A DNA stretch of 64,000 nt from Moraxella sp. K1664. Its GTDB lineage: Bacteria > Pseudomonadota > Gammaproteobacteria > Pseudomonadales > Moraxellaceae. Every line of letters starts with the position of its first letter. The first letter of the stretch is position 1. The notes below the pieces were generated by a model. That model ran no database searches. It saw nothing but the letters and a program-made list of their open reading frames with translations, and had not been told where the DNA came from. Positions 1 to 64,000 of the stretch are shown one piece after another. Where the stretch lies: contig NZ_CP155576.1 in assembly GCF_039693965.1 (NCBI RefSeq), positions 1,860,001 to 1,924,000 on the forward strand, written 5' to 3'. A program made the position numbers and the translations under genes.

Positions 1-1
1 G

Positions 2-2887
2 AGTGATACTTGGATTTCGGTGGACGATGCCGAGGCAAAGGCATTTCGTAAAAGCATTGTGGAATATCTGATGACCAATCACCCCCACGATTGCCCAACG
101 TGCGAAGAGGGCGGACATTGCCATTTGCAAGACATGACCTATATGAGCGGACATAGAAAACGCCGTTACCGCTTTACCAAACGCACGCACCACAACCAAG
201 ACTTAGGGGCGTTTATCAATCATGAGATGAACCGCTGTATCGCTTGCTATCGCTGTGTGCGGTTTTATAAGGATTACGCAGGTGGCACGGATTTTGGGGT
301 GTATGCGTCAAATAACCGTGTCTATTTTGGGCGTGAAGAGAGCGGACAGTTAGAGAGCGAATTTAGCGGTAACTTGACCGAAGTTTGCCCAACGGGTGTC
401 TTTACCGACAAAACGCATTCTGACCGCTACAACCGTAAATGGGACATGCAGTACGCCCCAAGCATTTGCCATGGCTGTTCAAGCGGGTGCAACATCTCGG
501 CAGGCGAGCGTTATGGCGAACTTAGACGCATTGAAAACCGCTATAACCATGACGTAAACGGCTATTTCTTGTGCGACCGTGGGCGTTTTGGCTATGGCTA
601 TGTCAATCGTGCTGACCGCCCAACCCAGCCCTTAGAAAATGTGAACGGACAATTTGTCAAAACCAGTGCAAGCCTTGCAGTCGATAGCGTGGCGGACTTA
701 TTAAAAGGCAAAAACGTCATCGGCATTGGCTCGGCTCGGGCAAGTTTGGAGAGTAATTTTGCCCTAAAAAAACTGGTCGGAAGCGATTATTACAGCACAG
801 GCGAGCGAGCGGTTGTCAAAGACGTGGTGGACTTGGGCGTGGAGTTGTTACGCCATAAAGACGTGCATAATGTGTCTTTGGCAGAGATTGAGACGGCGGA
901 TAGCGTGTTTGTTTTGGGCGAGGATTTGACCCAAACGGCAAGCCGTGTTGCCTTGTCGGTGCGTCAAGCGTCCAAAAACAAAGCCCGTCAAATGGCAACC
1001 GCCCTAAAAACCGAGCATTGGCTTGCCGAGCCTGTCAAGCGTATCGGGCAAGAGGCGTACAGTCCCATTTATGTGGCGAGCGTGGTGGATACCAAATTAT
1101 CCGACATCGCCAAAGTGTCTGCCGTTGCTACGCCAAACGACATCGCCAAATTGGGCTTTATGGTGGGCGACATCATCAAGGGCTATGCCGATACCCTAGA
1201 TGAGATTGGCAAAAGCGAGAACGCCATTTTTGCCAAAGAACAAGAGCCAAACCTTGCGATAGATGAGAACATGGCAATGGAGTTTTTGGCTCATCATATT
1301 GCTTATGATTTGATTATGGCGAACCGTCCGCTTGTCATCACAGGCACCAGCTTGTCATCAAAGGCAATCGTACAGGCAACAGGCTATATCGCCCAAACCT
1401 TGACCGCCAAACGTGCCAAAATCGCCCATGTGGAGCGTGAATTTGTGGAAGTGCAAAACGCCAAAATCCGTGATGAAGTGGCTCGTCAATTCATTGACCC
1501 TGACAAAGATGCCAAAACGGACGGCACGCACACCACAGAGCGAGACCCCAATGAGTTTGAAAAAGAGCTGTCATCTCGCCTATTAAAGACAAATGCCCTA
1601 TATGCCGACAAAACAGGCGTGTATGTTGCCATGCCTGAGGCGAACAGCGTGGGCGTAAACTTGCTTGGTGGTCAAGCGATAGAGGAGATTTTGGCAAAAG
1701 AATTTGAGGCGGTGGTGGTGCTAGAACATGACCTAGCAAACCTTGCCCCAAGCCAATTTGACAAATTGACCGAAAAAACACTCATTGTCCTAGACCACCA
1801 GTCTTATGACTGGCACGCCAAAGCCGATATGGTGCTATCTGGTGCGTCATTTGCCGAATCAGACGGTACGCTCGTGTCTGCCGAAGGGCGTGCAGGGCGG
1901 TTTTTTGCCAGTTTTGACAAAAAATACTATGAGCCAAACAGCGAGCTAAAAGACAGTTGGCGTTGGCTACACGCTGTCGCTAATGCCTTGGCTAGCACCA
2001 ATTTGACAAATGGCAATGATGAGCCAACGTGGTATCATCTTGATGACGTTATTGATGAGCTTATCACGGATTATCCACACCTTGCCCAAATCAAAGACGT
2101 TGCCCCCGAGTCGGATTATCGCATTACAGGGCTAAAAGTCGCCCGTGAGCCACGCCGTTATTCAGGGCGGACGGTGTTACGCTCGCCCATTTCTATCCAT
2201 GAACCCATGCAACCGAAAGACTTAGACAGTGGTTTGACTTTCTCCATGGAGGGTTATGTGGGCGATAAGACTGACCCAAGCCTTATCCCATTTGCGTGGA
2301 GTGCAGGCTGGAACTCGCCCCAAGCATGGAACAAACTCCAAGACAAAGTGGGTGGACGGCTAAAAGGCGGAGATGTGGGCATTCGTCTGTTTGATGACTT
2401 GCCAAAAGTGGAGACGGTATTTGACAAAGCCGAGCTTGACAGCATGATAAGCACGAGCATTTTTGACGGTCGTGCGGTCGTTGTGCCTGTACATAATCTA
2501 TTTGCAAGCTCACGCATGGCAAGCCGTAGCCCTGTGGTGGCAAGCCAAATCAAGCCTGCCACATGGACAATCAGCGATGATGATGCCAAGCGTTGGATTA
2601 TCAAGGCAGGCGATAAGCTAACCCTTGCCCAACATGGGGTAGAGATTACCCTGCCTGTGGACGTGGTGGACTATGTGGCGGACGGCTGTATCGGCTATCC
2701 TGACGGGCTTGTGCCGTTTATGGTTGGTGTGCCGACAACCGTCAAAAAGGCGGAAACCGACACGCCTGCCTATGTGCCTGAATATCAAAAAAGCGTGGCA
2801 AATCTGGCTAATATCAAGCGTGAAAATATCTTTACGCCAAAAGCTGGATTTAATAACGCACCGTTAGCAATGCAAGTGGGGGCATAA
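2..2887 (+). CDS. nuoG: NADH-quinone oxidoreductase subunit G (5' partial)
   Basis: This is the large iron-sulfur subunit of the peripheral arm of respiratory complex I, which passes electrons from NADH towards ubiquinone. The reading frame is open from base 2, so the true start and the N-terminal [2Fe-2S] ferredoxin domain (about 75 to 80 residues) lie outside the window. The GTG at 20 is internal. Visible ligands are the His-Cys3 set HPHDCPTCEEGGHC for cluster N5, CIACYRC for the next [4Fe-4S] cluster, and CHGCSSGC plus the cysteine of YFLCDRG for the N7 cluster, followed by a molybdopterin-oxidoreductase-like domain without an obvious cofactor role. With its missing start it would exceed 1000 residues, longer than the 908 of E. 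coli; the extra length is in the C-terminal half. nuoH follows directly. Confidence 0.97.
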   Translation, partial: SDTWISVDDAEAKAFRKSIVEYLMTNHPHDCPTCEEGGHCHLQDMTYMSGHRKRRYRFTKRTHHNQDLGAFINHEMNRCIACYRCVRFYKDYAGGTDFGVYASNNRVYFGREESGQLESEFSGNLTEVCPTGVFTDKTHSDRYNRKWDMQYAPSICHGCSSGCNISAGERYGELRRIENRYNHDVNGYFLCDRGRFGYGYVNRADRPTQPLENVNGQFVKTSASLAVDSVADLLKGKNVIGIGSARASLESNFALKKLVGSDYYSTGERAVVKDVVDLGVELLRHKDVHNVSLAEIETADSVFVLGEDLTQTASRVALSVRQASKNKARQMATALKTEHWLAEPVKRIGQEAYSPIYVASVVDTKLSDIAKVSAVATPNDIAKLGFMVGDIIKGYADTLDEIGKSENAIFAKEQEPNLAIDENMAMEFLAHHIAYDLIMANRPLVITGTSLSSKAIVQATGYIAQTLTAKRAKIAHVEREFVEVQNAKIRDEVARQFIDPDKDAKTDGTHTTERDPNEFEKELSSRLLKTNALYADKTGVYVAMPEANSVGVNLLGGQAIEEILAKEFEAVVVLEHDLANLAPSQFDKLTEKTLIVLDHQSYDWHAKADMVLSGASFAESDGTLVSAEGRAGRFFASFDKKYYEPNSELKDSWRWLHAVANALASTNLTNGNDEPTWYHLDDVIDELITDYPHLAQIKDVAPESDYRITGLKVAREPRRYSGRTVLRSPISIHEPMQPKDLDSGLTFSMEGYVGDKTDPSLIPFAWSAGWNSPQAWNKLQDKVGGRLKGGDVGIRLFDDLPKVETVFDKAELDSMISTSIFDGRAVVVPVHNLFASSRMASRSPVVASQIKPATWTISDDDAKRWIIKAGDKLTLAQHGVEITLPVDVVDYVADGCIGYPDGLVPFMVGVPTTVKKAETDTPAYVPEYQKSVANLANIKRENIFTPKAGFNNAPLAMQVGA

Positions 2888-3916
2888 ATGAGTATTCGTG
2901 TGATTCCTGATGTGCCGTCATGGCTTGGCGGTTTGTCCTTTGAGTGGTGGTCGCTTATTTTTATGACCGCCCAGACCTTGATTATCTTTTTGGGGCTTGT
3001 CATCACGGCAGCACTCATGATTGTCTATGAACGGCGTATGCTTGCCCTGTGGCAAGACCGCTATGGCCCAAACCGTGTGGGCTGGCAAGGGTCGCTACAA
3101 CTGGTGGCGGATATGCTAAAAATCTTTTTTAAAGAAGACTGGACACCCAATTTTGCCGACAAACGCCTATTTACGCTCGCCCCTGCCATTGCCATGTTTA
3201 CCGCGTTGGCAAGTTTTGCCATTATTCCGCTATCGCCCACGCTTGGGGCGGCAGATTGGAACATTGGCATTTTGTTCTTTTTTGCCATGGCAGGGCTTGC
3301 TGTATATGCCGTCATGTTTGGCGGTTGGGCAAGTGCCAATAAGTTCTCGCTCTTAGGCGGACTGCGTTCGGCAGCTCAGACGATTAGCTATGAAGTGTTT
3401 TTGGGCTTATCGCTCATGGGCGTGGTGGCTATGGCAGGCTCGTTTAATTTGCGTGAGATTGTAGAAGCCCAAACAACGGTGTGGAACGTCATTCCGCAGT
3501 TTTTGGGCTTTTTGACCTTTGTGGTGGCAGGGGTTGCCGTTACGCACCGACACCCCTTTGATCAACCCGAAGCCGAGCAAGAGCTTGCCGAGGGGTATCA
3601 TGTGGAATACTCGGGCATGAAATTTGGTATGTTCTTTATTGGCGAGTATGTCAATGTGGTGGTGATTAGTGCTTTGATGACGTGCTTGTTTTTTGGTGGG
3701 TGGCTTGCTCCTTTTAACCTAAACATACCCTTTGTTCCGCCTGTGTTTTGGTTTTTGATTAAGACCTTGTTTTTTATGACCTTATTTGTGCTGGCTCGTG
3801 GCTCGCTCATGCGTCCACGTTATGACCAAGTGATGAATTTTGGTTGGAAAGTGTGTTTGCCTGTAACCTTGGTAAACCTATTGGCGACTGCTTTTGTGAT
3901 TTTGATGGTGAATTAA
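2888..3916 (+). CDS. nuoH: NADH-quinone oxidoreductase subunit H
   Basis: NuoH is the membrane subunit that joins the peripheral arm to the proton-pumping arm of complex I and forms part of the quinone chamber. The 342-residue product has about eight hydrophobic segments and the conserved quinone-site loop with GPNRVG near residue 60 and [24 protein letters not shown] near residue 220, rich in acidic residues as in the family. The ATG follows the nuoG stop with no gap, which implies translational coupling. Length is close to the usual 325 to 345 residues. Confidence 0.97.
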
Positions 3917-4465
3917 ATGTTTGCAACTTTAAAAAATACGGCGGTGGGCATTTTTACCATTGTACGCTCTATGTGGATGGTAAATTCTCATGCCTTGCGT
4001 CCACGAGACACGATTTTGTACCCCGAACAGCCTGTGCCTGTACCGCCCCGTTTTCGTGGGCGGATTGTGCTGACCCGAGACCCTGACGGCGATGAACGCT
4101 GTGTGGCGTGCAACCTATGTGCGGTGGCGTGTCCTGTAGGGTGTATTAGCCTACAAAAGGCGGAGCGTGAAGACGGTCGTTGGTATCCTGAATTTTTTCG
4201 TATCAATTTTAGCCGTTGTGTGTTTTGTGGCATGTGCGAAGAAGCGTGTCCGACTACCGCCATTCAGCTGACCCCTGATTTTGAATTGGGCGAATACAAT
4301 CGCCAAAATCTGGTCTATGAAAAAGAGCATTTGCTCATTAGTGGCGTGGGCAAATACCCAGAGTATAACTATTATCGAGTAACAGGCATGGCAACGGATG
4401 ATAAGCCCAAAGGGTCGCATGAGCGTGAAGCAGAGCCTGTCAATGTACGGAGTTTGTTGCCATGA
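3917..4465 (+). CDS. nuoI: NADH-quinone oxidoreductase subunit I
   Basis: NuoI is the ferredoxin-like subunit carrying clusters N6a and N6b, which hand electrons to N2 close to the quinone site. Two typical 2x[4Fe-4S] motifs are present: [15 protein letters not shown] and [14 protein letters not shown]. The ATG directly abuts the nuoH stop codon, and the last four bases overlap the nuoJ start. The 182-residue length matches the E. coli protein (180). Confidence 0.97.
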
Positions 4466-5094
4466 TTGATGTGTTAAAAGGGTTTTTGGCAAATGGCGAT
4501 GCGGTGGGCTTTTATGCCTTGTCGCTGGTGGCGATTTGGGCAAGCCTAAGGGTGGTTACGCACGCCAATCCCGTCCATGCCATTTTGTCCATGATAGTAA
4601 GCCTACTTGCGGTGGCGGGGATTTTCTTTATCATTGGAGCCCCATTTGCAGGCGTGCTTGAAATGATTGTCTATGCTGGGGCGATTTTGGTGCTGTTTGT
4701 GTTTGTCATTATGATGTTAAATCTTGGCACGGACACCACAGAAGAAAAGACGTGGCTGACTGCCAATGCGTGGGCGATGCCTGTGTGTCTTATGATGATT
4801 GTTGGGGCGGTGCTGATTGGTTTTATTGGCTATGGTACAGACCAATCCATACAGCTACAAAGCGATACCATCTCTGCCAAAGATGTGGGTGTACGCTTAT
4901 TTACAGGGTATGTGTTGCTTGTGGAGGTGGCGGCATTTTTGCTTTTGGGGGCATTGGTTGCGGCATATCATTTGGGTAAAAAAGCACTTGATGATGAAAA
5001 CATCAGCCACAGCCAAACATGCCCTGACATCGTCTCTAATACATGGACAAATCAAGACAAAGAGCAACAGGAGAGAGCCGATGCAAAATTATAA
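4462..5094 (+). CDS. nuoJ: NADH-quinone oxidoreductase subunit J
   Basis: NuoJ is a small membrane subunit of complex I with five predicted transmembrane helices; the third contains the flexible region around [19 protein letters not shown], which is diagnostic. The start overlaps the nuoI stop by four bases (ATGA). At 210 residues it is slightly longer than the E. coli protein (184), through a hydrophilic tail after the last helix. The end overlaps the nuoK start by 14 bases. Confidence 0.96.
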
Positions 5095-5455
5095 TGTAGA
5101 TACTCTAAATGCCCCCTTTGCCCATGAAGTCGCCAAATTGGCATCTGATATGGGCGTGCCTGCTCATCATGGGCTGATTTTGGCTGCCATTTTGTTTGTT
5201 ATTGGGCTGGCTGGCGTCATGGCAAGACGCAATGTGTTGTTCATGCTCATGAGTTTGGAGATTATGATGAACTCAGCTGCTCTTGCCTTTGTGGTGGGGG
5301 GTAACATGTGGGGCAAGGCAGATGGGCAGGTTATGTTTGTGTTTATTTTGACGCTGGCAGCGGCAGAGGCGGCGATTGGGCTTGCCATGCTTTTGCAATT
5401 TTATCATCGTTTTAGAAGTCTTGATGTCAATCACGCCAGTGAATTAAAGGGGTAG
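5081..5455 (+). CDS. nuoK: NADH-quinone oxidoreductase subunit K
   Basis: NuoK is an MrpC-like membrane subunit with three helices. The two buried glutamates needed for proton translocation are visible at about residues 60 (LMSLEIMMN) and 96 (LAAAEAAIG). The family core begins at [11 protein letters not shown], near residue 29. I chose the ATG at 5081, inside the end of nuoJ, because it is preceded by an AGGAGAG ribosome-binding site. This gives 124 residues, a leader of about 25 residues beyond the 100-residue E. coli protein. A longer in-frame extension upstream only reads through nuoJ. Confidence 0.93.
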
Positions 5456-5461
5456 GGTGGT

Positions 5462-7315
5462 ATGAATTTGTTAGCATTGACCTTTATTTTCCCTTTAATT
5501 GGATTTTTGATATTGACCATGGGGCAAGGCAGAATTGGCGAAAAACCTGCTACCATCATTGGGGTGGGGGCGATGGGGCTGTCGGCTGTGTGTGCCTTTG
5601 TCAGTATTTTTGGGTTTTTGACAAAAGGGCAACAGGCGATGTCTGTGCCACTTTGGACATGGCTGTCGGTGGGCGATTTTGCCCCTAAATTTGGGCTGTA
5701 TCTTGATGGATTGTCTGTTACCATGATGGGCGTGATTACAGGCGTGGGCTTTTTGATTCATCTGTTTGCCAGTTGGTACATGAAAGGTGAGGCAGGATTT
5801 GCCCGTTTTTTTAGTTATCTGAATTTATTTGTGGCAAGCATGCTCATGCTTGTGCTTGCTGATAACCTTTTGCTCGTGTATTTGGGCTGGGAGGGTGTGG
5901 GCATTTGCTCATATTTGTTAATTGGCTTTTATTATCAAAACCGAGCCAATGGGCGGGCAGCGATAAAGGCATTTACTGTAACCCGTGTGGGCGATGTGTT
6001 TTTGGCGATTGGGCTGTTTTTACTGTTTGTTGTATTTGGTACGCTTGATATGACCGCCATCAATGCCAAAGCAGATGCCATGTTTGCTGTTAATGACCCC
6101 ATGCTACTGCTCATCGTGGCAATGCTTATCGGTGGGGCGTTTGGTAAATCGGCTCAAATTCCTTTGCATACTTGGCTTGCCGATGCCATGGCGGGCCCGA
6201 CACCTGTGTCGGCTCTGATTCACGCTGCCACCATGGTAACGGCAGGGGTGTATCTGATTGCTCGTATGCACCCGCTGTTTGTGCTGACCCCTGAAATGCT
6301 CCTATATTGGGTGGGGGGTATCGGTGCGTTGTCCATGCTTGTGGCGAGCTTTTGTGCGTTGGCACAGACCGACATCAAGCGTGTGCTTGCTTACTCTACC
6401 ATGAGCCAGCTTGGTTATATGTTCATCGCTTTGGGCGTGGGGGCGTGGCAGGTGGCGATTTTTCACTTGATGACGCACGCATTTTTTAAGGCGTTATTAT
6501 TCCTAGCCAGTGGGGCGGTGATTATTTCCACTCATCATGAGCAAAATATCTTTAAGATGGGTGGTCTGCGTCATAAAATTCCCCTTGTGTTTTGGTCATT
6601 TGTGGCAGGTGGTGGGGCGTTGGTTGCCTTGCCTTTTGTAACGGTTGGCTTTTATTCCAAAGAAGCGATTTTGTGGGAGACTTATGCCACAGGACACATG
6701 AGTCTGTTTTGGGCGGGCGTGTTTGGGGCGTTTTTGACGGCTGTTTATACTTTCCGTTTGATTTATCTTGTGTTCTTTGGAGAGCAAAAAACGCATGGTG
6801 AGCCTTTAAAAGGAATAAGTTACGCCTTGCCTTTGATGGTGCTACTTGTGCTATCGACAGGGATTGGGGCGTGGATTCACCCGCCTTTGGCAAATGTCCT
6901 GCCAGCGAGCGTGGGTAGCACCCTAACAGACGGCAAGCATACTGCTGAGATTATCGCGGTGGGCGTAACCGCACTTGGCTTGGCGATGGCGTACTTTTTG
7001 TATGTGCTTGACAAGGGTAAGATTTTGACAAAATGGACAAATTCTGCCTTTGGTGGGGCGTGTACTTATTGGTGCTATCACGGGCTGGGCTTTGATGCTC
7101 TTTATGATATTGTATTTGTTAAGCCGTTTTTGGCAATTTGCAAATTCCTAAAAAAAGACCCTGTGGACAAGCTGTGGCATATCCTGCCCTTTGGGGTCAA
7201 ACTTGGCAACAAGCTGTTGGTAAAAACCCAAACAGGGCGACTTGGCACGCACGCTGTGAGCTTTGGCGTGGGGCTTGCTGTGGTACTAATCTTGGCAATG
7301 ATGATGGTGGTATAA
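5462..7315 (+). CDS. nuoL: NADH-quinone oxidoreductase subunit L
   Basis: NuoL is the distal antiporter-like proton-pumping subunit of complex I, with about 16 helices and the long lateral helix at the C-terminus. The key residues fall at the same numbers as in E. coli: Glu144 in LGWEGVGICSYLLIG and Lys229 in FGKSAQIPLHTWLADAM. The 617-residue length is normal (613 in E. coli). It lies six bases after nuoK and one base before nuoM, so it is clearly in the operon. Confidence 0.97.
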   Translation: MNLLALTFIFPLIGFLILTMGQGRIGEKPATIIGVGAMGLSAVCAFVSIFGFLTKGQQAMSVPLWTWLSVGDFAPKFGLYLDGLSVTMMGVITGVGFLIHLFASWYMKGEAGFARFFSYLNLFVASMLMLVLADNLLLVYLGWEGVGICSYLLIGFYYQNRANGRAAIKAFTVTRVGDVFLAIGLFLLFVVFGTLDMTAINAKADAMFAVNDPMLLLIVAMLIGGAFGKSAQIPLHTWLADAMAGPTPVSALIHAATMVTAGVYLIARMHPLFVLTPEMLLYWVGGIGALSMLVASFCALAQTDIKRVLAYSTMSQLGYMFIALGVGAWQVAIFHLMTHAFFKALLFLASGAVIISTHHEQNIFKMGGLRHKIPLVFWSFVAGGGALVALPFVTVGFYSKEAILWETYATGHMSLFWAGVFGAFLTAVYTFRLIYLVFFGEQKTHGEPLKGISYALPLMVLLVLSTGIGAWIHPPLANVLPASVGSTLTDGKHTAEIIAVGVTALGLAMAYFLYVLDKGKILTKWTNSAFGGACTYWCYHGLGFDALYDIVFVKPFLAICKFLKKDPVDKLWHILPFGVKLGNKLLVKTQTGRLGTHAVSFGVGLAVVLILAMMMVV

Positions 7316-7316
7316 G

Positions 7317-8993
7317 ATGATAGAGCAAACATGGCTTTTGCCAAGTCTAATTGCAATCCCGTTGATTGCAGGATTTTTGTGTTGGTTATTTGAAAAAAAG
7401 GACGCACGACTGCCCAGATGGGTGGCACTTATTGGCATGACATTGACCTTTGTGCTGTCGCTCGTGCTGTATGCCAAAGGCGACTTTGGGGTGTTAAATG
7501 CCAGCACCGACAGCAGTCTGCCTTGGGCGGCAACCTTTGAAGTGCCTTGGATACCTGCCTTTGGTATCAAATTCGCCTTGGCGATGGACGGCTTGTCTTT
7601 ACTCATGATTGTCTTGACGGCATTTTTGGGTATCATGGCGGTGGGCTGTTCGTGGGGCGAGATTAAGCACCGTGTGGGATTTTTTCACCTAAACCTACTG
7701 TGGTCGTTGGGCGGTGTCATCGGTGTCTTTTTGGCGATTGATTTGTTTTTGTTTTTCTTTTTTTGGGAAATGATGCTGCTGCCCATCTACTTTTTGATTG
7801 CCCTATGGGGGCATGATGTGCGTGATACTAATGGCAATATCATCAAGCCAAAATCGGCTGCCGCCACCAAGTTTTTTATTTATACCCAAGCGTCTGGGCT
7901 TATCATGTTCATTGGTATCAGTATGCTTGTGCTTATCAATTTTGCCCAAAAAGGCGTGCTAAGTTTTCATTATGAAGACCTGCTTGGTACGTATCTTGGC
8001 AAATATGAATACCTGATTATGCTGTGCTTTTTTGTGGGCTTTGCGGTCAAATTGCCTGTTTTTCCATTACACGGCTGGCTACCTGATGCCCATGCCCAAG
8101 CCCCAACGGCAGGTTCGGTGGACTTGGCAGGGATTTTGATTAAGACGGCGGCGTTTGGTTTGCTTCGCTTTGTGATTCCGCTTTTTCCAAATGCGTCTGC
8201 CGAGTTTGCTCCCATTGCCATCACGCTTGGCATGATTGGGGTGTTTTATGGGGCGTTTTTGGCGTTTGCCCAGACCGATATCAAGCGACTGCTCGCTTAT
8301 ACCAGTGTGTCGCATATGGGTTTTGTCGTGCTTGCCATTTATGCTGGCACACTGGTATCGTTGCAAGGTTTGATGGTGCAAATGCTTGCTCACGGTTTAT
8401 CAAGTGCAGCACTGTTTATTATGGCAGGTCAAATTTATGAGCGTTTGCACACTCGTGATATGACGGTCATGGGTGGTATGTGGGGACAGTTTCGCCGCCT
8501 TGCTCCGTTTATGATGTTCTTTTGTGCCGCCCTTTTGGGTATCCCTGGTACGGGCAACTTCATTGGCGAGATTTTGATTTTGATGGGGTCGTTCAAGGCG
8601 TATCCTGTCATCAGCGTGCTATTGACCGTGAGTTTTGTGTGGGCGGGGCTGTATGCACTGATTTTGATTCACAAGGCGTTGTTTGGCGACAACACCACGC
8701 CCCATCTGCACGCCTTATACAAGGCAAAAGACGACACCGCCAAGCCTTTGCGTGATTTGGGCAGGCGAGAGCTGTCTTTGCTTGGTGTGCTTGTGGTAGG
8801 GCTTGTTTGGCTTGGGCTGTATCCACAACCCGTCCTAAACAAATCCGAGCAAGCAATGAGCTATATCAGCACCAAAATGCCCGATAGATATTCGGACGTG
8901 GATACCGCCATTGCAGGGCTAAAAGGCAATCAAAAGCCCATCTCGCCAGAAATTGTGCCGCAAGTCATTGAAATTAACCAAGGGGGCAACTAA
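7317..8993 (+). CDS. nuoM: NADH-quinone oxidoreductase subunit M
   Basis: NuoM is the middle antiporter-like proton pump of complex I. The conserved glutamate is in FFFFWEMMLLPIYFL (about residue 151) and the conserved lysine is in VKLPVFPLHGWLPDAHAQAP. Length is 558 residues against 509 in E. coli; the extra residues are mainly at the C-terminal end after helix 14. Its TAA overlaps the nuoN start (TAATG), a typical coupling arrangement. Confidence 0.97.
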   Translation: MIEQTWLLPSLIAIPLIAGFLCWLFEKKDARLPRWVALIGMTLTFVLSLVLYAKGDFGVLNASTDSSLPWAATFEVPWIPAFGIKFALAMDGLSLLMIVLTAFLGIMAVGCSWGEIKHRVGFFHLNLLWSLGGVIGVFLAIDLFLFFFFWEMMLLPIYFLIALWGHDVRDTNGNIIKPKSAAATKFFIYTQASGLIMFIGISMLVLINFAQKGVLSFHYEDLLGTYLGKYEYLIMLCFFVGFAVKLPVFPLHGWLPDAHAQAPTAGSVDLAGILIKTAAFGLLRFVIPLFPNASAEFAPIAITLGMIGVFYGAFLAFAQTDIKRLLAYTSVSHMGFVVLAIYAGTLVSLQGLMVQMLAHGLSSAALFIMAGQIYERLHTRDMTVMGGMWGQFRRLAPFMMFFCAALLGIPGTGNFIGEILILMGSFKAYPVISVLLTVSFVWAGLYALILIHKALFGDNTTPHLHALYKAKDDTAKPLRDLGRRELSLLGVLVVGLVWLGLYPQPVLNKSEQAMSYISTKMPDRYSDVDTAIAGLKGNQKPISPEIVPQVIEINQGGN

Positions 8994-10504
8994 TGAGTGT
9001 ATCTATTGAGTTTTCGTCTTTGCTCCCGTTGCTCCCTGCCATGATATTGGGCGTGGCGGTGCTTGTGGTCATGCTTACTATCGCCATCAAACGCTCACAC
9101 AGTCTGATTGTTGGCTTGACTGCCCTTGGACTAAATGGGGCGTTGGCGGTGCTACTGTTGCAGTTTTTTGAAAAATTGCCCACTCATGTCAATCGGGGCG
9201 ATGTCATGGGGCTGTTTTTGGTGGACGGCTTTGCCTTGTTTAATAGCCTTATCATCATCGTTTCGGCTTTGGCGTGTGTTACGTTATCGTATCGCTATTT
9301 TCAAAGTTTTAATAACAACAAAGAAGAGCTGTATCTGCTTCTTTTGACAAGTACGCTTGGGGCGGTTTTGATGACATCGGCTCATCATTTTGCTTCTTTC
9401 TTTGTGTCATTGGAGCTTTTGTCTGTGCCTATGTATGGTATGCTAAGTTTTGCTTACCTAAAACAAAAGTCCTTAGAATCGGGGCTAAAATACCTGATTT
9501 TATCGGCCACTGCTTCGGCGACTTTACTCATGGGTATGGCACTGATTTTTGCAGCAACAGGTGAGCTTGGCTTTACCCATCTTGGAGAGGCTTTGATGGC
9601 AGGTTTTGGGATACTGCCTTTGTTTGTGGTTGGGGCGGTCATGATGGTGGCAGCGGTTGCTTTTAAGTTATCGCTTGCGCCATTTCATGCGTGGGCAGGC
9701 GATGTCTATCAAGGTTCTCCTGCCCCTGTTACGGCATTTTTGGCAAGCGTGGGCAAGGTGGCGGTGGTTGCCCTTACCGTGCGTTTTTTGCTGACGAGTG
9801 CAGCTCCTGCCATATCAGCTATTGATGCGATATTGGTTGCCATTGTTGGGGTGTCTATCATGGCAGGGAACTTGCTTGCTCTGACTCAAACCAACCTAAA
9901 ACGCCTGCTTGCGTTCTCATCTGTGGCACATATGGGTTATGTGCTGATTCCTCTCATCGCCACAGGGGCAACGGCAGATGCTGACAGTGTGATCAGTATG
10001 TATGTGCTTATCTATGCCTTATCCTCTGTTGGGGCATTTGGGGTGATTGTGCTGATGACAGGAGCGTACGGTGAAACCGACCGCAATAGAGCAACCCAAG
10101 AGATAGAAGATGAAGCGGACAGCATGGCGGTTTATCAAGGGTTGTTTTGGCGAAGACCTGTGCTGACAGCGGTTTTGACGGTGATGATTCTGTCCATGGC
10201 AGGCATGCCACTTACCGCAGGATTTATCACCAAAATGCAGGTGCTGTTCGCTGCCGTTCAAGGTGGGCGATTTGAACTTGCCTTTATGGTGGTTTTGGGC
10301 AGTGCCATCGGACTTTATTATTATCTAAAAGTGCTGCTTATCATGTTCAAACGCCCAATGACCATCGTGCCTTTTGATGTACCCAATGATTGGCGTGTTA
10401 AGGCAGGGGGGCTTGTACTGATTCTTATCACGGCATTTATTTTTGTGATGGGGATTTTGCCAAACACGCTCTTTAAAATGGCAATTTTGGCAATTTTGGG
10501 GTAA
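8993..10504 (+). CDS. nuoN: NADH-quinone oxidoreductase subunit N
   Basis: NuoN is the antiporter-like proton-pumping subunit next to NuoK and the last gene of the operon. It has about 14 predicted helices; the family signature FKLSLAPFHAWAGDVYQGSPAPVTAFL with the channel lysine is present near residue 223, and LLALTQTNLKRLLAFSSVAHMGY follows. Length 503 residues is close to E. coli NuoN (485). The operon's intrinsic terminator just downstream has been split by an insertion sequence. Confidence 0.97.
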   Translation: MSVSIEFSSLLPLLPAMILGVAVLVVMLTIAIKRSHSLIVGLTALGLNGALAVLLLQFFEKLPTHVNRGDVMGLFLVDGFALFNSLIIIVSALACVTLSYRYFQSFNNNKEELYLLLLTSTLGAVLMTSAHHFASFFVSLELLSVPMYGMLSFAYLKQKSLESGLKYLILSATASATLLMGMALIFAATGELGFTHLGEALMAGFGILPLFVVGAVMMVAAVAFKLSLAPFHAWAGDVYQGSPAPVTAFLASVGKVAVVALTVRFLLTSAAPAISAIDAILVAIVGVSIMAGNLLALTQTNLKRLLAFSSVAHMGYVLIPLIATGATADADSVISMYVLIYALSSVGAFGVIVLMTGAYGETDRNRATQEIEDEADSMAVYQGLFWRRPVLTAVLTVMILSMAGMPLTAGFITKMQVLFAAVQGGRFELAFMVVLGSAIGLYYYLKVLLIMFKRPMTIVPFDVPNDWRVKAGGLVLILITAFIFVMGILPNTLFKMAILAILG

Positions 10505-10560
10505 ATAAAAACAAGCACTTAGTTGAACCGACCCCCAAATCTTAGACATAAGATTAAAGG

Positions 10561-11442
10561 TTAGGTTGTTGCAAGTGGTTGTATTAACCCTAATTGGACT
10601 AAGTTTCTGTACTTAACAGGACTTAGTCCTTTTAATTTGCTCTTTATTCTATCATGATTGTAGTAGTGTATGTACTCATCAATCACTTGTTTAAGTTCAT
10701 CTGTTGATGTAAATGTGGTTGTCTCATAAAATATCTCTTGTTTTAGCGTACCAAAGAAGCTCTCTATCACAGCATTATCCAAACAATTGCCTTTTCTTGA
10801 CATGCTTTGGGTTAAGCCTTGTTCTTTTAGGGTTTGTTGATACTGGTGCATTTGATAGTGCCAGCCTTGGTCTGAATGAATGATGGGTTTGTCATCCATC
10901 TTTTCTTGGCTTAGCTTGGATAGGGCATCATTTAACATCTCTTTGACCAACTCATACGTTGGTCTGTCCTTCATCGTATAACTGACAATCTCACCATTAA
11001 ACAAGTCGATGATGGGCGATAGGTAGAGTTTTCTTTGAATGACACTGCCATCATTTGCCTTGTCTTGTACTTTAAACTCGGTGATGTCTGTTGCCCACTT
11101 TTGATTGGGTTTGTCTGCTTTAAAGTCTCTTTTGAGTATATTGTCCTGAATGGTATCTTTGCCCATTGTGCCTTTGTAAGTATTAAACTTACGTTGACGA
11201 CGAACCAATGCTTTGAGTCCAAGTTTAGCCATCAGTCGTTGCACTCGTTTATGATTAATGACCATGCCTTTTTGGGCAAGCTGATTGTTAAGCTCTGATG
11301 TGATTCTACGATAACCATACCTGCCCTTGTGTTGGTGGTAGATGTGGTTAATGTGTTCTTTTAAGTCAAGGTCTTTGTCAGGCTTTGTACTTTGACGAAT
11401 GTGGTAATAAAACACACTTCTTGGCAAGTTTGACACTGCCAA
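10561..11442 (-). CDS. IS3-family transposase OrfB (DDE integrase domain), copy 1
   Basis: OrfB is the catalytic half of the transposase, with an N-terminal HTH_21-type segment (HKGRYGYRRITSEL) and an rve integrase core carrying the DDE residues: ATDITEF, HSDQGWHY and the glutamate of NAVIESFFGTLKQE. The 293-residue count starts at a TTG, but the frame remains open upstream into sequence resembling the usual OrfB N-terminus, so it is probably made as an OrfAB fusion by a -1 frameshift from orfA. Confidence 0.93.
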   Translation of the reverse strand: MAVSNLPRSVFYYHIRQSTKPDKDLDLKEHINHIYHQHKGRYGYRRITSELNNQLAQKGMVINHKRVQRLMAKLGLKALVRRQRKFNTYKGTMGKDTIQDNILKRDFKADKPNQKWATDITEFKVQDKANDGSVIQRKLYLSPIIDLFNGEIVSYTMKDRPTYELVKEMLNDALSKLSQEKMDDKPIIHSDQGWHYQMHQYQQTLKEQGLTQSMSRKGNCLDNAVIESFFGTLKQEIFYETTTFTSTDELKQVIDEYIHYYNHDRIKSKLKGLSPVKYRNLVQLGLIQPLATT

Positions 11443-11483
11443 TAAGTCAGCAAGTTTGTGCTTATGCCTTAATTCTTGGATGA

Positions 11484-12020
11484 TCAGGACTTGTTCTTTG
11501 TTTGTACTGATTGTTCCTTTTGACGAATTAAGGCATCTAGCTTTTTTAGATAGTCATTCTCTGCTCTAAGATAGGCAAGTTCATCAAGCAAATCATCCAC
11601 ACTTTTTTCGTGGTCTTGTTTGGTTTTCCAAGTTGATTTGGTTTTATTAGCGTTGTGTTTGTTTGACATTGCTTTTTTGCCTTTGGGTTTGGGTATTAGT
11701 CCCATTATACCAAAGGCTTGGTAGGACTTTAACCAAGTTGACAGTAAAGAAGGTTGTGGCAGATTAAGCTCTATGGCAAGTTGTGTAAGCGATTTGCCCT
11801 GTTGTATGGCTTGAACGGCATTAAGCTTAAAATCTGTGTCATAGACAGCCTTTGTGTGTCGTCTTTTTATGCCATCAATGCCATGTGCTTGATAGAGTTT
11901 AACCCATAGCTCTACGGTTGTGTGGTTTAGATTAAAGTGTTTGGCGGTTTGTTTGTAGCCATGATGATTAAGATAATACCCAATCACAGACAGTTTAAAG
12001 TCGGTTGTGTATTTTGCCAT
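11484..12020 (-). CDS. IS3-family transposase OrfA, copy 1
   Basis: OrfA is the DNA-binding regulatory half of the transposase, 178 residues from the ATG at 12020. It has two helix-turn-helix repeats (about residues 5-55 and 60-110), as in InsJ of IS150, and a leucine-rich coiled coil near the C-terminus (DDLLDELAYLRAENDYLKKL) for multimerisation. A candidate A-AAG slippage point lies near its 3' end in CAAAAGG. A GTG nine bases further upstream would add three residues; I preferred the ATG. Confidence 0.92.
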   Translation of the reverse strand: MAKYTTDFKLSVIGYYLNHHGYKQTAKHFNLNHTTVELWVKLYQAHGIDGIKRRHTKAVYDTDFKLNAVQAIQQGKSLTQLAIELNLPQPSLLSTWLKSYQAFGIMGLIPKPKGKKAMSNKHNANKTKSTWKTKQDHEKSVDDLLDELAYLRAENDYLKKLDALIRQKEQSVQTKNKS

Positions 12021-12137
12021 AAAAAGCACCCCAAAGGTTAGTGTGTCTAACTTTTGGGGTGCGGTTCATAGTTGGGTGCTTGTTTTTTTGTGGCGATGGT
12101 TTACAATAGCATGGATAAATTTAAAAAGAGAAAAACC

Positions 12138-12938
12138 ATGTCCGACCAACACGCCACCCCCATTACCGTACTTTCCAAGACCGTCTGGTCACCCACGCTG
12201 TTTAGCTTTACCACAACACGCCCAGATGGATTTCGTTTTGATGCAGGGCAATTTGCCCGTTTGGGCATCAACCCCAGCGAGCTTGCCAATGCCAAAAACG
12301 CCCCCGATGAGCGGATTTTTCGTGCTTATTCGGTAGCGTCAAGCCCCTATGATGAGCAGTTGGAATTTTTCTCGGTGGTCGTGCCTGACGGGGCGTTTAC
12401 CAGTCAATTACAGCATTTGACGGTGGGCGATACGCTCTATCTTAACCCCGAGCCGTTTGGTTTTTCAACCCTTGCTCGCTACCAAGAACCTGCCCCAAAG
12501 GATTTGTGGCTACTGGCAACAGGCACGGGACTTGCTCCATTTTTATCCATGCTTGGCGATTTGACCACTTGGCAAAATTACAGCGACATCGTACTGGTGT
12601 ACAGTGCCAGAACGCAAGCAGAACTTGCCTATCTTGATAAAATTCATGAATTAAATCAGCAGTTTAGCGAACTGACCGACAACCCAGCTAAACTCCATTT
12701 TGTGCCGATTATCACTCGTGAAAAAGTGGAAAACTGCCTAAATGCTCGCATTCCTGCTTTGATAGACAGTGGCGAACTTGAAAATTTTGTCGGTTTAAAC
12801 TTAAATCCTGCCACTTCTCATGTCATGCTCTGTGGCAATCCGCAGATGGTGGACGACACCAAAGAAAGTTTAAAAAACAAAGGTTTGGCGATGAACCGTA
12901 GGGGCGTGGGTAATATTGCAGTGGAGAATTATTGGTAG
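12138..12938 (+). CDS. fpr: ferredoxin/flavodoxin-NADP+ reductase
   Basis: Fpr is a cytoplasmic FAD enzyme that exchanges electrons between NADPH and ferredoxin or flavodoxin. The FAD-binding motif RAYSVASSPYDEQLEFF, the nucleotide loop ATGTGLAPFLSML, VMLCGNPQMVDD and the C-terminal aromatic ending (NIAVENYW) are all present, as in E. coli Fpr. I chose the ATG at 12138, giving 266 residues, because homology to the family starts there and a purine-rich site (AAGAG) precedes it; an earlier start at 12072 would only translate leader sequence. The gene lies between two inverted IS copies, each of which split a terminator: that of nuoN upstream and its own downstream. Confidence 0.94.
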   Translation: MSDQHATPITVLSKTVWSPTLFSFTTTRPDGFRFDAGQFARLGINPSELANAKNAPDERIFRAYSVASSPYDEQLEFFSVVVPDGAFTSQLQHLTVGDTLYLNPEPFGFSTLARYQEPAPKDLWLLATGTGLAPFLSMLGDLTTWQNYSDIVLVYSARTQAELAYLDKIHELNQQFSELTDNPAKLHFVPIITREKVENCLNARIPALIDSGELENFVGLNLNPATSHVMLCGNPQMVDDTKESLKNKGLAMNRRGVGNIAVENYW

Positions 12939-12968
12939 GCAATAAAAAACAGGGTGGTAAAATGAACC

Positions 12969-13010
12969 GCACCCCAAAAGTTAGACACACTAACCTTTGG
13001 GGTGCTTTTT
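12969..13010 (+). promoter_or_regulatory. IS left-end hairpin masking the orfA start
   Basis: The arms GCACCCCAAAAGTTAG and CTAACCTTTGGGGTGC pair almost perfectly and are followed by TTTTT and the ATG of orfA. The GGGGTG that could act as ribosome-binding site lies in the second arm. Transcripts entering from outside would fold this hairpin, hiding the site, and the T run may also terminate them. Comparable protection is known for IS10 and IS50; its role here is inferred. The same structure is present in all three copies. Confidence 0.6.
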
Positions 13011-13547
13011 ATGGCAAAATACACAACCGACTTTAAACTGTCTGTGATTGGGTATTATCTTAATCATCATGGCTACAAACAAACCGCCAAACACTTTAAT
13101 CTAAACCACACAACCGTAGAGCTATGGGTTAAACTCTATCAAGCACATGGCATTGATGGCATAAAAAGACGACACACAAAGGCTGTCTATGACACAGATT
13201 TTAAGCTTAATGCCGTTCAAGCCATACAACAGGGCAAATCGCTTACACAACTTGCCATAGAGCTTAATCTGCCACAACCTTCTTTACTGTCAACTTGGTT
13301 AAAGTCCTACCAAGCCTTTGGTATAATGGGACTAATACCCAAACCCAAAGGCAAAAAAGCAATGTCAAACAAACACAACGCTAATAAAACCAAATCAACT
13401 TGGAAAACCAAACAAGACCACGAAAAAAGTGTGGATGATTTGCTTGATGAACTTGCCTATCTTAGAGCAGAGAATGACTATCTAAAAAAGCTAGATGCCT
13501 TAATTCGTCAAAAGGAACAATCAGTACAAACAAAGAACAAGTCCTGA
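13011..13547 (+). CDS. IS3-family transposase OrfA, copy 2
   Basis: The protein is identical to that of copies 1 and 3: 178 residues with two N-terminal helix-turn-helix units and a C-terminal leucine-rich coiled coil. The orfB frame lies at -1 relative to it. The CAA AAG codons at 13509-13514 offer a possible A-AAG slippage site before the stop. It binds the element's ends and is expected to form the N-terminal part of the OrfAB transposase. Confidence 0.92.
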   Translation: MAKYTTDFKLSVIGYYLNHHGYKQTAKHFNLNHTTVELWVKLYQAHGIDGIKRRHTKAVYDTDFKLNAVQAIQQGKSLTQLAIELNLPQPSLLSTWLKSYQAFGIMGLIPKPKGKKAMSNKHNANKTKSTWKTKQDHEKSVDDLLDELAYLRAENDYLKKLDALIRQKEQSVQTKNKS

Positions 13548-13588
13548 TCATCCAAGAATTAAGGCATAAGCACAAACTTGCTGACTTA

Positions 13589-14470
13589 TTGGCAGTGTCA
13601 AACTTGCCAAGAAGTGTGTTTTATTACCACATTCGTCAAAGTACAAAGCCTGACAAAGACCTTGACTTAAAAGAACACATTAACCACATCTACCACCAAC
13701 ACAAGGGCAGGTATGGTTATCGTAGAATCACATCAGAGCTTAACAATCAGCTTGCCCAAAAAGGCATGGTCATTAATCATAAACGAGTGCAACGACTGAT
13801 GGCTAAACTTGGACTCAAAGCATTGGTTCGTCGTCAACGTAAGTTTAATACTTACAAAGGCACAATGGGCAAAGATACCATTCAGGACAATATACTCAAA
13901 AGAGACTTTAAAGCAGACAAACCCAATCAAAAGTGGGCAACAGACATCACAGAGTTTAAAGTACAAGACAAGGCAAATGATGGCAGTGTCATTCAAAGAA
14001 AACTCTACCTATCGCCCATCATCGACTTGTTTAATGGTGAGATTGTCAGTTATACGATGAAGGACAGACCAACGTATGAGTTGGTCAAAGAGATGTTAAA
14101 TGATGCCCTATCCAAGCTAAGCCAAGAAAAGATGGATGACAAACCCATCATTCATTCAGACCAAGGCTGGCACTATCAAATGCACCAGTATCAACAAACC
14201 CTAAAAGAACAAGGCTTAACCCAAAGCATGTCAAGAAAAGGCAATTGTTTGGATAATGCTGTGATAGAGAGCTTCTTTGGTACGCTAAAACAAGAGATAT
14301 TTTATGAGACAACCACATTTACATCAACAGATGAACTTAAACAAGTGATTGATGAGTACATACACTACTACAATCATGATAGAATAAAGAGCAAATTAAA
14401 AGGACTAAGTCCTGTTAAGTACAGAAACTTAGTCCAATTAGGGTTAATACAACCACTTGCAACAACCTAA
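13589..14470 (+). CDS. IS3-family transposase OrfB (DDE integrase domain), copy 2
   Basis: The protein is identical to OrfB of the other copies. The integrase core has the DDE catalytic residues in ATDITEF, HSDQGWHY and NAVIESFFGTLKQE. The TTG at 13589 is only the first conventional start in this frame; the frame continues upstream with coding character (EQVLIIQELRHKHKLADL), supporting synthesis as a frameshift fusion with OrfA. Confidence 0.93.
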   Translation: MAVSNLPRSVFYYHIRQSTKPDKDLDLKEHINHIYHQHKGRYGYRRITSELNNQLAQKGMVINHKRVQRLMAKLGLKALVRRQRKFNTYKGTMGKDTIQDNILKRDFKADKPNQKWATDITEFKVQDKANDGSVIQRKLYLSPIIDLFNGEIVSYTMKDRPTYELVKEMLNDALSKLSQEKMDDKPIIHSDQGWHYQMHQYQQTLKEQGLTQSMSRKGNCLDNAVIESFFGTLKQEIFYETTTFTSTDELKQVIDEYIHYYNHDRIKSKLKGLSPVKYRNLVQLGLIQPLATT

Positions 14471-14546
14471 CCTTTAATCTTATGTCTAAGATTTGGGGGT
14501 CGGTTCATAGTATCTGCCCTGTTTTTTATTTAGTGTACTAAAACCA

Positions 14547-16031
14547 TCAATCCTTCCATGCTGTTCTGTCTGCTTCGGTTTTAAGCTTAGGAAACAGGTC
14601 GGGGTCAAAGCTGATGTCTTTTAGGTCAACACCTGACTTGATTTGACGTTCATAGTCTTTTAGGACACGCAGTGCCACAGGCGATAGCCACACAATGGCG
14701 ATAAGGTTAATAACTGCCATGATGCCCATCGTCAAGTCAGCAAAGTTCCAAACCGTTTTTAGGTCGGCAACAGACCCCACAAAGACCATGACAAGCAGGG
14801 CGATGCGTAGCCCCATCATGGCAGGCTTGGCGTTTTTTTGACCAGATAAAAACTCAATGTTGCTCTCGCCATAGCTATAATTGGCGATGATGGTGGTGAA
14901 CGAAAAAAAGAAAATCGCCACCGCCACAAACACCACGCCAAATTGCCCCACATATTGCGACAGGGCAAGTTGGGTAAGTTGAATGCCCGTCTGCTCAGAG
15001 TTTGGGTCAACCACACCAGATAAGATGATGATGGAGGCGGTAGCGGTACAGATGACGATGGTATCCATAAACACCCCAAGCATTTGCATGAAACCTTGTA
15101 CAGCAGGGTGATTGGGATAAGTCTGAGCGGTTGCAGCGGCGTTGGGAGCAGAACCCATGCCCGCTTCGTTGGAGAACAGACCACGTTTTATGCCATTAAT
15201 CATGGCTGATGCAACGGTATAGCCTAAGACCCCACCTGCGGCCTGTTCAAATCCAAAGGCGGATTTGAAGATGATGGCAATGGCGGCAGGAAACTGGGTG
15301 ATGTTGCTAATAATGATAAACAAAGCCAGCAAAACGTATAAAATCGCCATGATTGGCACAATCTTACCTGCCACCTTAGCAACTGAACGCATGCCCCCAA
15401 AAACCACAGGAGCGACCAAAATCACTAAAAATAGCCCCGTTACCCAAGGGGGGATGTTAAAGGCTTCCAGACTTGCCTGAGCGATGGTATTGGCTTGCAC
15501 ACCATTAAAGGCAAGTCCAAAGGCAATGAGCAGGCACACCGAAAAGATAATAGCAAGCCAGCGTTGCCCCAACCCTGCTTGAATGTAGTAGGCAGGGCCA
15601 CCACGAAAGACGTTGTCAGTGTGGGGGACTTTATAAGCCTGAGCAAGAGCAGACTCAATAAAGCTTGTTGCCATCCCCAAAATGGCTGTAACCCACATCC
15701 AAAATACCGCCCCAGCACCCCCTAAATAAATGGCGATGGCAACCCCTGCAAGGTTACCTGTACCGACCCGTGCTGCCAGCGATGTCATCAAGGCTTCGTA
15801 CGAGCTGATACCGCCCGAGCGACCGCCTTGCCCTGACACCCTAAGCAGTTTCCACAGATGTCCAAAATAGCGAAACTGAGCAAAGCGAGTGGCAATGGTA
15901 AAATAAATGCCCCCACCGACCAACAAAAACACAATAAGACCATACCAAGGATTGCCCGCTATCAGCCAATCGCCATTGCCCCAAATCAGGCTTACGCCCC
16001 AATTGATGAGACTGTTAAACCACTCAATCAT
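14547..16031 (-). CDS. sodium:alanine/glycine symporter (AGCS family)
   Basis: This is an inner-membrane transporter that takes up alanine or glycine with sodium. The 494-residue protein has about ten to eleven hydrophobic segments and the AGCS signatures GGISSYEALMTSLAARVGTGN near residue 75 and GLFSNEAGMGSAPNAAATA near residue 290. I chose the ATG at 16031 because GGAG lies six bases before it; a GTG at 16037 overlaps that site. The gene is convergent with fpr, and the shared terminator has been split by an IS. The exact amino-acid substrate cannot be read from sequence. Confidence 0.92.
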   Translation of the reverse strand: MIEWFNSLINWGVSLIWGNGDWLIAGNPWYGLIVFLLVGGGIYFTIATRFAQFRYFGHLWKLLRVSGQGGRSGGISSYEALMTSLAARVGTGNLAGVAIAIYLGGAGAVFWMWVTAILGMATSFIESALAQAYKVPHTDNVFRGGPAYYIQAGLGQRWLAIIFSVCLLIAFGLAFNGVQANTIAQASLEAFNIPPWVTGLFLVILVAPVVFGGMRSVAKVAGKIVPIMAILYVLLALFIIISNITQFPAAIAIIFKSAFGFEQAAGGVLGYTVASAMINGIKRGLFSNEAGMGSAPNAAATAQTYPNHPAVQGFMQMLGVFMDTIVICTATASIIILSGVVDPNSEQTGIQLTQLALSQYVGQFGVVFVAVAIFFFSFTTIIANYSYGESNIEFLSGQKNAKPAMMGLRIALLVMVFVGSVADLKTVWNFADLTMGIMAVINLIAIVWLSPVALRVLKDYERQIKSGVDLKDISFDPDLFPKLKTEADRTAWKD

Positions 16032-16254
16032 AGCCACTCCGTTTAGTTCACAAAAAAAGCAAGGATTGACCTTGCTTTGGTAAAGATGTTATTATAAAAA
16101 AATTTGTCAATAATTACAAGTTTTTACAATGATGTTTTAGGTTTGTCTTATTAAAGTGTTTGTGTTAAAAAGTGTGTATGTTAAACATTAGGCTTGCTTT
16201 ATGATACAATATCGTGCAAATTGTCAGAGAAGTTTAAAAGGATAAGGAAAGTTT

Positions 16255-16869
16255 ATGAAAGCCCTATTGGTTGTGGACGTGCAAAACGGTTTTGTTGGCG
16301 GTAATCTGGCGGTGGCAAACAGCCACACGATTATCCCCATGATTAACCGCTTGATTGCTCATTTTGATACCGTGATTTTGACCCAAGATTATCACCCTGC
16401 CGACCACATTTCATTTTACCAAAATCATGACGGCAAAGCCCCGTTTGACACCATAGAGCTACCCTATGGCACGCAGGTTTTGTGGAATGCTCACTGTGTA
16501 CAAGGCACGAGCGATGCTGATTTTCATGCTGATCTGCAAGCCGATAAAGCCGAGCTGATTATCCGTAAAGGCTATCATCGCCACATAGACAGCTATTCGG
16601 CATTTATGGAAGCTGATAGGGCAACCAAAACGGGACTGGCGGGCTATCTTCACGAGCGGGGCATAGACAGCGTGTATGTGGTGGGCATTGCCACTGATTT
16701 TTGTGTGGCGTGGACAGCGATAGACGCCGTAGCGTTTGGGTTTGGTTGCACGGTCATCACGGACGCAACCGCCCCGATAGACATTAATGGTTCGTTAGAT
16801 AAGGCAATGGCGGATATGACGGATGTTGGGGTCAAATTTATCAATTCAAAAGATATTTTAAATCAATGA
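16255..16869 (+). CDS. pncA: nicotinamidase
   Basis: PncA hydrolyses nicotinamide to nicotinate and ammonia in NAD salvage. The isochorismatase-like fold is evident: catalytic Asp in LLVVDVQNGFVGG (about residue 8), metal-binding DYHPADHISF, the lysine in IRKGYHRHIDSYSAF and the nucleophilic cysteine in GIATDFCVAWTA. The 204-residue length is normal. A clear AAGGATAAGGAA ribosome-binding region precedes the ATG. It stands alone, followed by a tRNA gene. Confidence 0.93.
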   Translation: MKALLVVDVQNGFVGGNLAVANSHTIIPMINRLIAHFDTVILTQDYHPADHISFYQNHDGKAPFDTIELPYGTQVLWNAHCVQGTSDADFHADLQADKAELIIRKGYHRHIDSYSAFMEADRATKTGLAGYLHERGIDSVYVVGIATDFCVAWTAIDAVAFGFGCTVITDATAPIDINGSLDKAMADMTDVGVKFINSKDILNQ

Positions 16870-16904
16870 CTTATAAACTTTTTAAAATTTTTAGCAAAAA
16901 ATAC

Positions 16905-16932
16905 TTGCCAAATTTTAAAAGTCGTATATAAT
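16905..16932 (+). promoter_or_regulatory. sigma-70 promoter of tRNA-Leu
   Basis: TTGCCA (16905-16910) and TATAAT (16927-16932) are separated by 16 bases and lie about 30 bases before the mature tRNA 5' end. This is a near-consensus promoter and fits a stable-RNA gene. Confidence 0.75.
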
Positions 16933-16964
16933 ACGCCACATCAAGACGAAAGTTGATGAAATCT

Positions 16965-17049
16965 GGGGTCGTGGCGAAATTGGTAGACGCACTGGATTTA
17001 GGTTCCAGCGGGGCGACCCGTGAGAGTTCGAGTCTCTCCGACCCCACCA
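16965..17049 (+). tRNA. tRNA-Leu (anticodon UAG)
   Basis: The 85-base sequence folds as a class II tRNA. The acceptor stem pairs GGGGTCG with CGACCCC, followed by discriminator A and an encoded CCA. The anticodon stem is CTGGA/TCCAG around the loop TTTAGGT, giving anticodon TAG (reads CUA and probably other CUN codons). A long variable arm (GGGGCGACCC region) and the T arm GAGTTCGAGTCTC are present, all as expected for leucine. Confidence 0.97.
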
Positions 17050-17055
17050 TATATA

Positions 17056-17084
17056 AAAACCTGCTGTTAAGGCGGGTTTTTTGC
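17056..17084 (+). terminator. terminator of tRNA-Leu
   Basis: AAACCTGC and GCGGGTTT form a short stem (one G-T pair) followed by six T residues, seven bases after the tRNA 3' end. Confidence 0.7.
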
Positions 17085-17148
17085 TATGTAAATTTTGAAA
17101 TTTAAAAAGGCATTGTTTCATTAAATATATTTTTTGCAATATGAATAT

Positions 17149-17217
17149 GTAGGGGTGAATAACATTCGCCCAAAAATCAATGTTTTATACAGGGCAAATT
17201 GCAATTTGCCCCTACAA
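17149..17217. repeat. family C repeat (GTAGGGG / GCAATT hairpin)
   Basis: GTAGGGGTGAATAACATTCG at the left and GCAAATTGCAATTTGCCC plus CTAC at the right make an imperfect palindrome. Related short copies occur near 38685, 45625 and 63707. It lies in the rimO leader, so an in-frame extension of rimO upstream of 17323 would translate repeat sequence. Confidence 0.6.
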
Positions 17218-17322
17218 ATCCACCCAAAGGCAGGGTTAATTAACCCAAATTTTTATAAATCGGTAAAACCATTTACCCAAAACCCATTCCCAATCAGCCA
17301 AGTTATCCTTAGCCAAAATACC

Positions 17323-18855
17323 ATGACTGTTCAAACCTTTAATCCCAAAAATCCAAATCCCAACCCCAGCGAAGTTGGCTATCATCACAAAGCCAACCAT
17401 AACCAAAACCGCACCATTGACCAAAGTGCCAATTTGCAAAATGTAGGTCTTATGCAAATTGCCGAACCAAATGGCGGTTTATCCAGTGAGATTGTCAAAA
17501 CGCCCAAAGTCGGGTTTGTGTCCTTAGGCTGCCCCAAGGCACTGGTGGATAGTGAGCGGATTATTACAGAATTGACAAAAGAAGGCTATCAAGTCGCCAA
17601 AGATTATGACGGGGCGGATTTGGTGGTGGTCAATACTTGCGGATTTATTGAATCTGCCGTCCAAGAAAGCCTTGATGCCATTGGCGAAGCAATCACCAAA
17701 AACGGTAAGGTCATCGTAACAGGCTGTTTGGGTAAAGATGCCGAAAAAATCCGCACCATGCACCCTGCCGTATTGGCGGTAACAGGGGCTCATGCCTATG
17801 ATGAAGTGGTCAAAGCGGTAACGCACCACGTACCAAAACCTGCCAAATCAAAGACTTATGACCCCAAAATAGACCTTATCAATGACGCAGGCGTGAAGCT
17901 AACCCCTGCCCATTATGCGTATGTCAAAATCAGTGAAGGCTGTAATCATCGCTGTACTTTTTGTATCATTCCGTCCTTGCGTGGCGACTTGGTGTCTCGC
18001 ACCATTGACAGCGTGATGAATGAAGCGGTCGCCCTAAAAAAAGCAGGGGTCAAAGAGCTACTCATCATTAGCCAAGACACGTCCGCTTATGGCGTGGATT
18101 TAAAATACAAAATGGCGTTTTGGCAAGGCGAGCCAATCAAGACGAAATTTTTTGATATGTGCCAAGCCTTAGCACGTCTTGGCATTTGGGTGCGTTTACA
18201 TTATGTATACCCTTATCCGCACGTGGATAACGTGGTGCAAATTATGGCAGACAGCATGAAAATCAGTGGTGGCAGGGGTGGGCTTTTGCCATATCTTGAC
18301 ATTCCGTTTCAGCATGCCAGCCCATCTGTATTAAAGGCGATGAAACGTCCTGCCATGAGTGAAAACACCCTAGAACGCCTTGCCATATGGCGACAGATTT
18401 GCCCTAATATCGTCATTCGTTCTACCTTTGTGGTGGGCTTTCCAGGTGAGACAGAAGAGGATTTTGAGTATCTTTTGAATTGGTTAAAACAAGCACGCCT
18501 TGACCGTGTGGGCTGTTTTACTTATTCACAGATTGACGGAGCGGCCGCCAATGATTTACCCAATCCTGTGCCAGAGTCCATCAAGCAAGCACGTTATGAG
18601 CGTTTTATGGCACTGGCACAACAAATCAGCAAAGAAAAACTTCAAGAAAAAGTCGGGCAAACTTTGGTGGTGTTGGTGGATGAGATTGACTTTGATGAAA
18701 ACATTGCCATTTGCCGTAGCTATGCCGATGCTCCTGAGATTGATGGTCATGTGTATGTGGATGATATTGATGAGACGGTAAAAGTGGGGCAATTTTTGAC
18801 CGTAACCATCGATGAGGCCAGTGAATATGATTTGTTTGCCAGTTTTGTGGCATAA
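17323..18855 (+). CDS. rimO: ribosomal protein S12 methylthiotransferase
   Basis: RimO is a radical-SAM enzyme that adds a methylthio group to an aspartate of ribosomal protein S12. In order it shows the N-terminal MTTase domain ([22 protein letters not shown]), the radical-SAM CxxxCxxC motif in [18 protein letters not shown] and a C-terminal TRAM domain. Other species start about where KTPKVGF begins; here a low-complexity N-terminal extension rich in Asn, Pro and His precedes it. I chose the ATG at 17323 (510 residues); starting at 17134 would include a repeat and is unlikely, and a later ATG near 17452 is also possible. Confidence 0.92.
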
Positions 18856-18862
18856 ATTAGAC

Positions 18863-18885
18863 AATGACAAGGCAGGTCATTTTTG
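18863..18885 (+). terminator. putative rimO terminator
   Basis: AATGAC and GTCATT form a six-base stem with loop AAGGCAG and a short T tract, eight bases after the rimO stop. Confidence 0.5.
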
Positions 18886-19122
18886 TGTTTTTATCCAAAT
18901 TTTAAAATCCTTAATCTTGTTGGGTGATTATTTGGTAAAATAATAACAACTTTATTAAAAAATCTGTAAGTTTTGTGAAATTGAGTAATAAAGTGGACGT
19001 AAAATGTAGCTTGCTCTTGTGTGTGGGTGATTTTATGCTAAAATGGCGTCAAATTAAAGATTGATGATGAATTGACTTTAATTTTGTTTAAATTGTTTAA
19101 TATATCCCAATTGGAGTAAAAC

Positions 19123-19419
19123 ATGAAAAAAATCCTAGCATCTATTTTGGCACTGTCTTTGCTTGCCCCTGTTGCAGCTTTTGCAGATTACGAAGACATG
19201 ATTGAGCGTCAGATTTATATGGATCCCAGCTATCAAGCCAATGTACAAAAAGCTGTAAAAATCTTGCAGGATAGAGGCTATCGCATCAAAGACATCGAGC
19301 CTGGTGTGCATCTTGGACAAAAGATTTTGGACGTTGAAGCTTATAAAGACTTTCAAGAATATGACGTTTACCTAAGCTACCCTGACCTAAAAATTATCAG
19401 CGAACGCATTGATTGGTAA
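19123..19419 (+). CDS. small secreted PepSY-like protein
   Basis: The 98-residue product starts with a clear Sec signal peptide (MKKILASILALSLLAPVAAFA) with cleavage expected after Ala-Phe-Ala. The mature part of about 77 residues (NVQKAVKILQDRGYRIKDIEPG, then DVEAYKDFQEYDVYLSYPDLKI) resembles small periplasmic PepSY-type domains with an alpha-beta pattern, but I am not certain of the family. GGAG precedes the ATG. Forty-one bases of its 3' end are repeated 265 bases downstream (see 19637). Confidence 0.75.
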   Translation: MKKILASILALSLLAPVAAFADYEDMIERQIYMDPSYQANVQKAVKILQDRGYRIKDIEPGVHLGQKILDVEAYKDFQEYDVYLSYPDLKIISERIDW

Positions 19420-19460
19420 TTATCATCAATTATCATCATTACAAATTAAGCAATCAATTA

Positions 19461-19490
19461 AAAAAGTAGGCTTCAATAGCCTACTTTTTT
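19461..19490 (+). terminator. terminator after the PepSY-like gene
   Basis: AAAAAGTAGGCT and AGCCTACTTTTTT form a strong hairpin with a T tract about 40 bases after the stop codon. Confidence 0.85.
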
Positions 19491-19636
19491 AGTCAGTATT
19501 TTTACTGTAATTACTATAATAAAAAATTACTGTAATCAAAAATTATATACAGCTAACAAAATTGAATTTTACCACGGAAACTGTTCGCCCTGAGCTATTT
19601 TCCGTCATGGAAGGTATTTGGGAATACAAAATTTAG

Positions 19637-19677
19637 CTAAGCTACCCTGACCTAAAAATTATCAGCGAACGCATTGA
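19637..19677 (+). pseudogene. duplicated 3' fragment of the PepSY-like gene
   Basis: This 41-base stretch is identical to 19372-19412, the codons for LSYPDLKIISERID, and then ends in an in-frame TGA. No start or signal peptide is attached; an in-frame TAG lies just before it. It is the remnant of a tandem duplication or of a second gene copy. The rest of the 19420-19861 gap holds two terminator hairpins and an unrecognised stretch at about 19560-19636. Confidence 0.75.
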
Positions 19678-19728
19678 CTGATGAGCATCTGATTGATTGG
19701 TGGTCATTGATTATCAATCACCACTACC

Positions 19729-19758
19729 AAAAGATTTGAATGGATTCAAGTCTTTTTT
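19729..19758 (+). terminator. second terminator before pyrG
   Basis: AAAAGATTTGAAT and ATTCAAGTCTTTT pair around GG with two small mismatches and end in a T tract. It follows the duplicated gene fragment, which suggests that the second copy once carried its own terminator. Confidence 0.6.
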
Positions 19759-19849
19759 GTTTTGACCGATTTGACAAAAATTTTGGGAATTTGCTGTTGC
19801 CCCCTATATTTTTTTAGTATTTTTTAGTAAAATTCTCTTTTACCAATAA

Positions 19850-21496
<1,647 letters not shown>

Positions 21497-21508
21497 AGCA
21501 TTACAATA

Positions 21509-21541
21509 AAATAAATGGGGCGGTTTTCGCCCTGTTTATTC
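21509..21541 (+). terminator. putative pyrG terminator
   Basis: AATAAATGGGGCG and CGCCCTGTTTATT pair around GTTTT with one G-T and one mismatch. It lies 13 bases after pyrG and would separate it from the toxin-antitoxin genes. Confidence 0.5.
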
Positions 21542-21565
21542 ATTGGGAAGACAAAAGGGGACAAG

Positions 21566-21793
21566 ATGATTGAGATTGCCATTCACGAGATACAGCCTAA
21601 GCACATAGAACAAGCCATTTTGGGCGAAGAGTTAGTTTTTATCAAAGACGGGCAGGCTTATAAAATGAATTTAATACCCGAAAATAAACTTGCTAAAAAA
21701 TCACGCAAAGCAGGCAGTGCCAAAGGGCAGATTAACATGGCAGATGATTTTGATGAGCCATTGGACTGTTTTGTTGAGTATATGCCAAAATAA
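21566..21793 (+). CDS. orphan Phd/VapB-type antitoxin-like protein
   Basis: The 75-residue product (from the ATG at 21566, preceded by AAAAGGGGACAAG) resembles the start of the next gene product: both begin MIEI and contain a short domain with a GEELVFIKDG or GEKVLLSSNG turn. The C-terminal stretch KSRKAGSAKGQINMADDFDEPL is typical of antitoxin tails that clamp a PIN-domain toxin. No toxin gene follows directly; instead a second antitoxin-toxin pair begins 38 bases on. It may be a stand-alone antitoxin or the remainder of a module that lost its toxin. Confidence 0.7.
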   Translation: MIEIAIHEIQPKHIEQAILGEELVFIKDGQAYKMNLIPENKLAKKSRKAGSAKGQINMADDFDEPLDCFVEYMPK

Positions 21794-21831
21794 ATTGTAT
21801 GTTAATAATAAATACAGATAGGAATAAATAA

Positions 21832-22077
21832 ATGATTGAGATTATGATTAACCATGCTGAACAACACCAAATCGCCCATGCCTTAGAACAAATATCATTG
21901 GGCGAAAAAGTATTGCTGTCAAGTAATGGCAAAAGTTTTGTGGTATTGCCTGCTGATGAGCCTGTCATGCCATATGAGCATAACCCAAAGGCAACCATGA
22001 AAGAGGTATTTAAAAACATTAAAATCCAGCTACCGCCTGATTATAAATTTGACCGTGAAGAAGCAAACAGTCGCTAA
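21832..22077 (+). CDS. type II antitoxin (VapB/Phd-like)
   Basis: The 81-residue protein has an N-terminal DNA-binding-type Phd/VapB domain and a C-terminal tail ending LPPDYKFDREEANSR, a tail common in antitoxins paired with PIN toxins. It lies eight bases upstream of the PIN-domain gene, so the two form a VapBC-type operon. Such antitoxins usually repress their own promoter. The family assignment is by pattern only. Confidence 0.78.
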   Translation: MIEIMINHAEQHQIAHALEQISLGEKVLLSSNGKSFVVLPADEPVMPYEHNPKATMKEVFKNIKIQLPPDYKFDREEANSR

Positions 22078-22085
22078 GGGTTTTT

Positions 22086-22502
22086 ATGAATAAATCATGC
22101 TTTTTTGATAGCAATATTTTGATTTATGCCATGAGCGACGATTATCCAAAAAATCAAATTGCCCAAGAGTTATTAAATACTCATCACGTTGTAATTAGTA
22201 CGCAGGTAGTTAATGAATTTTGTAATGTGATGATTAAAAAGAAATATGTTGATTTTGATAAATTGACTTATATTATTTCTGCATTTGCCAATGAGTATGA
22301 TATTTTAACGGTTGATACAAAATTGGCTATTCATGCTTTAAATATCAAAGTCAAATATCGCTATTCCTATTGGGATAGCCTAATGATTGCCTGTGCCTTG
22401 CAAGCAAACACACCCATTTTATATTCCGAAGATATGCACCATAATCATATCATTGAAAATAAACTTACCATTATCAACCCATTTTATAAGGAAAACCCAT
22501 GA
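22086..22502 (+). CDS. PIN-domain toxin (VapC-like ribonuclease)
   Basis: The 138-residue protein is a PIN-domain nuclease: acidic residues occur in [13 protein letters not shown] (first Asp about residue 8), in [10 protein letters not shown] (Glu), in [13 protein letters not shown] (Asp) and in YSEDMHHN. Proteins of this type cleave RNA and are held inactive by the antitoxin encoded upstream. Its stop codon overlaps the kdsA start by four bases (ATGA), so translation of an essential lipopolysaccharide gene may be coupled to the toxin gene. Base composition is AT-richer than pyrG or kdsA, which suggests acquisition. Confidence 0.85.
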
Positions 22503-23365
22503 CGCTAACCGCCAAATCCACCATTGAATTATCATCACCATCAGGCGACATCAAAATTGCCAATGATTTGCCATTTGTGCTATTTGGTGGCATGAATGTT
22601 TTAGAAAGTCAAGAATTGGCATTTGAGATTGCCGAGAGCTATATTGAGATTTGCAAGAAACTTGATATTGGCTATGTGTTTAAGGCAAGTTTTGACAAGG
22701 CTAATCGGTCAAGCTTACACTCCTTTCGAGGGCCAAGCCTTGATACGGGGCTGACATGGCTAAACGACATTAAAGAAAAATACGGCGTGCCCATCATTAC
22801 AGACGTACACGAACCCTACCAAGCGTCCCCTGTGGCAAAGGTGGCGGACGTGCTACAAATCCCTGCGTTTTTGAGCCGTCAAACCGACCTTGTGAGTGCC
22901 ATTGCTCGCACAGGGGCGGTGATTAACATCAAAAAAGCTCAATTCCTTGCCCCGCACGAAATGCGACATATCATAGGCAAATGCCTAGAAGCAGGCAATG
23001 ATAACATCATCTTGTGTGAGCGTGGCACGTCTTTTGGCTATAATAACCTTGTGGTGGATATGCTTGGCTTTGACACGATGAAAGCGATGAATGTGCCCGT
23101 ATTTTTTGACGTAACGCACGCCCTACAAGAACCAGGGGCGAGAGTGGACAGTGCAGGCGGTCGCCGTAGCCAGATTACCACCTTGGCAAGAGCGGGTATG
23201 GCAACGGGACTGGCAGGGCTGTTTTTGGAGGCTCACCCAGACCCTGATAAAGCCAAATGCGATGGTCCTTGTGCGTTAAGATTGTCGCAATTAGAGCCAT
23301 TTTTACGTCAATTAAAAGAGTTGGATAATTTGGTAAAAGGGTTTGAGGTTTTGGATACGCATTGA
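22499..23365 (+). CDS. kdsA: 3-deoxy-8-phosphooctulonate synthase
   Basis: KdsA condenses phosphoenolpyruvate with arabinose 5-phosphate to make Kdo-8-phosphate for lipid A-core synthesis. The DAHP synthase I/KdsA fold is recognisable in [42 protein letters not shown] and [10 protein letters not shown]. The 288-residue length is normal. In related genomes kdsA lies directly after pyrG; here the toxin-antitoxin genes come between, and the ATG sits inside the toxin gene's last codons. Confidence 0.95.
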
Positions 23366-23420
23366 TAAAAAAATGGCAAGGGTAATGTATTCTTGCTGTT
23401 TTAAAAATAGGACAGTAAAA

Positions 23421-23909
23421 ATGACAAATTCCATTCAATTAACACCATTTAGTGATGAAACAGGTGAAGTCGTTGCAACCGCCAAAATTTGGGGGCAAGA
23501 AATTGAAGTTTTTTTAGATAAAGATGAATTTTGCGATACTTTGCCAAATCAACAACAGGTTGATAAAATAATCAAGCATTTAATATGGTTGAATGATAAT
23601 AAAAAGCCAGTCATTGATTTTGCCTTAGAATGTGAAAATTTTGTGGAAAACTTTAATGATTGGATTGAAGATGAAGTTAAAAAATATGGTAAAGCCAAGC
23701 TATATGATGGTACAGTTTTAACGCAATCTGTCAGTTATGAGAAAGTTTGCCAAAGTATTTTACTATCATCAGTTTATGCTGTATTTTTTGATGATGAAAT
23801 AACGCTAAGTGTGGATTTGGTAACTGAACCTGATTATTTTGGCGGACACACCTTTAATGTTGAAATTAACGATGATTTTTTAATGGAATTTGGCGGTGTA
23901 AATGGATAA
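23421..23909 (+). CDS. hypothetical protein (possible immunity-type domain)
   Basis: I do not recognise this 162-residue acidic protein with confidence. It has no signal peptide and no membrane segments. It has the look of small cytoplasmic DUF2262/DUF6985-like or polymorphic-toxin immunity proteins (short beta-strands, FFDDEITLSVDLVTEPDYFGG near the C-terminus). I chose the ATG at 23421, preceded by AGGA; the longer frame from 23343 overlaps kdsA. It is AT-rich compared with kdsA and eno, and is an accessory insertion in a conserved cluster. Confidence 0.65.
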   Translation: MTNSIQLTPFSDETGEVVATAKIWGQEIEVFLDKDEFCDTLPNQQQVDKIIKHLIWLNDNKKPVIDFALECENFVENFNDWIEDEVKKYGKAKLYDGTVLTQSVSYEKVCQSILLSSVYAVFFDDEITLSVDLVTEPDYFGGHTFNVEINDDFLMEFGGVNG

Positions 23910-23949
23910 TGGTAAATTTTATTTTTAATTGAAATAAAGATATTTGAAA

Positions 23950-24485
23950 ATGAAAAAAATCTCTTATTTCCTTTAATGGTGATATTGGCAAATAATACTT
24001 ATGCCAATAGCAGTATTGATACGGTTAAACAAATTGTTGCATTGGTAGAAAGTGGTAATATTTTTAATTTAACCAAAATGGCTGAACGATTAACGCTTAA
24101 AGATGAGATTGATAGGGCAAAACATCAACCTGTGGCGTATGATAATCGCATTGAATATACTTATCCAATCCACACCCATCAAGCAATCCAGTCCATTTCT
24201 TATAGCGTGTCGTTTGGTGGGCGTGATTTAAGTGAAGTGTATAAAAATATTGCCATTACTTTTAAAAAAGAACATTGCCCAAGCCTTGATGAATTGCAAA
24301 CAGTCTTTGGCGAAAAGTTAATGGTAAGCGAATGGGGAAGTTCGCCAAGTTTACAAATAGAGCAACATGGTGATAGGCAAGGCGTGCCTTATAAAATATA
24401 TCATATTCGCACATCAAATCGGCTGATTTTTGTGGAAGACAATGGCTGTGAATTAAGTGTCATTGGCACGGCAAAATTTGAGTAA
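23950..24485 (+). CDS. exported hypothetical protein, start out of frame at a poly-A tract
   Basis: From the ATG at 23976 the frame gives 169 residues, MVILANNTYANSS onwards, that is, half a signal peptide. The ATG at 23950 is followed by seven A residues and, as written, reads only MKKISYFL before a stop. With one more A it would read MKKNLLFPLMVILANNTYA, a complete signal peptide joined in frame to the rest. The gene is therefore either off by phase variation, frameshifted, or affected by a sequencing error. The mature protein is unrecognised; a cysteine pair (HCPS, GCEL) could form a disulfide. Confidence 0.6.
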
Positions 24486-24489
24486 TTAG

Positions 24490-25905
<1,416 letters not shown>

Positions 25906-25906
25906 T

Positions 25907-26401
25907 ATGACAACCCAAAAAACTGATGATACTTTGTCATCAGAACATCAAACACGCACCCAAAAAGTAGACGTTAGCTTTTCGCCTACTTTTTTGGGTT
26001 ATCTGCTACTCATTATTTTTGGGGCGGTTGTGTTGGCAGGTCTGCAACACCAATACTGGTATGGCGAGTTCGGTTATCATGCACTTAGTGAGCTAAATGA
26101 TGAGCTTGCCAAGCAACAAAAAATCAATGCCGCCCAGCAAGCGGTCAATGACACGTTGCGAGCGGATGTCCGTGATTTAAAATCAGGACTGGGTGCCATT
26201 GAAGAGCATGCCCGCCTTGATTTGGGTTTGATTAAGTCAGGCGAGACATTTGTAGAGTTATCCGTTGCTCCCATGGTAAGTGACCGAGAGGTTCCTTATG
26301 GTGTGGATGGGGCGAGTGCGACAGAGCCTGTTGATGGACTCATTGATGATGACATGGGCGAGAATGCCTTTACGGGCGTTAGCGGTGATACGGGCGAGTG
26401 A
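25907..26401 (+). CDS. ftsB: cell division protein FtsB
   Basis: FtsB is a bitopic divisome protein that pairs with FtsL and FtsQ. There is one transmembrane helix (FLGYLLLIIFGAVVLAGL, about residues 27-44), followed by a heptad-rich coiled coil (LSELNDELAKQQKINAAQQAVNDTLRADVRDL) and the FtsB signature HARLDLGLIKSGETFVEL. At 164 residues it is longer than the 103 of E. coli, through a short cytoplasmic leader and an acidic tail of about 45 residues. The position between eno and ispD is conserved in gammaproteobacteria. Confidence 0.9.
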   Translation: MTTQKTDDTLSSEHQTRTQKVDVSFSPTFLGYLLLIIFGAVVLAGLQHQYWYGEFGYHALSELNDELAKQQKINAAQQAVNDTLRADVRDLKSGLGAIEEHARLDLGLIKSGETFVELSVAPMVSDREVPYGVDGASATEPVDGLIDDDMGENAFTGVSGDTGE

Positions 26402-27192
26402 TGAAACAGACGAGTCCTAACTTGCCCATTCATGCACTCATCGTCTCGGCAGGGCGTGGCAGTCGTTTTGGGGCGGATGTACCAAAGCAATATCTGACGG
26501 TGGCAGGACGGACGGTGTTAGAGCATGGTGTGGCATGTTTGAATATCCCTGCTGTTACTGATTTGACGCTCGTGGTCGCCAAAGACGATACGCTTGTGCC
26601 GTCTTTGGATTTTGAGTTTGACCGCCCTATTTATCTGACCAAAGGTGGGGTGGAGCGTTTTTTGTCGGTCAAATCAGGCGTGGATGACATTGCTCGGCGA
26701 GCGGTTGGCGATGTGTGGGTGCTTATCCATGATGGTGCCAGACCGTGCTTGCCTGCCGATGATTTGACTCATCTGATTGGTGCGGTGCGTGAACTTGAAC
26801 AGCTTGAACAAACAGATGACAAGAGCTACCCAGTAGGGGCGATACTTGCCACGCCTGTGGTGGATACCTTAAAACTTGCTCACGACACTAACAGTTCTGA
26901 CAGTTCTGACAGTTTGACAGATTGTCAATATATCAAAGGTCAGATACATCGCACCATCGACCGTCATCAGCTTTGGCAAGCCCAGACTCCCCAAGTATTT
27001 AGACTGCACGCCTTACAAGCCATGCTTGATAAGGTCATCGCTGATGGGCTGATGATTACCGATGAAGCCAGTGGGTTTGAGCAGTTTGGTCGGTCGGTGG
27101 CTTTGGTGCAAGGCTCACGCAGGAACATGAAGCTGACTTACCCTGATGATTTGGCGATGATTGAGCTGATGTTGCGACATGGCATGGGTTAA
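26401..27192 (+). CDS. ispD: 2-C-methyl-D-erythritol 4-phosphate cytidylyltransferase
   Basis: IspD transfers CMP to MEP in the non-mevalonate isoprenoid pathway. The nucleotide-binding motif VSAGRGSRFGADVPKQYL is near residue 14, and VLIHDGARPCL and DEASGFEQFG follow. The ATG at 26401 overlaps the ftsB TGA by one base; a GTG three bases earlier is possible. An acidic Ser/Asp stretch (NSSDSSDSLTD) encoded by a short 9-base tandem repeat near 26894 enlarges one loop and could vary in length between strains. Confidence 0.94.
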   Translation: MKQTSPNLPIHALIVSAGRGSRFGADVPKQYLTVAGRTVLEHGVACLNIPAVTDLTLVVAKDDTLVPSLDFEFDRPIYLTKGGVERFLSVKSGVDDIARRAVGDVWVLIHDGARPCLPADDLTHLIGAVRELEQLEQTDDKSYPVGAILATPVVDTLKLAHDTNSSDSSDSLTDCQYIKGQIHRTIDRHQLWQAQTPQVFRLHALQAMLDKVIADGLMITDEASGFEQFGRSVALVQGSRRNMKLTYPDDLAMIELMLRHGMG

Positions 27193-27201
27193 ACCTAAGA
27201 T

Positions 27202-29805
27202 ATGGGTTTGGTGTTGATTTGGCTTGTGTTTATTGGCGTGGTGTTGATGGTGCTTGCCACACTAGACATCTTGCCTAGCCATGACATGACAGCCATGAGC
27301 AGTCAGCTGTTTGGCATGGATACGACTCATGGGGTGGGTTTTATGATGATGAGCATGCTCTTATTGGGGTGTGCTTTTTTATGTTTTAAATTTAATCAAT
27401 TTCATCCCAAATCCGCTTTTGCCCGAGTGGGGCAGGTTGCTGTGCAGGTGTTATTGGTCGGCTTGATGGTGTTGTTATTCATGCTTCGCACCATCAGCAC
27501 CGAGCAGGTATTTACCAATACCGCTCACGCCATCCCTGAGCATGGCTATACCATCACCGCCAAAGTGATGGTGCATGAGATTAGTGACAGCGTGTATGAC
27601 ACAGGGAGCTATTATCACCAAAAAGCAGTGCTGTCTGATTTGACATTTGGCGGTGACCGCTTGTTGGATGGCTTTAATGATGTTGGTAAGAATCATAAAG
27701 ATAGCAAAGATGAGGGCGAGCACGCAAGGACAGAGACCCACAACCCATTTGCCGTTACCGCAGACACACCCGAATCCCATCCGCTCCTGCCCAGTCAGAT
27801 GACGGTACTACTCCAAGTGGCAGATGTCAAGGATAATAAGGACGGCTCGAACCGCCATCAGCTCGCCAAACTACATCCTGCCACGACCGCTTACATGACG
27901 CTACGTATCACACCCATCACTGCCGACCCTAGTGCGTCAGGCTTTGACAGTCAGCGGTGGCTTCGTACACGCCATATCCATGCCAATGCCCGAGTATTGG
28001 CGGTGCATGATGAGCCGATACCCCTGCCACAGGTCGGCTTGGTGGGGTATTTAGAGCGATTTCGCCATGCGTTACGCACGCATTTTTATAAAGATTGGCA
28101 TGCTCTTAGTGATGATAAACAGCAAGCCCGAGCGGTCACGCTTGCCCTGCTGACGGGCGATAGGGCATTAATCAGTCGTGCGACCAAAGACCTATACCAG
28201 TTTGGCGGTATCAGTCATCTGCTTGCCATCTCGGGCATGCATGTGGTGCTGTTGGCGACGATGTTAAGTTTTGGGGTGTGTTATTTGACCGATAGGTTTT
28301 TGCCATATTATCAGCGACTGCCCCGCCATCGCTTGCGACTGTTTGTCATGGTGGGGGCGAGCATGATTTATGCGTTGTTTACAGGCTTTGATGTGCCTGC
28401 GGTGCGGACGGTTTACATGCTGTTGGCGGTGGCGGTGGCAGGCTATTTGGCATTGCCTTTGTCGTCGTTGGCGGTGCTGATGTGGGTAGGGCTGGGCATG
28501 ATATGGCTTGACCCTGTCATGGTGTGGCAAGCGGGGTTTTGGCTGTCCTTTGTGGCGGTGGCACTGCTCATGAGTTATGGCGAGCGGGAGTTCGATGTGC
28601 CAGTCATGTCCATAAAAGACCGTCTGGTCGGTTTGTTAAAGTTACAAAGCTATCTCTTTGTTGCCATGCTTCCTGTGTCGCTGTTGTTTTTTGGCAAAGT
28701 CTCGCTGTGGGGGTTGTTTGTCAATCTGTTTGCGATAGGGCTGTTTGGGGTGGTCATCGTGCCGATAAATTTGGTGGCAGGGGTGATTTTTGTGGTGTTG
28801 CCAAGCCTTGCTGATGTGCTTTGGGGTGTCTCATCGCTGATATTGGCATGGCTTCATCAGCTCCTGACGTGGTTACAGAGCCTAAGTGATGTGTGGCTGT
28901 ATCAGACCACGAGCGTGATAGGCATGGCACTGTTTGCCCTTGGGGTGGCGGTGTGGGTCGCCCCCGTGATAGAGCGGAAGTTTGCATTGGTGCCACTTCT
29001 GGCGGTGGCGATGATGGTGTTATTTGTAGATAGACAAACGCCATTTAGCGTGATGGTGTTAGATGGTGATGATAAAGTTAGCCAAGTACTCATCCGTCAG
29101 CAAGGGGCGGATAATGGCGATGATGCGGTGTGGCTTGTGTTGTCGGATTTGCAAGATGATAAGGCGGTAGGGCATGATAAAGTGGCGAGTGTTCTGCACG
29201 ACAAACTGCGTCAGCACGGTGTTCGCCATCTGACAGGGGTCATCGTGCAGACCCCAAGCCATCGCATGAGTGATGTGGTGGCAACGCTGGCACAGGACGT
29301 GTTTATCCATCGCTATTGGCAGGCAGGGCAACCTATAAACACCGTGCAGGGCTTGCCCATGCAGGCGTGTGGGGCAGGACGGTCATGGTCGGGGCAGGGG
29401 CTTGCCGTATCGGCAATGACAGGCTGGCAGATGATAGATGATGAGCGGGTGTGGGGCTGTACCATCATCGTTGAGAGCGAGCTGATGCCTGCCATCATGG
29501 GTGGCATCCATCATGATTATGGCGATGATGATCGTGATGACCAAAAAAGCAAGCAGGTAGGGTCACGACTCATCATTAATGGAGCGACCCATGAGTATGC
29601 GTGGCACATGTATGAGAGTATGTGCCATGATGAACAGGTGCATGTCGATGTGTGGCTTGGGCACAGTCGCCATGCTGTAGGTGGGACGGTGTTGGCACAG
29701 ACTTTGCCATCGCAGGTTATTTTTACTGACAAAGATACAGCGGACAACCGTGAGCGAGCTGAGCTGATGATGATAGAGCTTGGTGGTCAGTGGACACGCC
29801 CTTAA
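27202..29805 (+). CDS. comEC: DNA internalization competence protein ComEC/Rec2
   Basis: ComEC forms the inner-membrane channel for single-stranded DNA during natural transformation. The 867-residue protein shows an N-terminal membrane segment pair, a DUF4131-like OB domain, the Competence domain with LLTGDRALISRATKDLYQFGGISHLLAISGMHVVLLA and multiple helices, then a C-terminal beta-lactamase-like region (FSVMVLDGDDKVSQVLIRQQ). The latter lacks the usual HxHxDH metal-binding motif (PSHRMSD at the expected place), so nuclease activity from this domain is doubtful. It follows ispD by nine bases. Together with the abundance of repeats it suggests a transformable species. Confidence 0.92.
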   Translation: MGLVLIWLVFIGVVLMVLATLDILPSHDMTAMSSQLFGMDTTHGVGFMMMSMLLLGCAFLCFKFNQFHPKSAFARVGQVAVQVLLVGLMVLLFMLRTISTEQVFTNTAHAIPEHGYTITAKVMVHEISDSVYDTGSYYHQKAVLSDLTFGGDRLLDGFNDVGKNHKDSKDEGEHARTETHNPFAVTADTPESHPLLPSQMTVLLQVADVKDNKDGSNRHQLAKLHPATTAYMTLRITPITADPSASGFDSQRWLRTRHIHANARVLAVHDEPIPLPQVGLVGYLERFRHALRTHFYKDWHALSDDKQQARAVTLALLTGDRALISRATKDLYQFGGISHLLAISGMHVVLLATMLSFGVCYLTDRFLPYYQRLPRHRLRLFVMVGASMIYALFTGFDVPAVRTVYMLLAVAVAGYLALPLSSLAVLMWVGLGMIWLDPVMVWQAGFWLSFVAVALLMSYGEREFDVPVMSIKDRLVGLLKLQSYLFVAMLPVSLLFFGKVSLWGLFVNLFAIGLFGVVIVPINLVAGVIFVVLPSLADVLWGVSSLILAWLHQLLTWLQSLSDVWLYQTTSVIGMALFALGVAVWVAPVIERKFALVPLLAVAMMVLFVDRQTPFSVMVLDGDDKVSQVLIRQQGADNGDDAVWLVLSDLQDDKAVGHDKVASVLHDKLRQHGVRHLTGVIVQTPSHRMSDVVATLAQDVFIHRYWQAGQPINTVQGLPMQACGAGRSWSGQGLAVSAMTGWQMIDDERVWGCTIIVESELMPAIMGGIHHDYGDDDRDDQKSKQVGSRLIINGATHEYAWHMYESMCHDEQVHVDVWLGHSRHAVGGTVLAQTLPSQVIFTDKDTADNRERAELMMIELGGQWTRP

Positions 29806-29880
29806 CAAATTGATAAAATTTAAGGCGAGCATTTGGCGGTATTTGTGTTAAAATAACCCTTTTAAAATTTAAAATTATCT

Positions 29881-29900
29881 AAAACCGACCGCACGGTTTT
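29881..29900. terminator. small hairpin between comEC and the S49 peptidase gene
   Basis: AAAACCG and CGGTTTT pair around ACCGCA, 75 bases after comEC. No long T tract follows, so it is only a weak terminator candidate. Confidence 0.35.
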
Positions 29901-29938
29901 AACTTGGATTTTTAAAAGTTAAATCAGGAAAATACATC

Positions 29939-30979
29939 ATGGCATGGCCACCAAACCCCAATAAAGACAACTCAAACGAACGCCCAAACCCAGCACCACA
30001 AACACCGCCCAACCAATACAGCGGTCAAGAGTGGCGACTGCTAGAAAAAACACTCATGGCAAGTCTTGATGAGCAAAGAAAAGCTCGCCGTTGGGGGATA
30101 TTTTTTAAATTGCTCACGTTCGGCTATATCGTTTTTATCATCGCCGTCATGGGGCGTGGGTGTAGCACTGTCAGTAGCACCATGCCACTAGAAGCGAACT
30201 CGCCCCATTTGGCGGTGGTGGAAGTCAATGGCGTGATTGCCAGTGACAGCGATGCCAATGCTTATGACATCAGCTCAGCACTGACCGAAGCCTTTGAAAA
30301 TCCCAATGCCAAAGCCGTTGCCCTTGCCATCAACTCTCCTGGGGGTTCGCCCGTGCAGTCGGATGAGATTTGGCAGACCGCCATGGAACTGCGTAAAGAC
30401 AACCCCGACAAAAAACTCTATGCCGTCATTGGCGACATCGGAGCAAGTGGGGCGTATTATATCGCAAGCTCTGCTGATGAGATTTGGGTGAATCCATCAA
30501 GTCTGGTTGGCTCTATCGGGGTCATCATGTCAAGCTATAACACCGAAGAGCTGATGAAAAAAATCGGTGTCCAAGACCGCACCATGACATCGGGTCAGTA
30601 CAAAGACATTCTATCCATGTCTCGCCCCATGACCGAAGATGAGCGGGCACACGTCCAACAACTGCTTGATACCACGCACCAAAACTTTATCGACGCGGTC
30701 AAAGAAGGGCGTGGCGATAAGCTCAAAAATGCCGAACAAAACAACGTGTTTAGCGGTCTGTTCTGGACGGGCAAAGAGTCGCTTGAACTGGGGCTTGCCG
30801 ACAAAGCGGGCGGTATTAGCAAGCTAGAAAAAGAGCTGGGTGTTGAGCATTCGGTGAATTATACCTATGTAGACCCCATGCGTAAAGTCTTTGACCGCCT
30901 TGGCGTGCAAATCGGCAAAGGTCTAGGGCAAGGCGTGCAGATGAGCATTGCAGAAAACAGCCAAAGCAAATTGCAATGA
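29939..30979 (+). CDS. S49 family signal peptide peptidase (SppA-like)
   Basis: This membrane-anchored serine protease degrades leftover signal peptides. The N-terminal 45 residues are cytoplasmic and polar, then one transmembrane helix (FFKLLTFGYIVFIIAVMG), then the S49 domain. The catalytic serine is in GDIGASGAYYIASSADEIW and the general-base lysine in SGQYKDILSMSRPMTEDE, as in the single-domain SppA of Bacillus. At 346 residues it is the short form, not the 618-residue E. coli type. AGGAAAATACATC precedes the ATG. Its terminator carries IS copy 3. Confidence 0.92.
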   Translation: MAWPPNPNKDNSNERPNPAPQTPPNQYSGQEWRLLEKTLMASLDEQRKARRWGIFFKLLTFGYIVFIIAVMGRGCSTVSSTMPLEANSPHLAVVEVNGVIASDSDANAYDISSALTEAFENPNAKAVALAINSPGGSPVQSDEIWQTAMELRKDNPDKKLYAVIGDIGASGAYYIASSADEIWVNPSSLVGSIGVIMSSYNTEELMKKIGVQDRTMTSGQYKDILSMSRPMTEDERAHVQQLLDTTHQNFIDAVKEGRGDKLKNAEQNNVFSGLFWTGKESLELGLADKAGGISKLEKELGVEHSVNYTYVDPMRKVFDRLGVQIGKGLGQGVQMSIAENSQSKLQ

Positions 30980-31055
30980 TAATAAAGACAAATTAAAAAA
31001 CTAAAAAAAGGGCGTGATTGAACCGACCCCCAAATCTTAGACATAAGATTAAAGG

Positions 31056-31937
31056 TTAGGTTGTTGCAAGTGGTTGTATTAACCCTAATTGGACTAAGTT
31101 TCTGTACTTAACAGGACTTAGTCCTTTTAATTTGCTCTTTATTCTATCATGATTGTAGTAGTGTATGTACTCATCAATCACTTGTTTAAGTTCATCTGTT
31201 GATGTAAATGTGGTTGTCTCATAAAATATCTCTTGTTTTAGCGTACCAAAGAAGCTCTCTATCACAGCATTATCCAAACAATTGCCTTTTCTTGACATGC
31301 TTTGGGTTAAGCCTTGTTCTTTTAGGGTTTGTTGATACTGGTGCATTTGATAGTGCCAGCCTTGGTCTGAATGAATGATGGGTTTGTCATCCATCTTTTC
31401 TTGGCTTAGCTTGGATAGGGCATCATTTAACATCTCTTTGACCAACTCATACGTTGGTCTGTCCTTCATCGTATAACTGACAATCTCACCATTAAACAAG
31501 TCGATGATGGGCGATAGGTAGAGTTTTCTTTGAATGACACTGCCATCATTTGCCTTGTCTTGTACTTTAAACTCTGTGATGTCTGTTGCCCACTTTTGAT
31601 TGGGTTTGTCTGCTTTAAAGTCTCTTTTGAGTATATTGTCCTGAATGGTATCTTTGCCCATTGTGCCTTTGTAAGTATTAAACTTACGTTGACGACGAAC
31701 CAATGCTTTGAGTCCAAGTTTAGCCATCAGTCGTTGCACTCGTTTATGATTAATGACCATGCCTTTTTGGGCAAGCTGATTGTTAAGCTCTGATGTGATT
31801 CTACGATAACCATACCTGCCCTTGTGTTGGTGGTAGATGTGGTTAATGTGTTCTTTTAAGTCAAGGTCTTTGTCAGGCTTTGTACTTTGACGAATGTGGT
31901 AATAAAACACACTTCTTGGCAAGTTTGACACTGCCAA
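31056..31937 (-). CDS. IS3-family transposase OrfB (DDE integrase domain), copy 3
   Basis: The 293-residue protein is identical to OrfB in the other two copies, with intact DDE residues (ATDITEF, HSDQGWHY, NAVIESFFGTLKQE). It is presumably translated as a -1 frameshift fusion with the adjacent orfA. The lack of any decay supports an active or recently active element. Confidence 0.93.
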   Translation of the reverse strand: MAVSNLPRSVFYYHIRQSTKPDKDLDLKEHINHIYHQHKGRYGYRRITSELNNQLAQKGMVINHKRVQRLMAKLGLKALVRRQRKFNTYKGTMGKDTIQDNILKRDFKADKPNQKWATDITEFKVQDKANDGSVIQRKLYLSPIIDLFNGEIVSYTMKDRPTYELVKEMLNDALSKLSQEKMDDKPIIHSDQGWHYQMHQYQQTLKEQGLTQSMSRKGNCLDNAVIESFFGTLKQEIFYETTTFTSTDELKQVIDEYIHYYNHDRIKSKLKGLSPVKYRNLVQLGLIQPLATT

Positions 31938-31978
31938 TAAGTCAGCAAGTTTGTGCTTATGCCTTAATTCTTGGATGA

Positions 31979-32515
31979 TCAGGACTTGTTCTTTGTTTGT
32001 ACTGATTGTTCCTTTTGACGAATTAAGGCATCTAGCTTTTTTAGATAGTCATTCTCTGCTCTAAGATAGGCAAGTTCATCAAGCAAATCATCCACACTTT
32101 TTTCGTGGTCTTGTTTGGTTTTCCAAGTTGATTTGGTTTTATTAGCGTTGTGTTTGTTTGACATTGCTTTTTTGCCTTTGGGTTTGGGTATTAGTCCCAT
32201 TATACCAAAGGCTTGGTAGGACTTTAACCAAGTTGACAGTAAAGAAGGTTGTGGCAGATTAAGCTCTATGGCAAGTTGTGTAAGCGATTTGCCCTGTTGT
32301 ATGGCTTGAACGGCATTAAGCTTAAAATCTGTGTCATAGACAGCCTTTGTGTGTCGTCTTTTTATGCCATCAATGCCATGTGCTTGATAGAGTTTAACCC
32401 ATAGCTCTACGGTTGTGTGGTTTAGATTAAAGTGTTTGGCGGTTTGTTTGTAGCCATGATGATTAAGATAATACCCAATCACAGACAGTTTAAAGTCGGT
32501 TGTGTATTTTGCCAT
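31979..32515 (-). CDS. IS3-family transposase OrfA, copy 3
   Basis: The 178-residue protein is identical to OrfA of copies 1 and 2 and has two helix-turn-helix units followed by a coiled coil. The start ATG at 32515 is immediately preceded by the element's terminal hairpin. Confidence 0.92.
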   Translation of the reverse strand: MAKYTTDFKLSVIGYYLNHHGYKQTAKHFNLNHTTVELWVKLYQAHGIDGIKRRHTKAVYDTDFKLNAVQAIQQGKSLTQLAIELNLPQPSLLSTWLKSYQAFGIMGLIPKPKGKKAMSNKHNANKTKSTWKTKQDHEKSVDDLLDELAYLRAENDYLKKLDALIRQKEQSVQTKNKS

Positions 32516-32589
32516 AAAAAGCACCCCAAAGGTTAGTGTGTCTAACTTTTGGGGTGCGGTTCAGATTGCCCTTTTTTATTGCCCTAAAT

Positions 32590-32883
32590 TTAATCTTGCC
32601 AATCGTACTCAAATGTCTGATTTGCCATGCGGTCTAAATGGTCGGTGATGACAAAGCGTAGGCGAGTCTCATCATAAGGGCGTTCGGGACTGTCAGTGGT
32701 TTCGTTGCGAGTGTACTCAATATACAGCTCATCATCGTGGGGTGTCAATACAACGTCTGCCCCTGCCATTTTGACCAAATAGCCCGTGTCAGTCTCGGTA
32801 ACTTCTACTTTATGGCGAAAGTGGTTAGTTAGACGTTTGGCAAGTCTTGCCCCTTCGGTGGTGCGAACACGAACGTGTGGCAT
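32590..32883 (-). CDS. DUF2218 domain-containing protein
   Basis: This 97-residue cytoplasmic protein of unknown function fits the DUF2218 family: an opening (T/V)RTTEGARLAKRLTNHFRHKVEV, a central acidic strand region, and a closing VITDHLDRMANQTFEYDWQD where the family has a conserved HLERFAF-type segment. The ATG at 32883 is preceded by AGGAG at a good distance; an upstream start at 32916 would ignore that site. In other bacteria such genes often lie near iron-uptake functions, but nothing nearby supports that here. Confidence 0.75.
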   Translation of the reverse strand: MPHVRVRTTEGARLAKRLTNHFRHKVEVTETDTGYLVKMAGADVVLTPHDDELYIEYTRNETTDSPERPYDETRLRFVITDHLDRMANQTFEYDWQD

Positions 32884-32988
32884 ATCATCTCCTGTGATAA
32901 TGTGGAAAAATAACAACTATTAAATAAGACCTATTTTCACTAAATCAAGCCTTTTTATCAAATTTAACAAAATAAAATAACAATCTTA

Positions 32989-33192
32989 GGGCGTGCCTGC
33001 CTTTGGTATTTGCAATGAAAAATGAGAAAAATCGCACGTTTTTCAAGGAAAAAACGCAGGCTGATAGTCATTCTATCAGACAAGTTTTTGACGCAGAAAA
33101 ACAAGATTTAGCCATTTTTCATGCAAAAATTGATTGAAATTGTCAAACTTTCATCTTATTTTATAAAAATGTTATCAATGGTAGGCACGCCC
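32989..33192. repeat. family A repeat (MITE-like), copy A1
   Basis: This 204-bp element begins GGGCGTGCCTGCC, ends GGCACGCCC and is flanked by TA on both sides. Inside it are a second inverted pair (TTTGCAATGAAAAATG against CATTTTTCATGCAAA) and a short hairpin (CTGATAG/CTATCAG). This copy lacks the nested palindrome found in three others. TA-flanked ends of this sort suggest mobilisation by a Tc1/mariner or IS630-type transposase, none of which is seen here. It occupies the gap between the DUF2218 gene and lrgA. Confidence 0.85.
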
Positions 33193-33270
33193 TAAATTAA
33201 GCGGTGCAAAATGCCATAAAGTTTTGTACAATACGTCATCTTGGGTATCTTTGGGTCGGATAAAACCGTC

Positions 33271-33654
33271 ATGATTTTAAAAGCATTTTTGATTATTTTT
33301 GGGTGTGTGTTTTTGGGCGAGATTTTTATTGCCTTGACAGGATTGCCCCTGCCCCCGAGTGTGATTGGGCTGATTATCCTATTTGGGGCGTTGCAGGCAG
33401 GCGTGGTTAAGTTAGAGACGGTACAGAGCCTTGCCAAGACCTTACTGGACTATTTGGTGCTAATGGTCGTGCCTGCCTGTATCTCCATCATGCAGTATCT
33501 TGACATCATTCGGGCGGATTTGGGGGTGCTGATTGGGGCGACTGCCATCAGCACACTGCTGGTGCTGATTGTGACGGGCAAATCCTATGAGTGGCTGCGG
33601 CACGCCCAAAAAGCCAGGCATCAAGGACGGTCAAACCAAGGGGGCAACTTATGA
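33271..33654 (+). CDS. CidA/LrgA family protein, locus 1
   Basis: LrgA/CidA proteins are small holin-like membrane proteins, proposed to influence murein hydrolase activity or the export of small organic acids. The 127-residue product has four hydrophobic segments and the family motif GLPLPPSVIGLIILFGAL near residue 25. I chose the ATG at 33271; a TTG at 33241 would add ten residues without clear benefit. It overlaps the lrgB start by four bases. Confidence 0.88.
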   Translation: MILKAFLIIFGCVFLGEIFIALTGLPLPPSVIGLIILFGALQAGVVKLETVQSLAKTLLDYLVLMVVPACISIMQYLDIIRADLGVLIGATAISTLLVLIVTGKSYEWLRHAQKARHQGRSNQGGNL

Positions 33655-34355
33655 ACGCTGAACTATCAGAGTTGTTAAACAGCCCTTTTTTTCTGCTGTT
33701 CATGCTCATCGCTGTCTTTCATGGCTGTATGCACATCAAAGCCCGCTTTAAAAATCAGCTCATCAATCCCACGCTCATCACGACCATCGTGGTCATCATC
33801 CTGCTAAAAATGCTAAACATTGAGTGGGCGAGCTTTGAGCAGGCGAGTCGTCAGCTGACCTTTTGGTTGCAGCCTGCGGTCGTGGCACTCGCCATTCCGC
33901 TTTATGTTCAGTGGCAAAAAATTCGCTCGCAGTGGTTTCCCATCATCATCTCACAACTGCTAGGCTCGCTCACAGGCATCATTTCAGGGGTGTGGCTCGT
34001 GCGTCTGATGGGCGGTAGCGAGCAAAGTGCTATTGCCATCGCTCCTAAATCCGTCACCATGCCGATTGCCATCGAAGTCACTGATAAATTAGATGGGGTG
34101 ATGGGCATTACCGCCAGTACCGTACTCATCGCAGGTGTGGTGGGGCAGATGATGGGTATAGGCGTATTGTTATTTGTCAAATCCACTCGCCCCATGGCGT
34201 GGGGGCTATCCATGGGGACAGCGTCGCACGCCCTTGGTACGGTGCGGGTCATGCAGATGGGGTCAAGGTTTGTGGCGTATGCGACGGTGGGGCTGATTTT
34301 AAATGGTATTTTAACGGCATTTTTAGCCCCTGTAATTGTGCCGTGGCTACTCTAA
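33651..34355 (+). CDS. LrgB family protein, locus 1
   Basis: LrgB is the polytopic membrane partner of LrgA; plant and bacterial members have been linked to glycolate or pyruvate export. The 234-residue protein has about seven hydrophobic segments and the signature APKSVTMPIAIEV near residue 125, with SMGTASHALGTVRVMQMG further on. The ATG at 33651 overlaps the lrgA stop (ATGA) and is preceded by AGGGGGC. A second lrgAB pair lies at 52123-53233. Confidence 0.9.
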   Translation: MNAELSELLNSPFFLLFMLIAVFHGCMHIKARFKNQLINPTLITTIVVIILLKMLNIEWASFEQASRQLTFWLQPAVVALAIPLYVQWQKIRSQWFPIIISQLLGSLTGIISGVWLVRLMGGSEQSAIAIAPKSVTMPIAIEVTDKLDGVMGITASTVLIAGVVGQMMGIGVLLFVKSTRPMAWGLSMGTASHALGTVRVMQMGSRFVAYATVGLILNGILTAFLAPVIVPWLL

Positions 34356-34386
34356 TAAAAAATCCCCAATCAAGGGGATTTTTTAT
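34356..34386. terminator. bidirectional terminator lrgB / htpX
   Basis: AAAAAATCCCC and GGGGATTTTTT form a hairpin with A and T tracts on both sides, between two convergent genes. Confidence 0.9.
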
Positions 34387-34403
34387 AACATGATAACATG
34401 GTG

Positions 34404-35312
34404 TTAATTGGCAGGCAGTTTTTGTAGTGCTGCGATACGCTCATCCAATGTCGGGTGCGTGCGGAACAGATTGGCAATGCTAAATCCTTGGGATTGACCG
34501 CTAGAAATGGCAAAGGCTTTCATGCTCTCTGGCATTTGGTCGGGGCGAGCTTCGGCAGGACGTAGGGCGTTTAAGGCACTAATCATCTTGTCACGGCTAG
34601 CAAGTTTTGCCCCCATCTCGTCGGCACGGTATTCACGCAAGCGAGAGAACCACATGACGATGGCACTTGCCAAGAAGCCAAGCAAGATATCCATGACGAT
34701 ACTGGTCACAAAGTAACCAATACCAGGGGAGTCGCTTTCGTTTTTAAAGACCACTTGGTCCACAAATGAGCCAATGATACGGGCAAAGAACATGACAAAG
34801 GCGTTCACCACACCTTGAATCAAGGCAAGCGTCACCATGTCGCCATTGGCAACGTGTCCGATTTCGTGAGCCAATACTGCTTCGACTTCATCGGCGGTCA
34901 TGGTGTGCAGTAGTCCTGATGAGACAGCAACTAGGGCTGAGTTTTTGTTCCAACCTGTGGCAAAGGCGTTGGGTTGGGCGTTGTCAAAAATACCCACTTC
35001 AGGCATGCCAATACCGACGGCTTTGGCTTGTTTGGCGACGGTATCCACAAGCCACTGCTCGGTGGCGTTACTGGGACGTTCAATGATGACCGTACCTGTG
35101 GATTTTTTTGCCATCCATTTTGACAAAAACAAAGAAATCATTGAGCCAATCATGCCATAGCACAGACACATGACGGCAAGCGAACCATATTGAAGTCCGC
35201 CTGGTCCATGCACACCGCCCAATCCAAAGACTCTGCTTAGGATGAAAAAGGCGATACCTGCCACGACCATGACGGCGACGTTGGTGAGTAAAAATAAACC
35301 AATGCGTAACAC
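34404..35312 (-). CDS. htpX: protease HtpX
   Basis: HtpX is an inner-membrane zinc metalloprotease that takes part in membrane protein quality control. The zinc-binding HEIGH is in [15 protein letters not shown] (about residue 144) and the third ligand is in [15 protein letters not shown]. There are four hydrophobic segments, two at the N-terminus and two in the middle. Length 302 residues is close to E. coli (293). Translation starts with GTG, preceded by AAGGA at a good distance; no ATG is nearby. Confidence 0.95.
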
Positions 35313-35475
35313 GGTAAATTTTCCTTAAAATAAAAGTTGCAAAATAAAAATGCCCCCATTGGCATTACTGCTAATATGGGGCATGACGTTAAAAATTTAA
35401 ATGGTATTTGTGTAACTGATTGATTATTTTTATAAAAAATCAGATATTTTTTAAAATCAACCAGTTACAAGCACA

Positions 35476-36327
35476 TTATTTATGGATATAAATACGCCCT
35501 GAACCACTACCAACACTGGGGTTTTGGGGGGTGGCGTAGTTATTATTTGGGGTTGTGTAGGTAATGCTGACATTTTGAACACCTGATGAGCTGGGTACTT
35601 GTAAGGTGGTCGGGGCAGGCGTGGTAAAGTTTTGGTTCATTGCCAAGTGCGTGCCACCCCCGATGATACCCGTATCATGGCGATAGAGACTGGCATAACG
35701 GCTGTTTACCGAGCGGACGTAGTTTTGGGTTTCGCGAAATGGAGGGATGCCACCATGCTTGCGAACATTGCCCAGACCTGCATTATAGGCAGCGACAACG
35801 TGGTCACGGTTGCGAAATTGGCGTTGTAGCCATGCGATGTATTTTACCCCGCCTTCGATGTTTTGGACGGGGTCCCAAGCGTTACTTACGCCCATGTCTC
35901 GGGCGGTGCCGGGCATGAGTTGCATGAGTCCCATTGCCCCGACGGGTGAGCGAGCATTTGGGTTGAAGGCGGATTCGGTGTGAATGATGGCTTTGACAAG
36001 GGCAGGGTCTACACCATGACGAGCAGCGGCGGCACGGATTAAATGGTCGTAGGCGTTACGGTTAGCACTGCGACTGGGTGTGGCGGCAGTCGTTGGGTTG
36101 TAGGTGCTAGGGATGTTGCCGTTAGAGTGTAATTTGGTGTCAGGATAATAAGTAACGCTGATTTGGGTGAATTTTTTGGTGCCACTGGCGTTTTGTTGGA
36201 CATTGGTCAAAAATTTTTGTCCGTTATCGCCGTCTTCGTAGACATAGATGGTGTTGGCTGTGGCATGAGTGGCAACAGCAGAGACTAGGGCGATGGGCAG
36301 TAGGCGACTTAAAAAAATATGGGTCAT
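35476..36327 (-). CDS. lytic transglycosylase (SLT family) with DUF4124-like domain
   Basis: This periplasmic enzyme cleaves the glycan strands of peptidoglycan. It has a signal peptide (about residues 1-24), a short DUF4124-like domain (IYVYEDGDNGQKFLTNV), then an SLT domain at about residues 95-215 with the catalytic glutamate in IIHTESAFNPNARSPVGAMGLMQLMPGTA and AAYNAGLGNVRKHGG. The last 60 residues are low-complexity (Thr, Asn, Pro, Gly). The 283-residue length is usual for such stand-alone enzymes. Confidence 0.9.
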   Translation of the reverse strand: MTHIFLSRLLPIALVSAVATHATANTIYVYEDGDNGQKFLTNVQQNASGTKKFTQISVTYYPDTKLHSNGNIPSTYNPTTAATPSRSANRNAYDHLIRAAAARHGVDPALVKAIIHTESAFNPNARSPVGAMGLMQLMPGTARDMGVSNAWDPVQNIEGGVKYIAWLQRQFRNRDHVVAAYNAGLGNVRKHGGIPPFRETQNYVRSVNSRYASLYRHDTGIIGGGTHLAMNQNFTTPAPTTLQVPSSSGVQNVSITYTTPNNNYATPQNPSVGSGSGRIYIHK

Positions 36328-36389
36328 GGTCTTTTGGTTGTTAAAATGGTAAATACCCTAATTATAACATAAAAATTTATTTTTAAATA

Positions 36390-36667
36390 GGGTGTGCCTG
36401 CCTTTATATATTTGCAATGAAAAATGCCTGTTTAAAAAAGCAGGGGAGTCGCCCGTTTTTCAAGGAAAAACGCAGGCTGATAGTCGTTCTATCAGACAAG
36501 TTTTTGCCTTCGAGCCACAATCCGACCACTTAACTGGGTAGATTTTTAAGATTTTAACTTAACTTTTTAAATTAAGTGGTCGGATAGCCATTTTTCATGC
36601 AAAAACATCCTTTTATTTTTACAATATTTCCAAATTTTAAATGGTGTTATAAAGGGTAGGCATGCCC
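36390..36667. repeat. family A repeat, copy A2 with nested palindrome
   Basis: The 278-bp copy runs from GGGTGTGCCTGCC to GGCATGCCC with TA on both sides. It holds an extra 64-bp palindrome at 36521-36584 (ends TCCGACCACTTAA and TTAAGTGGTCGGA). It fills the gap between the lytic transglycosylase gene and the nitroreductase terminator. Confidence 0.85.
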
Positions 36668-36668
36668 T

Positions 36669-36697
36669 AAAAAACCAAGATTTTTATCTTGGTTTTA
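36669..36697 (-). terminator. nitroreductase terminator
   Basis: AAAACCAAGA and TCTTGGTTTT form a stem around TTTTTA, 30 bases after the nitroreductase stop on the minus strand. Confidence 0.75.
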
Positions 36698-36726
36698 TCG
36701 CTGTGCTGTGTTTATTTGTTTGTTGA

Positions 36727-37329
36727 TTAACCAAAAACTTTTAAGCGTTCTGCCACAGGGGCGAAAGTTTTCTCGCCAGCAGGGGCGACGATACCGCCAA
36801 AGACCATTTGGGCGACCAGTTGCCAGTTGCTAGGTACGTCCCATTCGCTTGCCACGAAGTCATTAATGAGTGGGTTGTAGTGCTGTAAGTTGGCACCGAC
36901 ATTGGCAGAAGCTAGGGTTGTCCAGATGGCATACTGCACCATGGCATTAGCGTGACCTGCCCAAATGGGGAAGTTGTCGGCATAAGCAGGGAACTGCTCT
37001 TGCAAGCCTTTAACCACGTCGGTGTCTTCAAAAAACAGCACCGTGCCTGCCCCTGCTTTAAAGGCGTTTAATTTGTCTTGGGTGGGGGCAAAATTCTCAG
37101 CAGGCACGATACCACGCAAAATCTCGGTGGTGGCATCCCACAGTTTTTCGTGTTCAGCCCCGTGTAGCACCACAAGGCGAGTGGACTGTGAGTTAAATGA
37201 TGATGGCGTGTGGAGTAGGGCGTGTTCAACGATTTGGTCGATTTGTACGCTGGTTAGGGGGCTGTTTTTGTCTAGGGCGTAGATAGAACGGCGAAGTTCG
37301 GCGGTGGCTTGTAGGGTTTGGGTCGTCAT
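36727..37329 (-). CDS. nitroreductase family protein
   Basis: This is a cytoplasmic FMN-dependent oxidoreductase of the nitroreductase superfamily, closest by look to the Frm2/Hbn1/YdgI-type short group. It shows an N-terminal RRSIYALDKNSPLT segment (phosphate-binding Arg-Ser), HTPSSFNSQSTRLVVL, and a C-terminal VAQMVFGGIVAP segment. Length is 200 residues. Substrate is unknown; members reduce nitro compounds or fatty-acid-linked substrates. It is divergent from a LysR-type regulator gene, which probably controls it. Confidence 0.88.
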   Translation of the reverse strand: MTTQTLQATAELRRSIYALDKNSPLTSVQIDQIVEHALLHTPSSFNSQSTRLVVLHGAEHEKLWDATTEILRGIVPAENFAPTQDKLNAFKAGAGTVLFFEDTDVVKGLQEQFPAYADNFPIWAGHANAMVQYAIWTTLASANVGANLQHYNPLINDFVASEWDVPSNWQLVAQMVFGGIVAPAGEKTFAPVAERLKVFG

Positions 37330-37396
37330 GGGGTGTTCCTTGTTGGATAAAAATAAATAAAAGGTAAATGAGATGGGATTTATTATAAATTAAAAC

Positions 37397-37440
37397 AATA
37401 AGAAAACAATAGTCGTTTTGTTAAAGATTTGTTTCTTATT
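37397..37440. promoter_or_regulatory. putative LysR-type operator region
   Basis: AATAAGAAAACAA and TTTGTTTCTTATT form an inverted repeat about 65 bases upstream of the nitroreductase start. An inverted repeat at this place, in front of a gene divergent from a lysR-type gene, is a plausible regulator site. The assignment is inferred only. Confidence 0.35.
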
Positions 37441-37479
37441 AAGAAAAGGTTTATAATGGTAAAATGGTTTTGTTAAGTA

Positions 37480-37633
37480 CACCTAACAAACTTAATATTT
37501 ACCACAGGCTTTGTAGGGACTGGCTCCGCACGTCCTTTGATAACATGCCAATTTTTATAGGCGTGCACAGCACGCCCCTACACCAAAACTTCATTATGTT
37601 TGTGGTAATTTTAAAGTTTCTCGGGTGTATGTT
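37480..37633. repeat. family B repeat, copy B1
   Basis: About 154 bp with ends CACCTAACAAACTTAATATT and the complement of AAAGTTTCTCGGGTG, flanked by TA. Internally it holds GTAGGGACTGGCTCCGCACG and CGTGCACAGCACGCCCCTAC. It separates the nitroreductase promoter from the LysR gene; the rest of the 37330-37685 gap holds the operator candidate. Confidence 0.75.
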
Positions 37634-37685
37634 TTGCCATTTAACACACTTTTAAAAATATTGCTTTTAATATAAGAACCCCAAC

Positions 37686-38582
37686 ATGGATACACTCACC
37701 AGTATCAAAGTCTTTCATCAAGTGGTTTTGACAGGCAGTTTTACCAAATCTGCCGACAGTCTAGACATGTCGGTGGCGATGACCAGTAAGCACGTCGCCC
37801 ATTTAGAACGCACGCTCGGCACCAAGCTGTTGCATAGAAACAGTCGCAACATTCATCTGACTGATGCAGGCGAGCAGTATTACCGTGAGTCGCTGTACGC
37901 TTTGGAACTGTTAGACAGTGCCAAAGAGACCGCCCAAGGGGCAACCGATGGCGTGCGTGGCATGTTAAAAATCACCATGCCCAGATGGTTTGCCAATCCC
38001 AAGATGGCAGGCTATTTGAGTGAATTTCAGGCACGTTATCCTGACGTGATTTTGAATGTCTCGCTGTCTAATCAGTTCGTGGATTTGGTGGCGGATGGTT
38101 TTGATTTGGCACTGCGAATCACCCACGACCCCAAGCCATCCTTGATAGCCCGCCCTTTGACACGCATGGATTTTTATCTGGTGGCAAGCCCTGACTATCT
38201 GTCACGCCATGGCACGCCGACCACGCCCGATGAGCTAAATGACTCTGCTTGTCATCGGGTGATATTGCCGACGTATGTCAAAATGGACAACGTGTCCATT
38301 TATCATCACGCCACGCAAGCGGAATTTGTACTAAACCCCAAGCCGTCCATGTACAGCAATGACACGCCCATGATTAGTGAGCTGGTGCGGGCAGGGGCGG
38401 GGATTGGCTATGCCCCAAGCTGGCTTGTTGAGCATGATTTGGCAGATGGGCGACTGGTGCGACTGCTTGCTGATTATGAGCTGTTGTCGGTCACACTCTA
38501 TGCGGTGTATGTGGATAGGGCGTTTTTGAGTGCCAGAGTACGGGCGTTTATTGATTTTATGGTGGAAAAATTGGATGGTTAG
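37686..38582 (+). CDS. LysR family transcriptional regulator
   Basis: The 298-residue protein has an N-terminal winged helix-turn-helix (about residues 1-60: MDTLTSIKVFHQVVLTGSFTKSADSLDMSVAMTSKHVAHLE) and a C-terminal LysR substrate-binding domain (from about residue 90). The sequence is similar to the CrgA/DsdC-like group of regulators with a TLD-type start. It probably regulates the divergent nitroreductase gene, though a family B repeat now lies between them. Confidence 0.9.
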   Translation: MDTLTSIKVFHQVVLTGSFTKSADSLDMSVAMTSKHVAHLERTLGTKLLHRNSRNIHLTDAGEQYYRESLYALELLDSAKETAQGATDGVRGMLKITMPRWFANPKMAGYLSEFQARYPDVILNVSLSNQFVDLVADGFDLALRITHDPKPSLIARPLTRMDFYLVASPDYLSRHGTPTTPDELNDSACHRVILPTYVKMDNVSIYHHATQAEFVLNPKPSMYSNDTPMISELVRAGAGIGYAPSWLVEHDLADGRLVRLLADYELLSVTLYAVYVDRAFLSARVRAFIDFMVEKLDG

Positions 38583-38583
38583 A

Positions 38584-38800
38584 ATTTAGCCATTTTTCAT
38601 GCAAAATAGATTAAAATTTTTAAAATTTATTTCAATTTCAACTTAAAATTACAACTTACTGATTCTTCAATGATTATTTTCGGGTTGTAGGGGTGAATTG
38701 CAATTTGCCCTTGATAAAACAATCACTCATACAAAGTTGAGAATGGGGTAAAATTTTGTTTTCTTTTTATAAAAATATTATCAATGCTCGGTACGTTCTG
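38584..38800. repeat. eroded family A fragment (A7) with a family C hairpin
   Basis: The right half of family A is recognisable (TTTAGCCATTTTTCATGCAA at the left, TATAAAAATATTATCAATGC at the right) but the left end is missing and the terminal repeat is mutated. A family C hairpin (GTAGGGGTGAATTGCAATTT, about 38685-38712) lies in the middle. This fills most of the 38583-38908 gap; nothing else is evident there besides the mrcB leader. Confidence 0.6.
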
Positions 38801-38908
38801 ATCATATCCTGTCAGCTACCTGTAACATTTGGGTGGTTTTCCATGGTTTTTTCACTTGCCAAATGCCCGATTTTAACGTTATGATATGACACTTTTAATA
38901 TTTTAACA

Positions 38909-41329
38909 ATGATTATCATGCTAAATCATAAAAAAATCCCCAACCGCTCACCAAAATCAGAACAGGGGCTGATGCTTGTTGGGTTTTTGCTGTTGGTCAT
39001 CATCATCGCAGGACTCGTGTTTTTGGCGATGTATGCCTATAAGTTAAACAGCGAGATTGTCAGTAAATTTGAAAATCGCCGTTGGGACATTCCCGCCACG
39101 GTCTATTCTCGTCCGCTGGATTTGGAGCAGGGCGTGGCGATCTCTGATGCCAATTTTAAGGCGTGGCTTGACATGCTAGGATACAGCCAAGGCGATGTTA
39201 ATCAGACGGGGCGTTATGAGAAATCGGGCAGTACCTACACGGTGCATACACGGGGGTTTGATTATGGTGATGGTGAGATAGACTCAGCACAGGTGCTAAA
39301 AATCACCTTTAACGCTGGCAAAGTGACCAAAATCCAAAGCACCAATCCCAATACAGATGGGGCGGTGCGTTTGGAGCCGATTAACATTGGCGGTATCTAT
39401 CCTGAGAATAACGAAGACCGCATTTTGCTGACCAAAGACACCATGCCGAGACAGTTGGTGGATGCACTCATTGCGACAGAAGACCGTGGTTTTTATGAGC
39501 ATTATGGCATTTCACTGCGTGGCACGAGCCGAGCGTTGCTCTCCAACATCACAGGGGGCGAACGTCAAGGCGGTTCGACCATTACCCAACAGCTCATCAA
39601 AAACTTCTACCTAAACTCCGAACGCACCCTAAAACGCAAGGCAAATGAAGCCTTGATGGCTCTGCTGTTGGAACGTCATTATAGCAAAGATGCGATTTTG
39701 CTGGCGTATTTAAATGAGATTAATCTAGGGCAAAATGGCAATCGTTCGGTCAATGGCTTTGGCATTGCGTCGCATTTTTATTTTGACAAGCCCATATCGG
39801 AGCTGAGCCTTGACCAGTATGCCTTGCTTGTTGGGGTTGCCAAAGGGTCAAGCTATTACAACCCCAGAAAACATCCCGAGCGGGCGACCGAACGCCGTAA
39901 CACCGTGCTACACAACATGCTGGTCATGGGTAAAATCAGCCAAGATGAGTATAATGAAGCAGCCCAGCGACCACTGGGTGTGGTCAAAACCCCTGCCATC
40001 GCCAAGCCCAAATTCCCTGATTTTTTTGATGCGGTCAGTCGTGAGCTAAGACGGTATTATAAAGACAGCGATTTGCGTGGGGCGGGGCTAAAAATCATCT
40101 CCACGCTAGACCCGATTGCCCAAATGTCGGCAGATAAAGCCATCAGTGAGCATTTAAATAAAAAAGGCAATAAAAGCAAAAATTTACAAGGGGCGTTGGT
40201 CAGTGCCGACCCTGCCACAGGCGAGCTCGTTGCCATCGTGGGTAGTGCTAGCGACTTTACGGGGTTTAATCGTGCCATTGATTCAAAACGACAAGTCGGC
40301 TCGCTGTTAAAGCCTGTCATCTATATGACTGCCATCCAGTCGGGCAAATACCACTGGGCAACCCCCATCAAAGATGAACCCATCGCCTATCCTGCCGGTG
40401 GCAAATCATGGACACCCAAAAACTATGCTGGCAGAAGCTATGGCGATGTCCCCATGCTCAACGCCCTTGCCAACTCTTATAACCAGTCGGCGGTCAATGT
40501 CGGCATGGATTTTGGGGTGGATGTGTTCGCCAAACAGCTACGCCAGTTGGGGGTGGAGAGTGACATTCCCCACTACCCATCGGTCATGCTCGGGGCGGTG
40601 GATTTGTCGCCCATGGACATGCTCGGGGTGTATCAAGTCTTTGCCAGTGGTGGCTATCACACCCCCATTCATAGCATTCGTCAGGTCATCAGCGAGACGG
40701 GTAAAGTGATTCAGCGAACAGATGACAACATCAAATCAACGGCACGCATACCACCCGAGGTCATGACGGTAACAAACTTCGGTCTGCAACAAGTGGTCAA
40801 AGATGGCACCGCCAAAGGCATGGGTAAGATTGGCAGTACTTATAAACTCGCTGGCAAAACAGGCACGACCAATGATGCCCGTGATGCGTGGTTTGCAGGG
40901 TTTAGTGGCAACTATGTTTCGGTGGTGTGGGTTGGACGCGATGACAATAAGCCTATCGGACTGACAGGGGGGTCGGGGGCATTGCCGATTTGGGCGGATT
41001 ATATGAGACGGCTCAACTTAGCTCCTGTGCATTTTGGTCAAAGCAGTGATGTGGCGTGGCTGTGGCTTGATGGCGAGACAGGACTGCTCTCAGATGAGAT
41101 GTGCGAGCGTGCCATGTATGTCCCTGTGTTAAGCAAGCATGCCCCCAAAGAAAGCTCGTCATGCCTAGATGAACAGTATTTGGATGAGTATGATGAGACC
41201 ATCAGCGAAGATGGCGAAGAGGTCATTGATGATGGCGAAGTGGTCTATGGTGAGGTGGCTGATGAGACCGCAGAAGATGTGGTCTATGGTGATGTGGAAG
41301 CGGAAGTGGAAGCAGAAGAGAGTTTTTGA
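38909..41329 (+). CDS. mrcB: penicillin-binding protein 1B (bifunctional transglycosylase/transpeptidase)
   Basis: PBP1B polymerises and cross-links peptidoglycan. In order there are one N-terminal transmembrane helix (about residues 20-45), a UB2H-like domain, a GT51 glycosyltransferase domain (catalytic Glu in EDRGFYEHYGIS; GGSTITQQLIKN) and a transpeptidase domain with SxxK (VGSLLKP), SxN (SYNQSAVN) and KTG (AGKTGTTND). The last 50 residues are very acidic with imperfect repeats of VVYGEV/VVYGDV. The start at 38909 lacks a strong ribosome-binding site; the in-frame ATG at 38918 is an alternative. Confidence 0.94.
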   Translation: MIIMLNHKKIPNRSPKSEQGLMLVGFLLLVIIIAGLVFLAMYAYKLNSEIVSKFENRRWDIPATVYSRPLDLEQGVAISDANFKAWLDMLGYSQGDVNQTGRYEKSGSTYTVHTRGFDYGDGEIDSAQVLKITFNAGKVTKIQSTNPNTDGAVRLEPINIGGIYPENNEDRILLTKDTMPRQLVDALIATEDRGFYEHYGISLRGTSRALLSNITGGERQGGSTITQQLIKNFYLNSERTLKRKANEALMALLLERHYSKDAILLAYLNEINLGQNGNRSVNGFGIASHFYFDKPISELSLDQYALLVGVAKGSSYYNPRKHPERATERRNTVLHNMLVMGKISQDEYNEAAQRPLGVVKTPAIAKPKFPDFFDAVSRELRRYYKDSDLRGAGLKIISTLDPIAQMSADKAISEHLNKKGNKSKNLQGALVSADPATGELVAIVGSASDFTGFNRAIDSKRQVGSLLKPVIYMTAIQSGKYHWATPIKDEPIAYPAGGKSWTPKNYAGRSYGDVPMLNALANSYNQSAVNVGMDFGVDVFAKQLRQLGVESDIPHYPSVMLGAVDLSPMDMLGVYQVFASGGYHTPIHSIRQVISETGKVIQRTDDNIKSTARIPPEVMTVTNFGLQQVVKDGTAKGMGKIGSTYKLAGKTGTTNDARDAWFAGFSGNYVSVVWVGRDDNKPIGLTGGSGALPIWADYMRRLNLAPVHFGQSSDVAWLWLDGETGLLSDEMCERAMYVPVLSKHAPKESSSCLDEQYLDEYDETISEDGEEVIDDGEVVYGEVADETAEDVVYGDVEAEVEAEESF

Positions 41330-41385
41330 TGTATAGCCATTAAAAACCATTTGCAAAATCAAATCAATACTGCTATCATTGATTT

Positions 41386-41425
41386 ATGACAAAATAGTGA
41401 CAAAACTATAACAAAGCCATGACAA
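41386..41425 (-). promoter_or_regulatory. four tandem PhoB-like half-sites before the Na/Pi transporter gene
   Basis: On the minus strand the half-sites read TTGTCAT (41419-41425), TTGTTAT (41408-41414), TTGTCAC (41397-41403) and TTGTCAT (41386-41392). Their spacing is exactly 11 bp, the period of PhoB binding (7-bp site plus 4-bp spacer), and each differs from CTGTCAT by one or two bases. They point away from the transporter gene, so the mode of regulation is uncertain. Confidence 0.6.
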
Positions 41426-41488
41426 AACTGTAAAATAGGATTGTCGTGGTTTTTGTTCATGCCACATACCAATCATGAAGTGTCCATC

Positions 41489-43276
41489 ATGAAACGCAAA
41501 AACTACCTACATCATCTCATGCTTGTCGTCTTTGCCGTGGGGCTTGGTTTGTCCTTTTGGTACAGCTCGGCTTGGCTACATCTGTGCTATGGGCTTGCCT
41601 TGTTTTTGTTTGGTATGCAATGTATCGAAGAGGGCTTACACAGCACGGCAGGCGGGACACTTGAACGCTTGATGACAAAAAGCACCGCCACACCCGCCAA
41701 GGGTTTTTTGTTTGGGGTGGGTTCGACCTTTATTTTGCAGTCCAGTACGCTTGTATCGCTTTTGACCATCGCCTTTTTGGGGACGGGCATGATTACGCTT
41801 GCTGGCGGTATTGCCATCATTTTTGGTACCAACCTTGGGGCAACGACAGGCATTTGGCTACTTGCCTTGGCAGGGCAGAGTGTAAGCTTATCGCCTGTTG
41901 CCATTCCCATGCTTGTCTTTGGGATTTTGCTTGGGTTTTTTGGTGGTCAGCCCAAGGCGGTAGGGCGGATATTGGTGGGGGTGGCACTTATTTTTATGGG
42001 CATTGATGCCATCAAATCAGGCTTTGGGGCGTTTGGCGGACAGCTTGATTTTGCGTCTTTGAATTTTAGCCCAACCTTAGAAGTGCTGACCTTTGCAGGG
42101 ATTGGGTTTTTATTGACGTGTGTGTTGCAGTCGTCCCATGCCACGCTGATTTTGACCTTGACCGCCCTTGCCAGTACACAAATCACCATTCCCCAAGCCT
42201 TTGCCATTGCGGTTGGTTCAAACTTAGGCTCATCTGCCACAACTGCCATCATGGGCATGATAAGTAGTGAGCGAGCAGGACAACGCCTTGCGTTGGCACA
42301 CCTGATTTTTAATGGGGTAACGGCTCTTTTGACCTTTGTGCTTTGGATGCCGATGACCACGATAGTGGACACCATTGCCGAGCTTGCCAATTTTCCGCCT
42401 TTGATACAGCTTGCCTTATTTCATACGCTCTTTAACGTGTTTGGCATTGCGGTGTTTTGGCGGTGGCAGGGCAATCTTGCCAATGCTTTAACCAAAATCC
42501 TGCCCGACAAAGCCAACACCAAACTTCTGCCCGATGGCTCACAGGCAGTCATGCCACGCCATCTTGACCCCAATGCCTTGATGTCGGCAGATATTGCCCT
42601 GCGAGCGGTATCCCAAGAGATTCGCCATTTGGCAAGCCTTAGTATGGAAGTGATGTCGCACGCTGTCTTTGTGCCAAGCGATGATATTTACAAAAAAGAC
42701 GAGTCGCCCACTGCCCCCACACCGCCTTTTGAACCGAATGTGCAGACTTTGTACGAGTGGCAGATTAAGCCTTTATACAGTGAGATTTTGGACTTTGTTA
42801 GTAAAATGGACGTGGATGAGACCGACACCCGCCAAGATGAGCTGACTGCCATTCACCTGGTGGCGTTTACACTACTGGGTATGGTTAAAGATGCCAAGCA
42901 TTTGCAAAAGAATATGGCAAAGTTTTTGGCGGTTGATGTAAAGAATGACAAAAAAGATGGCGACATCAATGACATCGGTCAAGAATACCGCTATCTTAGA
43001 GAGCATTTGTTTGTCTCACTACAAGCCCTTGCCAAGGCGGGGGAGATGAAGCTGGGTTCACAAAAATGGGTCATGCACATAGACACGCTCATTCGCCATG
43101 CTGATGGGCTTGATGAAATGCGTGGGCAGGTATTTGACCGCCTGCGAGATGGCGTACTTGATGGCGAACAGGCATCATCGCTCATGAATGATATTAGCTA
43201 TGTCAAACGCATTGAAGATGGTGTGCTAGAACTTCTGATGGGGGCAGGCGAGATGTTTTGTTGTCAGGCACGTTAA
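41489..43276 (+). CDS. Na/Pi cotransporter family protein
   Basis: This is a sodium-dependent phosphate transporter of the NptA/PNaS (SLC34-like) family in the inner membrane. The two characteristic inverted QSS-type repeats are visible: FILQSSTLVSLLTIAF and VLQSSHATLILTLTALA, along with GTNLGATTGIW and GSNLGSSATTAIMG. The C-terminal 200 residues form a helical PhoU-like domain. I chose the ATG at 41489 (595 residues), with GAAG before it; an ATG at 41459 is possible. It lies in front of pit, so two unrelated phosphate importers are neighbours. Confidence 0.9.
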   Translation: MKRKNYLHHLMLVVFAVGLGLSFWYSSAWLHLCYGLALFLFGMQCIEEGLHSTAGGTLERLMTKSTATPAKGFLFGVGSTFILQSSTLVSLLTIAFLGTGMITLAGGIAIIFGTNLGATTGIWLLALAGQSVSLSPVAIPMLVFGILLGFFGGQPKAVGRILVGVALIFMGIDAIKSGFGAFGGQLDFASLNFSPTLEVLTFAGIGFLLTCVLQSSHATLILTLTALASTQITIPQAFAIAVGSNLGSSATTAIMGMISSERAGQRLALAHLIFNGVTALLTFVLWMPMTTIVDTIAELANFPPLIQLALFHTLFNVFGIAVFWRWQGNLANALTKILPDKANTKLLPDGSQAVMPRHLDPNALMSADIALRAVSQEIRHLASLSMEVMSHAVFVPSDDIYKKDESPTAPTPPFEPNVQTLYEWQIKPLYSEILDFVSKMDVDETDTRQDELTAIHLVAFTLLGMVKDAKHLQKNMAKFLAVDVKNDKKDGDINDIGQEYRYLREHLFVSLQALAKAGEMKLGSQKWVMHIDTLIRHADGLDEMRGQVFDRLRDGVLDGEQASSLMNDISYVKRIEDGVLELLMGAGEMFCCQAR

Positions 43277-43345
43277 TGCTGTCAAAAAAGCAAACAATCA
43301 TAACATTTTGATACATTTTCCCAAAACTTATGAAATGTGTTAAAA

Positions 43346-43379
43346 TTGTCATATAACTGTCATATTTGACTTTTATAAT
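43346..43379 (+). promoter_or_regulatory. Pho box and -10 element of pit
   Basis: TTGTCAT (43346-43352), spacer ATAA, CTGTCAT (43357-43363) is a near-perfect Pho box, followed ten bases later by TATAAT (43374-43379). This geometry, with the box in place of the -35, is that of PhoB-activated promoters such as pstS. It strongly suggests induction by phosphate starvation. Confidence 0.8.
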
Positions 43380-43440
43380 GCAACGATTTTTGGATACAAC
43401 CATGTTATCCATGACGATTCAGATTAAATAGTAGTGGCGT

Positions 43441-43477
43441 TGCCCATTTAAGGATTGAATGGGTAGGGCTTTTTTAT
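43441..43477 (+). promoter_or_regulatory. hairpin with T tract in the pit leader
   Basis: GCCCATT and AATGGG pair around TAAGGATTG, then TAGGGC and TTTTTT follow, 40 bases before the pit ATG and downstream of the Pho promoter. It may be a weak terminator acting as attenuator, or the leftover terminator of the preceding gene. Confidence 0.4.
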
Positions 43478-43517
43478 TGTCATATTCTTTTAATTTAACC
43501 AACCCTTGGCGGATTTT

Positions 43518-45107
43518 ATGGTAAATTCAGCAAAGCAGTCCACGCCCATGGCGGCGAATGTCTTTTTTGCCTTATTGATGTTAGGTATTAGTGTCTATTT
43601 TGTGATGTGGGGACTTGATTATACCAATCATCAGCAAGTTGTGCTGTTTTTGGTGGCATCATTTTTTGGGATTTTTATGGCGTTTAACATCGGTGGTAAC
43701 GATGTCGCCAACTCCTTTGGTACGTCAGTCGGAGCAGGGACGCTCAGTGTTACCCAAGCCCTAGCCGTGGCGGCGATTTTTGAAGTCTCTGGGGCGGTCT
43801 TGGCAGGGGCTGCCGTGACTGACACGATACGCAGTGGTATCGTGGACATCTCCGATTTGGGGGTGTCGCCCAATCAGTTTATTTATCTTATGCTCTCAGC
43901 ACTCATCGCGGCGGCGTTTTGGCTACTGTTTGCCACCAAGCGGGGTCTGCCTGTCTCCACCACACATGCCATCATCGGGGGTATCGTGGGGTCGTCTATC
44001 GTGCTTGGCGTGAATCTGGGTGGGTCTGAGCTTGCTTTATCCACTGTTAAATGGTCAAAAATCGGCGAGATTGCCATCTCTTGGGTGCTCTCCCCTGTAC
44101 TAGGCGGGGCGTTGTCCTATGTTATTTATGGGCTGGTTAAAAAGAACATTTTGGCGTACAACGACCACATGGAAATCAAGGTCAAAGAGCTAAAAGCGGA
44201 GAAAAAAGCCCTAAAAGCCCGCCAAAAAGAACATTTTGAAAACCTACCAGAAGAGAATAAACTGGACTACACCACCGCCTTACTGCGTGACCAAGAGATT
44301 TATAAAGAAGTGGACAGTGCCGATGAGCTAGAAACAGGCTATTATAAAGAGTTGCACGCCATTGAACACAAGCGTGAAAACCTAGACACCCTAAAAGCAC
44401 TCAAAACATGGGTGCCACTTATCGCTGCTTTGGGTGCGGTCGTGATGACAGCGATGGTGGTGTTTAAGGGGTTAAAAAACACAGGGCTAAACCTATCCAC
44501 CTTGCATTCTGCCCTTGTCATGGGCATGATTGGGGCGATGGTGTGGCTGACCGCCTTTATCTATACCAAGACCATTCGTGGTAAGCACAAAGAGGATTTG
44601 GGGAAAGCGACCTTTATCATGTTTAGCTGGATGCAGGTGTTTACCGCTTGTGCCTTTGCTTTCTCACACGGTTCAAACGACATTGCCAATGCCGTTGGAC
44701 CTTTTGTGGCGATTATGGACGTTATCCGTGAAAACGCCATTGCCGCCAAAGCCACCGTGCCTGCTCCTGTACTGGTTACCTTTGGTGTGTCGCTTATCGT
44801 GGGGCTTTGGTTTATTGGCAAAGAAGTTATCCAAACTGTTGGGACAAATTTGACCGAAATGCACCCAGCGTCAGGATTTTCTGCCGAGCTTGCGGCGGCG
44901 GCGGTGGTCATGGGGGCGTCAAGCCTTGGTATTCCTGTATCCAGTACGCATATCCTTGTCGGGGCGGTGCTTGGCATTGGACTTGTCAATAAAAACACCA
45001 ACTGGAAACTCATGAAACCCATCGGGCTTGCGTGGATCATCACGCTCCCTGCGGCGGGGGCGATTAGTGCGGTGGCGTTTGTGGCATTGTCAGCGATATT
45101 TGGCTGA
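43518..45107 (+). CDS. inorganic phosphate transporter (PiT family)
   Basis: This low-affinity, cation-coupled phosphate permease has about twelve transmembrane helices. The two PiT signatures are FNIGGNDVANSFGTSVGAG near residue 60 and FSHGSNDIANAVGPF near residue 385, and the repeated GxPVSTTH / GIPVSSTH motifs are present. A charged, coiled-coil cytoplasmic loop of about 100 residues (MEIKVKELKAEKKALKARQK) lies between the halves. I chose the ATG at 43518 (529 residues) over a TTG at 43506. Confidence 0.94.
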   Translation: MVNSAKQSTPMAANVFFALLMLGISVYFVMWGLDYTNHQQVVLFLVASFFGIFMAFNIGGNDVANSFGTSVGAGTLSVTQALAVAAIFEVSGAVLAGAAVTDTIRSGIVDISDLGVSPNQFIYLMLSALIAAAFWLLFATKRGLPVSTTHAIIGGIVGSSIVLGVNLGGSELALSTVKWSKIGEIAISWVLSPVLGGALSYVIYGLVKKNILAYNDHMEIKVKELKAEKKALKARQKEHFENLPEENKLDYTTALLRDQEIYKEVDSADELETGYYKELHAIEHKRENLDTLKALKTWVPLIAALGAVVMTAMVVFKGLKNTGLNLSTLHSALVMGMIGAMVWLTAFIYTKTIRGKHKEDLGKATFIMFSWMQVFTACAFAFSHGSNDIANAVGPFVAIMDVIRENAIAAKATVPAPVLVTFGVSLIVGLWFIGKEVIQTVGTNLTEMHPASGFSAELAAAAVVMGASSLGIPVSSTHILVGAVLGIGLVNKNTNWKLMKPIGLAWIITLPAAGAISAVAFVALSAIFG

Positions 45108-45117
45108 TGATAAAATT

Positions 45118-45147
45118 AAAAAAGAGCGGATTTACCGCTCTTTTTTG
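45118..45147 (+). terminator. pit terminator
   Basis: AAAAAAGAGCGG and CCGCTCTTTTTT form a perfect 12-bp stem around ATTTA, eleven bases after the stop. Confidence 0.92.
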
Positions 45148-45178
45148 TTGGCAAAAATTTAAAGGCTGTTATCCCCAA

Positions 45179-45258
45179 GGAACTTTAAAATTACCACAAA
45201 TGCAATGATGTTTGGATATAGCCCCTACAAGCCTGTGACAAATATCAAGTTTGCTAGA
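45179..45258. repeat. family B fragment, copy B4
   Basis: ACTTTAAAATTACCACAAAT at the left and GTGACAAATATCAAGTTTG at the right match both ends of family B, but the central hairpin is shortened to GGATATAGCCCCTACAAGCC. It directly precedes the remains of a HAD-family gene. Confidence 0.6.
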
Positions 45259-45261
45259 CAT

Positions 45262-45593
45262 GCGTTGGCAACACGCCTAGAAGTGGTGGATAATGCCTAT
45301 ACAGGGGGCGTGACGGATTTGCCTAGCTTTAAGGATGGTGAGATTTTTCATGCAAAATAGATAAAAGCGTTAAATTTTCATCTTATTTTATAAAAATGTT
45401 ATCAATGGCAGGCACGTCCTAGATAAAAACCGCCGATGACAATGGCATTTGTTTTGACAAACTTATCACTTAGTCAGATTCAAAAAATGATTTACCGCTT
45501 TTAACGTTTGCTGATAAGGCGGTGTGTGTTTGCCCTGATGAGATATTAACCGCTCATGCAACAGAGCAGGGGTGGGATGTGGTGGATTGGTGA
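45262..45593 (+). pseudogene. HAD-IB phosphatase remnant interrupted by a family A fragment
   Basis: Two coding blocks can be read. The first, 45262-45342, gives ALATRLEVVDNAYTGG and VTDLPSFKDG, like the LATRLExxDGRYTG segment of HAD-IB (SerB-like) hydrolases. The second, 45477-45593, gives DSKNDLPLLTFADKAV then CPDEILTAHATEQGWDVVDW and a stop, matching the family's C-terminal DSxNDLPLL...GWxVLxW. Between them is a family A fragment (45345-45420) and a frame-broken stretch. The 5' half is gone, replaced by family B sequence. The gene is dead. Confidence 0.75.
45345..45420. repeat. family A fragment, copy A6
   Basis: TTTTTCATGCAAAATAG to TTATCAATGGCAGGCACGTC corresponds to the right third of family A. 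It lies within a HAD-IB gene remnant, so it may have caused or followed the gene's loss. Confidence 0.7.
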
Positions 45594-45710
45594 ATTTGAT
45601 GCGGTATTGATGATTGGGTGGATTTGTAGGGACAAATTGATTTGCCCTTTGGTAAAAGGTTGGTTTTTAGGGTGTGTTTATAAAAAGTTTTTTTGAACAT
45701 GCAAGCAACA

Positions 45711-45746
45711 AAAAAAGGCGTACTCAACGATACGCCTTTTTATTTG
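45711..45746 (-). terminator. terminator of gltS copy 1
   Basis: AAAAAAGGCGTA and TACGCCTTTTT pair around CTCAACGA just after the stop on the minus strand. The remaining 45594-45710 stretch contains a family C fragment (about 45625-45652) and no gene. Confidence 0.85.
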
Positions 45747-45752
45747 TATGGA

Positions 45753-47015
45753 TTATTTCATAAATGGCAACATCAAGAAGCCTTGTAGCACCACTAAGTT
45801 CATTAAGTCCACAAAGAACGCCCCCACCATCGGGATAATCAAAAATGCCTTGTGAGATGCACCATAGCGGTCGGTAACTGCTTGCATATTGGCAACAGCA
45901 GTCGGGGTTGCACCCATACCAAAACCACAATGACCTGCCGCCAGTACTGCCGAATCGTAGTTTTTACCCATGACTCTAAACGTCACAAAATAGGCAAACA
46001 AAATCATCACAATGGTTTGTGTCACTAAGATGACAACCAAAGGTCCTGCTAGGTCGGCAAGTTCCCACAGTTTTAATGACATGAGTGCCATCGCCAGAAA
46101 CAGGCTCAAAGATGCATTACCAAAGACATCAATGGCACGGTCAAACATATCAAAATTAAAGATGCTGGTCAATACGTTACGCAAAATCACGCCCGTAGCC
46201 AACGCCCACACAAAGGTTGGCACTTTGAGCTGAGCTAACCACTCAATGTCTTTGGCAACACCGCTCATATAATCGGCAGCCACCAAGCACACCGCAAACA
46301 AAGCCAACGTCTCCACCGCAGAGACGGCAGTAATAAGGCGTACGCTGTCAGATTTTTCAAAGACGGTGTTGTTAGCGTCGTTGCTAGTGTCTGTTTTGTC
46401 AAGATTGGCGTTGTTTGGTGCGGTATTGACGGCTTGTACGCCCATTTTTTTGATCAGGCGTTTTGCCACAGGACCGCCAATCAGACCGCCTGCCACCAAG
46501 CCATAAGTCGCCGCCGCGATACCCATGGTCACTGCCCCTGTTACGCCATAGTCGTTTTCAAGGGTCGCACCCCACGCACCTGCCGTGCCATGACCGCCAA
46601 TCAAGCTGATAGAACCTGCCACCAGTCCCATGATGGGGTCAAGCCCGAGCATGGATGCCAGTGCCACGCCCACGCCGTTTTGGACGAGTAGGAAGAAGCC
46701 GACCAGTACCGTCAAGATAACCAGTGGCATGCCCCCTGCCTTTAGACGGCGAAAATCTGCTGACAGACCGATGGATGAGAAAAACATGAGCATGCAAGCG
46801 GTCTGTAATTCTCTTTGGATATTAAAAACGTAGCCGTATTGGAAATTTAAAAAATAAATGATGGCAGCTGCAAGCAAGCCACCCGCCACAGGTTCGGGGA
46901 TGTTAAAATCTTCCAAAAATTTAATCTTTTTAACCAAAAATTGTCCCACAAGTAGGACGATGGTTGCCAAAATCAGCGTGTGATAGCCGTTTAGCGTGAT
47001 TTCGGTGAGTTCCAT
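45753..47015 (-). CDS. gltS: sodium/glutamate symporter, copy 1
   Basis: GltS takes up glutamate with sodium through the inner membrane. The 420-residue protein has two five-helix repeats with the family motifs GGLLAAAIIYFL and SLIGGHGTAGAWG (about residue 140) and CGFGMGATPTAVANMQAVTDRYG near the C-terminus. AAGGAG precedes the ATG. A very similar paralogue lies just upstream; the two differ mainly in the cytoplasmic linker at about residues 195-225 (NTAPNNANLDKTDTSNDANN here). Each has its own terminator. Confidence 0.93.
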   Translation of the reverse strand: MELTEITLNGYHTLILATIVLLVGQFLVKKIKFLEDFNIPEPVAGGLLAAAIIYFLNFQYGYVFNIQRELQTACMLMFFSSIGLSADFRRLKAGGMPLVILTVLVGFFLLVQNGVGVALASMLGLDPIMGLVAGSISLIGGHGTAGAWGATLENDYGVTGAVTMGIAAATYGLVAGGLIGGPVAKRLIKKMGVQAVNTAPNNANLDKTDTSNDANNTVFEKSDSVRLITAVSAVETLALFAVCLVAADYMSGVAKDIEWLAQLKVPTFVWALATGVILRNVLTSIFNFDMFDRAIDVFGNASLSLFLAMALMSLKLWELADLAGPLVVILVTQTIVMILFAYFVTFRVMGKNYDSAVLAAGHCGFGMGATPTAVANMQAVTDRYGASHKAFLIIPMVGAFFVDLMNLVVLQGFLMLPFMK

Positions 47016-47228
47016 GCAAACTCCTTATTTAAAATAATACGCCCCAAAAGAGCTTAATCGATTGTTAGTTTTTTTAAAGCTATAATTTTCAATGACTTAC
47101 AAAAATCATTTGAAAATGGTGTATTATATACAAAAAGTTACAATAAAGCAAATCATGATCTAATAGATGATAATTTTGGGTGGATTTGTGTGGGTAAGGT
47201 GCAATGTTTTCTTATATGATTGTCAAAT

Positions 47229-47396
47229 TTAGGTTCTTTTATTATAAATACAAAAGTTCAACACGCCCAAATAAGGATTGACCTGCCGATAAGGATCGGT
47301 TTGCTTTGACTTGTACAACTGATAAAAATAAAAACCAATGACAATTGCACCAATCGTCGCCACAACAACTTGCATGATTCGAGTTAATGGATTCAT
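47229..47396 (-). CDS. small hypothetical membrane protein
   Basis: This 55-residue reading frame (MNPLTRIMQVVVATIGAIVI...) has one clear transmembrane helix (about residues 8-28) followed by a basic, polar tail. An AGGGA ribosome-binding site lies eight bases before the ATG at 47396. It lies between the two gltS genes, after the upstream gene's terminator. It may be a genuine small membrane protein, but I know no family for it. The remainder of the 47016-47228 gap is AT-rich and contains the promoter region of gltS copy 1... seen from the opposite side, nothing else is evident. Confidence 0.45.
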   Translation of the reverse strand: MNPLTRIMQVVVATIGAIVIGFYFYQLYKSKQTDPYRQVNPYLGVLNFCIYNKRT

Positions 47397-47423
47397 CGTA
47401 AAATCCCTAAATCTTGTATTGCT

Positions 47424-47453
47424 AAAAAAGCGTATCCATTGATACGCTTTTTT
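47424..47453 (-). terminator. terminator of gltS copy 2
   Basis: AAAAAAGCGTATC and GATACGCTTTTTTT form a strong stem around CATT, 18 bases after the stop on the minus strand. Confidence 0.9.
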
Positions 47454-47470
47454 TGGGTCTAAATGGCAAA

Positions 47471-48760
47471 TCACTGCATGAACGGTAGCATAAGATAGCC
47501 TTGTAATATTACTACGTTCATCAAGTCCACAAAGAACGCCCCCACCATCGGCACAATCAAAAACGCCTTATGCGAGTCGCCATAACGGTCGGTAACCGCC
47601 TGCATATTGGCAACGGCGGTCGGTGTCGCCCCACAGCCAAAGCCACAATGACCTGTGGCAAGCACCGCCGCATCATAGTCCTTACCCATGACATTAAAGG
47701 TAACAAAATAGGCAAATAAAATAATCGCAAGCGTTTGTACGCCCAAAATAATGACCAAAGGACCTGCTAGGTCAGCCAGCTCCCACAGTTTTAAGGACAT
47801 GAGTGCCATCGCCAAAAACAGGCTCAAAGAGGCGTTACCAAAGACATCAATGGCACGGTCAAACATTTTAAAATCAAAGACCATCGTCAAAACATTACGC
47901 AAAATCACCCCTGTTGCCAACGCCCACACAAAGGTTGGCACTTTGAGGGCGGCGAGCCATTCGACATTTTTGGCGATGTTGCTCATGATATCCGCCCCCA
48001 CCAGACACACCGCAAACAGAGCAAGGGTCTCAATGGCAGAGCTTGCGGTAATGAGACGAATGGTGTCAGGTTTTTCAAACATGTTTTTATTGGCGTTATC
48101 GTCATCGATACTGTGCTTGGTGCTATATAGCGATTGGTCGTCTGCCAGTTTTTCTACGTCCGAGCGGTCATCTTTGGCGGTGGTGGGCTGTATGTTGAGC
48201 TTACTCACCAGTCGTTTTGCCACAGGACCACCGATAAGACCGCCTGCCACCAAGCCATAGGTTGCAGTGGCGATACCGACCGTTGTCGCCCCTGTCAGAC
48301 CGTACTCGGTTTCTAGCGTGCTACCCCAGCCCCCTGCCGTACCATGTCCACCTGTGAGGCTAATCGAGCCGACCACCAACCCCATGATAGGTTCAAGCCC
48401 AAGCATGCTTGCCAGTGTTACACCAATACCATTTTGTAAAATCACAAACGCCCCAACCAGTAGGGTAAAGATAACCAACGGCTTACCCCCTGCTTTTAGA
48501 CGGCTAAAATCAGCCGATAAGCCAATAGAGGCAAAAAACATCAGCATACAGGCGGTTTGTAGCTCTGCCTGAAAAATGAAACTGTACCCAAAGACCGTAT
48601 TGATTCCCAAAATCAGCATGGACGCCAATAAGCCCCCTGCCACAGGTTCAGGAATGTTAAACTCGTCCAAAAAGCGGATATTTTTGACCAACAACCGCCC
48701 AATGAGTAGCACAATCGTTGCCAAAATCAGCGTATAATAGCCGTTTAAGGTGATTTCCAT
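47471..48760 (-). CDS. gltS: sodium/glutamate symporter, copy 2
   Basis: This 429-residue GltS paralogue shares nearly all membrane segments with copy 1, including SLTGGHGTAGGWG and CGFGCGATPTAVANMQAVTDRYG. The linker between the two halves is longer and different (TTAKDDRSDVEKLADDQSLY). The two genes arose by tandem duplication and may differ in regulation or affinity. The start ATG at 48760 is preceded by GGAGCTTA. Confidence 0.93.
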   Translation of the reverse strand: MEITLNGYYTLILATIVLLIGRLLVKNIRFLDEFNIPEPVAGGLLASMLILGINTVFGYSFIFQAELQTACMLMFFASIGLSADFSRLKAGGKPLVIFTLLVGAFVILQNGIGVTLASMLGLEPIMGLVVGSISLTGGHGTAGGWGSTLETEYGLTGATTVGIATATYGLVAGGLIGGPVAKRLVSKLNIQPTTAKDDRSDVEKLADDQSLYSTKHSIDDDNANKNMFEKPDTIRLITASSAIETLALFAVCLVGADIMSNIAKNVEWLAALKVPTFVWALATGVILRNVLTMVFDFKMFDRAIDVFGNASLSLFLAMALMSLKLWELADLAGPLVIILGVQTLAIILFAYFVTFNVMGKDYDAAVLATGHCGFGCGATPTAVANMQAVTDRYGDSHKAFLIVPMVGAFFVDLMNVVILQGYLMLPFMQ

Positions 48761-48857
48761 GTAAGCTCCATAGATTTATCAAAAACTTTTAATTATAAAT
48801 GCAAAAACCTTATAAATCAATGATTGATTTTTATTCAAATTGTCCCGCCCAACAAGT

Positions 48858-48943
48858 AGCATTTTTCATGCAAAAACGGTTGATTTATTTGTAAAATATT
48901 TTTAAATTATAAATAGTGCAATAATAGAGTAGGCACACCCCAA
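48858..48943. repeat. family A fragment, copy A8
   Basis: TAGCATTTTTCATGCAAAAA to GAGTAGGCACACCCC corresponds to the right third of family A. Its outer end abuts the family D element, whose target duplication includes the last bases of this fragment. Confidence 0.65.
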
Positions 48944-48944
48944 G

Positions 48945-49158
48945 CAGGGCAATCGCACTACAAAATTTTATATGGAATTGATTAAAAATCAAGCAAATTT
49001 AGTGTTTATAGTTAATTTTAACTAAATAAATTTTTAATAGATTATTCAAAGTTTAATTGGTTTGGTGGGTTTTTAAATAATTGTGCATCTAAAAATTACC
49101 AATTTCTTTAAAAACATAATTTTATTTGCTAAAAATTAAATATAGTGCGATTGCCCTG
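48945..49158. mobile_element. family D MITE-like element with 16-bp ends and 10-bp duplication
   Basis: CAGGGCAATCGCACTA (48945-48960) and TAGTGCGATTGCCCTG (49143-49158) are perfect inverted repeats. They are flanked by the direct repeat ACACCCCAAG (48935-48944 and 49159-49168). The 214-bp interior is AT-rich with no reading frame. This is a complete non-autonomous element; the parent family is unknown to me. It fills the gap upstream of prfB together with fragment A8. Confidence 0.85.
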
Positions 49159-49242
49159 ACACCCCAAGCGGTATTGATGAAAAATAATCAAATATTTGCT
49201 ATAATATGCTTTTATTTTTAAATCCATTGTAAGGTAATCATC

Positions 49243-50338
49243 ATGGAAATCGCCCCATATCAAGAACAAATCAAAGACCTACACGCTCGTGGCAAAGAGC
49301 TTTGGGGGTATCTTTGACGTTGAGAGTAAAAAAGAACGCCTAGAAGAAGTTAATCTAGAACTAGAAAACCCCGACATCTGGAATGACCCCGAGCTTGCCA
49401 CCAAAATCAGTAAAGAAAAATCAGTGCTAGACGGTATCGTGGGCGTGGTAGACGGCTTGACCGCCAAGCTAGACGACGCGACCGCCATGTTGGAGCTTGC
49501 CGTAGAAGCGGACGATGAGAGCCTGCTGGCAGACGTGCAAGCCGAGCTTGATGATGCCCTAAAAAGCGTGGAAGACTTAGAATTTAAACGTATGTTTAGC
49601 GGTGAAATGGACGCCAACAACTGCTATCTGGATATACAGGCAGGCTCAGGCGGTACCGAAGCCCAAGACTGGTCGGAGATGCTCCTGCGTATGTATCTGC
49701 GTTGGTGCGAGTCGCACGGCTTTAAGGCGGAAGTTTTGGAAGTTTCCGAAGGCGGTGTGGCAGGTATCAAGTCGGCAACCATTGCGGTCAAGGGTGATTA
49801 TGCTTTTGGCTGGCTTCGCACTGAGATTGGCGTTCATCGTTTGGTTCGCAAATCCCCCTTTGACAGCAATAACGGTCGCCATACGTCATTTTCGGCGGTG
49901 TTCGTCTCCCCTGAGATTGACGACAATGTACAGATTGACATCAATCCTGCCGACCTGCGTATTGACACCTATCGGTCAAGCGGGGCGGGCGGTCAGCACG
50001 TCAATACCACCGACTCTGCCGTGCGTATCACGCACCAGCCCACAGGCGTGGTCGTGGCGTGCCAAAACGAGCGTTCACAGCACGCCAACAAAGACACCGC
50101 CATGAAAATGCTCCGAGCCAAACTCTACGAGCTTGAAATGCAAAAACGCATGGAAAAACAGCAAGCCCTAGAAGACAGCAAATCCGACATCGGTTGGGGG
50201 TCGCAAATCCGCTCTTATGTGCTTGATGATTCACGCATTAAGGATTTGCGGACAGGCGTTGAGACGTCCAACACCCAAGCGGTGCTAAATGGCGATTTGG
50301 ATAAATTTATCGTGGCGAGTTTAAAAGCAGGTCTGTGA
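49243..50338 (+). CDS. prfB: peptide chain release factor 2 (programmed +1 frameshift)
   Basis: RF2 releases polypeptides at UGA and UAA codons. The first 24 codons start at the ATG 49243 and end in an in-frame TGA at 49315; after a +1 shift at CTTTGAC the protein continues from 49319 to 50338. A GGGGG run just upstream acts as the internal Shine-Dalgarno signal. The GGQ motif is in [19 protein letters not shown], and the SPF codon-recognition motif in [10 protein letters not shown]. Total is about 364 residues, as in E. coli. The shift lets low RF2 levels raise RF2 synthesis. Confidence 0.96.
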
Positions 50339-50429
50339 TTTTAAAATTAATCGTGATAAATAATAATGATTGATTTTGCCTATCCAAAAATCCTGCTAAA
50401 TATTGTAACAAACTATTTATTTTATCATT

Positions 50430-50460
50430 AACAGGTGTTAAAATCTTAGCACCTGTTTAA
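50430..50460 (+). terminator. putative prfB terminator
   Basis: AACAGGTG and CACCTGTT pair around a 12-base loop, about 90 bases after prfB. The T tract is short, so efficiency is unclear. Confidence 0.4.
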
Positions 50461-50501
50461 AAGGGTATTTTTAATTTCCATGATTTCAATAAGGAATGAT
50501 T

Positions 50502-52028
50502 ATGTCAATTGACCGTATTCGCCACGCAGGTTTGCGTGAAAAAGTGATGACTGCTGATGAAGCCGCCCAATTTATCCAAAATGGCATGATGCTTGCCGTT
50601 ACAGGCTTTACAGGGGCAGGTTATCCAAAAGCGATGCCGACCGCCATCGCCAACAAAGCCAAAGACGCTCATGCCAAAGGCGAGAAATTTAGCGTAGGTA
50701 TGGTAACAGGTGCGTCCACCGCCCCTGAGTGTGATGGCGTGCTTGCCGAAGCCAAAGCCTTGCATTTTCGTTCGCCATTTCAGTCTGACCCAAATTTGCG
50801 TAATGGCATTAACGCAGGCGAGATTGCTTACCAAGACATGCACTTATCGCACGTTGAACAGCAAATGCGTCAAGGCTTTTATGGTAAATTTGACGTGGCT
50901 ATCGTTGAGGCGACCGCCATTACCGAAAATGGTGAGTTGATTTTTGCGATGGGTATCGGTCATGGCGTAGAAGCGGTCAAAAATGCCGACAAAGTCATCG
51001 TTGAGATTAACGCCGCCCTAAGTGCAGGCTTAGAAGGTATGCACGACATTTATGGCGAAGTAGGTCTGCCACCGCACCGCAAACCGATTCCTGTGGTAGG
51101 GGCGTTTGACCGTATCGGTACGACAGGGCTTGCCATTGACCCTGATAAGGTTGTGGCGATTGTGCTAACAGATGCTGGCGACCGTAACTCTAAGTTTGCC
51201 GAACCCGATGACGTATCTAAGCGTATCGCCGCCCAAGTCATTGATTTTCTTGACCATGAAGTCAAAGCAGGTCGCTTGCCTAAGAGCCTACTACCGCTCC
51301 AATCAGGCGTGGGTAACGTAGCGAACGCAGTCATGGCAGGGCTACTTGACGCCCCATTTGATGATTTGACAGGTTATACCGAAGTGCTACAAGACGGTAT
51401 GCTTGACCTAATCCTTGCCAAAAAGATGAAAACAGCGTCCGCCACTGCCTTGTCATTTAGCCCAGATGCGTTGGCTCGCTTTAACGAAAACATTGAGTTT
51501 TTAAAAGACAAAATCATCCTTCGCCCAATGGAAATCAGCAACAACCCAGAAGTGATTCGCCGTTTGGGTGTGATTGGCATGAACTCCATGATTGAAGCGG
51601 ACATTTATGGTAACGTGAACTCCACGCACGTCATGGGTACTCGCATGATGAACGGCATTGGCGGTTCTGGCGACTTTACCCGTAACGGCTTTTTTAGCAT
51701 TTATGTCAGCCCGTCCACCGCAAAAGGCGGAGCAATCTCGGCAATCGTGCCAATGGTAAGCCACCACGACCACACCGAGCATGACGTGATGTTTATCGTA
51801 ACCGAACAAGGCATGGCGGATTTGCGTGGTAAGTCGCCAAAAGAGCGTGCCAAACTTATCATTGACAACTGCTCGCACCCTGATTACCGTGATATGCTCC
51901 GTGATTACTATGACCGTGCATTCGTGGCAAGCCAAAAATCAGGCGGTGTACACACCCCACACCTATTGCTAGAAGCCTTGTCATGGCACCAACGTTTTGT
52001 TGAAACTGGCGATATGCGTATTAAATAA
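50502..52028 (+). CDS. acetyl-CoA hydrolase/transferase family (succinyl-CoA:acetate CoA-transferase type)
   Basis: The 508-residue protein belongs to the AcH/CoA-transferase family (Cat1, AarC, YgfH/ScpC type), which exchanges CoA between succinyl-CoA or propionyl-CoA and acetate or succinate. The N-terminal half begins with VMTADEAAQFIQNGMMLAVTGFTGAGYPKAMP, and the C-terminal half contains MNGIGGSGDFTRNGF, HHDHTEHDVMFIVTEQGMADLRG. I chose the ATG at 50502 with AAGGA before it; an ATG six bases earlier overlaps that site. It could complete a modified TCA cycle as in acetic acid bacteria; this is inference. Confidence 0.88.
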   Translation: MSIDRIRHAGLREKVMTADEAAQFIQNGMMLAVTGFTGAGYPKAMPTAIANKAKDAHAKGEKFSVGMVTGASTAPECDGVLAEAKALHFRSPFQSDPNLRNGINAGEIAYQDMHLSHVEQQMRQGFYGKFDVAIVEATAITENGELIFAMGIGHGVEAVKNADKVIVEINAALSAGLEGMHDIYGEVGLPPHRKPIPVVGAFDRIGTTGLAIDPDKVVAIVLTDAGDRNSKFAEPDDVSKRIAAQVIDFLDHEVKAGRLPKSLLPLQSGVGNVANAVMAGLLDAPFDDLTGYTEVLQDGMLDLILAKKMKTASATALSFSPDALARFNENIEFLKDKIILRPMEISNNPEVIRRLGVIGMNSMIEADIYGNVNSTHVMGTRMMNGIGGSGDFTRNGFFSIYVSPSTAKGGAISAIVPMVSHHDHTEHDVMFIVTEQGMADLRGKSPKERAKLIIDNCSHPDYRDMLRDYYDRAFVASQKSGGVHTPHLLLEALSWHQRFVETGDMRIK

Positions 52029-52047
52029 TCATCGCTTTGGCAAAACA

Positions 52048-52079
52048 AAACACCCAAGTTGTCGCTTGGGTGTTTTTTT
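52048..52079 (+). terminator. CoA-transferase gene terminator
   Basis: AACACCCAAG and CTTGGGTGTT pair around TTGTCG and are followed by a T tract. Confidence 0.9.
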
Positions 52080-52122
52080 GAGCGGATTTTTTGGGGTAAA
52101 TTACATTTATCCTTATAAATCA

Positions 52123-52821
52123 TCACTTCAACAGCCACAATATCGCCATTGGCAACCACACCGCCGTTACTAAGCCATTGATGGCAAGTCCAAAGGCAGC
52201 ATATCGCCCTGCGGTGGGGCTGATAGTCCATGCTTCTACCGTGCCAATGGCGTGGGCGACCAGACCCAGTGCCAAGCCTTTCGCTCGGTCGTCTGTGATG
52301 TTTTTAAACAAAATACGGCACACCCCCGCCCCCAAAATCCCCGACACGATGATGATAAGGTTGGCAAGCACAAGTGGTGCGTCAATGATTTGGGCGACCG
52401 ACAAACCCACAGGCGTGGTAACCGACCGTGTGGCAAAGCCCAAAATCGTCTGCATATTTAGGCTAAACACATACGCCAAACTCATCGGCACAATCGCTCC
52501 AACTAGGCTTGCCATGACGACGATGATAGACAGCTTTTTGACAGGCAAGCCCTTAAAATCCATGCCTGCCAAGGGGACAGCAAGCAAAACAGTGCTATAC
52601 CCAAGCAAGCGATCAAAGACAGGTTTGGCATGGGCGTAATAAGTATTGTAGGGCAGTTGAATTATGGCGATGATGATAAGCGTTAGCACAATGGCGATGA
52701 TAATCATCGGTATGCCACGAAAGTATTTATTGATATAACGTAGTACATATTTTGCCCCGATGTGGGCGATGAGCGTAACAATAAAGGCGATAAAAATCGT
52801 GGTGCTGTCAAGGGTTGGCAT
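52123..52821 (-). CDS. LrgB family protein, locus 2
   Basis: This 232-residue polytopic membrane protein has the LrgB signature as ATRSVTTPVGLSVA near residue 133 and VAHAIGTVEAW further on. It differs clearly from the LrgB at 33651 and so is a separate subfamily rather than a recent duplicate. The start overlaps the upstream lrgA-like gene by 14 bases. Such pairs have been linked to organic-acid export or control of autolysis. Confidence 0.88.
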   Translation of the reverse strand: MPTLDSTTIFIAFIVTLIAHIGAKYVLRYINKYFRGIPMIIIAIVLTLIIIAIIQLPYNTYYAHAKPVFDRLLGYSTVLLAVPLAGMDFKGLPVKKLSIIVVMASLVGAIVPMSLAYVFSLNMQTILGFATRSVTTPVGLSVAQIIDAPLVLANLIIIVSGILGAGVCRILFKNITDDRAKGLALGLVAHAIGTVEAWTISPTAGRYAAFGLAINGLVTAVWLPMAILWLLK

Positions 52822-53233
52822 GATTTCCTCCTTTATCGTCCGTGCTTTTTAGCCAGTTTTGGGACAATTTGGCAAATGCCCAAAGCGGTATCACGGTACT
52901 CAGCACGATGACCGCCGACACGGCAAGTAAATCCGCCCCCAGTCCAAACAGCAAAATCCCTGCCCCTGCCGACACAGGCAAAAATGCAAATCCACTATCC
53001 ACGAGTAGCACGCTTGCCGATGACGACAGCCAATTTGGTAGACCGCCCTTAATGAGACGCACGCTCATAAGCACAGCAAAGAGCGACACCAAGCCGACAA
53101 TGTTGGTGGCGGTCGGCATTCCCAAAGCGGTGCAAACGACTAAGGCAAGCTCACGCACACCGATGACGATACAGACGGTGGCGAGCATACCGAGCCAAAA
53201 AGTTGGGGATTTGGTGAGATAGGGGGATTTCAT
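52808..53233 (-). CDS. LrgA-like membrane protein, locus 2
   Basis: The 141-residue protein has four hydrophobic segments and lies directly upstream of, and overlapping, lrgB locus 2. The sequence is only loosely like LrgA/CidA (MRLIKGGLPNWLSSSASVLLVDSGFAFLPVSAGAG resembles the holin-like core), so the call leans on context. I chose the ATG at 53233, with AAGGA before it; the longer frame from 53389 runs into a family A repeat. Confidence 0.75.
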   Translation of the reverse strand: MKSPYLTKSPTFWLGMLATVCIVIGVRELALVVCTALGMPTATNIVGLVSLFAVLMSVRLIKGGLPNWLSSSASVLLVDSGFAFLPVSAGAGILLFGLGADLLAVSAVIVLSTVIPLWAFAKLSQNWLKSTDDKGGNHANP

Positions 53234-53274
53234 TGTTATTATGTCCTTATATGGGGTGTCGCTTGACTTGTCTA

Positions 53275-53475
53275 GGGCGTGTCTACCCTTTGTATTTGCA
53301 ATGAAAAATGAGAAAAATCGCACGTTTTTCAAGGAAAAGTCCGCAGTTGATATTGAAATATCAACAAGGATTTTGACGCAGAAAAACAAGATTTAGCCAT
53401 TTTTTATGCAAAAACAGTTGGTTGTTTTTGCAAAATTTCAAAATATAAATTGTGTTATAAAGGGTGGGCACGCCC
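53275..53475. repeat. family A repeat, copy A3
   Basis: The 201-bp copy lies between TA dinucleotides, from GGGCGTGTCTACC to GGGCACGCCC. Its internal hairpin is TTGATAT/ATATCAA, differing on both arms from copy A1. There is no nested palindrome. It occupies the gap between the lrgA-like gene and purD. Confidence 0.85.
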
Positions 53476-53553
53476 TACATTATTTAATCATCATCACGTC
53501 ATCAGGTCAAGGTGTGGGGCAGGTTTTATAAGAAATGTTCATTATTTTATAAA

Positions 53554-53592
53554 AAAATAAAGCCAAACACGACTGCATTTGGCTTTATATTC
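53554..53592 (-). terminator. purD terminator
   Basis: AATAAAGCCAAA and TTTGGCTTTAT pair around CACGACTGCA, directly after the purD stop on the minus strand. Confidence 0.75.
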
Positions 53593-53601
53593 AGATAAAA
53601 A

Positions 53602-54873
53602 CTAACGCCCAATCGCACGCCAGCCAATATCACGGCGGTACTGTATGCCGTCAAAGGCAATCGTACCACAGCTTGCCAAGGCACGGGCTTGGGCTTCGGC
53701 AACGCTCGCCCCGAGTGCGGTAACACACAACACTCGTCCGCCATTGGTTAGGATTTGCCCGTTTTGCTCTTTTGTGCCTGCGTGGAATACTTTTAGGTCG
53801 TCCTGCGACTCTGGCAAGCCTGTAATCACATCGCCTGATGATGAGCTTTCAGGATAACCACGACTTGCCAAGACAATGCCTAACGCCACTTTGTCCGTCC
53901 ATTCTGCACTGGCGGGCAACTTGCCGTCTAGCCCTGCCAAAATCAGCTCAACCAAAGACGACTTTAATCGCATCATAATCGGCTGAGTCTCAGGGTCGCC
54001 AAATCGACAGTTAAACTCAATCACATAAGGGTCGCCTGCGTCATTTATCATCAGCCCTGCGTACAAAAAGCCCTTATAAGGTGTGCCATTTACTTTCATC
54101 TCGTCCACGACAGGGCGGATAACACGCTCAATCACTTTATTATGCACATCAGCCGTTACCACAGGGGCAGGGCTGTACGCCCCCATACCGCCTGTGTTCG
54201 CCCCTTTGTCGCCTTCAAAAATGCGTTTGTGATCTTGACTGGTCGCCATGGGCAAAATGTTATTGCCGTCAATCATACAGATAAAGGACGCTTCTTCGCC
54301 TGCCAAAAACTCCTCGATGACGACACGACTCCCTGCCTGCCCAAATTTATTGCCCGAGAGCATATCATCAATGGCAACAAAGGCTTCGGACTCGTCCATC
54401 GCCACAATCACGCCCTTACCTGCCGCCAAGCCGTCCGCCTTGATGACAATAGGCGTACCCTTGGAGCGGACAAAGTCTTTTGCCGACTCTACATCGGTAA
54501 AGACTTCATAAAAGGCGGTGGGAATGCCGACTTTTTTCATAAAATCTTTGGCAAATGCCTTAGAACCTTCTAGCTGTGAGCAGTATTTAGAACAGCCCCA
54601 CGCACGCACGCCAGCACGCTCCAAATCGTCCACAATGCCCGCCACAAGCGGAGCTTCCGCCCCCACAAGCACAAAAGCGATGTCGTGAGATTGACAAAAC
54701 TCAATTACGGCAGGGTGGTCGGTGATGTCCAAATCCACGTTTTGGAGCTTGGGTTCGGTGGCTGTACCTGCATTGCCACGAGCGACATAGACGGTCTGTA
54801 CTCTGTCATCTTTGGCACACGCCCACGCTAAGGCGTGCTCACGTCCGCCTGTACCTGTAACTAAAATTTTCAT
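53602..54873 (-). CDS. purD: phosphoribosylamine-glycine ligase
   Basis: PurD (GAR synthetase) joins phosphoribosylamine and glycine with ATP in purine synthesis. The N-terminal domain has GTGGREHALAWA; the ATP-grasp domain contains GTPIVIKADGLAAGKGVIVA, VVIEEFLAGEEASF and EFNCRFGDPETQ. The 423-residue length is normal (429 in E. coli). AAGGACTGCT precedes the ATG. It stands alone rather than next to purH. Confidence 0.95.
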   Translation of the reverse strand: MKILVTGTGGREHALAWACAKDDRVQTVYVARGNAGTATEPKLQNVDLDITDHPAVIEFCQSHDIAFVLVGAEAPLVAGIVDDLERAGVRAWGCSKYCSQLEGSKAFAKDFMKKVGIPTAFYEVFTDVESAKDFVRSKGTPIVIKADGLAAGKGVIVAMDESEAFVAIDDMLSGNKFGQAGSRVVIEEFLAGEEASFICMIDGNNILPMATSQDHKRIFEGDKGANTGGMGAYSPAPVVTADVHNKVIERVIRPVVDEMKVNGTPYKGFLYAGLMINDAGDPYVIEFNCRFGDPETQPIMMRLKSSLVELILAGLDGKLPASAEWTDKVALGIVLASRGYPESSSSGDVITGLPESQDDLKVFHAGTKEQNGQILTNGGRVLCVTALGASVAEAQARALASCGTIAFDGIQYRRDIGWRAIGR

Positions 54874-55062
54874 AGCAGTCCTTATGGGTTGGGGTAAATG
54901 CCCTTATTGTAGCAAATTTTAGCCAAAAAATCTTGGGGGTTTTTGGCTGTTCTATGGATTTTCTTTTGATTTGTGGCGAAAAAAATAAGATAATGCTCAT
55001 AAAAATCCCAACAAAGAAAAGATGGGTGTAAATAGAGTAATTTTATTCATCATAAGCTAATA

Positions 55063-55325
55063 GGGCGTGCCTACCATTGATAACATTTTTATAAAATAAG
55101 ATGAAAATTTAAAGCTTTTATCTATTTTTGCATGAAAAAATGGCTATCCGACCACTTAATTTAAAAAGTTAAGTGAAAATCTTAAAATTTACCTGATTAA
55201 GTGGTCGGATTGTTTTTCATCGTCAAAAGCTCGTTTGATAGAATAACTATCAAACTTCACTTTTTCCTTGAAAAACATGCGATTTTTCTCATTTTTCATT
55301 GCAAATACCAAAGTTCAACACGCCC
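55063..55325. repeat. family A repeat, copy A4 with nested palindrome (reverse orientation)
   Basis: The 263-bp copy is in the opposite orientation to the others. The nested palindrome lies at 55147-55209 (TCCGACCACTTAA to TTAAGTGGTCGGA). The internal hairpin GTTTGATAG/CTATCAAAC has compensatory changes relative to A1. The rest of the 54874-55613 gap holds the purD promoter area, an AT-rich stretch and family B fragment B5; I see no gene in it. Confidence 0.85.
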
Positions 55326-55483
55326 TAGTTAACGGCGTTATCAATAAACTTGCGATTGGTTTGATAATAAATCTCTTTCCAAACTAAAAATAAACCTTTA
55401 TAAGTATTGGGGTTGAAGTTTTTAAAAATCCACAAAAATCGGGGTTTGGAAAGAAGTCTAATACATTTTTGATTACACACCCA

Positions 55484-55540
55484 ACCAACTTGATATTTAC
55501 CACGGGTTTGCAGGGGTGTGCTGAGCACACCCTGTGAAAA
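55484..55540. repeat. family B fragment, copy B5
   Basis: CCAACTTGATATTTACCACG and GGGGTGTGCTGAGCACACCC correspond to the left end and first hairpin of family B; the right half is missing. Confidence 0.65.
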
Positions 55541-55613
55541 ACACTCTGGTCGCTAAGAGATGGTTGATTGGGAGTTGGGTGGGTTAATATGAAAAAAATA
55601 CCCCACCCAAAAC

Positions 55614-55862
55614 CTAAGACTTATCCTGATGGGCAAGCTGACTGATTTCCACCGCTTGCAATAATCCCAATTCATTAAATTCTTGGCGTAATTGTTTTAC
55701 TGCTTGGGTTTGGTCTTTGGTTTGGGCAAGAATGTCCAAATAGCGGTTAATGTATTTGGTTTTATCTACCGCTTGCCAAAGTTTTTGATATTTGCGTTTT
55801 TGAAAAATATCATTCACAAAGCTAAGTAATAATAACCCAAGCAGAATATATTCTATTTTCAT
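55614..55862 (-). CDS. small hypothetical protein with N-terminal membrane anchor
   Basis: The 82-residue protein has a hydrophobic N-terminus (IEYILLGLLLLSFVNDI, about residues 3-19), then a mostly helical, charged region (LAQTKDQTQAVKQLRQEFNELGLLQAVEISQLA) that could form a coiled coil. It lies 22 bases after rsmJ and is probably cotranscribed. I do not recognise a family. Confidence 0.7.
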   Translation of the reverse strand: MKIEYILLGLLLLSFVNDIFQKRKYQKLWQAVDKTKYINRYLDILAQTKDQTQAVKQLRQEFNELGLLQAVEISQLAHQDKS

Positions 55863-55884
55863 AGTTTACCCATATCAATATGAA

Positions 55885-56688
55885 TCAATATCTATCAAAC
55901 CGTATTGCGTCATTTGCCACACTTTGCACGGGCGTTTTATTTGCCAAATGGGGAGCGGATAAGGAGCGTTTGACAATGATTTTGCCATTGCCTTTTAATT
56001 GAACATTGGCAATATCCAAAAACAGTCTTTCATCATCATCGCTTGGCGGATTTGCTAAGTCATGTAATACTTGCATGGTTTTACCCACCTTTGCCGAATA
56101 GCTATCAGACGGAAACATGGGGTCAAGATAAATCATATCCACTTTTGGCAATGTTGCCATAAAGTCGGTATTCAAAAAATTACCATGATAAATTGCAATT
56201 CGGCTTAACAGCTTTTGCCAATTTGGATTGGCGTTCATCATTTGATGCTCAAATAATAACAGCATTGCCACGATAGGATTTTGCTCTATCATTAACACAT
56301 TCGCCCCTGTACTTGCCAATATCAATCCATCCTGCCCAAAGCCTGCCGTACCGTCTATCACGCTCATATCAGGCGTTAATTTACTTGCTTGTAATATCAG
56401 CTCAGACTTTCGCCCTGCGGTTACGATACGTTTGGTTAGGGCTTGCCAATTTAATGATGATTTTATAATAGCATTGTTGTCAATTTTAATTAAGGTTGGG
56501 GTATTTTTTATAATAGCGATTAGGGGTGTATTAGCATTGTCATTGGCAAACGATGAGATAAATTTATCACTTAGTTTTGATAAAGCATAAAAAGATAAAT
56601 TTAAAGACAAATTATGATTTTTATTGATAACGTCTAATATATCAAATAATGCTTTTTCTTGTTCGGTGCCGATGATGTTGATAGTCAA
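55885..56688 (-). CDS. rsmJ: 16S rRNA (guanine(1516)-N2)-methyltransferase
   Basis: RsmJ methylates G1516 of 16S rRNA. The class I methyltransferase core has DGTAGFGQDGLILASTGANVLMIEQNP (SAM-binding motif I and post-I) and the catalytic YLDPMFP typical of RsmJ. It has 267 residues. The first in-frame start at 56688 is TTG, with AAAGG upstream, and no ATG precedes it. Codon use is AT-richer than in purD, perhaps because of weaker expression. Confidence 0.9.
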   Translation of the reverse strand: MTINIIGTEQEKALFDILDVINKNHNLSLNLSFYALSKLSDKFISSFANDNANTPLIAIIKNTPTLIKIDNNAIIKSSLNWQALTKRIVTAGRKSELILQASKLTPDMSVIDGTAGFGQDGLILASTGANVLMIEQNPIVAMLLLFEHQMMNANPNWQKLLSRIAIYHGNFLNTDFMATLPKVDMIYLDPMFPSDSYSAKVGKTMQVLHDLANPPSDDDERLFLDIANVQLKGNGKIIVKRSLSAPHLANKTPVQSVANDAIRFDRY

Positions 56689-56743
56689 AATATTGCCTTT
56701 TTTAAATAGATATTTCTATACTTGTTTAACTTCAAAATGCACC

Positions 56744-56778
56744 ACCGTAGGGGCGTGCATAGCACACCCCTACAAAAG
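56744..56778. repeat. family B hairpin fragment, copy B6
   Basis: GTAGGGGCGTGCATAGCAC and ACCCCTAC form the central palindrome of family B without its flanks, upstream of rsmJ. Confidence 0.5.
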
Positions 56779-56898
56779 GTATTTTTCAAAAGGTAGAATG
56801 GGTGCAAATTGGGGTTAATTTCCATAAATGGTATGTGTACTAGATTGATTTTAAATAAAAATCAAATGTCATTTTAATATATTAAATTTGATAAAATA

Positions 56899-57741
56899 TT
56901 ACCCTTTAATCTGATAACCAAACACAAAATACGCCGATAACACAATCACGCCTGTGATAATCCGCAAATAGGCAAAAATCATAAAATCCCGTTTTGACAC
57001 CCAAGCCACAAGCAAACGAATACATAGCAGGGCAACGACAAAAGACACCGCCGTTCCCACACCCAAAATCGCCCAATCTTCCCCTGTTTGCAGCACGTCT
57101 TTTTTCTCAATAAGCTCCAAAAGCCCTGCCCCGACAATGACAGGAATACCCAAAAAGAACGAAAATTCAGTAGCGGATTTGCGAGATGCCCCAAACCACA
57201 ACGCCCCAATAATGGTAGAGCCAGAGCGACTGGTACCAGGGATCAGGGCAAGGCATTGAGCCAGTCCGATTTTTAACGCCATTTTAAAGTCAATATGTTC
57301 AGCTTCTTGTGCCTTAATGGGGCGTGGGTGCTTTTCCACATAAATGATGAGCAATGCCCCGATGATGAGCATGGTTGCCACGACAAGCGGGTGAAACAGC
57401 GTGCCTGTGATAAAGTCTTTGAGCGTAAAGCCGACAATCATGACAGGAATGGTGGCGATGATGAGCGAGATACCCAGCCCACGGGGGTTGGTCATGCCGT
57501 CCGCCTTGCCAGTCAGTAGCCCCATAAATGCCGTCCACAGCCTGCCCCAATAGTCATAAATAACCGCCAAAATCGCCCCAAGCTGAACAAAAACAATGAA
57601 CAAATCCCGCTTGTCCTTGTCCCAAAAATTCATGATGTCTGCCGACAAAATCATATAGCCTGTACTAGAAATCGGCAAAAACTCGGTAATGCCTTCGACA
57701 ATGCCCATGATAAAGGCTTTGATAACTAATAAAATGTCCAA
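56899..57741 (-). CDS. uppP: undecaprenyl-diphosphatase
   Basis: UppP (BacA) recycles the peptidoglycan lipid carrier by removing a phosphate from undecaprenyl diphosphate, and confers bacitracin resistance when abundant. The two signature motifs are present: EGITEFLPISSTGYMIL near residue 16 and PGTSRSGSTIIGALWFG near residue 170, within about eight helices. Length 280 residues is normal. The start codon appears to be TTG at 57741, 14 bases after the stop of the upstream gene, with AAGAG before it. Confidence 0.94.
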   Translation of the reverse strand: MDILLVIKAFIMGIVEGITEFLPISSTGYMILSADIMNFWDKDKRDLFIVFVQLGAILAVIYDYWGRLWTAFMGLLTGKADGMTNPRGLGISLIIATIPVMIVGFTLKDFITGTLFHPLVVATMLIIGALLIIYVEKHPRPIKAQEAEHIDFKMALKIGLAQCLALIPGTSRSGSTIIGALWFGASRKSATEFSFFLGIPVIVGAGLLELIEKKDVLQTGEDWAILGVGTAVSFVVALLCIRLLVAWVSKRDFMIFAYLRIITGVIVLSAYFVFGYQIKG

Positions 57742-57755
57742 AATATTACTCTTGC

Positions 57756-58316
57756 TTAGGGTTGTAATTGAGATTGATTAAATTTAGCTAATGATGTTGG
57801 ATTAGAATAATCATATTTCCACTGATTGGATTTTTTATCCAAAATCAGACGCACGATTTCACCATTTTTTAAAATTTCTATTCTAAAAAACTCTTTGGTT
57901 GTAAAGTCTTCTGCTGGTATTTCATAAATAACCCTAACGTTGTCATTTAATATGGATTTTAATTGTTTGGCTAACGAAATGCCCATTCTGTGAAATTCAA
58001 GCCAATCAAATGAAATTGGCTTGGTTCTATCAAAATCTCTAAAAGCCAGATTAGCATCATTATAATCAAACCATGCATATTCAAATTGTACATGCCAATC
58101 ACAAAATTGTTGCCATAATTCATCGGGTATGGGGCTGGGTTGGTCGGTCATGTTGGGAAAATAACTCACGCAACATTCGCCAATGAACTTGTCTTTTAAT
58201 TCTTGCTGTCCCCATAAAAAAGCCTTGCCATATTCTGCCATGACAATAATAAAAGCATGGTCGTTTAAATTGGTTTCATCAGCGGTTTGTTTTTTCATGA
58301 TATTGGCGTTTGTCAC
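57756..58316 (-). CDS. hypothetical protein
   Basis: The 186-residue cytoplasmic protein is rich in aromatic and acidic residues (WHVQFEYAWFDYNDANLAF; KPISFDWLEFHRMGISLAKQLK). The central motif FDWLEFHRMGISLAKQLK recalls small proteins from toxin-immunity gene sets, but this is a weak hint. It lies between tsaB (67 bases upstream) and uppP (14 bases downstream) on the same strand, so it is probably cotranscribed with both. The start could also be the ATG at 58298. Confidence 0.65.
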   Translation of the reverse strand: MTNANIMKKQTADETNLNDHAFIIVMAEYGKAFLWGQQELKDKFIGECCVSYFPNMTDQPSPIPDELWQQFCDWHVQFEYAWFDYNDANLAFRDFDRTKPISFDWLEFHRMGISLAKQLKSILNDNVRVIYEIPAEDFTTKEFFRIEILKNGEIVRLILDKKSNQWKYDYSNPTSLAKFNQSQLQP

Positions 58317-58383
58317 GCATGGTTTGGTGTTTTGTGTGGTTTTGACAATTTAAATAGGGCGTAACATACTTACGCCATAATAA

Positions 58384-59070
58384 TCATTTCTTACCTTGTT
58401 CTGCCAAGGTTTTCCAAGCGTTATTTCTAAGATACACAGGCAAGGCGTTTTCTGCCGTTACCGTCTCGCCCTTTAAAAATAGCGGATAGGCAAGGCGGGC
58501 GATATGCTCGGCACTGGGATTTAGACGTAATTTTTTGGCATCTGTTGCCACCAAATCCACCCCGTCCCCCACGATGATGTCGGTCTCTACACGCTTATCA
58601 TAATCCAGCAGATATTCGTTTTGGGCAATGGGCAAGGCGTTTTGCACCACAAAATCCCCTGCATAGACTTGGTTTTGGCGAGCGTCTATCACGGCAGTTA
58701 TCGTTGTGCCGTCCGCCATGCTTGTTTGTTCACACGCCATAAATGCCAAGGCGTGTAGGCTAGATATGCCGATACACGGTGCGTCATTGGCGACAGATAA
58801 GGCTTGGGCTAAGGCGGTGTTGATACGAATACCGCTAAACGCCCCCGGTCCACGGTTAAACGCCCATGCTTTGACATCCTTAATATCCACGCCTGCCGTA
58901 TGTAGTGCCTTATCCAGCATGGGCAAAATAATCTCCGTTTGCCCACGTCCACCCGCTACGGTCTCGGTATAGATAATGGTGTCATTTTGTAAAATGGCGA
59001 TAGAGCATTGCTCAAAAATGGTGTCAAAGGCGATAAGAATGTCAGATGGGCTGGGCGATAAGGCAGTCAT
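58384..59070 (-). CDS. tsaB: tRNA threonylcarbamoyladenosine biosynthesis protein TsaB
   Basis: TsaB pairs with TsaD and TsaE to make the t6A modification at position 37 of ANN-reading tRNAs. The ASKHA-type fold shows ILIAFDTIFEQCSIAIL at the N-terminus and WAFNRGPGAFSGIRINTALAQAL at about residue 70. I chose the ATG at 59070 (228 residues, close to the 231 of E. coli); a longer frame from 59106 has no family support. Confidence 0.92.
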   Translation of the reverse strand: MTALSPSPSDILIAFDTIFEQCSIAILQNDTIIYTETVAGGRGQTEIILPMLDKALHTAGVDIKDVKAWAFNRGPGAFSGIRINTALAQALSVANDAPCIGISSLHALAFMACEQTSMADGTTITAVIDARQNQVYAGDFVVQNALPIAQNEYLLDYDKRVETDIIVGDGVDLVATDAKKLRLNPSAEHIARLAYPLFLKGETVTAENALPVYLRNNAWKTLAEQGKK

Positions 59071-59236
59071 AGAATGCGTGCGGACGAAATAAAAAACGCT
59101 TATCATACCACAAAATACTTGTAAATTTTAGGGTTTTAAAAGCGGTCGGGGGCATTGATAACATTATTTACAAGAGAGTAATAATTAAGAAATTTTATTT
59201 TTGTTGGACGGGGTGGTTTTATGACAAATAAATTTA

Positions 59237-59501
59237 GGGCGTGCCTGCCTTTGGTATTTGCAATGAAAAATGAGAAAAATCGCACGTTTTTCAAGGAAAA
59301 AACGCAGGTTGATAGTTATTCTATCAGACAAGTTTTTGACGCAGAAAAACAATCCGACCACTTAATCAGGTAAATTTTAAGATTTTCACTTAATTTTTTT
59401 AAATTAAGTGGCCGGATAGCCATTTTTCATGCAAAAATTGATTGAAATTGTCAAGTTTTCATCTTAATTTTATAAAAATGTTATCAATGGTGGGCACGCC
59501 C
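59237..59501. repeat. family A repeat, copy A5 with nested palindrome
   Basis: The 265-bp copy is bounded by TA, GGGCGTGCCTGCC and GGGCACGCCC. The nested palindrome lies at 59353-59416 (TCCGACCACTTAA to TTAAGTGGCCGGA). The gap 59071-59602 otherwise has the tsaB upstream region and the promoter of the next gene. Confidence 0.85.
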
Positions 59502-59513
59502 TAATAAAAACTT

Positions 59514-59543
59514 TTGGTATTTTTAATCAAATCAGCGTATAAT
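59514..59543 (+). promoter_or_regulatory. putative promoter of the ODP/MBL gene
   Basis: TTGGTA (59514-59519) and TATAAT (59538-59543) are separated by 18 bases, about 60 bases before the start codon and just outside repeat A5. Confidence 0.5.
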
Positions 59544-59602
59544 GCTTAAATCCCATAAAAACTTTATGGTGTGTATTTTTAGGTGTTATTTAGGAAATTG
59601 TT

Positions 59603-60409
59603 ATGGAATCTTATGTTTTGTATGATGATGGTCATCACAAATGTATTGCGTTTAGCATGCCCGAAGAAGATGAAAGCGTGCCGTCTAACCAATTTTTAAT
59701 CATTGATGGCAAAGAAGCGGCAATTATTGACCCAGGTGGGGATTTGACCTTTACGCCACTGACCTTGCAAATCACCAAATACACCAGCATGGAGAGCATT
59801 AAGTACGTCATCGGCTCACACCAAGACCCTGACATTTTGGCGTCCATGCCCCGTTGGCTCATCCATTTGCAAAACACCAAACTGCTTATTCCGACGTTGT
59901 GGGAGCGGTTTTTACCCCATTATAATTCTGCCTTTACCAAAGGGCGACTGCACCACGGTCTGTCAGAGCGGCTCGAAGGCATTCTTGATACAGGTGGGGT
60001 TTATGCACTGGGCAACACCCAAATCATGGCAATCCCTGCTCACTTTTTACATTCGGTGGGTAACATTCAGTTTTATGACCCTGTCAGTCAGATTCTGTTC
60101 TCGGGCGATATGGGGGCGTCATTGGTGGGGCATTCTGGCATTAAGGTAGAGAATTTTCAAGCTCACATCAACAGCATGTCAGGCTTTCACAAACGCTACA
60201 TGGCAAGCAACAAAGCCTGCCGTCTGTGGGCGGACAGCGTGCGTCAGTTGCCTGTGGACATGATGGTGCCACAGCATGGCAAGCGGTTGGATGGACGAGC
60301 CACTTTTGATGAGTTCTTAGATTGGATTAGTGAGTTGTCTTGCGGTATTGATTTGATTGATGAGAGTACTTATGACATCAGTGAGCTGATGACATTGGCA
60401 AGAATATAA
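59603..60409 (+). CDS. MBL-fold oxygen-binding di-iron (ODP-like) protein
   Basis: The 268-residue protein has the metallo-beta-lactamase fold of flavodiiron proteins without the flavodoxin part. Ligand-like motifs are IGSHQDPDIL near residue 74 (H-x-D-x-D in place of HxExD), AHFLHSVGN near residue 147, FSGDMGASL near residue 168 and VPQHGK near residue 225. Proteins of this ODP type bind oxygen at a di-iron site and act as sensors or reductases. No partner rubredoxin or receptor gene is nearby. The ATG is preceded by AGGAAATTGTT. Confidence 0.85.
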   Translation: MESYVLYDDGHHKCIAFSMPEEDESVPSNQFLIIDGKEAAIIDPGGDLTFTPLTLQITKYTSMESIKYVIGSHQDPDILASMPRWLIHLQNTKLLIPTLWERFLPHYNSAFTKGRLHHGLSERLEGILDTGGVYALGNTQIMAIPAHFLHSVGNIQFYDPVSQILFSGDMGASLVGHSGIKVENFQAHINSMSGFHKRYMASNKACRLWADSVRQLPVDMMVPQHGKRLDGRATFDEFLDWISELSCGIDLIDESTYDISELMTLARI

Positions 60410-60422
60410 GGGCTTGTGCAAT

Positions 60423-60451
60423 AAAAAAGGCGTGATGATACGCCTTTTTAT
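60423..60451 (+). terminator. terminator of the ODP/MBL gene
   Basis: AAAAAAGGCG and CGCCTTTTTA pair around TGATGATA, 14 bases after the stop. Confidence 0.85.
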
Positions 60452-60475
60452 TTTGGTTTTTTGGTAGGCAGATTG

Positions 60476-60616
60476 CACCTAACCAGCTTGATATTTACCA
60501 CGGGTTTGTAGGGGTGTGCTGAGCACACCCTTTGACGACAGTACCGTGCAAGGCGTGCACAGCACGCCCCTACACCCAAACGTCATTGCGTTTGTAGTAT
60601 TTTAAAATTTCTTGGG
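60476..60616. repeat. family B repeat, copy B2
   Basis: A complete copy of about 141 bp, from CACCTAACCAGCTTGATATT to ATTTTAAAATTTCTTGGGTG, with two inner hairpins (GGTGTGCTGAGCACACC and GGCGTGCACAGCACGCC). It lies just after the 3' end of the DUF815 gene. Confidence 0.8.
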
Positions 60617-60620
60617 TGCG

Positions 60621-61523
60621 TCATTCATGGGTAACACCATCCACAGAGCCATGCTCTAACAGCCTTGACCCTATCCAATGCCGACTAAACTGATATGCCA
60701 CCCGCCCCGAGCGACCACCCCGAGTGCTTGCCCATTTTAGGGCTTCACCACGTACCATCTCATCAAATGCCATGTCCTCCCGTGCCAAATAATACGCCAC
60801 AATATCCAGATACGTCTCTTGATTCATGGGCGAGAACGATATCCACAGCCCAAAGCGGTCTGAGAGCGAGACGGTCTCATCGATGGTCTCATAGGGATTG
60901 ACTTCATCGGTTTGACCGTTATAAATACTAACGTTGTCTTTCATGAGCTGTGGTAATAGATGACGGCGGTTACTGGTGGCATAGATGAGTAGGCGGTCTT
61001 GTTCGCTGTCTAACGCCCCATCCAGCACGCTTTTTAGGGTGCGGCAATTTTCATCATGCCCATTAAATGCCAAATCATCGCAGTAGATGATATAACGGCA
61101 GTGGTTGTCGCTTGCTTTGATGGCGTGGCGGATTTTGTCAAGCATTTGCAAATCATCTCGGGCGACTTCTATCACTCGCAGACCGTCTTGATGATGGGCG
61201 TGAAGTAAGGCACGCACAAGGCTTGATTTACCCGCCCCACGAGTGCCAGTCATGAGAACGTGGTTGGCAGGCAGGTTTGCCAAAAACTGGCGGGTGTTTT
61301 GAATGATTTTGTCTTTTTGGGTGTCAATGCCGTGCAAATCGTCCAAAGTGATGGCAAGGTGAACATCAACAGGGACGAGTGTGCCACGCTGACCGCCAAC
61401 CCAGCGATAGGCAAGGACATCGGGGTCTAGGTGGATGGATTGGGTGGTGCGTTCGCTTAAAAATTGATTGGCTTTTTGCAAAAAGTCTGCACCAAGGGCA
61501 AGCAGTTCGTTAGGTAGGTTCAT
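60621..61523 (-). CDS. DUF815 family ATPase
   Basis: The 300-residue protein is a AAA-type P-loop ATPase of the DUF815 group. Walker A is MTGTRGAGKSSLVRALL near residue 92, Walker B is YIIYCDDLAF near residue 145, and sensor-1 is LIYATSNRRHLLPQ. The family contains small ATPases of unknown role. The N-terminal 80 residues include the usual GIDxQKDxIIQNTRQFL segment. It is probably monocistronic. Confidence 0.88.
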   Translation of the reverse strand: MNLPNELLALGADFLQKANQFLSERTTQSIHLDPDVLAYRWVGGQRGTLVPVDVHLAITLDDLHGIDTQKDKIIQNTRQFLANLPANHVLMTGTRGAGKSSLVRALLHAHHQDGLRVIEVARDDLQMLDKIRHAIKASDNHCRYIIYCDDLAFNGHDENCRTLKSVLDGALDSEQDRLLIYATSNRRHLLPQLMKDNVSIYNGQTDEVNPYETIDETVSLSDRFGLWISFSPMNQETYLDIVAYYLAREDMAFDEMVRGEALKWASTRGGRSGRVAYQFSRHWIGSRLLEHGSVDGVTHE

Positions 61524-61571
61524 ACAGGATTGGTGGGGTTAAAGTGTCTCATTAATGTAGCATAAAACACC

Positions 61572-61597
61572 CAAAAATAAAACCACTTCGTGTGGTG
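61572..61597 (-). terminator. possible terminator for an eroded minus-strand gene
   Basis: ACCAC and GTGGT with a T-rich tail (read on the minus strand) form a small terminator-like hairpin. Upstream on the same strand, 61626-61700, is a coding-like tail (KRDTLQKHGRTDIGIRMAQ and a stop) that is cut off by family B sequence. The gap 61524-61920 thus seems to hold the 3' end of a lost gene plus repeat B3. Confidence 0.3.
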
Positions 61598-61702
61598 GTC
61601 GATGAGTGCGGGTGTTGCAAAAAGATTATTGAGCCATGCGAATGCCGATGTCTGTTCGACCATGCTTTTGCAAAGTATCACGTTTGGCAGTGCTCTCTTT
61701 GT

Positions 61703-61852
61703 GTTACACTCAATAAACTTTAAAATTGCTACAAACGCAATGATGCTTGGATGTAGGGGCGTGCTGTGCACGCTTTGCACGGTACTGTCATCAAAGGGTG
61801 TACTCAGCACACCCCTACAAACCCGTGGTAAATATCAACTGGGTGTATAATC
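61703..61852. repeat. family B repeat, copy B3 (reverse orientation)
   Basis: About 150 bp in reverse orientation to B2: CACTCAATAAACTTTAAAAT at the left and GTAAATATCAACTGGGTG at the right, flanked by TA. The inner hairpins GGGGCGTGCTGTGCACGC and GTGTACTCAGCACACCCC are present. Confidence 0.8.
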
Positions 61853-61920
61853 CAAGTATCACATAAAGGCAAACATGCCCAAATCAACCATGCTACCCAA
61901 CACCAGACAAGGACACAACC

Positions 61921-62853
61921 ATGACCCATGCATTATATTCTCATCATTTATCTGCCAATGCAGCAAAAAGCCTAAACCAAATGACCGATGACGAGCTGTG
62001 GACATGGTGGCTGTCGCTTGATGATGAGTGGCGATTTTTTTTGTTAAGACAGGGGTTGGAATTAAAATTATGGAAAAATAATAAAAGGGTTTTTGATGAA
62101 AAATATGATTATCAAGCGGAATTTGATTGGCTGGATAAATCATTGGTTTTTGAGTGTGTTAAGGAAATAGTAAGTTTAACCAAACTTAATTTAGAGCGTA
62201 ACCAAATCCAAGACATTTCAGCATTGGTAGGCTTAACCAATTTAACCGAGCTTTATTTATGGGGCAATCAAATCCGAGATATTTTGGCGTTGAAAAGTTT
62301 AATAAGCTTAACTGAACTTGATTTATCATACAACCAAATCCAAAATATTTTACCTTTGGCGAATTTAACCGAGCTTGATTTATTAGAAAACCAGATACAA
62401 GATATTTCAGTATTGGCTAAATTGACCAATTTAAACGTTCTTAATTTAGAGAGTAACCAAATTCAAGATATTTCTTCTTTAAATAATTTGACTGATTTAA
62501 ACATTATTGATTTACGCAATAACCAAATCCAAGACATTTTATTTTTGGAAAATTTAACAAATTTAACCAGTCTTGATTTGGGAGATAATAAAATTAACAA
62601 TATCTCGGCATTGAAAAATTTAACCAATCTAACTTGGCTTGACATATGGGGTAATCAAATTCAAGACATCTCTGCTTTGGCAAGTTTAACCAATTTAACA
62701 GTGCTTGGTTTGGAAAGTAACCAAATCCAAGACATTGCTATTTTGGCAAATTTGAAAAATCTGAGTAAAATTTATTTAACCAATAATCCAATTAATCCGG
62801 CAGATATTGAAAAATTACGCCAACAATTGCCAAATTGTGATATTGTGTTTTGA
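61921..62853 (+). CDS. leucine-rich-repeat protein (SDS22/internalin-type)
   Basis: The 310-residue protein begins with an N-terminal helical region of about 85 residues (DDELWTWWLSLDDEWRFFLLRQGLELKLW) and continues with nine leucine-rich repeats of the 22-residue SDS22 type (consensus NQIQDISALxxLTNLTxLxL) and a C-terminal cap. One repeat, starting NQIQNILPLANL, has only 19 residues. No signal peptide or sorting motif is visible, so it should be cytoplasmic or exported by another route. The repeats are very similar at the DNA level, so copy number may vary. Function unknown; LRR arrays bind proteins. Confidence 0.82.
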   Translation: MTHALYSHHLSANAAKSLNQMTDDELWTWWLSLDDEWRFFLLRQGLELKLWKNNKRVFDEKYDYQAEFDWLDKSLVFECVKEIVSLTKLNLERNQIQDISALVGLTNLTELYLWGNQIRDILALKSLISLTELDLSYNQIQNILPLANLTELDLLENQIQDISVLAKLTNLNVLNLESNQIQDISSLNNLTDLNIIDLRNNQIQDILFLENLTNLTSLDLGDNKINNISALKNLTNLTWLDIWGNQIQDISALASLTNLTVLGLESNQIQDIAILANLKNLSKIYLTNNPINPADIEKLRQQLPNCDIVF

Positions 62854-62883
62854 GATAGAATAGGAAATTTGCCTTATAATAGA

Positions 62884-63660
62884 CTAACCCGCCACCACAA
62901 ACCGCCCACGCTCATCAAAAAACCGCCGAACCACCAGCACCGCCGACAGCGTACACGACAGCGTACTGCCCGCACAGATAAAAAACATGGTAACAATCTG
63001 ATAGCGTACCGCCTGCGTGGGGTCAGCCCCTGCCAATATTTGCCCTGTCATCATACCGGGTAGGCTCACCAGTCCGACCACGAGCATGGAATTGACGGTT
63101 GGGGTCAAGCCATTTAGCACCGCCGATTTGACAAGCTCATGCACCGCTTCAAAGGGGGTAGCCGACAGCGATAGGCGAGATTTGATAAGGGCTTGCTTGT
63201 CGTGCATGGCGTTTACAAGTTCGTTGGTTGTCAAGGATATGGCGGTCAAAGAATTGCCCAAAATCAGCCCCAAAATCGGTATGATGTACTGGGGGCGATA
63301 CCAAGGCGACACCTTTAAAATCAATATCATGGCAATCAGCGTAACCACGCCTGCGGCAACCGACAGCGAGATGATGCTATCAGATAATAAGCCCTTGTAG
63401 GGGCGTTTGACCCGACCTTTTGCCGAGACGCTGGCAATGAGTGTCATCACGGTTAAAATCGCAAGTACCTGCCACGCACTCTCACGAGCGAATACCCACG
63501 CCAAAATCAGCCCAATCATGGACAACTGCACGACCGTCCGCACCCCTGCCATGATGAGCGTACCTGTTAAGCTAAGTCGCAGGTATGCCGACACGCCTAT
63601 CGTGATAAGTAGTAAGGTGCTGGCTAAGGCGATGTCGGTTAGGGTAAGTGTGATTGCCAT
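62884..63660 (-). CDS. fetB: iron export ABC transporter permease FetB (YbbM family)
   Basis: FetB is the membrane component of the FetAB exporter, which protects E. coli against iron-linked oxidative stress. The 258-residue protein has about seven helices and the UPF0014 signatures VRTVVQLSMIGLILAWVF near residue 40, LGLILGNSLTAISLTTNEL near residue 130 and VGLVSLPGMMTGQILAGADP near residue 195. The gene for the ATP-binding partner lies just upstream on the same strand. Confidence 0.9.
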   Translation of the reverse strand: MAITLTLTDIALASTLLLITIGVSAYLRLSLTGTLIMAGVRTVVQLSMIGLILAWVFARESAWQVLAILTVMTLIASVSAKGRVKRPYKGLLSDSIISLSVAAGVVTLIAMILILKVSPWYRPQYIIPILGLILGNSLTAISLTTNELVNAMHDKQALIKSRLSLSATPFEAVHELVKSAVLNGLTPTVNSMLVVGLVSLPGMMTGQILAGADPTQAVRYQIVTMFFICAGSTLSCTLSAVLVVRRFFDERGRFVVAG

Positions 63661-63701
63661 AATGTATAAGTTATTGATTTAAATTGATATTTTATTATTT
63701 G

Positions 63702-63738
63702 TAGATGTAGGGGCGAATTGCAATTCGCCCAAATCTAC
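63702..63738. repeat. family C hairpin
   Basis: GTAGATGTAGGGGCGAATTG and CAATTCGCCC with ATCTAC make a palindrome between fetA and fetB. If both genes are in one transcript, the hairpin would lie in the intercistronic mRNA. Confidence 0.6.
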
Positions 63739-63767
63739 ATTAATCTTAAAATCTTGTTATTGCCAAT

Positions 63768-64000
63768 TTACACCGCCAACATACCATTATCCATACGCCA
63801 CAAATCCGCCCCCAACACCTGTTGTTCGCTTGGCGTGTGCGTAACCCAAATCAGGGCTTTGTGGTTGTCATGCCAATCTAGCACGAGTCTCATGAGCAAA
63901 TTTGCCGTCTCATCATCAAGGGCGGACGTGGTTTCATCAAATAGGGCGAGCGTTGGGTTAAATTGCAACGTCCGCAAAAAACTCACGATTTGGCGTTCAC
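63768..64000 (-). CDS. fetA: iron export ABC transporter ATP-binding protein FetA (partial)
   Basis: Only the C-terminal 77 residues are in the window; the frame stays open to base 64000. The end of the ABC signature (GERQ) is followed by VSFLRTLQFNPTLALFDETTSALDDETANLL (Walker B and D-loop) and the H-loop WVTHTPSEQQV. The GTG at 63986 is internal. The neighbour fetB identifies it as the FetA-type ATPase. Confidence 0.88.
   Translation of the reverse strand, partial: ERQIVSFLRTLQFNPTLALFDETTSALDDETANLLMRLVLDWHDNHKALIWVTHTPSEQQVLGADLWRMDNGMLAV

Follow-up and report, generated by a model that had tools for sequence, protein, structure and literature searches.

The element described here lies in a stretch of 64,000 nucleotides from the chromosome of Moraxella sp. 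K1664 (the window), between a gene that we take to be gltS-like and one that we take to be prfB (with its frameshift site), both names being our own reading of the open reading frames. The window contains two adjacent gltS-like genes (45753–47015 and 47471–48760) that, judging by their 74–80% DNA identity over the repeat stretches D2, D3 and D9, are a tandem duplication. Past this pair, the 214-bp element occupies positions 48945–49158 and is flanked by an exact 10-bp direct repeat, ACACCCCAAG, at 48935–48944 on the left and 49159–49168 on the right. Its left end (48945–48960, + strand) is a 16-bp terminal inverted repeat, CAGGGCAATCGCACTA, matched perfectly by the right end (49143–49158, − strand). 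Between them lies an A+T-rich non-coding interior (48961–49142; like the direct repeats, assigned no strand). The element as a whole has an A+T content of 77%, as compared with 55% in the window (G+C content of 45%), and there is no gene inside it: only short frames of 31–46 amino acids that enter from the flanks touch the element. The earlier note on this DNA, which had described a non-coding element of 214 bp with perfect 16-bp ends and a 10-bp duplication, was correct to the base, and its statement that there was no decay holds for the ends and the duplication.

On the prfB side, a promoter-like site of the downstream gene (49177–49205, + strand; a consensus match only, with TG before TATAAT) begins with a −35-like hexamer that starts 9 bp past the right duplication, and relatives' sequences have a TATAAT-like box upstream of the same gene. 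Because the insertion lies just upstream of the −35-like hexamer, it has probably left basal transcription of prfB intact. On the gltS side, the target may lie in the decayed end of another repeat, family A (48860–48941, + strand), to which the repeat matches are weak. A blastn comparison with three family A stretches reached only 48860–48887, with two of the three (88–89% identity, E values of 2e-4 and 3e-3), and the repeat rows showed 60% identity over 48889–48941 (D7) and 68% over 48861–48907 (D5). The earlier note had the element landing at the very end of a family A fragment; the target does sit at the would-be family A terminus (GTAGGCACACCCC versus GTAGGCACGCCCT), but the weakness of the A matches makes the nesting of one repeat in the other plausible rather than firm. 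Family A itself has many copies with seemingly inverted ends (AGGGC(A/G)TGCCT...GGCACGCCCT).

The genome of this strain (one 2.78-Mb contig) contains seven matches to the element, four full-length and three partial. Each of the four full copies has a 10-bp duplication, exact in three and matching at 9 of 10 positions in the fourth. The window copy differs from the copy at 1937895 at a single one of 214 positions and the copies at 282230 and 2177958 differ from each other at two, as against 14–16 between the two pairs, which points to recent movement or gene conversion. Among 22 genomes of the genus (own genome included), the element was matched in only three, namely its own and those of its two nearest relatives, G002 and G005. 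These two have in common, at orthologous positions, one copy that is full-length but decayed and lacks any 7–12-bp duplication at up to one mismatch; they also contain truncated copies. The truncated copies start exactly at the family A end (...GGCACGCCC followed directly by TAA..., at about base 1500 of L045, L046, L047 and L048), so that family A and the element adjoin repeatedly.

For each of the three sibling copies, the two flanks were joined and compared with the same 22 genomes. In G002 and G005 alike, all three sites lack the element, single alignments running through the junction in each of the six comparisons. The 2177958 site is a base-exact empty site in both relatives (gapless, with one target copy); at the 282230 site, the alignment to either relative has a gap of 15 bp where the flanks join, and at the 1937895 site the flank is diverged. 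A base-exact empty site was not obtained for the window copy, as these two relatives have diverged too far in the gltS–prfB interval. The region of the gene downstream of the window insertion was matched in 21 of the 22 genomes (own included), and the reading of the site covered the 12 of the 21 prfB loci (own included) that contain the motif used. The earlier note had named, as evidence against a mobile element, the occurrence of this sequence at the same site in every relative. This was not observed: in the 22-genome sample, the element is found at prfB in its own genome and in none of the others. The four full copies with independent 10-bp duplications, three of whose sites are empty in relatives, put the element beyond chance. 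It is short, non-coding and A+T-rich, has 16-bp inverted ends and a 10-bp duplication and exists in multiple copies with empty sites; it is thus a miniature inverted-repeat transposable element (MITE).

The earlier note had found no parent transposase in the window and had proposed a search for an autonomous insertion sequence (IS) with the same ends and duplication length. A search of the own genome for the 16-mer at up to two mismatches supplied a candidate elsewhere on the same chromosome. Paired ends were found at 2779119 (+) and 276–291 (−), spanning the first base of the contig record, and joining the end of the contig to its start gave a 1181-bp IS (G000 2779119..291). One of its ends (CAGAGCAATCGCACTA and CAGGGCAATCGCACTA) is identical to the MITE end and the other has one mismatch, and a 9-bp duplication, AAAGCCGAT, is present on both sides. 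In contrast to the MITE, this IS has an unrelated interior with a single intact open frame of 370 codons. The frame encodes, from its first Met, a 364-aa transposase that matches the ISAs1 family model (NF033564, transpos_ISAs1) at 338.8 bits with a cut-off of 70 and contains the Pfam domains DDE_Tnp_1_assoc and DDE_Tnp_1. A second ISAs1 copy (878054–884871 of the own genome, L030) is broken, being interrupted by approximately 5.7 kb. In this insert, by our reading, IS1-like and IS5-like transposase frames flank a gene for a 1324-aa protease-autotransporter-like protein, and the whole is possibly a composite insertion.

The same ends are found more widely in the family. Of the 299 family genomes sampled, 11 contain the exact 16-mer and five of these have a match to the transposase at E ≤ 1e-60; the other six have none at that threshold, so either some of these genomes lack the mobiliser or theirs is more divergent. 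In G027, the two ISs examined, of 1182 and 1179 bp, each end in perfect copies of the identical 16-mer and are flanked by exact 10-bp duplications, the duplication length of the MITE; the transposase matches in this genome are 69–80% identical to the own-genome transposase. Target duplications of the ISAs1 family are 8–10 bp long. We infer that G027 is Moraxella osloensis, since its contig 2 match agrees, with coordinates within 3 bases and on the same strand, with the match in plasmid NZ_CP047227.1. A 526-bp element in G263 (L122 1501–2026) has these ends, likewise perfect, with a duplication of 10 bp, and retains transposase residues 1–83 and 131–194 at 63–64% identity; by these remnants, it is an internally deleted ISAs1 element.

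On this evidence, we favour the view, with a probability of about 0.93, that the 214-bp element is a MITE that an ISAs1-family transposase moves in trans. ISAs1 parentage is indicated by the identity of its ends with those of an intact ISAs1 IS and by the ISs of G027, with their identical ends and 10-bp duplications; against it, the sole intact IS found in the own genome departs from the MITE by a mismatch in one of its ends and by a duplication of 9 bp rather than 10 bp. It is probably the ISAs1 transposase encoded in the same genome that moves the MITE. Supplied in trans, an ISAs1 transposase would bind and cut the 16-bp ends, a 10-bp staggered cut at insertion would yield the ACACCCCAAG duplication, and the gene-less interior would serve as a passive A+T-rich spacer. 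Naming a likely parent for this repeat family allows its members in the genome to be annotated.

The element could instead be a type I MITE, derived from an ISAs1 element by internal deletion. It has the same ends as ISAs1, and the G263 element with its transposase remnants indicates that ISAs1 deletion derivatives exist. However, a type I MITE has subterminal sequence in common with its parent, whereas the interior studied here has no detectable relation to the 1181-bp IS: the significant match between the two is limited to 16–19 bp at the ends and, this being the sole similarity, the MITE cannot be recognised as an internally deleted form of the IS, so we consider this origin unlikely. The ends and duplication would also be compatible with movement by an IS4-family transposase of the IS4Sa subgroup, for which excerpts of PMC2266710 give ends of the form CA------T and duplications of 8–10 bp. 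IS4Sa parentage, which was raised from these published data, was dropped once the ISAs1 IS with matching ends had been found. In the own genome and in the family, ISs with the identical 16-mer encode ISAs1 transposases, the transposase of the own-genome IS scores 22.6 bits on the IS4 model, far below the cut-off of 115 bits, and there was no IS4-type element with these ends among the ISs found, all of which makes an IS4Sa mobiliser very improbable.

We regard it as equally improbable that the sequence is not mobile DNA at all and is instead a conserved element that regulates prfB or gltS, such as a promoter, an attenuator or a structured RNA. The entire element does fold better than its shuffled versions (z-scores of −5.1 and −7.5), but the interior alone scores −22.2 on the + strand, where shuffles average −22.7 (sd 3.4), and −20.2 on the − strand, where they average −16.8 (sd 3.2). 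It is thus at shuffle level on the former and roughly 1 sd better on the latter, and the excess comes mainly from the terminal repeats. Promoter-like sites in the region are no commoner than expected by chance, no terminator-like site was found there and the element had no match in Rfam; on these grounds, together with the fold of the interior, a regulatory or RNA function was rejected. The copies lie at unrelated loci, the relatives lack the MITE at prfB, and the empty sites of the sibling copies count against regulation as the primary explanation.

Elements with the same ends are not confined to Moraxella. A search of GTDB species genomes, which may leave out records near the window's own, returned ten sequences of 203 bp bounded by perfect ends, all of them in Psychrobacter (P. 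pasteurii, P. piechaudii and P. lutiphocae). The 10-bp duplications are exact in six of the ten; those of L033, L036 and L042 differ at one position of ten and that of L041 at two (L042 and L041 by eye). The Psychrobacter elements thus have the identical perfect 16-bp ends and the 10-bp duplications of the window MITE but differ from it in sequence, with 60–66% identity when aligned, ends included, and their interiors are distant relatives of its own at most. An element of the same length, 203 bp, with the same perfect 16-bp ends is present in two IMG/VR viral contigs (L158 5956–6158; L159 1496–1698), which are a possible route between hosts; the window's own 214-bp element had no match in plasmid and phage collections.

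We compared the interiors, with the ends removed, for two copies, that of the window and that of G005, with 300 shuffles for each comparison. Against both P. lutiphocae copies, in reverse orientation, the global scores of the window and G005 interiors (10 to 15, as compared with shuffle means of −3.0 to −5.9, sd about 5) were above those of all 300 shuffles. The local scores against P. lutiphocae were mixed, being reached by 3 and 16 of 300 shuffles for the window copy and by 124 and 149 of 300 for the G005 copy. A 14-bp subterminal run is common to the tested interiors and the P. lutiphocae copies, in one consistent orientation. For P. piechaudii, P. pasteurii and G211, the global score in the better orientation was reached by 3–59 of 300 shuffles, so that the P. 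lutiphocae version is the only Psychrobacter interior that is clearly better than shuffles. With global scores at best marginal for the other three and local scores mixed, common descent of the Moraxella and Psychrobacter interiors is no more than suggestive. It is conceivable, and we propose it tentatively as somewhat short of an even chance, that the MITEs of the two genera belong to one old Moraxellaceae lineage, its 16-bp ends exactly constant and its interiors drifted until hardly recognisable, kept mobile in both genera by ISAs1 transposases whose own protein sequences diverge by as much as about 40%. The constancy of the 16-bp ends between the genera provides a natural test set for the end bases that an ISAs1 transposase needs.

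A literature search did not find the 16-mer end sequence or, in the excerpts that it covered (ISfinder being outside its scope), a published MITE driven by ISAs1, and the passages of PMC6382973, PMC9208149, PMC10969869, PMC11578231 and PMC3281130 that it returned do not describe the window MITE; ISAs1-driven MITEs thus seem to be little described. The nearest published parallel, as presented in those passages of PMC6382973, is MITEAba12 of Acinetobacter and Moraxella, a 113-bp element with 9-bp duplications and the ends GGCTTTGTTGCACAAA, whose parent is ISAba12. MITEAba12 differs from the window MITE in its IS parent and in its reported outward promoters (PMC6382973), of which there are none beyond chance here. 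The two are alike in being non-coding, in belonging to the Moraxellaceae and in having 16-bp ends that are their only similarity to the respective IS (PMC6382973).
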